A model generated the notes under the pieces. That model did not search any database. It saw only the letters and a list, made by a program, of their open reading frames with translations, and had not been told where the DNA came from. A program made the position numbers and the translations under genes. From a virus, in IMG/VR virus record IMGVR_UViG_3300032294_002320, positions 1 through 20,834 of that record: 20,834 bases of DNA. One strand, 5' to 3'. Shown piece by piece: positions 1-20,834 of this stretch. Every line of letters starts with the position of its first letter. The first letter of the stretch is position 1.

Positions 1-189
1 ATGCAAGACGCAGTATCACTAATCGGAAAAATTATTAATATTGAGGGTCAATTACTTACCGTCAAAACATTGTATTTTGTTCCTGGTACTGATAGGATTT
101 ATGTAGGTATGGCCACAGCAGGTCATACTTACATAAATTATCCTATTGAGGATTTAATTCCATATTTTCAAAATCAAATTAAGTTATGA
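1..189 (+). CDS. Small protein of unknown function (62 aa)
   Basis: The frame opens with ATG at the first base of the window and encodes 62 residues. The gene could begin further upstream, so the start is uncertain. The sequence is hydrophobic and beta-rich in character, with Tyr, Ile and Val throughout, and has no transmembrane segment, cysteine pair or nucleotide-binding motif that I recognise. It ends in the ATGA overlap with the next gene, which suggests the two are co-translated in the same operon as the clamp loader downstream. No function can be assigned. Confidence 0.6.
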   Translation: MQDAVSLIGKIINIEGQLLTVKTLYFVPGTDRIYVGMATAGHTYINYPIEDLIPYFQNQIKL

Positions 190-452
190 GCAAAAAAGAA
201 GTTATAGAAAAAAATGTAGAGATTGCTAATCGAATCCCACCTGGAGATAGATGGCAAGTAATTGGTGTTGAAGGAATCCAAAATGGATTAACTGATGCTT
301 TAGAAGCTTATTATAATGTAGCTACTGTTAAACCAAAAGCATTTAGACTTGGTTTGACCGAAGGTAAATTGTATGCTATTGTAAGTAATGAGGTTGAAAT
401 TCAAGAACCAGAACCTAAAAAATATTCAATATACGGAGACTATGAGTTCTAA
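186..452 (+). CDS. Protein of unknown function upstream of the clamp loader (88 aa)
   Basis: This 88-residue frame starts in an ATGA overlap with the previous gene and ends 11 nt inside the clamp-loader large-subunit gene. The N-terminus is charged and helical (SKKEVIEKNVEIANRI). The middle contains small-residue and aromatic positions (GVEGIQNGLTDALEAYY), and the tail is acidic and proline-containing (EIQEPEPKK). I do not recognise the family. The tight coupling suggests co-expression with replication genes, but this is context only. Confidence 0.65.
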   Translation: MSKKEVIEKNVEIANRIPPGDRWQVIGVEGIQNGLTDALEAYYNVATVKPKAFRLGLTEGKLYAIVSNEVEIQEPEPKKYSIYGDYEF

Positions 453-1380
453 GAGAGAGCATACATTATGGGTTGAAAAATACCGTAGCCAAACACTTGA
501 GGATTATGTTGGTAATGAAAATATCAAACAAACTATTGATCATTACCTAAAACAAAATGACATTCAAAACTTCCTGTTTTACGGAACAGCAGGTACAGGT
601 AAAACCACACTAGCAAAACTTATTGTTAACAATCTTGATTGTGAATATTTGTACATCAATGCTAGTGATGAAAATGGAATTGACACAATTAGGGAAAAAG
701 TTAAGAGTTTTGCCTCTGTTGCCTCATTTAAACCATTTAAAGTAATTATCTTGGATGAAGCAGATTACATTACAATCCAGGGTCAAGCAGCGCTTCGTAA
801 TATTATTGAAACATTTTCAAGATCAACTCGTTTTATCTTAACTTGTAACTATATTGAACGTGTAATTGATCCTCTACAGTCTCGTTGTCAGGTACTAAAA
901 ATTGTACCTCCTTCTAAACAAGAGATTGCTTACCATATTATGGATGTCTTTAAACAGGAGGAAGTTGATTGTAGTGCTGATGATTTGAAACTAGTTATCA
1001 ATCAGCATTATCCTGATATTCGTAAAATGCTTAACACACTACAAATGAGTGTTAACGGCGATGAAATCGTTGTAGATAAGAGTATATTAGTGTCTAATAG
1101 CTATAAAAACAAGGTGCTCGCGGAACTATGTAAACCAACATCTAAATCGTTTAATAACATTAGACAAATAATTGCTGACTCAAATGTAAGTGATTTTGAA
1201 GACATGTTTAGGTACTTATACGACAATGTAGAAAAATATGCCCCATTAAGTGTAGGTGAAGTAGTAATTTATATTGAAGAGTATCAATATCATTCTAACT
1301 TTAGGATCGATAAAGAAATTAACACAATGGCTTTGATTTCTAGAATCTTATCATTAATTTCAAGTAAAAGAGTTATATGA
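442..1380 (+). CDS. 44: Sliding-clamp loader large subunit, AAA+ ATPase (T4 gp44-like)
   Basis: This AAA+ ATPase of 312 residues should form the ATP-driven motor that opens and loads the phage sliding clamp at primer-template junctions. Visible motifs are Walker A (GTAGTGKT, residues 48-55), Walker B (VIILDEAD, 101-108), sensor 1 (TCNY, 134-137) and the clamp-loader SRC arginine-finger motif (SRC, 147-149). The N-terminal LWVEKYRSQTLEDYVGN matches the usual start of RFC/gp44 proteins. The open frame extends 54 nt upstream to an ATG at 388, but that would add an unconserved basic segment and a 65-nt overlap, so the ATG at 442 is preferred. Its length is close to that of T4 gp44 (319 aa). The partner subunit is encoded at 1834. 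Confidence 0.93.
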   Translation: MSSKREHTLWVEKYRSQTLEDYVGNENIKQTIDHYLKQNDIQNFLFYGTAGTGKTTLAKLIVNNLDCEYLYINASDENGIDTIREKVKSFASVASFKPFKVIILDEADYITIQGQAALRNIIETFSRSTRFILTCNYIERVIDPLQSRCQVLKIVPPSKQEIAYHIMDVFKQEEVDCSADDLKLVINQHYPDIRKMLNTLQMSVNGDEIVVDKSILVSNSYKNKVLAELCKPTSKSFNNIRQIIADSNVSDFEDMFRYLYDNVEKYAPLSVGEVVIYIEEYQYHSNFRIDKEINTMALISRILSLISSKRVI

Positions 1381-1577
1381 GGAAATTTGTCCTATTTTTC
1401 ATAATGTGGGTGGCTAGTAATTTATCTATTCCGTTTTGGGCAGTAGGACATATTCATCTAACTATGAATGTATATGATGATATTAAAGAAATAATAGCAT
1501 CTTTCGGTATGAACATATTAGTTGCTACCGGATTTTATTTAGATTGGAAAAAACATAAAAAAGAAAACAATGAATAA
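1377..1577 (+). CDS. Small two-helix membrane protein (66 aa)
   Basis: This 66-residue protein is translationally coupled (ATGA) to the clamp-loader gene. It has a hydrophobic segment at about residues 4-23 (FVLFFIMWVASNLSIPFWAV) and a second at about 41-54 (IIASFGMNILVATGFYL region), followed by a Lys/Glu-rich tail (DWKKHKKENNE). This predicts a small inner-membrane protein with two helices and a charged cytoplasmic end. I do not recognise the family. Its place between the two clamp-loader subunits is unexpected for a membrane protein. Confidence 0.65.
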   Translation: MRKFVLFFIMWVASNLSIPFWAVGHIHLTMNVYDDIKEIIASFGMNILVATGFYLDWKKHKKENNE

Positions 1578-1830
1578 TAAACCACAAATGAATGTCAATA
1601 TTGACATTAAAAACACTAAAGCAATCACATCACCAGAAGGCAATCATGTATTTGCTGAGGGAGTTATTTTACGTAAAGTATCTCGTTTTGTAACAGGTAC
1701 ATCTGAGGACGGAGTTATTCCAGTACCTGTATTTTATGATGTAGCTACAGGAAAAGTATTAGTAGAATTGCTTCCTAAAGAATTAAGAGCCGAATTTGAA
1801 GAATCATCTTCAGAACACCAAATGGACTAA
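1570..1830 (+). CDS. Protein of unknown function between the clamp-loader subunits (86 aa)
   Basis: This 86-residue frame overlaps the previous gene by 8 nt and ends 3 nt before the clamp-loader small-subunit gene. It starts with MNNKPQMNVNIDIKNTKAI and contains a beta-strand-like core (VFAEGVILRKVSRFV, then VIPVPVFYDVATGKVLVELL). The tail is acidic and helical (LRAEFEESSSEHQMD). No known motif or membrane segment is visible. The conserved-looking core and the gene packing support a real gene, but not a function. Confidence 0.65.
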   Translation: MNNKPQMNVNIDIKNTKAITSPEGNHVFAEGVILRKVSRFVTGTSEDGVIPVPVFYDVATGKVLVELLPKELRAEFEESSSEHQMD

Positions 1831-1833
1831 TCA

Positions 1834-2253
1834 ATGACTATATTTGATTGGCTAAAGTGTATTACGGTAGATAAACAACCCTGGTCATCTTTTACAGAAG
1901 ACCAGCAAAGTTCGTTTAATTCTTACATGGTTCACCGTTTTGTTAGTATGTATGAAGGGTATACAGAGGTTGCGAATTATGGCCAAAGGATACCATATCC
2001 CGAAAAAGAAAAAACCTATAAATACTACTGCCATATGTTACCTAAGAAAAATGTCTTCCTCAAGTACGTGAAAAGTTCACGTAAAAAATCAAACGAACAG
2101 TTATTGCAACACATTGCCAATCATTTTACAGTATCCTTAGGTGAGGCAGAGGAATACATTGAGTTATTAAAAAAAGCCGGAGTAGAACAAATCCTTGAAA
2201 AATCAGGGATTGACGAAAAGGAAATAAAAAAGTTATTAAAAGAAGTTAAATGA
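1834..2253 (+). CDS. 62: Clamp-loader small subunit (T4 gp62-like)
   Basis: This 139-residue protein has the layout of the short gp62-type clamp-loader subunits of marine T4-like phages. It has an N-terminal MTIFDWLKCIT helix, a signature NSYMVHRFVSMYEGY (about residues 29-43), then YKYYCHMLPKKNVFLKYVK (about 63-81), then helices ending KEIKKLLKEVK. In T4, gp62 is a single non-ATPase subunit that joins four gp44 subunits to load the clamp. This protein likewise lacks Walker motifs. It is shorter than T4 gp62 (187 aa). The call rests on remembered family patterns plus the neighbouring gp44-like gene. The ATGA stop/start links it to the next gene. Confidence 0.75.
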   Translation: MTIFDWLKCITVDKQPWSSFTEDQQSSFNSYMVHRFVSMYEGYTEVANYGQRIPYPEKEKTYKYYCHMLPKKNVFLKYVKSSRKKSNEQLLQHIANHFTVSLGEAEEYIELLKKAGVEQILEKSGIDEKEIKKLLKEVK

Positions 2254-2501
2254 CAAAAAACAGCGATTTAGGAACTAGGGGCGAACACCCCCAAGTAAGA
2301 ACAGTTATCAAAACAGACTCAGTAGTAGATTCTATTGTTGATAGTTTTATCTCCAGAGCAGCCCAAGGTAAAGAAAAGTATGGACATACTTTAGACAGAC
2401 AAGATTTATCAGTATTAGACTGGATTAATCATGCTCAACAAGAATTACAAGATGGTATTTTGTATCTTGAAAAATTGAAACAGACCCTAGGTGGTAAGTA
2501 G
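2250..2501 (+). CDS. MazG-like / nucleotide pyrophosphohydrolase-like small protein
   Basis: This 83-residue protein contains a helical segment RAAQGKEKYGHTLDR followed by DWINHAQQELQDGILYLEKL (residues about 58-77). The spacing of E65 and D68 resembles the second half of the MazG-type metal-binding signature (ExxD). Similar short phage proteins are commonly annotated as dATP/dGTP pyrophosphohydrolases or MazG-like proteins, which would trim nucleotide pools. The first ExxE half of the motif is not evident, so catalysis is uncertain. It starts in the ATGA overlap with the gp62-like gene and ends 2 nt before the nuclease gene, in the replication operon. Confidence 0.55.
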   Translation: MTKNSDLGTRGEHPQVRTVIKTDSVVDSIVDSFISRAAQGKEKYGHTLDRQDLSVLDWINHAQQELQDGILYLEKLKQTLGGK

Positions 2502-2503
2502 TT

Positions 2504-3457
2504 TTGGGACGGAAGAAAAAAATACCTGCTATTGTAAAGCAGATCAAAAAGCAACCAGTTAATGAGGTTAACTATGCGACTCAAAAATCGATCTCGTATA
2601 GTCAACTCTCTATGTATACTAACTGCCCACGCAAATGGTCTTTACAGTATAAAGACGGTCACTACACGTCTGAGTCATCGATTCACATGACGTTTGGGAC
2701 AGCGTTGCATGAAACTTTACAACATTATATAACAACTATATACGAGGTAAGTGGTGCTGCCGCTGATCGAATTGATTTGGATGCTTATTTTGAAGAACGT
2801 TTTAGAGAAACATATTTAAAAGATTATACCTCAAATAAAAAGGTTCACTTTAGTGATCCTGTCCAAATGAGAGAATTCTTTGAAGATGGAATTGAAATTA
2901 TTAAAGCCGTAAAGAAAAATAGAGCAGGTATTTTTGGAAAAAGGGGATGGCATTTAATTGGTTGTGAGGTTCCTATTGTTTTAACTCCACTACCTCAATT
3001 TAATAATGTTTTATATAAAGGTTATTTGGATGTTGTTTTATACAACGAAACTTATAATGAGTTTAAAATCTTAGATATTAAAACATCTACTAAAGGATGG
3101 AGTGACTATGAGAAAAAAGACGAAACAAAACAATTCCAATTAATACTTTATAAGTATTTCTTCGCTAAACAATTTGGAGTTGAGATTGATAAAATTGATA
3201 TACAATTCTTTATTGTTAAACGTAAAATATGGAAAGACTCCCCATTTCCACTCTCCCGAATACAAGAGTTTTCACCAGCATCTGGTAAAGTAAAAGTAAA
3301 TAAAGCAGTAAACGCTGTAACAAGTTTTATAGAAGGTGTATTTAACACAGACGGTTCTTATAAAGATGTAACTCATGAACCAAATCCTTCGCTTAATGGT
3401 TGTAAGTATTGTCCGTTTAAAGATAATAAAGAATTATGTGATAAAGGTATATCTTAA
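2504..3457 (+). CDS. RecB/Cas4-like PD-(D/E)XK exonuclease with probable Fe-S cluster, TTG start
   Basis: This 317-residue nuclease carries the RecB-family motifs in order: SYSQLSMYTNCPRKW (31-45), GTALHE with H69, GYLDVV with D176, DIKTS with D191 and K193, and a QFQLILYKYF helix (210-219). These match the metal-binding and catalytic residues of the PD-(D/E)XK exonuclease fold. C41 together with C300, C303 and C312 forms the split four-cysteine arrangement that holds a [4Fe-4S] cluster in Cas4 and AddB. It probably processes DNA ends in replication or recombination. The frame has a stop at 2495 and no ATG before residue 37, so the TTG at 2504 is the only reasonable start. No CRISPR genes are nearby, so a Cas4 role in adaptation is not supported. 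Confidence 0.82.
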   Translation: MGRKKKIPAIVKQIKKQPVNEVNYATQKSISYSQLSMYTNCPRKWSLQYKDGHYTSESSIHMTFGTALHETLQHYITTIYEVSGAAADRIDLDAYFEERFRETYLKDYTSNKKVHFSDPVQMREFFEDGIEIIKAVKKNRAGIFGKRGWHLIGCEVPIVLTPLPQFNNVLYKGYLDVVLYNETYNEFKILDIKTSTKGWSDYEKKDETKQFQLILYKYFFAKQFGVEIDKIDIQFFIVKRKIWKDSPFPLSRIQEFSPASGKVKVNKAVNAVTSFIEGVFNTDGSYKDVTHEPNPSLNGCKYCPFKDNKELCDKGIS

Positions 3458-3467
3458 AGAATCCACA

Positions 3468-3475
3468 TATATTTA
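3468..3475 (+). promoter_or_regulatory. Possible -7 box (TATATTTA) ahead of the RHH gene
   Basis: TATATTTA lies in the 42-nt gap between the nuclease stop and the ATG at 3500, and resembles the -7 element of Bacteroidota promoters (TAnnTTTG). No TTG is found 20 nt upstream, unlike the stronger promoters on the right of the window, so this is a weak candidate. The A-rich leader (AATAAAAATAAAAGCT) before the ATG is like those of the other promoter-driven genes. Confidence 0.35.
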
Positions 3476-3499
3476 TATACGACAATAAAAATAAAAGCT

Positions 3500-3694
3500 A
3501 TGACAAATAAAAAGGATATGACATTAACCTCTGTGAAAGTACAGAGTGAGTTATTCGAGGATTTCAAGATTGCTTGTGTTAAGTACAAATTTTCTTTACA
3601 AAAACTTGCCGACCGCACTATTCATTTGTATCTTACAGATGAAGATTTTCGTAAAAAAGTTCATTCACACAACAACCTAGAAATAAAAAACTAA
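3500..3694 (+). CDS. Ribbon-helix-helix-like DNA-binding protein (64 aa)
   Basis: The 64-residue protein has a short polar N-terminus and a beta-strand-like segment (LTSVKVQSELFEDFKIA). Two amphipathic helices follow (FEDFKIACVKYKF and SLQKLADRTIHLYL), then an acidic-basic tail. This is the order of a MetJ/Arc-type ribbon-helix-helix repressor, where the strand inserts in the DNA major groove and the helices dimerise. It sits alone between two small gaps, at the junction of the replication block and the glycan locus, so it could regulate either. The fold assignment is by pattern only, and the target is unknown. Confidence 0.6.
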   Translation: MTNKKDMTLTSVKVQSELFEDFKIACVKYKFSLQKLADRTIHLYLTDEDFRKKVHSHNNLEIKN

Positions 3695-3701
3695 AAAACA
3701 C

Positions 3702-5138
3702 ATGAATTCAAGTTTTGCTTACTTACCTCCTGATAAGAGGAAGAAAATTATGCTTATTTGTGATGACATTAGAGTTCACTCTGGTGTAGCAACTGTAGGT
3801 AGAGAAATTGTAATCCATACTGCCCAACATTTTAATTGGGTAAATATTGGAGGAGCTATTAAACATCCTGATAATGGAAAACGTTTTGATTTATCACAAT
3901 CAACAAACGATACTACAGGATTAACAGATACATCTGTTACTTTATATCCTGTTGATGAGTATGGTAATCCTGATATTTTGAGACAACTTATCAAAATCGA
4001 GAAACCAGATGCAATTATGTTAATTACTGATCCTCGTTATTTTGTTTGGTTGTTTATGATGGAAAACGAAATCCGTAGAACAATCCCTATTACTTACTTG
4101 AACATTTGGGATGATTACCCAGCACCTTTATATAACAAACCATTCTATGAGGCCTGTGATTTGTTGATGGGTATTTCAAAACAAACAGTAAATATTAATA
4201 GATTAGTTTTAGGAGATGCTGCCGATAGTAGAATTCTTAAGTACATTCCTCACGGACTAAATCATGATATTTTTAAACCTTTAGATAAAAATGATTCTAC
4301 TTTAAAGGAATTTAAAAAACAATTATTTAAAGGTAAAGAATATGATTTTGCTTTATTGTTTAATTCAAGAAACATCAGACGTAAACAGATTCCAGATACA
4401 CTTTTAGCATACAGAATTTTTATTGATCAATTACCTATTGAACAAGCTAAAAAATGTTGTTTAGTACTCCATACAGAACGAGTTAACGAACATGGTACTG
4501 ATTTGGATGCAGTGATTGAATTGTTACTAAATGGTGAACAGTATAATGTTATCTTTACTGATGCTAGATTTGATAACGGACAAATGAACATGTTGTATAA
4601 TAGTACTGATGCTCAGATTTTGTTAACATCTAATGAGGGTTGGGGATTAAGTTTAACTGAAGCTATTTTAGCTGGTAGACCTATTATTGCTAATGTAACA
4701 GGTGGTATGCAGGATCAAATGAGATTTGAAGACGAAAATGGAAACTGGTTCACCCCATCTCCAGAAGTACCTTCAAACCATAGAGGTACTTATAAAAAAC
4801 ATGGTAAGTGGGCTTTCCCAGTATACCCAACATCACGTTCAATTGTTGGTTCACCTCCAACACCATATATTTTTGATGACAGGTGTGAGGCAGAAGATGC
4901 AGCTAAACAAATTATGAATGTTTACAATTTGTCTCCCGAAGAACGTGCTGAATTAGGTTTAGCCGGTAGAGAATGGGCTATTAGTGATGAAGCAGGATTT
5001 ACAGGTGATCATCAAGGTAAAAGAGTAATAGAGGCATTCACCCAGTTATTTGAAACTTGGAAACCAAGAGAAAAATACGAATTAATCAATACAAACGAAG
5101 TTAAAGATAGAGTTATAAACCATAAATTGTTATATTAA
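3702..5138 (+). CDS. GT-B glycosyltransferase (GT4-like), 478 aa
   Basis: This has the layout of a retaining GT-B glycosyltransferase. The N-terminal Rossmann domain begins KKIMLICDDIRVHSGVATVG, with the glycine-containing acceptor-side loop. The C-terminal nucleotide-sugar domain contains NEGWGLSLTEAILAGRPIIA with the E-x7-E pair at E312 and E320, and then a GG turn (NVTGG). GT4-family enzymes transfer a sugar from an NDP-sugar, with the second Glu contacting the donor ribose. There is no signal peptide or membrane segment, so it acts in the cytoplasm. It opens the glycan locus, and its stop overlaps the next start by one base (TAATG). Donor and acceptor are unknown. Confidence 0.82.
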   Translation: MNSSFAYLPPDKRKKIMLICDDIRVHSGVATVGREIVIHTAQHFNWVNIGGAIKHPDNGKRFDLSQSTNDTTGLTDTSVTLYPVDEYGNPDILRQLIKIEKPDAIMLITDPRYFVWLFMMENEIRRTIPITYLNIWDDYPAPLYNKPFYEACDLLMGISKQTVNINRLVLGDAADSRILKYIPHGLNHDIFKPLDKNDSTLKEFKKQLFKGKEYDFALLFNSRNIRRKQIPDTLLAYRIFIDQLPIEQAKKCCLVLHTERVNEHGTDLDAVIELLLNGEQYNVIFTDARFDNGQMNMLYNSTDAQILLTSNEGWGLSLTEAILAGRPIIANVTGGMQDQMRFEDENGNWFTPSPEVPSNHRGTYKKHGKWAFPVYPTSRSIVGSPPTPYIFDDRCEAEDAAKQIMNVYNLSPEERAELGLAGREWAISDEAGFTGDHQGKRVIEAFTQLFETWKPREKYELINTNEVKDRVINHKLLY

Positions 5139-6445
5139 TGAAACCATTATTTATTATAAGTTGCCCTTTTGACACCTACAGTGGCTACGGTGCTCGTTCA
5201 AGAGATTTAGTTAAAGCCATTATTGAAACAGATAAATACGAGGTAAAACTCTTATCTCAAAGATGGGGTATCACACCTTTTGGGTTTTGTGATGCTAATC
5301 CCGAGTGGTCATTTTTAATGGATCATGCTTTAACATCCCCCCAATTACCTAAACAACCAGAAATTTGGATGCAGATTACAGTACCAAATGAGTTCCAACC
5401 TATTGGGAAATTTAATATTGGTTGTACAGCAGGCATTGAAAGTAATGTTTGTCCTGGAGATTGGATTGAAGGTATTAATAGAATGAATTTAACCTTTGTT
5501 TCATCACATCATTCTAAAAAAGTATTTGAAGAATCTAAATTTGAAAGAAGAAACAAACAAACTAATGCTTTAGAAGGTGAAGTTGTTTTAGAAAAACCAG
5601 TTGAAGTATTATTTGAAGGTGCCGATACAGATGTCTATAAAGTAATTGAATCACACCAAATCAAAAATATTAACCTAGATTCTATTAAAGAAAAATTTGC
5701 TTACTTGTTTGTAGGTCATTGGATGGAAGGTGAATTGGGTGAGGATAGAAAAAATGTAGGTTTATTAGTTAAAGCATTTTTCGAAACATTTAAAAATAAA
5801 GCCAATAAACCAGCCTTAATCTTAAAAACAGCTCAAGTAGGTTCATCTTATTATGATAGAGAAGAGCTTTTAAAGAAAATCAAGAAAATTAAAAAATCAG
5901 TAGGTTCAGATAACTTACCAAACGTTTATTTACTGTGTGGTGATTTTAGTGATTCAGAAATGAATGAAATATATAATCATCCTAAAGTAAAAGCGATGGT
6001 TAATTTAACTAAAGGTGAAGGCTATGGACGTCCATTACTTGAATTTACTTTAACTAAAAAGCCTTTGATTACAACAGGTTGGAGTGGACATATGGACTTT
6101 TTGAATCCCGAATTTACTAATTTGTTAGGTGGTACACTAACTCCAGTACACCCAAGTACTAAAAATCAATTCTTGATTACAGACTCAAGATGGTTTTCAC
6201 CAGATTTAGGACAAGTAGGTTTTTATTTAAAAGATGTATTTGAAAACTATAAAAACTATACTGAAAAAGCAAAACGTCAAGCCTTTAAATCTAAAAACGA
6301 ATTTAGTTGGAATAAAATGGCCGATAAAGTAGATGAATTGCTTACTCAATATGTTCCTGAGTTTCCTCAAGAGGTAGAACTTAAACTACCAGCAATGAAG
6401 AAAATTGAAATACCAAAACTTAAAAAATTAAATACAAATGGATAA
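5138..6445 (+). CDS. GT-B glycosyltransferase (GT4-like), 435 aa
   Basis: This is a second GT-B enzyme. The N-terminus (KPLFIISCPFDTYSGYGARS) gives the first Rossmann strand and a Gly-rich loop. The donor domain contains NLTKGEGYGRPLLEFTLTKK, with the E-x7-E pair at E294 and E302, followed by TTGWSGHMDFL. The Arg before the second Glu (GYGRPLLE) differs from the upstream enzyme, so the two are not recent duplicates. It is predicted to be cytoplasmic. It overlaps the previous gene by 1 nt and the next by 8 nt. The C-terminal tail is Lys/Pro-rich (LPAMKKIEIPKLKKL). Substrates are unknown. Confidence 0.8.
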   Translation: MKPLFIISCPFDTYSGYGARSRDLVKAIIETDKYEVKLLSQRWGITPFGFCDANPEWSFLMDHALTSPQLPKQPEIWMQITVPNEFQPIGKFNIGCTAGIESNVCPGDWIEGINRMNLTFVSSHHSKKVFEESKFERRNKQTNALEGEVVLEKPVEVLFEGADTDVYKVIESHQIKNINLDSIKEKFAYLFVGHWMEGELGEDRKNVGLLVKAFFETFKNKANKPALILKTAQVGSSYYDREELLKKIKKIKKSVGSDNLPNVYLLCGDFSDSEMNEIYNHPKVKAMVNLTKGEGYGRPLLEFTLTKKPLITTGWSGHMDFLNPEFTNLLGGTLTPVHPSTKNQFLITDSRWFSPDLGQVGFYLKDVFENYKNYTEKAKRQAFKSKNEFSWNKMADKVDELLTQYVPEFPQEVELKLPAMKKIEIPKLKKLNTNG

Positions 6446-6893
6446 TCTAATTAATTGTACTCGATGTGGTTCTGATGCTTGTTATGTAGATGAAGTAAAC
6501 CAGGACATTAAAACATATTTTTGTTATGGATGTGGTTTTCAAACCAATTCTTTAATGAAGGAAGGTGAAGAATTTTATGAGCAACAAATAGCTATACTAC
6601 CAGAACTTTATAAGGATTTATTCCATAAAGATAAAGATGGTAAGTTTTGGATGCCTTCAACAGTAAACATTCCAACTCAAGGAATGATTTTTGCTAATGG
6701 AACTAGTGCTTTTAGTTGGAATTGGGCAGCAGTAAAAGCAGTAAAGGTAAGTGAAGAAGACAAAACTAAATATCCAATTCCAGGTAAAGAAGGACAATTC
6801 TATGAATGGAGAATGGATATGTCTACTCTTCAAGAGTTTCCTGAGCGTGAATATATGGAAGCCCTTTCGTACATTGGAGTACTACCAGAATGA
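6438..6893 (+). CDS. Zinc-ribbon protein of unknown function (151 aa)
   Basis: The N-terminus holds a four-cysteine zinc ribbon (C7, C10, C29, C32), in the pattern CTRCGSDACY then CYGCGF. The remaining 110 residues are rich in aromatics and acidic residues (FWMPSTVNIPTQGMIF, SWNWAAVKAVKV, FYEWRMDM) and have no enzyme motif I recognise. The protein lies inside the glycosyltransferase array and is coupled to the next gene by ATGA. Proteins with this architecture occur in T4-like marine phages as conserved hypotheticals, to my recollection. It could be a nucleic-acid or protein adaptor, but no function is claimed. Confidence 0.7.
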   Translation: MDNLINCTRCGSDACYVDEVNQDIKTYFCYGCGFQTNSLMKEGEEFYEQQIAILPELYKDLFHKDKDGKFWMPSTVNIPTQGMIFANGTSAFSWNWAAVKAVKVSEEDKTKYPIPGKEGQFYEWRMDMSTLQEFPEREYMEALSYIGVLPE

Positions 6894-7498
6894 TTAGTAT
6901 AGCAATAACGGTTTGTAACGAACATAAGGAGTTAGAGACTCTACTTGATTATCTTCAAGAACGAGCTCTATCTCCTGAGTACGAAATTATTATCCAAATT
7001 GATAAGGATAATCATACCGATGATGTTATTGGGGTAATTGTAAATAGAGGTATTAAACACTACTTTTTCCCATTAAACAAAGATTTTGCTGCCTATAAAA
7101 ACGAATTAATCAAACACTGTTCTGGAGAATATATCTTCCAAGTAGATGCTGACGAAATACCTAGTGTTGATTTACTTAACATGTTACCTGGTATTTTAGA
7201 GGATAATCCTGATGTGGATGTATACTTAGTTCCTCGGATTAATACCGTAAGTGGTCTCACCGAGGAACACATCCAAAAATGGAAATGGAACGTTGAAGGT
7301 GATAGGATTAATTTTCCTGATTACCAGTGGAGAATATACAAAAATATTCCTACAATAAAATGGATAAATAAAGTACACGAACGATTGGATGGGTTTAAAA
7401 CTTATAGTACATTACCCCCACAAGATGAATTTTGTTTACTTCATCCAAAGACAATTGAACGACAAGAAAAACAAAACAATTTTTACAACACGTTATGA
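6890..7498 (+). CDS. GT2-like (GT-A fold) glycosyltransferase, 202 aa
   Basis: The start MISIAITVCNEHKELETLLDY is the typical first strand and loop of family 2 glycosyltransferases. YIFQVDADEIPS supplies the DxD metal/nucleotide-sugar motif at D86 and D88. A later RINFPDYQWRIYKN and KVHERLDGF segment is like the acceptor region of GT2 enzymes related to LPS core transferases. At 202 residues it is short, but similar compact GT2 enzymes exist. No membrane segment is visible. It overlaps both neighbours by 4 nt. Confidence 0.78.
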   Translation: MISIAITVCNEHKELETLLDYLQERALSPEYEIIIQIDKDNHTDDVIGVIVNRGIKHYFFPLNKDFAAYKNELIKHCSGEYIFQVDADEIPSVDLLNMLPGILEDNPDVDVYLVPRINTVSGLTEEHIQKWKWNVEGDRINFPDYQWRIYKNIPTIKWINKVHERLDGFKTYSTLPPQDEFCLLHPKTIERQEKQNNFYNTL

Positions 7499-7935
7499 TA
7501 TATTGGTTTACAGGACAACCCGGACACGGTAAAACAGTTTTAGCAGCTGCTTTTAAAGAGTATTTAAATAATGATTGTTTCCATATTTATGGAGATGATA
7601 TTCGAGAAATTTTTAATAATAAAGACTACTCGGAGGCTGGTCGTAGAAAAAATATTGAGTTGGCTCAACATTTAGCTCATTTTTTATATAGAAAAGGACA
7701 AAACGTTGTTGTATCTTTAGTTTCACCTTATAAAGATCAAAGAGATGCTTTTAAAGATAAACTAGGAAAAGGTATTTTGGAATATTATATTCACACAACA
7801 GATATTAGAGGTAGGGAAGATTTTCATGTTAGTAACTATGAAGCACCCACAGAAAATTTTTGTGATATAAATACAACAAATATTTCACCATTAGATAGTT
7901 TAAAACAAGTTATTAGTTATGCAAAATTGGGATAA
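7495..7935 (+). CDS. cysC-like: Adenylylsulfate kinase-like P-loop kinase
   Basis: This 146-residue P-loop kinase has Walker A at residues 7-14 (GQPGHGKT), then IYGDDIREIF (GDDxR, 33-37), RRKNIELAQHLAHFL (50-64) and VVSLVSPYKDQRDAF (72-86). These correspond to the DGDxxR, NIRR-type and SFISPYxxxR motifs of APS kinase (CysC), which converts APS plus ATP to PAPS, the sulfate donor for sulfotransferases. It is shorter than typical CysC (about 200 aa), with a compact C-terminus. No sulfotransferase is in the window. CysC homologues can act on other substrates: the Campylobacter capsule enzyme Cj1415 phosphorylates CDP-phosphoramidate. The natural substrate is therefore open. It overlaps the next gene by 17 nt. 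Confidence 0.75.
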   Translation: MIYWFTGQPGHGKTVLAAAFKEYLNNDCFHIYGDDIREIFNNKDYSEAGRRKNIELAQHLAHFLYRKGQNVVVSLVSPYKDQRDAFKDKLGKGILEYYIHTTDIRGREDFHVSNYEAPTENFCDINTTNISPLDSLKQVISYAKLG

Positions 7936-8314
7936 AAAATTACACGTAGAATCATCATTGCCGGCTAAACCAGGTCAACACGCTATGTTTGTAGGTAGAT
8001 GGCAACCACTGCATACAGGACACCAAGAACTATTTAAACGGGCAATGGATGAAGATAAGAATGTCTTGATTTGTATTAGAGACATTCAACCCGATGAAAA
8101 AAATCCATTTACAGCTCAACAAGTACTAGAAAACATTACGGAGTTTTATCAAAATGAACCTCGAGTTAAAGTAATGGTTATTCCTGATATTTGTTCAATT
8201 GAATTTGGACGTGGTGTTGGTTATGATATTATTGAACACGTTCCACCTACAGCTATTGGAGAAATTTCAGCTACTAAAATTAGGGAACAATTGAGAAATG
8301 AAGGTAAGTTATAA
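7919..8314 (+). CDS. HxGH nucleotidyltransferase (NadM/cytidylyltransferase-like)
   Basis: This 131-residue protein has FVGRWQPLHTGHQELFKRA, with the nucleotidyltransferase HxGH motif at 32-35, and ISATKIREQL with the second motif (ISxTxxR, 116-122). It also contains NPFTAQQVLENI (62-73), which resembles the NPFTAxER segment of NadM nicotinamide-nucleotide adenylyltransferases. A central FGRGVGYDIIEHV follows. The enzyme should transfer a nucleotidyl group from NTP to a phosphate or sulfate group. The same active-site fold is used in ATP sulfurylase. Its position between the APS-kinase-like and DUF2061 genes hints at a shared pathway. The substrate is not determined. Confidence 0.75.
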   Translation: MQNWDKKLHVESSLPAKPGQHAMFVGRWQPLHTGHQELFKRAMDEDKNVLICIRDIQPDEKNPFTAQQVLENITEFYQNEPRVKVMVIPDICSIEFGRGVGYDIIEHVPPTAIGEISATKIREQLRNEGKL

Positions 8315-8534
8315 AAGACACTTAGCCAAAACTATTACTTGGCGGGTTGTAGGAACAATTGATACTATCCTATTAAGTTGGTTGATTACAGGTAATTTAA
8401 CTGTTGGTCTAACTATTGGTGGTGTTGAAGTTATGTCGAAAATGATTTTATACTTTATACACGAAAGAGTATGGTATAAATGGGTTAAATTTGGATTAAA
8501 AAAAGAAAATGAAACTAAAAGTAGCTCACTTTAA
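8298..8534 (+). CDS. DUF2061 small membrane protein
   Basis: This 78-residue protein has the recognisable DUF2061 pattern. An N-terminal RHLAKTITWRVVGTIDTILLSW begins the first membrane helix, with the family's K-T/S-x-TWR-x-x-(A/G)-T-x-D signature. A central turn (ITGNLTVGLTIGGVEVMSK) leads to a second helix, KMILYFIHERVWYKW. DUF2061 proteins are small inner-membrane proteins of unknown activity, and in bacteria they occur near sulfate-assimilation genes, to my knowledge. Its placement here, 17 nt overlapped with a nucleotidyltransferase and next but one to a CysC-like kinase, preserves that association in a phage. Confidence 0.82.
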   Translation: MKVSYKRHLAKTITWRVVGTIDTILLSWLITGNLTVGLTIGGVEVMSKMILYFIHERVWYKWVKFGLKKENETKSSSL

Positions 8535-9321
8535 TGAACAAGTTTTTAAAGATAAACTTCAACATTTATCTCACTTAGACTTTTCATTATTTATAGAAAC
8601 CGCTCCTCAATCACAAGATGAGTTGTCGGACATAAACATTATTTCATTCCAGGAACCAAATGAATACTTTGGACTACACGATTGGGTTATTAAAAACCAA
8701 CATATATTTTCAGTTATTTTAACTCAAAGTGATAAGGTATTAAACAATTGTGAAAATGCTACTTATCAACCTTTTGGACATACTTGGTTAAAACCAGACC
8801 AATATGAAAAGGAACATGATAAAGAATTTAAACTAGCCCATTTACAAGGTAAATTACTTAAAACACACGGTCATTCTTTAAGACATGAGGTAACAGCCAG
8901 ACAAAATGAATTTAGTATTCTTACTAAGTTTTATGAAACGTACGGGGATAGAAGTAATATTGAGGATGCTCGTTTAGGCAAAGAATTTATATTTGGAGAC
9001 TCACAATTTGGAGTAGTAATTGAAAATACATCTCATAGAGGTTATTTCACTGAAAAAATATTAGATTGTTTTTTATTAAAGACAATTCCGATTTACTGGG
9101 GTTGTTCGAACATAGGGGATTATTTTGATATAGACGGTATTATAACGTTTAATAACGTAGATGATTTAATATATAAGACAAACCAATTAAATGAGAATTA
9201 TTACGAAAATAGAAAAGAAATAATTGAAAAAAATTGGAAATTGGCTTTAGAGTACGTAGATTACGAGCAAAATATAGTTAACACAATCGCAAACATTTTT
9301 AAACACAATAAATTAATATGA
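8509..9321 (+). CDS. GT10 (alpha-1,3-fucosyltransferase-like) glycosyltransferase
   Basis: This 270-residue protein has the C-terminal donor-binding signature of GT10 enzymes: FGVVIENTSHRGYFTEKILD (167-186), followed by KTIPIYWGCSNIGDYF (191-206). The conserved E172-N173 and T181-E182-K183 correspond to the GDP-fucose binding region of bacterial alpha-1,3-fucosyltransferases. The N-terminal half is variable, as usual for the acceptor domain. No membrane anchor is present. Donors other than GDP-fucose are possible for a phage enzyme. The gene overlaps the DUF2061 gene by 26 nt and the 3-dehydrase gene by 4 nt, placing it directly before the sugar-biosynthesis trio. Confidence 0.75.
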   Translation: MKLKVAHFNEQVFKDKLQHLSHLDFSLFIETAPQSQDELSDINIISFQEPNEYFGLHDWVIKNQHIFSVILTQSDKVLNNCENATYQPFGHTWLKPDQYEKEHDKEFKLAHLQGKLLKTHGHSLRHEVTARQNEFSILTKFYETYGDRSNIEDARLGKEFIFGDSQFGVVIENTSHRGYFTEKILDCFLLKTIPIYWGCSNIGDYFDIDGIITFNNVDDLIYKTNQLNENYYENRKEIIEKNWKLALEYVDYEQNIVNTIANIFKHNKLI

Positions 9322-10460
9322 GAAAAATATGGTACGCTCCTTATAAGTTTGAATCTTATGGGGAAGAAGAAATTAAAGCTGTAGAAGAATCACTACGTTC
9401 TGGATGGCTTGGAGGACAAGGTCCCAAATCAGTTGAATTTGAAGAAAAAATTGCTAAACGTTTTGGAAAAAAGTATGGTGTATTTGTTAATTCAGGTTCA
9501 TCAGCTTGTTTGCTAGCTATTGCTTCTTTAGATTTACCTAAAGGATGTAGTATTATTACCCCTGCTTGTACATTTTCAACTACATTAGCCCCTATTATTC
9601 AATTAGGTTACAAACCTAAATTTGTAGATGTAGGACTAAATGATTATGTAGCTGATATTGCTCAAGTAGTTGAAGCTATTACTCCTGATGTAAAAGCAAT
9701 TATGTTACCTAATTTGATTGGTAATAAACCAGATTGGAAACGTTTGAAACAAGAAATTAAATTGTTAGGCAGAACAGATATTATTTTGATTGAAGATTCA
9801 GCTGATACGATTACTGAAACTCCAGAATCAGATGTTGCTACAACTAGTTTTTATGCTTCACACGTTATTACAGCTGGTGGTGTAGGCGGTATGGTAATGT
9901 TTAACGATAAAAAACACGTCACTAAGTGTCTACAATACAGAGACTGGGGTAGGTTGGGTGATGATTCGGAAATTATGGATGATCGTTTTAATCACATTGT
10001 AGACGGTATTCCTTATGACCATAAGTTTTTGTATTCTGTATTAGGATACCATATGAAAGCTTGTGAAATGAATGCTGCTTTTGGATTAGTTCAATTGCAC
10101 CGTTTTGAAAAATTCTCACAAATTAGAAGAGAAAATATTGAACGTTATATTGAAAACCTTCAAGGTGTTGGTGATCTAATTCTACCAGATGATTCAATTC
10201 AACCAAACTGGTTAGCTATTCCTTTACAAACCAAAAGTCGTTTTGAATTGCTTAACTTCCTAGAAGATAATAACATTCAAACACGAGTAACATTTGCTGG
10301 AAACGTAACACGTCACCCTGTTTATAGAGAATATTTGCAAGATTTTAAAAACGCAGATACTATTATGAAAAATGGTTTCTTGTTAGGTGCACACCACGGA
10401 ATGACTATTGAGGATGTAGATTACGTTTGCGATAAAATTAAAGAATTTTTTAATAAATAA
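9318..10460 (+). CDS. DegT-fold nucleotide-sugar 3-dehydrase (ColD/RfbH-like), active-site His
   Basis: This is a 380-residue PLP-fold enzyme. In DegT/ArnB aminotransferases the PLP-binding Lys sits in SFxxxK. Here the motif reads SFYASHVITAGG, with His182 (codon CAC at 9861-9863) at that position. His at this site defines the 3-dehydrases ColD (GDP-4-keto-6-deoxymannose) and RfbH/E1 (CDP-4-keto-6-deoxyglucose), which remove the C3 hydroxyl. Other RfbH-like blocks are LQYRDWGR (206-212), IPYDHKFLYSVLGYHMKACE (231-250) and TFAGNVTRHPVY (325-336). D160 is the PLP ring-nitrogen partner. The RfbH [2Fe-2S] cysteines are missing, and the length fits ColD (388 aa), which regenerates PMP with glutamate. 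The product would be a 4-keto-3,6-dideoxy sugar. Whether the carrier is CDP, GDP or dTDP cannot be told. Confidence 0.82.
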   Translation: MRKIWYAPYKFESYGEEEIKAVEESLRSGWLGGQGPKSVEFEEKIAKRFGKKYGVFVNSGSSACLLAIASLDLPKGCSIITPACTFSTTLAPIIQLGYKPKFVDVGLNDYVADIAQVVEAITPDVKAIMLPNLIGNKPDWKRLKQEIKLLGRTDIILIEDSADTITETPESDVATTSFYASHVITAGGVGGMVMFNDKKHVTKCLQYRDWGRLGDDSEIMDDRFNHIVDGIPYDHKFLYSVLGYHMKACEMNAAFGLVQLHRFEKFSQIRRENIERYIENLQGVGDLILPDDSIQPNWLAIPLQTKSRFELLNFLEDNNIQTRVTFAGNVTRHPVYREYLQDFKNADTIMKNGFLLGAHHGMTIEDVDYVCDKIKEFFNK

Positions 10461-10463
10461 ACT

Positions 10464-12251
10464 ATGATTAAAGTAAGTGATGTTGTTGCTGAGTTTTTAA
10501 AGCATAAACAAATAGATACTGTATTTGGTATTATTGGTTCGGCTAATTCTCATATTTTTGATTCAATTCAAAATCTAGGATACACAAAAATTATTTGTAC
10601 ACATCACGAACAAGCTGCAATTATGGCAATGGCTGCTTATTACCGAGCATCAGGTAAATTATCAGCAGCCATTGTAACTGCAGGTGCAGGAGCTAGTAAT
10701 GCTATTACTGGGGTTGTAAGCAACTGGGCTGATTCTATTCCTGGATTTATTATTTCAGGACAAGAACCAAGTACATACCTTGATATTCATAAAAATTTAA
10801 GAATGTATGGTACTCAAGGATTCAGTGCTTATGAAATGGTGAAAAATGTTACTAAATATAGTAACGTATTAACTAATCCAAATACAATTCAAACCGAGTT
10901 AGAAACACTATATAATATTAGTGTATCTGGAAGACCAGGTCCAACATGGCTAGATATTCCTTTAGACTCACAAGCAAAAAAGGTTAAATTTAAAGGATTT
11001 AGTAATTATTCTAATAAATCTTTAAGAACAACAGACGCTTACAACTATGCTGATGATATTATTAAGTTAATAAATCAATCAAAACGTCCTCTTGTATTAG
11101 GTGGAATGGGGATCAAGTTAAGTAGTGCTAAAGATAAATTTAAAAAGTTTATTAACACAACTCAATTACCTACTACACTAAGCTGGTCAGGAATTGATTT
11201 ATTACCTACCAATCACAGTTGTAATTATGGAAGATTTGGTTTATATGGTCAACGAGCAGCTAATTTTATAGCTCAAAATGCCGATTTAATTATAGTTTTA
11301 GGAAGCAGATTAGCTTTACCTCAAGTAGGATACGATTTTAGTCAATTTGCTAGAGGAGCTAAAATTGTAGTTGTTGATATTGATGAATTAGAATTAAATA
11401 AATACGAGCGAACCATTAAATACAATCACAATGTAAGTATTGTTTTAGACAAATTATTAGAGAATGTTATTAAAATTAATCCTGATATTAGTGAATGGAA
11501 AACTAAATGTGATTACTATCGTAGTGAATATCCTATAATCAATGATGATTATAAAGATGACAAGTATGTTAATTCATATAGTTTTGTAAACAAACTAACC
11601 CAACAATTATCAGATGACGAAATTATAGTTACTGATATGGGTACAGGTTTATTAAGTGGTCATCAATCAGGTCATTTAAAAGAAAACCAAACCATGTTTA
11701 CAAGTCAAGGTTTAGGTGAAATGGGTGTTGGTTTACCTTATGCTATTGGGGCAGCGTTTGCTGAACCAAATAAACAAATTACTTGTTTGAATTGTGATGG
11801 AGGTATAATGATGAACCTTCAAGAACTACAAACTATAGTACAACATAATCTCCCAGTTAAAATATTCATTTTTAATAATGATGGGTATTTAATGATTAAA
11901 CATACTCAAAAATTATTCTTTAATGGACGTTATAACTCCGTAGATTCTAATACAGGAATCCAACTACCAGAATTTGAAAGAATTGCTTATGGTTTTAAAA
12001 TTCCTTATATTAGAATAGATAAAATTGAGGACTTAGATGGAATGGACTTAAATTATAACTCTCCTGTTATTATTGAGGTGTTTATGGATCCTGAACAAAA
12101 TTTTATACCTAAAGTAAAAGGTGTAATATTAGAAGATGAATCAATTTTTGCCCCACCACTAGAGGAAATGTCTCCATTGTTGCCTTTTGAAACTATTCAA
12201 AAAGAAATGATAGTGGATATTAGTGAAAAATCCAAACGAATTAAAAGATGA
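10464..12251 (+). CDS. ThDP-dependent enzyme, acetolactate synthase/YerE-like
   Basis: This 595-residue protein has the three domains of the acetohydroxyacid synthase family. The PYR domain carries catalytic Glu49 (THHEQAAIMAMAAYYRASG). The central domain contains KRPLVLGGMGIKL and ADLIIVLGSRL. The PP domain contains GEMGVGLPYAIGAAF and the ThDP/Mg site CDGG...FNN (D445 to N472). Canonical GDG is CDG here. No regulatory-subunit gene is nearby, and the gene is flanked by a 3-dehydrase and a sugar reductase. YerE of Yersinia is a homologue that transfers an acetyl unit from pyruvate to C4 of CDP-4-keto-3,6-dideoxyglucose, giving a branched sugar. A YerE-like role therefore fits better than amino-acid synthesis, but this is inference. 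Confidence 0.8.
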   Translation: MIKVSDVVAEFLKHKQIDTVFGIIGSANSHIFDSIQNLGYTKIICTHHEQAAIMAMAAYYRASGKLSAAIVTAGAGASNAITGVVSNWADSIPGFIISGQEPSTYLDIHKNLRMYGTQGFSAYEMVKNVTKYSNVLTNPNTIQTELETLYNISVSGRPGPTWLDIPLDSQAKKVKFKGFSNYSNKSLRTTDAYNYADDIIKLINQSKRPLVLGGMGIKLSSAKDKFKKFINTTQLPTTLSWSGIDLLPTNHSCNYGRFGLYGQRAANFIAQNADLIIVLGSRLALPQVGYDFSQFARGAKIVVVDIDELELNKYERTIKYNHNVSIVLDKLLENVIKINPDISEWKTKCDYYRSEYPIINDDYKDDKYVNSYSFVNKLTQQLSDDEIIVTDMGTGLLSGHQSGHLKENQTMFTSQGLGEMGVGLPYAIGAAFAEPNKQITCLNCDGGIMMNLQELQTIVQHNLPVKIFIFNNDGYLMIKHTQKLFFNGRYNSVDSNTGIQLPEFERIAYGFKIPYIRIDKIEDLDGMDLNYNSPVIIEVFMDPEQNFIPKVKGVILEDESIFAPPLEEMSPLLPFETIQKEMIVDISEKSKRIKR

Positions 12252-13018
12252 GAGTACTAATTACAGGAGCAAATGGTTATATTGGAAAATCTTTAACTAA
12301 TGCTTTAAAAAATGAATATGAAGTAACTACTTTAACCAGACAAAACGCAGATTTAACTGATGCTGAACAGGTTAAAGAATATTTTAAAGATAAATATTTT
12401 GATGTAGTTATTCACTGTGCTATTGAAGGTGGATATAGATTAGAAAAAGATGGACCTGAGGTAATAGACAGTAACTTAAAAATGTATTATAATCTTTTAG
12501 ATAATAAAACACATTTCAATAAATTATTTCATTTTGGGTCAGGAGCAGAAAAACAAGATACATTTTATGGCCTAAGTAAAAAAGTAATCAACGAGTCAAT
12601 CCAGAATAAAGATAACTTTCACAATATAAGAATATTTGCTGTATTTGATGAAAATGAAAATGACGCTAGATTTGTTAAAACAAATATTCGTAAGTATATT
12701 GACAAAGAAGATATAGAAATTTTTATAAATAAGTATATGGATTTCTTTTATATGGAAGACTTTATTACCTTAATAAAATATTGTATAATGCAGGATAATT
12801 TACCTAAAACAATTGAATGTTGTTATAATTATAAAACTACTTTATATAATATAGCTGAGATTATTAATAGTTTAGAAAATCATAAAGTGTCTATAAGAAT
12901 ACATAACTGGAAGTTTGGAGAACCATTTAATGGAGAGTTTGTAGATTTAGGATTAGAATTTATTGGATTAGAACAAGGGATAAAAAATGTTTATAATAAA
13001 TTAAAAAATGAATATTAA
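12248..13018 (+). CDS. NAD(P)-dependent sugar epimerase/reductase (extended SDR), YerF-like candidate
   Basis: This 256-residue extended short-chain dehydrogenase starts MRVLITGANGYIGKSL, with the GxxGxxG dinucleotide-binding motif at 7-13. FGSGAEKQDTFYGLSKK gives the Ser98 / Y107-xxx-K111 catalytic set. DVVIHCA (52-58) is the usual strand before the substrate site. Family members oxidise, epimerise or reduce nucleotide sugars. The size is near that of dTDP-4-dehydrorhamnose reductases and smaller than 4,6-dehydratases (over 300 aa). Coupled by ATGA to the ThDP enzyme, it is the natural candidate for reducing the keto group of the branched product, as YerF does in yersiniose synthesis. The exact reaction is not determined. 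Confidence 0.75.
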   Translation: MRVLITGANGYIGKSLTNALKNEYEVTTLTRQNADLTDAEQVKEYFKDKYFDVVIHCAIEGGYRLEKDGPEVIDSNLKMYYNLLDNKTHFNKLFHFGSGAEKQDTFYGLSKKVINESIQNKDNFHNIRIFAVFDENENDARFVKTNIRKYIDKEDIEIFINKYMDFFYMEDFITLIKYCIMQDNLPKTIECCYNYKTTLYNIAEIINSLENHKVSIRIHNWKFGEPFNGEFVDLGLEFIGLEQGIKNVYNKLKNEY

Positions 13019-13961
13019 GCTTTTACTTCATATAATGCCTTGGGACATTGATTATGCTTTGCTAACCTTTACCCAATTAAAAAAATCAAAATACCATTTG
13101 CCAAAAGATGTAAATGTAACTATAGATGTTGAATTAAACCTAACAAGTTATTTATATAATTGGGAAGAAAGTAAATTACCTAAAGATTATTTTATTGATA
13201 AATTTGAAACCTTACTTTTATTATTAAAAGACTATAAAGTAAACAAATTTATATACGATGGAAATGAATTATATGGACATTTAAACCACCAAAGAAAAAT
13301 CATATCTCCAGAAGTAGATTATTATATGATAGCTTGTCCCGATACTTATTTTAGTGAATATGCTTTAGCTTATTTAATTGAATCTGTAAAGCAAATTAAC
13401 AATAAGTACTTTGTAGTTACTCCTCAAGTATCTAAAGTAGGTGATCCTGATTGGGATAAAATTACAAATCCTAGATATTTAAATATTCCATACACTGATT
13501 ACTTAAAAACAGATGTTTATGATCTTAGATATGAAAGTAAAATATCAGACGAGGAAATAAATTTAAAACTTTTAGGTAAAAGTAAGTTTGCTGGGTGGTT
13601 TGATCTTTATAGTAAAGCATTTTATGAGGAATTATGTCCTGTCCAAGAGGATTGGATAGGATATGGTCCTTGGGATCATTACTCAATGATGGTAGCTGAT
13701 TTTGTTAAACATCATGGAGTGGATTTTCAACAATATCTTCTTCAAGGAGAAACAATTTGGATGTACCCTTCAGGTCCATTACTAGAAAATGGAGCAAATG
13801 GATTTACACAATATTATAGAGATAGACTAAAAACAAACGACATTCCAAATCAAAGAAAAACATTTGAATCTAAATTTCAAGAATACATAAACAAAGGTAT
13901 TGAACAACTAAAAATAAAAAATATTATTTCAAAAACAGTTTACGCATCATTTCAATCATGA
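13008..13961 (+). CDS. Probable GT-A-like glycosyltransferase, 317 aa
   Basis: I do not recognise a named family, but the layout is glycosyltransferase-like. The N-terminus is MNIKLLLHIMPWDIDYALLT. A mid-protein VDYYMIACPDTYF resembles a GT-A strand ending in an acidic motif. Later come KFAGWFDLYSKAFYEELCP and EDWIGYGPWDHYSMM, resembling the acceptor/acidic region of GT-A enzymes (the E-D...W/G-D pattern of galactosyl- and GT2-type enzymes). No membrane segment is present. It overlaps the SDR gene by 11 nt and is coupled by ATGA to another GT2 enzyme, so context supports a glycan role. Confidence 0.55.
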   Translation: MNIKLLLHIMPWDIDYALLTFTQLKKSKYHLPKDVNVTIDVELNLTSYLYNWEESKLPKDYFIDKFETLLLLLKDYKVNKFIYDGNELYGHLNHQRKIISPEVDYYMIACPDTYFSEYALAYLIESVKQINNKYFVVTPQVSKVGDPDWDKITNPRYLNIPYTDYLKTDVYDLRYESKISDEEINLKLLGKSKFAGWFDLYSKAFYEELCPVQEDWIGYGPWDHYSMMVADFVKHHGVDFQQYLLQGETIWMYPSGPLLENGANGFTQYYRDRLKTNDIPNQRKTFESKFQEYINKGIEQLKIKNIISKTVYASFQS

Positions 13962-14884
13962 TATCATTAATTATTCCAACCAACAAGACAAATTCAGAGT
14001 ATACCTCTAACATTGTAAAAAATATTAGAGAAATTTATCCTGACGAAAATCAAGTAGAAATTATAGTATCCGAAGACGATACTGTAACTATGGGTGTTAA
14101 TTATAATAACGCTGTAGCTAAAGCAAACGGTGAAAAAATCATTTTATTACACAATGACATGGTTATTAAACCAGGTTTTGTAGAACAAATGGATAAAGAC
14201 ATTGTTAAAGGTAGAATTACAGCTTATACTAGAGTAGAACCACCTACATTCCCAAATGAATTCCCAGGTAAAAAAGTGGTTGATTGTGGAGTTGATTTAG
14301 CATCTTTTAACTACCAAAAGTTTTTAGATATTAAAATTGAACATGATCTAATAGAACCAGTTGGTCCATTTGGTGGTGCTCAAATGTTTTTTGGTTGCAT
14401 GAAAGAAGATTATTTAGGTATTGATGGTTATACTTTTAGATTATTCTGTGAGGATGATGATTTACACTTAAGACATAAGTTGGCAGGCTATGAACAAAAA
14501 GTAAGTTCAGCTCATGTTTATCACTTTGTTAGTAAAACATCTCGTGTAGGTGATTATCAATCTATAGAACAAGAATCAAATAGAAAATTTGTTAAAAAAT
14601 GGGGTTTTAGAAAATCTCACCATAATGTAGTATATAATAAAAAAATTATTATTAATGTACCATTAGATGAAAATACAGTAGAAGTTTTAAAATGTTGGTT
14701 TAATGAAGGAGAAGATATTATTGTTGAAGTAAATAATAAATTTACTGAAGATGATTATAATTATATCCAACAACTAAATGATATTATAAAAGAAACAAAC
14801 GATACTGGGGTTTTTGAATTAGGAAACTTAAAAGTAACAGTTAATTCTTTAGAAGAACAACAAAATAAATATATTAGACTATGA
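13958..14884 (+). CDS. GT2-family glycosyltransferase, 308 aa
   Basis: The start MISLIIPTNKTNSEY is the first GT2 strand. IILLHNDMVIKPGF has the metal-binding HND motif with D67. GPFGGAQMFFGCMKEDYLG and FCEDDDLHLRHKLAGY (about 163-178) give the acceptor-side glycine-rich stretch and the catalytic acidic cluster, as in rhamnosyl/galactosyl-type GT2 enzymes. About 90 residues at the C-terminus (from KKWGFRKS onward) form an extension with no motif I know. It closes the glycan locus and overlaps a small gene by 4 nt. Confidence 0.82.
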   Translation: MISLIIPTNKTNSEYTSNIVKNIREIYPDENQVEIIVSEDDTVTMGVNYNNAVAKANGEKIILLHNDMVIKPGFVEQMDKDIVKGRITAYTRVEPPTFPNEFPGKKVVDCGVDLASFNYQKFLDIKIEHDLIEPVGPFGGAQMFFGCMKEDYLGIDGYTFRLFCEDDDLHLRHKLAGYEQKVSSAHVYHFVSKTSRVGDYQSIEQESNRKFVKKWGFRKSHHNVVYNKKIIINVPLDENTVEVLKCWFNEGEDIIVEVNNKFTEDDYNYIQQLNDIIKETNDTGVFELGNLKVTVNSLEEQQNKYIRL

Positions 14885-15039
14885 TATTCAAGTTTTATAA
14901 TAGAAACGATAGAAACCAAGAAACAATTGGTCGTATAATAACAACCTCAAGACTACAAGCAGCTAAAATATTTGCTGAACGTAAACAATTACCTCTAAAA
15001 GAATTCTTAAAAATATTTGGTGTAACAACTATCCTATGA
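14881..15039 (+). CDS. Small basic protein (52 aa), coupled at both ends
   Basis: Starting at ATG 14881, a 52-residue frame (MIFKFYNRNDRNQETIGRI...) ends at TGA 15039. It overlaps the previous stop and the next start by 4 nt each (ATGA at both ends), which strongly supports a real gene although it is short. The sequence is basic and probably folds into a strand plus helices (RLQAAKIFAERKQLPLKEFLKIF). The pattern suggests a small DNA-binding or adaptor protein, but nothing specific can be claimed. Confidence 0.65.
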   Translation: MIFKFYNRNDRNQETIGRIITTSRLQAAKIFAERKQLPLKEFLKIFGVTTIL

Positions 15040-15413
15040 AAAATTTTGGTAAAAATTTAAAAGTTCAACCTAAAAAACGAGAGTTGAACGAAAAAGATAC
15101 GTTTATTGACCTTATCGATATTTTTGATAATTGTAATATGCGTACTGAGGAATTAGAGGGTAACTTTATGTTTAATATTTCATCTTATGATGAACCATTT
15201 TATATAATGGTAGAGAATTTATTTTTACTACATTATGGTGAATGGAAAACAGATATTATACTATGGTGGATTTATGATAGATTTAATGAAGAAGGTAAAG
15301 TATCACCTATTGAATTTAACGACCACGATACAAACACACAAGAAGAAGTATTAGTAGAAACACCAGAACAACTTTGGAACTTTTTAAAACGAATTGATAA
15401 ATTAAAAAAATAA
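15036..15413 (+). CDS. Acidic protein of unknown function (125 aa)
   Basis: This 125-residue protein has a short basic N-terminus (KNFGKNLKVQPKKRELNEKD) and then an acidic, aromatic-rich body (TFIDLIDIFDNCNM, LFLLHYGEWKTDIILWWIYDRF). A helical C-terminus (TPEQLWNFLKRIDKLKK) follows. There is no cysteine pair, nucleotide-binding motif or membrane helix. It starts in the ATGA overlap with the previous small gene and ends 2 nt before the zinc-finger gene. The family is unknown to me. Confidence 0.65.
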   Translation: MKNFGKNLKVQPKKRELNEKDTFIDLIDIFDNCNMRTEELEGNFMFNISSYDEPFYIMVENLFLLHYGEWKTDIILWWIYDRFNEEGKVSPIEFNDHDTNTQEEVLVETPEQLWNFLKRIDKLKK

Positions 15414-15415
15414 AT

Positions 15416-15721
15416 ATGGTTATAAGACATTGTACAGGGTGTGGAGAGCAAATCCACCCAAAACGTTTAGAAATTATGCCTAACACAACTCGTTGTGTTG
15501 CTTGTTCAACAGTACAGAAAAAAGGAGCAGTAACAATTATGAAAGGTGAAGGCGATCATACTTGGGTAGAAACAATTCATTTGGAACATGATGAATTTAA
15601 AAAGTACATGGAGGCAGAAAACAAACTACGTAAAAACAAAACCCCATTACTAGATACTCCAGAAATACAAACAGATCTTCCTTTTGGATTCAGTGAAACT
15701 AAATTAGAACCAGATGCCTAA
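15416..15721 (+). CDS. DksA/TraR-type zinc-finger protein (101 aa)
   Basis: The N-terminus carries the DksA/TraR C4 zinc finger: HCTGCGEQIHPKRLEIMP ... TTRCVACS, with C6, C9, C27 and C30. DksA and TraR bind RNA polymerase through its secondary channel by means of a coiled coil preceding the finger. Here the finger begins at residue 6, so the coiled coil is absent. A C-terminal stretch with a charged helix (HDEFKKYMEAENKLRKNK) follows. It may be a zinc-finger adaptor rather than a true polymerase-channel regulator. It overlaps the following HTH/HNH-like gene by 8 nt. Confidence 0.72.
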   Translation: MVIRHCTGCGEQIHPKRLEIMPNTTRCVACSTVQKKGAVTIMKGEGDHTWVETIHLEHDEFKKYMEAENKLRKNKTPLLDTPEIQTDLPFGFSETKLEPDA

Positions 15722-16355
15722 AGCAAAACCACTATCTAAAGAAATGATAGTGGCGGCAATGAATAAAACAAAGTCTAATAAAGCCGCCGCTCGTTACTTG
15801 AATGTATCCTACATTCACTTTAAAAAATGGGCTAAACTTTACCAAGATGCCGAAACCGGTCAAGCACTATTTGACAAACACAAAAACCAATCAGGTAAAG
15901 GTATACCTAAGTTTTTAAGTAACGGTAATCCAAGAAAAGATTTTGCATTACTAGATTTAATTGAAGGTAGAATTGACCCATCATCTTTTAATCCAGCTAA
16001 AATTAAGTATCGCTTAATTCAAGAGGGTTATTTACAAGAGGAATGTACCTCGTGTGGTTTTCATGAACGTAGAGTACTGGATTATAAGATGCCCTTAATA
16101 ATGAATTTTAAAGATGGTAACAAACAACATTACCGACTTGAAAACATTCAATTATTATGTTACAATTGTTATTATCTTCAAATTGGGGATTTATTTACAG
16201 GTAAACAACTTGAGGGTATGGAAGATCACGTATCTAAAAATGAATCACAAGTTGATTGGGAGGTAGATGATTATACTGCTCAACGATTAAAAGAATTAGG
16301 TTTATATGACTCAAAACCAGTGGATGATGGGTCTGAATTTATTTCTCGTTTTTAA
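15714..16355 (+). CDS. HTH plus degenerate HNH/zinc-finger protein (213 aa)
   Basis: The N-terminal half has a helix-turn-helix-like segment (SNKAAARYLNVSYIHFKKWA, 21-40). The middle has a zinc-linked HNH-like module: C111-x2-C114, then NFKDGNKQHYRLENIQLLCY (131-150), then C149-x2-C152. The RLENIQLLCxNC element is diagnostic of HNH endonucleases. However, the catalytic His of the first strand is replaced (M130-N131 in place of H-H/D-H) and the terminal His is Tyr (C152-YY). The nuclease is probably inactive and the module structural, making this a DNA-binding protein or regulator. The C-terminus is acidic. It is followed by a small gap and an AT-rich motif at 16353. Confidence 0.68.
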   Translation: MPKAKPLSKEMIVAAMNKTKSNKAAARYLNVSYIHFKKWAKLYQDAETGQALFDKHKNQSGKGIPKFLSNGNPRKDFALLDLIEGRIDPSSFNPAKIKYRLIQEGYLQEECTSCGFHERRVLDYKMPLIMNFKDGNKQHYRLENIQLLCYNCYYLQIGDLFTGKQLEGMEDHVSKNESQVDWEVDDYTAQRLKELGLYDSKPVDDGSEFISRF

Positions 16356-16365
16356 TATTTATAAT
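16353..16365 (+). other. TAATATTTATAAT, shared intergenic motif copy 1
   Basis: TAATATTTATAAT occurs here directly ahead of the ATG at 16367, and again at 19563-19575 ahead of the ATG at 19585. In both copies the first TAA is the stop codon of the preceding gene. It may be a transcription or mRNA-processing signal, but the base composition is so AT-rich that chance is possible. Confidence 0.3.
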
Positions 16366-16366
16366 C

Positions 16367-16552
16367 ATGGTTAAAAAAATACCATTGCTGAAAAAGGGTA
16401 AGCATAAAAAACACGATGCTATTGTTAACGACTTTGAAAATCAAAAAAACAAACAATTAGAAAAATTAGCAACAAAGAGTTTGGTAGAGCAAGAAAAGCT
16501 TAGTAAATTGAAGGAAAAGAACATCAAAACAGATTTTTTTAAATTATTTTAA
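16367..16552 (+). CDS. Small basic, coiled-coil-like protein (61 aa)
   Basis: This 61-residue protein is very rich in Lys (MVKKIPLLKKGKHKKHDAIV) with a central heptad-like helix (FENQKNKQLEKLATKSLVEQ, then EKLSKLKEK). It ends with the hydrophobic aromatic tail TDFFKLF. The family is unknown to me. The short hydrophobic C-terminus preceded by charged residues resembles the sliding-clamp-binding tails of T4 replication proteins in layout only. It lies 11 nt downstream of the degenerate-HNH gene and 2 nt ahead of the next gene. Confidence 0.62.
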   Translation: MVKKIPLLKKGKHKKHDAIVNDFENQKNKQLEKLATKSLVEQEKLSKLKEKNIKTDFFKLF

Positions 16553-16554
16553 CT

Positions 16555-16887
16555 ATGGTAGCAGAAATTACAGTAAACAATTCAGATGAATTTCAGGAAT
16601 TGGTAGATCAAAAGGACTTTAGAATATCTAAAGCAATTGTAGAAGGTATTTTAGACAATATTAATTCAAAGAAAAAATACGTTCACGTATTATCTGTTAC
16701 TTGTCTTGAAGACGATGAGGTATATGATATTACAGTTGAGCGTAGACACTTTGCTGAAACATTAGAGGAAAATTTACCTTATTACATTAGAGAAGAACAA
16801 TATGAGGATTGTCAGCGTATTGTAAGTACAATTAATGAGTTAAAAAATCCTACAGTTAAACGTAGAGGAAGACCAAAGAAATCTTAA
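16555..16887 (+). CDS. Acidic protein with AT-hook-like C-terminus (110 aa)
   Basis: The first 95 residues form an acidic mixed alpha/beta protein (AEITVNNSDEFQELVDQKDF ... RRHFAETLEENLPYYI). The last residues are TVKRRGRPKKS, a clear AT-hook core (RGRP flanked by Lys/Arg) of the kind that binds the minor groove of AT-rich DNA. The protein may therefore attach an acidic domain to phage or host DNA. It ends 6 nt before the promoter at 16894 and is the last gene of the long left-hand operon. A similar RRGRP occurs in the gene at 19134. Confidence 0.65.
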   Translation: MVAEITVNNSDEFQELVDQKDFRISKAIVEGILDNINSKKKYVHVLSVTCLEDDEVYDITVERRHFAETLEENLPYYIREEQYEDCQRIVSTINELKNPTVKRRGRPKKS

Positions 16888-16893
16888 TTTAAC

Positions 16894-16924
16894 TTGGCAA
16901 GTCAAAATCTTGTCATTATATTTA
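16894..16924 (+). promoter_or_regulatory. Promoter: TTGGC-N18-TATATTTA, Bacteroidota type
   Basis: TTG at 16894-16896 lies exactly 20 nt upstream of TATATTTA (16917-16924), matching the TTG / TAnnTTTG layout and spacing of Bacteroidota sigma-ABfA promoters. ACTTGGCAAGT (16892-16902) is a perfect odd palindrome around the -33 element and could be an operator. The downstream leader is A-rich, and the gene starts 18 nt past the box at 16942. Confidence 0.7.
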
Positions 16925-16941
16925 CAACAAAAATAAATGTT

Positions 16942-17259
16942 ATGAAAAATTTAATCACAGAAGAGTTCAAGACAAAGTTCAAAACAGCGTTTGCTCGTTT
17001 TATGAACATCACAATTGTAGCATCAACTTTGATTGCTGGTTTTGGATTGGGTTACTACTTTCAGGAATTGAAAATGAAACCACAAGCAGTAAACGAAACT
17101 ATCTTGAATAAAGAAGTTAGAATTGCTGTTGACTCAGAAAACAAACTAATAATTATGGACCGCAAAACAGGTCAATATATTATTTATAGTGATTCTGTAG
17201 GTAGTGCTATCTTTAAAATGTATGCAGCTAAAATTGCATCACCTGTATCAACTAAATAA
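16942..17259 (+). CDS. Single-pass membrane protein (105 aa)
   Basis: The open frame can be extended upstream to a TTG at 16894, but that codon is the promoter -33 element, so the ATG at 16942 is used, giving 105 residues. A basic, helical N-terminus (KNLITEEFKTKFKTAFARFM) precedes one membrane helix at about residues 21-40 (MNITIVASTLIAGFGLGYYF). About 65 residues follow that look periplasmic or soluble (EVRIAVDSENKLIIMDRKTG). The single N-terminal anchor could suggest a lysis or virion-assembly role, but this is not supported by a motif. It is followed, 1 nt overlapped, by a membrane-anchored lytic transglycosylase, and the two probably share the promoter at 16894. Confidence 0.7.
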   Translation: MKNLITEEFKTKFKTAFARFMNITIVASTLIAGFGLGYYFQELKMKPQAVNETILNKEVRIAVDSENKLIIMDRKTGQYIIYSDSVGSAIFKMYAAKIASPVSTK

Positions 17260-17795
17260 TGAAAACTATGTTTGCTAAATTAAGAAATTGGTATTTTATT
17301 ATCATCTTAGGAATTATTACTTTAATGTATTTTAATATTAATAGAAAGATTGATGAATTCGAAGACCGTTTAGATTTAGCAACAGGAACTATCTCACTCC
17401 AGATGTACGAGTCAATTGAACACTGGAGTGATAGTTTCAACATTCCTAAACACATTGCCTATAACGTAGCTTATCTTGAAACACGTTATAGAGGACCATT
17501 TGATTTTGATTATAATCCATACCAGAAATCATATGCTGGTGCTGTTGGTCCAATGCAAATTATTACTAGATGGGCTAGACCATATGTTAGAAAACGTTTG
17601 AGTGAAAAAGAATTAAAAACTAATATTGATTTGAACGTTAAAATTAGTATGCAAATGCTTCGTAAATGGCATTCAATTCACAGAGACTGGACATTGGCTT
17701 GTGGTGCATATAATTCAGGTAGTCCAATTAGAAATGATTATGCTGTTTATGCAACTAGCAATAAAGATTATAAAAGTAAATGGGAGAGACTTTAA
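17259..17795 (+). CDS. Membrane-anchored SLT-type lytic transglycosylase
   Basis: This 178-residue protein has an N-terminal membrane helix (WYFIIILGIITLMYFNI, about 11-27) after a basic start, so the enzyme domain should lie outside the cytoplasmic membrane. The SLT (GH23) signature set is present: catalytic Glu in YLETRY (E74), AGAVGPMQI (93-101) and ACGAYNSGS (147-155). SLT enzymes cleave the peptidoglycan glycan backbone, forming 1,6-anhydro ends. In phages such anchored forms serve lysis or local wall opening during DNA entry. It is downstream of the single-pass membrane protein gene, in the same promoter unit. A second in-frame Met (residue 4) is an alternative start. Confidence 0.85.
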   Translation: MKTMFAKLRNWYFIIILGIITLMYFNINRKIDEFEDRLDLATGTISLQMYESIEHWSDSFNIPKHIAYNVAYLETRYRGPFDFDYNPYQKSYAGAVGPMQIITRWARPYVRKRLSEKELKTNIDLNVKISMQMLRKWHSIHRDWTLACGAYNSGSPIRNDYAVYATSNKDYKSKWERL

Positions 17796-17802
17796 ACATA
17801 AA

Positions 17803-17824
17803 GCCATGTATGTATTGGCATGGC
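17803..17824 (+). repeat. Inverted repeat GCCATG/CATGGC over a start codon
   Basis: GCCATG at 17803-17808 and CATGGC at 17819-17824 can form a 6-bp stem with a 10-nt loop. The right arm contains the start ATG (17820-17822) of the small gene that follows, so pairing in the mRNA could mask initiation. A 6-bp stem can also occur by chance. Confidence 0.35.
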
Positions 17825-17975
17825 AGCAGCAAAATCTAAAAAAACATCAATAAGCGCTTCATCGCTTTACAAAGAAAAACCTAAGAAAACTCGTAAAGGT
17901 ATTCACGCAAAGACTAAAATGTCTAAAAATAAGGGCTCTAAAAACTATGTTAAAGTATCAGTAGGTCAAGGTTAA
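17820..17975 (+). CDS. Small basic conserved phage protein (51 aa)
   Basis: This 51-residue frame starts at ATG 17820 and ends at TAA 17975. The protein is strongly basic. It has the pattern KKTRKGIHAKTKMSKNKGSK then NYVKVSVGQG, which resembles small conserved phage proteins with a K-G-x-H-A-K...S-K-N-Y...G-Q-G motif that I recall from other tailed phages. No enzyme motif is present. Such a composition suggests RNA or DNA binding, or a virion minor component. An inverted repeat covers its start codon. Confidence 0.6.
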   Translation: MAAAKSKKTSISASSLYKEKPKKTRKGIHAKTKMSKNKGSKNYVKVSVGQG

Positions 17976-17976
17976 A

Positions 17977-18084
17977 ATGTCAAACACATCCCGTTACACT
18001 AGAAGTAGAAAACAAGCAAAAAAATTCAATAAACGAATTCAAGAAAATAATAAAGTTTTAAATAAATCAAAAAGTAATGAGTAA
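17977..18084 (+). CDS. Very small basic protein (35 aa)
   Basis: ATG at 17977 opens a 35-residue frame ending at TAA 18084, rich in Lys, Arg, Asn and Ser (MSNTSRYTRSRKQAKKFNKR). It begins 1 nt after the previous stop, and its last eight bases contain the start of the next gene (ATGAGTAA). That packing supports a real gene. No family is recognised. The basic tail could bind nucleic acid. Confidence 0.5.
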   Translation: MSNTSRYTRSRKQAKKFNKRIQENNKVLNKSKSNE

Positions 18085-18199
18085 AACAAGCAACAACCAA
18101 AAGTTAGCAGTTCTGAAAATCTGGTTAGAAGAACAAAAACGCAAAGGAAAAATCAAAAAACAACCTACTTGGTTAAAGGAAATATTGGATGAAAATTAA
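18077..18199 (+). CDS. Very small basic protein (40 aa)
   Basis: ATG at 18077 opens a 40-residue frame ending at TAA 18199. It overlaps the previous gene by 8 nt and the next by 11 nt. The protein is a probable helix (QKLAVLKIWLEEQKRKGK) followed by TWLKEILDEN. It may be a small adaptor or host-takeover peptide. There is no recognisable motif, and the assignment as a gene depends on the overlaps and composition. Confidence 0.5.
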   Translation: MSKTSNNQKLAVLKIWLEEQKRKGKIKKQPTWLKEILDEN

Positions 18200-18380
18200 T
18201 GGAGGTGCTATCGAGTTTTTTCAAAGCATACCTGATGATTTATTAGCTGAAATAGCACTTCATGACAGGGAAGCTTTGGTAAGATTATGTGTAGCACTTT
18301 CTCTAGATATCCAACTTATGTATGAGGAAGCCGAGCGAATGAAAAAATCAAAGAAAAAGAAAAAAAGCTTGGCTTCCTAA
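18189..18380 (+). CDS. Small helical protein with Lys-rich tail (63 aa)
   Basis: The 63-residue protein starts MKINGGAIEFFQSIPDDLLA and is largely helical and acidic until a Lys/Ser tail (RMKKSKKKKKSLAS). No domain is recognised. Its 3' end holds the left and right arms of a 12-bp inverted repeat (18325-18378) that abuts the next promoter. The overlap with the previous gene (11 nt) suggests co-translation. Confidence 0.6.
   Translation: MKINGGAIEFFQSIPDDLLAEIALHDREALVRLCVALSLDIQLMYEEAERMKKSKKKKKSLAS
18325..18378 (+). repeat. 12-bp inverted repeat with 30-nt A-rich loop, overlapping a promoter
   Basis: AGGAAGCCGAGC (18325-18336) pairs with GCTTGGCTTCCT (18367-18378), all 12 positions pairing if one G-U is allowed. 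The loop is A-rich. No U-run follows, so it is not a classical terminator. The right arm includes the TTGGC -33 element of the promoter at 18369, so DNA- or RNA-level hairpin formation could affect that promoter or the end of the upstream transcript. Confidence 0.5.
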
Positions 18381-18399
18381 ATTCCTGTTCGTATATTCA
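18369..18399 (+). promoter_or_regulatory. Promoter: TTGGC-N18-TATATTCA
   Basis: TTG (18369-18371) is 20 nt upstream of TATATTCA (18392-18399), preceded by TTCG. The same arrangement (TTGGC ... TTCGTATATTCA) appears at 19084-19114 and, with GTG for TTG, at 20780-20810. The gene start ATG 18416 follows an AATAAAGGTT leader. Confidence 0.72.
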
Positions 18400-18415
18400 T
18401 GTCATAATAAAGGTT

Positions 18416-18877
18416 ATGGCATTACACAGAATAATTGAAACACACAAAGTAAACATCTTAGGTCAAGAGATTACTTACACTAATAAGTTCCTTAAGTACT
18501 CTAAAAGCACATCTTATGGTTTCAAACCATCTAAGAGTTTAACTAGTCAAGGTGTTTATGTATTCAAATATACTTACGAACATCATTCCTTACCACCAAC
18601 ATTAGTTGTCCTCTCAGGTCAAAAGTACATTGTACCTACTTGGCAAAAAGTTCATTCTGAAACTACATTAGCTGATATTGAGTGGATTAAACCAGTTAAA
18701 CCAGTTGAAGTACCAGTTGAAAAGAATGTTTGGAAATTTGAATCATCAAGCGATCCAGGACATTTTTATACTGTTAAACAATCAGGTTTAAAACTGAGCT
18801 GTAACTGTCCCGGAGTTTGGAGATCTAAAGAACGTAAATGTAAACACATTAAACAAGTAGAAAATGATAACAAATAA
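18416..18877 (+). CDS. SWIM-type zinc-finger protein (153 aa)
   Basis: The 153-residue protein has a beta-rich N-terminal domain (VNILGQEITYTNKFLKYSKS; VYVFKYTYEHHSLPPTLVVL) and a short Pro/Val linker (KPVKPVEVPVEK, 92-103). Its C-terminal module ends SCNCPGVWRSKERKCKHIKQ, with C129-x-C131, C142-x-H144, the CxC...CxH zinc-binding pattern of SWIM fingers. These bind DNA or proteins in bacterial helicases, MuDR transposases and kinases. Here it is an isolated finger without a nuclease or ATPase domain, so an adaptor or regulatory role is likely. It has its own promoter and an AAAGGTT leader before the ATG. Confidence 0.72.
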   Translation: MALHRIIETHKVNILGQEITYTNKFLKYSKSTSYGFKPSKSLTSQGVYVFKYTYEHHSLPPTLVVLSGQKYIVPTWQKVHSETTLADIEWIKPVKPVEVPVEKNVWKFESSSDPGHFYTVKQSGLKLSCNCPGVWRSKERKCKHIKQVENDNK

Positions 18878-19082
18878 ACGTCCTAAAAAAACTAAAATCG
18901 AAATCGATTTAATGGGTCCTGAGGGAAATGCTTTTGCTCTATTAGGTATTGCTAAGGATCTATGTCACAAAACAGGTATTGAATGGGAACCTGTTAAAAA
19001 TGAAATGACAAGTGGTAATTATGAGAATCTAATTAATGTTTTGGATAGACATTTTGGTGATATAATAGTCATGTACCGGTAA
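18864..19082 (+). CDS. Conserved-looking small phage protein of unknown function (72 aa)
   Basis: Starting 14 nt inside the previous gene, this 72-residue frame begins MITNKRPKKTKIEIDLMGPE, continues with a helical segment (GNAFALLGIAKDLCHKTGIE) and ends YENLINVLDRHFGDIIVMYR. The IEIDLMGPEGNAFALLGIA pattern resembles small phage proteins of unknown function that I recall from T4-like phages. No catalytic motif is visible. It is co-transcribed with the SWIM protein. Confidence 0.62.
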   Translation: MITNKRPKKTKIEIDLMGPEGNAFALLGIAKDLCHKTGIEWEPVKNEMTSGNYENLINVLDRHFGDIIVMYR

Positions 19083-19083
19083 T

Positions 19084-19114
19084 TTGGCCTTTTGAAGGAT
19101 TGTTCGTATATTCA
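19084..19114 (+). promoter_or_regulatory. Promoter: TTGGC-N18-TATATTCA
   Basis: TTG at 19084-19086 lies 20 nt before TATATTCA (19107-19114), with TTCG directly preceding it, identical in layout to the promoter at 18369. A short dyad (CCTT-TTG-AAGG, 19088-19098) lies between the boxes. The boxes sit inside the first codons of a longer open frame, so the true start of the downstream gene is later (19134). Confidence 0.72.
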
Positions 19115-19133
19115 CGGTATGGAAGTAAAGGTT

Positions 19134-19565
19134 ATGGAAAAAACAGAACGTAGAGGTAGGCCTGCTGAAGCACCTGCAGTAGTGTTAGACAAGTTTGAAA
19201 GAACATTTTATGAGTTTGCTAATGAACAGTATCAAAAAGAAGGTAGTAAAACTACTTGGTTCTATGATAAAAGCAAATTTTCAAACGGTCCTTACAAAGT
19301 AGAAGTAACTTATCCTAAAGGTTACAAACACGAGAAGGTTAAAGCAGAAAAAGGCAAAGCATATAATGGTCAACCTGTAGTAATGGTGTTCAAGACATCA
19401 GAACGTTCAAATGCCAAAACTAAAATAAAAGTATGGAATAATGAAAATATTGATTACATCATTTCAGCTCCCACACTACCAGGTGTTCCTGATAATGCTA
19501 TTATTTTAGATGTAGCCGTAGGTGAAAGTTATATTGATTCTTTTAAATCTAAGTATTCTTTGTAA
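19134..19565 (+). CDS. AT-hook-like N-terminus, unknown phage protein (143 aa)
   Basis: The open frame runs upstream to a TTG at 19092, but that region holds a promoter. The ATG at 19134 follows AAAGGTT, the same leader as the gene at 18416, so it is preferred over an ATG at 19119 that would be nearly leaderless. The N-terminus is MEKTERRGRPAEAPAVVLDK, an AT-hook-like RRGRP. The body contains a beta-rich domain (VEVTYPKGYKHEKVK; YNGQPVVMVFKTSER; NIDYIISAPTLPGVPDNAII). The family is unknown. The composition would fit a structural or DNA-associated protein. The RGRP motif is shared with the 16555 protein. Confidence 0.65.
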   Translation: MEKTERRGRPAEAPAVVLDKFERTFYEFANEQYQKEGSKTTWFYDKSKFSNGPYKVEVTYPKGYKHEKVKAEKGKAYNGQPVVMVFKTSERSNAKTKIKVWNNENIDYIISAPTLPGVPDNAIILDVAVGESYIDSFKSKYSL

Positions 19566-19575
19566 TATTTATAAT
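19563..19575 (+). other. TAATATTTATAAT, shared intergenic motif copy 2
   Basis: This is an identical 13-mer to that at 16353-16365, beginning at the stop codon of the preceding gene and 9 nt ahead of the ATG at 19585. See the first copy for caveats. Confidence 0.3.
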
Positions 19576-19584
19576 ATATAAATT

Positions 19585-20067
19585 ATGGCAACTAGAGGAC
19601 AAATCGCTTATTTAGCAAACCCAAACACAATATTCTCAATTTACAACCATTATGATTCTTACCCAGAACATTTGGGTACAGCATTAACTTCTCACTTTAA
19701 TTCAGACAGTGATGCAGAAGATGTAGTAATGAATGGTGGTGACATTAGATTCATTGATGATGATGGAACAGTAGATCGTTTTGATAAAGGTGGAGCTAAG
19801 CAAATCAAAGGTAAAGAACCAGAAGATTTATTTAACTATTTATATGGCCATTCAGATGGTTCTGGAGCAGATTATGTTTATGTTTGGTTAGAAGATAAAT
19901 GGATTACTCTTCCCATGAATAAAGGTAGAGAATATTTTGTAGGTACTTTGCTTGACTCAATCAGAAAATCAGAACCAGCTATGGAAGCTAAAGACGAAAT
20001 GAGTGAAGAAGAATTAAACGAAATATTCGTTCGCCAAATGAAATATAAAGCAGGTATTATAAAATAA
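19585..20067 (+). CDS. Conserved phage/bacterial protein of unknown function (160 aa)
   Basis: The start MATRGQIAYLANPNTIFSIY followed by NHYDSYPEHLG (about 21-31) matches a pattern I know from a family of uncharacterised bacterial and phage proteins (xxxIYxHxDGYPEHxG). The family here has S for G in the Y-D-(G/S)-Y-P-E-H motif. The C-terminal half is acidic (DGSGADYVYVWLEDKWITLP) with a helical, Glu-rich region (MSEEELNEIFVRQ). No membrane segment is visible. The function is unknown. It shares the TAATATTTATAAT motif upstream with the gene at 16367. Confidence 0.65.
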   Translation: MATRGQIAYLANPNTIFSIYNHYDSYPEHLGTALTSHFNSDSDAEDVVMNGGDIRFIDDDGTVDRFDKGGAKQIKGKEPEDLFNYLYGHSDGSGADYVYVWLEDKWITLPMNKGREYFVGTLLDSIRKSEPAMEAKDEMSEEELNEIFVRQMKYKAGIIK

Positions 20068-20072
20068 ATAAA

Positions 20073-20750
20073 ATGAAAAAAGCAGATAATTTTGACGCAA
20101 AACAATGGTTGGTTGAAAATAAAATTACTTTTCAATCTCGTTTAAATGAAGAAGAAGGATCAGGAATACCTTCAGATGGAATGCATAACGTAATGTTATC
20201 TTACATCAGACCGGATGCTAGAGATACATACCCAAAAGATTATAATAAATACTTTATATTTTTAAGAGCCCAAGCCAAACCAATGTCAGGTCCTAATAAA
20301 CCACAAATTTGGATGAGATTTTTAAAAGATTTAGTAAAGAATAAAGTAGTTTCAATGAATGATTTGATTGATTTTTCTGAAAAAGGATATAATAGTGGTG
20401 GACCTGATCTTGAAGGACTAGCAACTTATTTATTTAAACAAGGCACTCCTGATATTGTACAAAAAATAGATAACTTGTCTAAATCTAAATTAAATGAAAA
20501 TGAAGATTTAACATCACAAATAGCAGCATTACCCGATTTCGAAACATCCCCAGACACAGAAGAAGCTACATTAATAGTTGGTAACTATGCTGTTGTTCAC
20601 TATGATCAAACCGAAGAAGGAGGTGAAGACATGTATGTAGTATGGGACAATACTAGAAACCAAGACGAAATAGGTTCATATGATGATGAACCCGAATTCG
20701 AATCAGAAGATCCAGCTGAAGTAGCTGCTTTTTTGAAATCAAACTCATAA
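20073..20750 (+). CDS. Acidic protein with LVENKxT/LNE motif (225 aa)
   Basis: The N-terminus, FDAKQWLVENKITFQSRLNE (8-27), is a short helical motif I recall at the start of many structural or prohead-associated proteins in marine T4-like phages. A related element recurs internally (SKSKLNENEDLTSQIAALPD). The C-terminal 80 residues are strongly acidic (DTEEATLIVGNYAVV; YDQTEEGGEDMYVVW; DDEPEFESEDPAEV). No enzyme motif is present. The recollection would suggest a virion or assembly role, but this is tentative. It is followed by a palindrome and a terminator-like hairpin. Confidence 0.55.
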   Translation: MKKADNFDAKQWLVENKITFQSRLNEEEGSGIPSDGMHNVMLSYIRPDARDTYPKDYNKYFIFLRAQAKPMSGPNKPQIWMRFLKDLVKNKVVSMNDLIDFSEKGYNSGGPDLEGLATYLFKQGTPDIVQKIDNLSKSKLNENEDLTSQIAALPDFETSPDTEEATLIVGNYAVVHYDQTEEGGEDMYVVWDNTRNQDEIGSYDDEPEFESEDPAEVAAFLKSNS

Positions 20751-20768
20751 TTTAGAATAATTCTAAAT
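20750..20768. repeat. Perfect palindrome ATTTAGAATAATTCTAAAT
   Basis: Nineteen bases centred on A20759 read the same on both strands except the centre. The palindrome begins at the last base of the preceding gene's stop codon and sits ahead of the terminator-like hairpin. It could be an operator for a dimeric regulator, or an additional mRNA hairpin. Confidence 0.5.
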
Positions 20769-20801
20769 GAAAGAAAGGGGTGGCTTCGCTACCCCTCTTT
20801 C
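20769..20801 (+). terminator. GC-rich hairpin, terminator-like, merged with a promoter
   Basis: GAAAGA-AA-GGGGTGGC (20769-20784) pairs with GCTACCCCTCTTTC (20788-20801), giving 14 pairs (one G-U) with a 2-nt bulge and a TTC loop. It is by far the most GC-rich element in the intergenic regions. A T-rich right arm (CTCTTT) takes the place of the usual U-tract. Its right arm ends directly at the promoter -7 box. Confidence 0.6.
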
Positions 20802-20810
20802 GTATATTGA
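20780..20810 (+). promoter_or_regulatory. Promoter: GTGGC-N18-TATATTGA, overlapping the hairpin
   Basis: TATATTGA (20803-20810) is preceded by TTTCG, and GTGGCTTC (20780-20787) sits at the -33 position with the same 20-nt spacing as the promoters at 18369 and 19084 (there TTGGC). The first T of TTG is G here. It would drive the gene that begins beyond 20815. Confidence 0.6.
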
Positions 20811-20814
20811 CAAC

Positions 20815-20834
20815 ATGATGAAAGAGCAAGACAA
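20815..20834 (+). CDS. Possible start of the next gene (truncated by window end)
   Basis: ATGATGAAAGAGCAAGACAA follows the promoter at 20780 by only 4 nt from the -7 box. If this ATG is used, the mRNA would be essentially leaderless. Other promoter-driven genes here start 16-19 nt after the box, so the true start could lie beyond the window. Only six codons are visible (MMKEQD). Confidence 0.35.

Follow-up and report, generated by a model that had tools for sequence, protein, structure and literature searches.

Branched-chain sugars of the type considered here have been found in antibiotics and in the surface polysaccharides of bacteria. In the yersiniose A pathway of Yersinia pseudotuberculosis, a 3-dehydrase (E1/RfbH), a thiamine diphosphate (ThDP)-dependent carboligase (YerE) and a short-chain dehydrogenase/reductase (SDR; YerF) act together. 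Replacement of the catalytic PLP-binding lysine by histidine is the hallmark of this type of 3-dehydrase, and ColD, another enzyme of the type, works without an E3 reductase. In the erwiniose pathway of Pectobacterium atrosepticum, the carboligase is ErwE, which prefers 4-hydroxy-2-oxo acids (PMC12247030). According to this 2025 review, the use of ketones is known in only three ThDP superfamilies, i.e., the decarboxylase, transketolase and aKADH2 superfamilies, and the YerE-like enzymes, JanthE among them, are the sole members of the decarboxylase superfamily known to join isolated ketones (PMC12247030). JanthE from Janthinobacterium sp. HH01 (PDB 8rph/8rpi/8rpj; 8rph and 8rpj are described in PMC12188165) is a YerE-like enzyme with CDG in place of the GDG motif, and it couples 2-oxo acids with unactivated ketones (PMC12247030). 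The physiological substrate of JanthE itself is unknown (PMC12188165). Viruses are named among the unexplored sources of these enzymes (PMC12247030).

The window, by which we mean the whole stretch of DNA that was analysed, is a complete IMG/VR record of 20,834 bases and represents one fragment of a T4-like phage genome. This assignment is based on the T4-type clamp loader encoded in the window, whose relatives are distant T4-like proteins only (identity of about 41% or less), and on the Gp23-type capsid gene carried by a 128-kb contig that shares the locus. An original prediction from the sequence had described three overlapping or adjacent genes at 9318–13018, and all three open reading frames were found there on the plus strand, at 9318–10460 (380 aa), 10464–12251 (595 aa) and 12248–13018 (256 aa). 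They overlap or are separated by a 3-bp gap, and form a single plus-strand run with putative glycosyltransferase genes. The gene order of the trio was kept in eight further viral contigs, and the comparison with four of the eight gave dN/dS values of 0.06–0.28 across the trio (0.07–0.15 for the first gene, 0.06–0.15 for the second and 0.12–0.28 for the third). All three genes are under purifying selection, and this conservation indicates that they are functional. Taken together with the gene content, the family placement, the active-site residues and the near-strict co-occurrence of the SDR with carboligases described below, it is probable that the three genes constitute a phage-encoded sugar-branching pathway, in which a 3-dehydrase, a YerE-like carboligase and an SDR would act in turn before glycosyltransfer.

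The product of 9318–10460 matched the DegT/DnrJ/EryC1 family (PF01041) with 236 bits. At the position of the catalytic PLP lysine of this family it has His182 (SFYASHVIT), as do E1/RfbH and ColD, and a histidine occupied this position in all of the phage homologues examined. The closest solved relatives by sequence were Yersinia E1 (3bcx; 187 bits, 34% identity) and E. coli ColD (144 bits, about 31% identity). The protein thus shares with both the DegT fold and the histidine, at 30–34% identity over nearly the whole length, and the original assignment as a ColD/RfbH-like 3-dehydrase was confirmed. A fold comparison did not discriminate ColD from E1, since all DegT enzymes tied with Z-scores of 37–40. 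Although closer to E1 in sequence, the phage protein has none of the Fe-S cysteines of E1, and in this respect resembles ColD. It scored 252 bits with the RfbH model NF011936, against a cut-off of 423. RfbH/E1 proper was ruled out for this gene by these two results, while RfbH proteins with the Fe-S cysteines are encoded by other phages of the group. The missing ligands and the low model score suggest a relative of RfbH for which an E3 reductase partner should be unnecessary; we infer this mechanistic step.

The product of 10464–12251 contains the N, M and C domains of TPP enzymes (92, 96 and 112 bits). The best match among the solved structures was JanthE (8rph; 554 bits, 43% identity, full-length homology), and the next entries scored 245 and 238 bits, the latter score being that of an acetohydroxyacid synthase (AHAS); 5ahk was taken simply as an entry that bears the name acetolactate synthase II. 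The CDG motif is at residues 444–446. Of the JanthE residues to which contacts with cofactor or substrate are ascribed, H51, Y268, P293, Y297, M406, C458 and K567 are all kept in the clade of the window enzyme, including the Met406/Cys458 pair and the FAD-stabilizing Y268 and P293. In the tree, the enzyme was placed inside the JanthE/CDG clade (100/100), apart from the AHAS clade (100/100). Grouping with the amino-acid AHAS, which the original prediction had named as evidence against itself, was therefore not found. The product of 10464–12251 is, from its sequence, a YerE-like carboligase of the CDG/JanthE subgroup and not an acetolactate synthase, and its predicted reaction is the carboligation onto a ketone. 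The earlier description as an acetolactate-synthase-like ThDP enzyme stands with regard to the ThDP carboligase, but the nearest characterised enzyme is JanthE rather than YerE. The differences from JanthE are that the window enzyme is phage-borne, that A409 and Y436 (JanthE numbering) are changed to Gly and Val, that V121 is replaced by Thr, and that no dehydrogenase/aldolase gene pair stands beside it in the window clade.

The automatic models also name this protein acetolactate synthase-like, as expected if the phage used an acetolactate synthase to boost branched-chain amino acids during infection, beside unrelated sugar genes. However, the score with the AHAS equivalog model TIGR00118 was 338 bits against the cut-off of 538, and an identity as AHAS was rejected on this result together with the JanthE match (554 versus 238 bits for AHAS) and the position outside the AHAS clade. 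The CDG motif, the lack of an adjacent regulatory subunit gene and the fixed place between the 3-dehydrase and the SDR also argue against such a role in amino acid synthesis, which we regard as very improbable.

The product of 12248–13018 matched the Epimerase family (PF01370) with 73 bits and contains the GxxGxxG motif and an invariant Y107 and K111 (Y107-x3-K111). The predicted model (pLDDT 94) has the fold of NDP-sugar epimerases/reductases with a Z-score of about 25; many epimerases and reductases tied at Z 23–25, so that the comparison gives the fold class only. These results agree with the extended-SDR reductase predicted originally. The putative likeness to YerF is based on generic extended-SDR features and on co-occurrence with carboligases. 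A viral search anchored on the SDR gave 387 relatives, and in the best 80 of these 387 loci a YerE-like enzyme or a split transketolase was found nearby in 75, and an E1-alpha/beta pair in four more, leaving a single locus with none (L195). The carboligase total of 79/80, like the other co-occurrence counts given here, comes from related contigs and is to be read as a pattern and not as independent trials. Since the SDR is almost always accompanied by a carboligase, it appears to go with carbon branching, as would be expected of an enzyme that reduces the branch ketone, and this is the function that we propose for it.

These counts also bear on the idea that the product of the locus is a plain 3,6-dideoxyhexose of the colitose or abequose type, with the ThDP gene as an accidental passenger. 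The search anchored on the 3-dehydrase found relatives in 212 viral contigs. Among the contigs that were kept, 50 combine the 3-dehydrase with an RmlD-like reductase and are devoid of both a carboligase and this SDR, and 31 encode a carboligase together with this SDR. The group of 50 speaks in favor of a plain sugar. The window, on the other hand, contains no RmlD-like reductase, its SDR belongs to a type that hardly occurs without a carboligase, and strong purifying selection acts on the ThDP gene, and we consider a plain 3,6-dideoxyhexose improbable for this locus. The sugar-branching pathway remains the preferred explanation.

The original prediction was of a route to a two-carbon-branched 3,6-dideoxy sugar. 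The part concerning a C-branched 3,6-dideoxy sugar was supported by the analysis, while two carbons is one possible length of the branch, the relatives pointing to four. Genes for an acylating acetaldehyde dehydrogenase and a 4-hydroxy-2-oxovalerate aldolase were found within about 8 kb of the carboligase gene in 71 of the 80 bacterial relatives. The same pair was present in 18 of 29 viral loci with a CDG-type or related enzyme, usually after a gene for an RmlB-like dehydratase (in two viral loci, the family assignments were verified to exceed the curated cut-offs). In a Mucilaginibacter cluster, RfbF, RfbG and RfbH, all called by curated models over their cut-offs, surround the CDG enzyme, the dehydrogenase and the aldolase. 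Together, this dehydrogenase and this aldolase are able to convert acetyl-CoA and pyruvate into 4-hydroxy-2-oxovalerate. This gene neighborhood suggests that the relatives use a five-carbon 2-oxo acid as the donor and form a four-carbon branch of the erwiniose type. A two-carbon yersiniose as a settled fact was dropped on account of this context.

The window clade is nested among the aldolase-bearing relatives (100* in the tree), but lacks the dehydrogenase and aldolase genes of its sister phages, and no 4-hydroxy-2-oxovalerate aldolase gene was found on window-clade contigs of 128, 72 and 48 kb. The absence of donor genes suggests that the donor is either a common metabolite, such as pyruvate for a two-carbon branch, or a compound made by the host. 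The chances are about even that the donor of the window clade is pyruvate or another common 2-oxo acid, giving a short branch mostly of two carbons; host-made 4-hydroxy-2-oxovalerate, giving a four-carbon branch of the erwiniose type, has a distinctly lower though appreciable chance, and some other donor a small one.

A product strictly as in Yersinia, i.e., a yersiniose-like sugar with a two-carbon branch derived from pyruvate, falls somewhat short of an even chance in our estimation. Pyruvate needs no donor gene, which fits the absence of the dehydrogenase and aldolase from the window clade, and JanthE accepts pyruvate (PMC12188165). Moreover, A409G and Y436V were changed only in the window clade and were conserved in the aldolase-bearing relatives. 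These two positions (residues 395 and 422 of the window enzyme) probably lie near the active site, since Met406 and the GEMG motif are close by in the sequence, and a switch to pyruvate with a two-carbon branch is plausible in this clade. Conversely, elsewhere the CDG family goes together with the aldolase and dehydrogenase, and JanthE makes less product from pyruvate than from the longer donors that suit it best (6 and 7 versus up to 56 and 26; table in PMC12247030). The pocket residues named for JanthE are also the same in the window clade and in most of the aldolase-bearing phages, including the Thr at V121. As a more tentative possibility, the same pathway may use 4-hydroxy-2-oxovalerate supplied by the host, yielding an erwiniose-like product with a 1,3-dihydroxybutyl branch at C4. 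It is favored by the bacterial and viral gene neighborhoods of the CDG subgroup, by the preference of ErwE, by the acceptance of 4-hydroxy-2-oxovalerate, with benzaldehyde, by JanthE (PMC12188165), and by the whole clusters of Bacteroidota, which could supply both donor and acceptor. However, no such aldolase was found on the window-clade contigs up to 128 kb, and the host may not make the donor. The putative likeness to the erwiniose pathway lies in the hydroxylated longer 2-oxo acid expected for the aldolase-bearing relatives, whereas the window clade lacks a donor-making aldolase.

Neither RfbF nor RfbG was found among the annotated open reading frames of the window, and a complete CDP-yersiniose pathway in this locus was excluded on this ground. 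The small protein encoded at 7919–8314 is cytidylyltransferase-like/ATP-sulfurylase-like and is not RfbF. The window also contains no 4,6-dehydratase gene, in agreement with the original prediction that this enzyme and the cytidylyltransferase are absent, and none was detected over the cut-off in the 128-, 72- and 48-kb contigs of the window clade. The acceptor sugar would thus have to be supplied by the host, or by genes in a part of the genome that the contigs do not cover. Its nucleotide may be CDP, dTDP or GDP; the phage relatives have an RmlB-like dehydratase, while the bacterial relatives have CDP-glucose enzymes. The parallel in gene content and order to E1-YerE-YerF drawn originally holds for the logic of the pathway, but the phage locus differs from the Yersinia one in the absence of Fe-S ligands from the 3-dehydrase, in the ThDP enzyme, which belongs to the CDG subgroup and is closer to JanthE than to YerE, in the absence of RfbF and RfbG, and in a pyruvate donor that is only putative.

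Glycosyltransferases were predicted to flank the trio on both sides, and the calls for the immediate neighbors turned out to be weaker than stated. The product of 8509–9321 (plus strand) is a GT10-like glycosyltransferase whose match to PF00852 (21 bits) is below the cut-off of 23.9; its homologue lies directly upstream of the 3-dehydrase gene in many phages with a branching cassette. The gene at 13008–13961 (plus strand), which had no match to Pfam and NCBIfam models, is conserved downstream of the SDR in many of the cassette phages and may encode a sugar-transfer enzyme. It is followed on the same strand by a family 2 glycosyltransferase gene at 13958–14884 (PF00535, 25.4 bits against a cut-off of 23.3). 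The clearer glycosyltransferase genes are further upstream, also on the plus strand, at 3702–5138 and 5138–6445 (phrog_2170, 56 and 72 bits) and at 6890–7498 (family 2; PF00535, 49.5 bits). Some relatives have genes of the thymidylate synthase family, which were considered with regard to a DNA-modification route and could be ordinary ThyA.

In the proposed pathway, the Fe-S-free 3-dehydrase would strip O3 from a host-supplied NDP-4-keto-6-deoxyhexose by ColD-like chemistry with PMP. The YerE-like ThDP/FAD enzyme would then decarboxylate a 2-oxo acid and attach the resulting acyl group at the C4 keto position, yielding a tertiary alcohol that bears an acyl branch. The SDR would reduce the branch ketone, and the neighboring glycosyltransferases would move the sugar onto an acceptor, which may be the virion, DNA or a host glycan. 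We infer every reaction, as well as the nucleotide, the acceptor and the donor, from the features described above.

The comparison of the related loci further suggests that in many phage contigs the slot between the 3-dehydrase and the SDR holds an interchangeable cassette, and that the trio is one of several arrangements. The window carries the CDG enzyme alone. The other cassettes consist of an RmlB-like dehydratase, a CDG enzyme, the dehydrogenase and the aldolase; a GDG enzyme and PanB; an HpcH-like aldolase combined with GDG enzymes, to which an AroB-like cyclase is sometimes added; a split transketolase; or an E1-alpha/beta pair (209 and 178 residues), which matches E1_dh and Transket_pyr (Pfam was checked on two of the four). 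A donor-making aldolase is part of most other cassettes of the decarboxylase type. This one slot thus holds members of all three ThDP superfamilies that are known to accept ketones. On balance, we favor the view that many T4-like phages have a modular branching locus, in which the 3-dehydrase, the SDR and the glycosyltransferases form the frame and a YerE-like enzyme, a transketolase or an E1-alpha/beta pair serves as the exchangeable C–C ligation cassette, the YerE-like ones mostly with their own aldolase (4-hydroxy-2-oxovalerate aldolase, PanB or HpcH-like). From the exchangeable cassettes with their donor-making aldolases, related phages would display different branched sugars and swap them by recombination.

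The original prediction knew of no characterised phage pathway of this type, and we also found none. In an annotated-phage collection, all matches to the carboligase had about 30% identity or less, several of them being bacterial or host-type ilvB genes, and literature searches for phage-encoded branching pathways found nothing relevant. As far as the collection and the literature searched show, the sugar-branching pathway is new for phages, and to our knowledge, the swapping of the grafting enzyme like a cartridge has been known only from bacteria. The data predict 4-hydroxy-2-oxovalerate as the natural donor of JanthE, which is an open question in the field, and the loci are a source of numerous new candidate biocatalysts for making tertiary alcohols. 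If the proposal is true, phages would diversify carbohydrate structure combinatorially, probably decorating their virions, their DNA or the surface of the host.

In the viral contigs related to the window (L111-L189 and L190-L269), the place between the 3-dehydrase and SDR genes was occupied by carboligase cassettes of exchangeable kinds. These were a ThDP enzyme with the CDG motif, a GDG-type ThDP enzyme accompanied by a PanB or HpcH-like aldolase, a split transketolase, and an E1-alpha/beta pair, and an RmlD-like reductase was also found in place of the carboligase cassette.

Another cassette type was observed, in which the GDG carboligase was preceded by DJ-1/PfpI, cupin-like and HAD-like proteins (L224:3668-5274, L210, L235 and L216), and L216 also contained a gene of the malate/L-lactate dehydrogenase family (Ldh_2). 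Several HpcH-type cassettes contained an AroB-related sugar-phosphate cyclase (L114:11223-12272, L206, L207, L225 and L248), which suggests a cyclitol-like donor or acceptor. In the bacterial loci (L031-L110), genes for 4-hydroxy-2-oxovalerate aldolase and acetaldehyde dehydrogenase were almost always located close to enzymes of the type of JanthE, the characterised CDG enzyme from Janthinobacterium (for example, L104:4007-14117), and therefore, these neighbours predict its natural donor.

The sugar genes were adjoined by APS-kinase-like, ATP-sulfurylase/cytidylyltransferase-like and DUF2061 genes in the window (7495-8534) and in L113 (12272-13581), where a protein resembling a sulfotransferase by eye adjoined the APS-kinase-like gene. 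A sulfated glycan is possible from these genes. The window also encodes a membrane-anchored protein (17259-17795), which is lytic transglycosylase-like by eye (ETRYRGP...GAVGPMQI) and had no PHROG match.

Some acetolactate synthase matches in the annotated phage collection were bacterial genome contigs filed as 'phage' records, and others were small fragments resembling host DNA in phage preparations (examples of these kinds are AFYI01000003 and OR845443). L031, a Flavobacteriaceae MAG, was the sole Bacteroidota entry within the phage carboligase clade, and its placement may be a binning artefact, may reflect gene exchange, or may hint at the host range.
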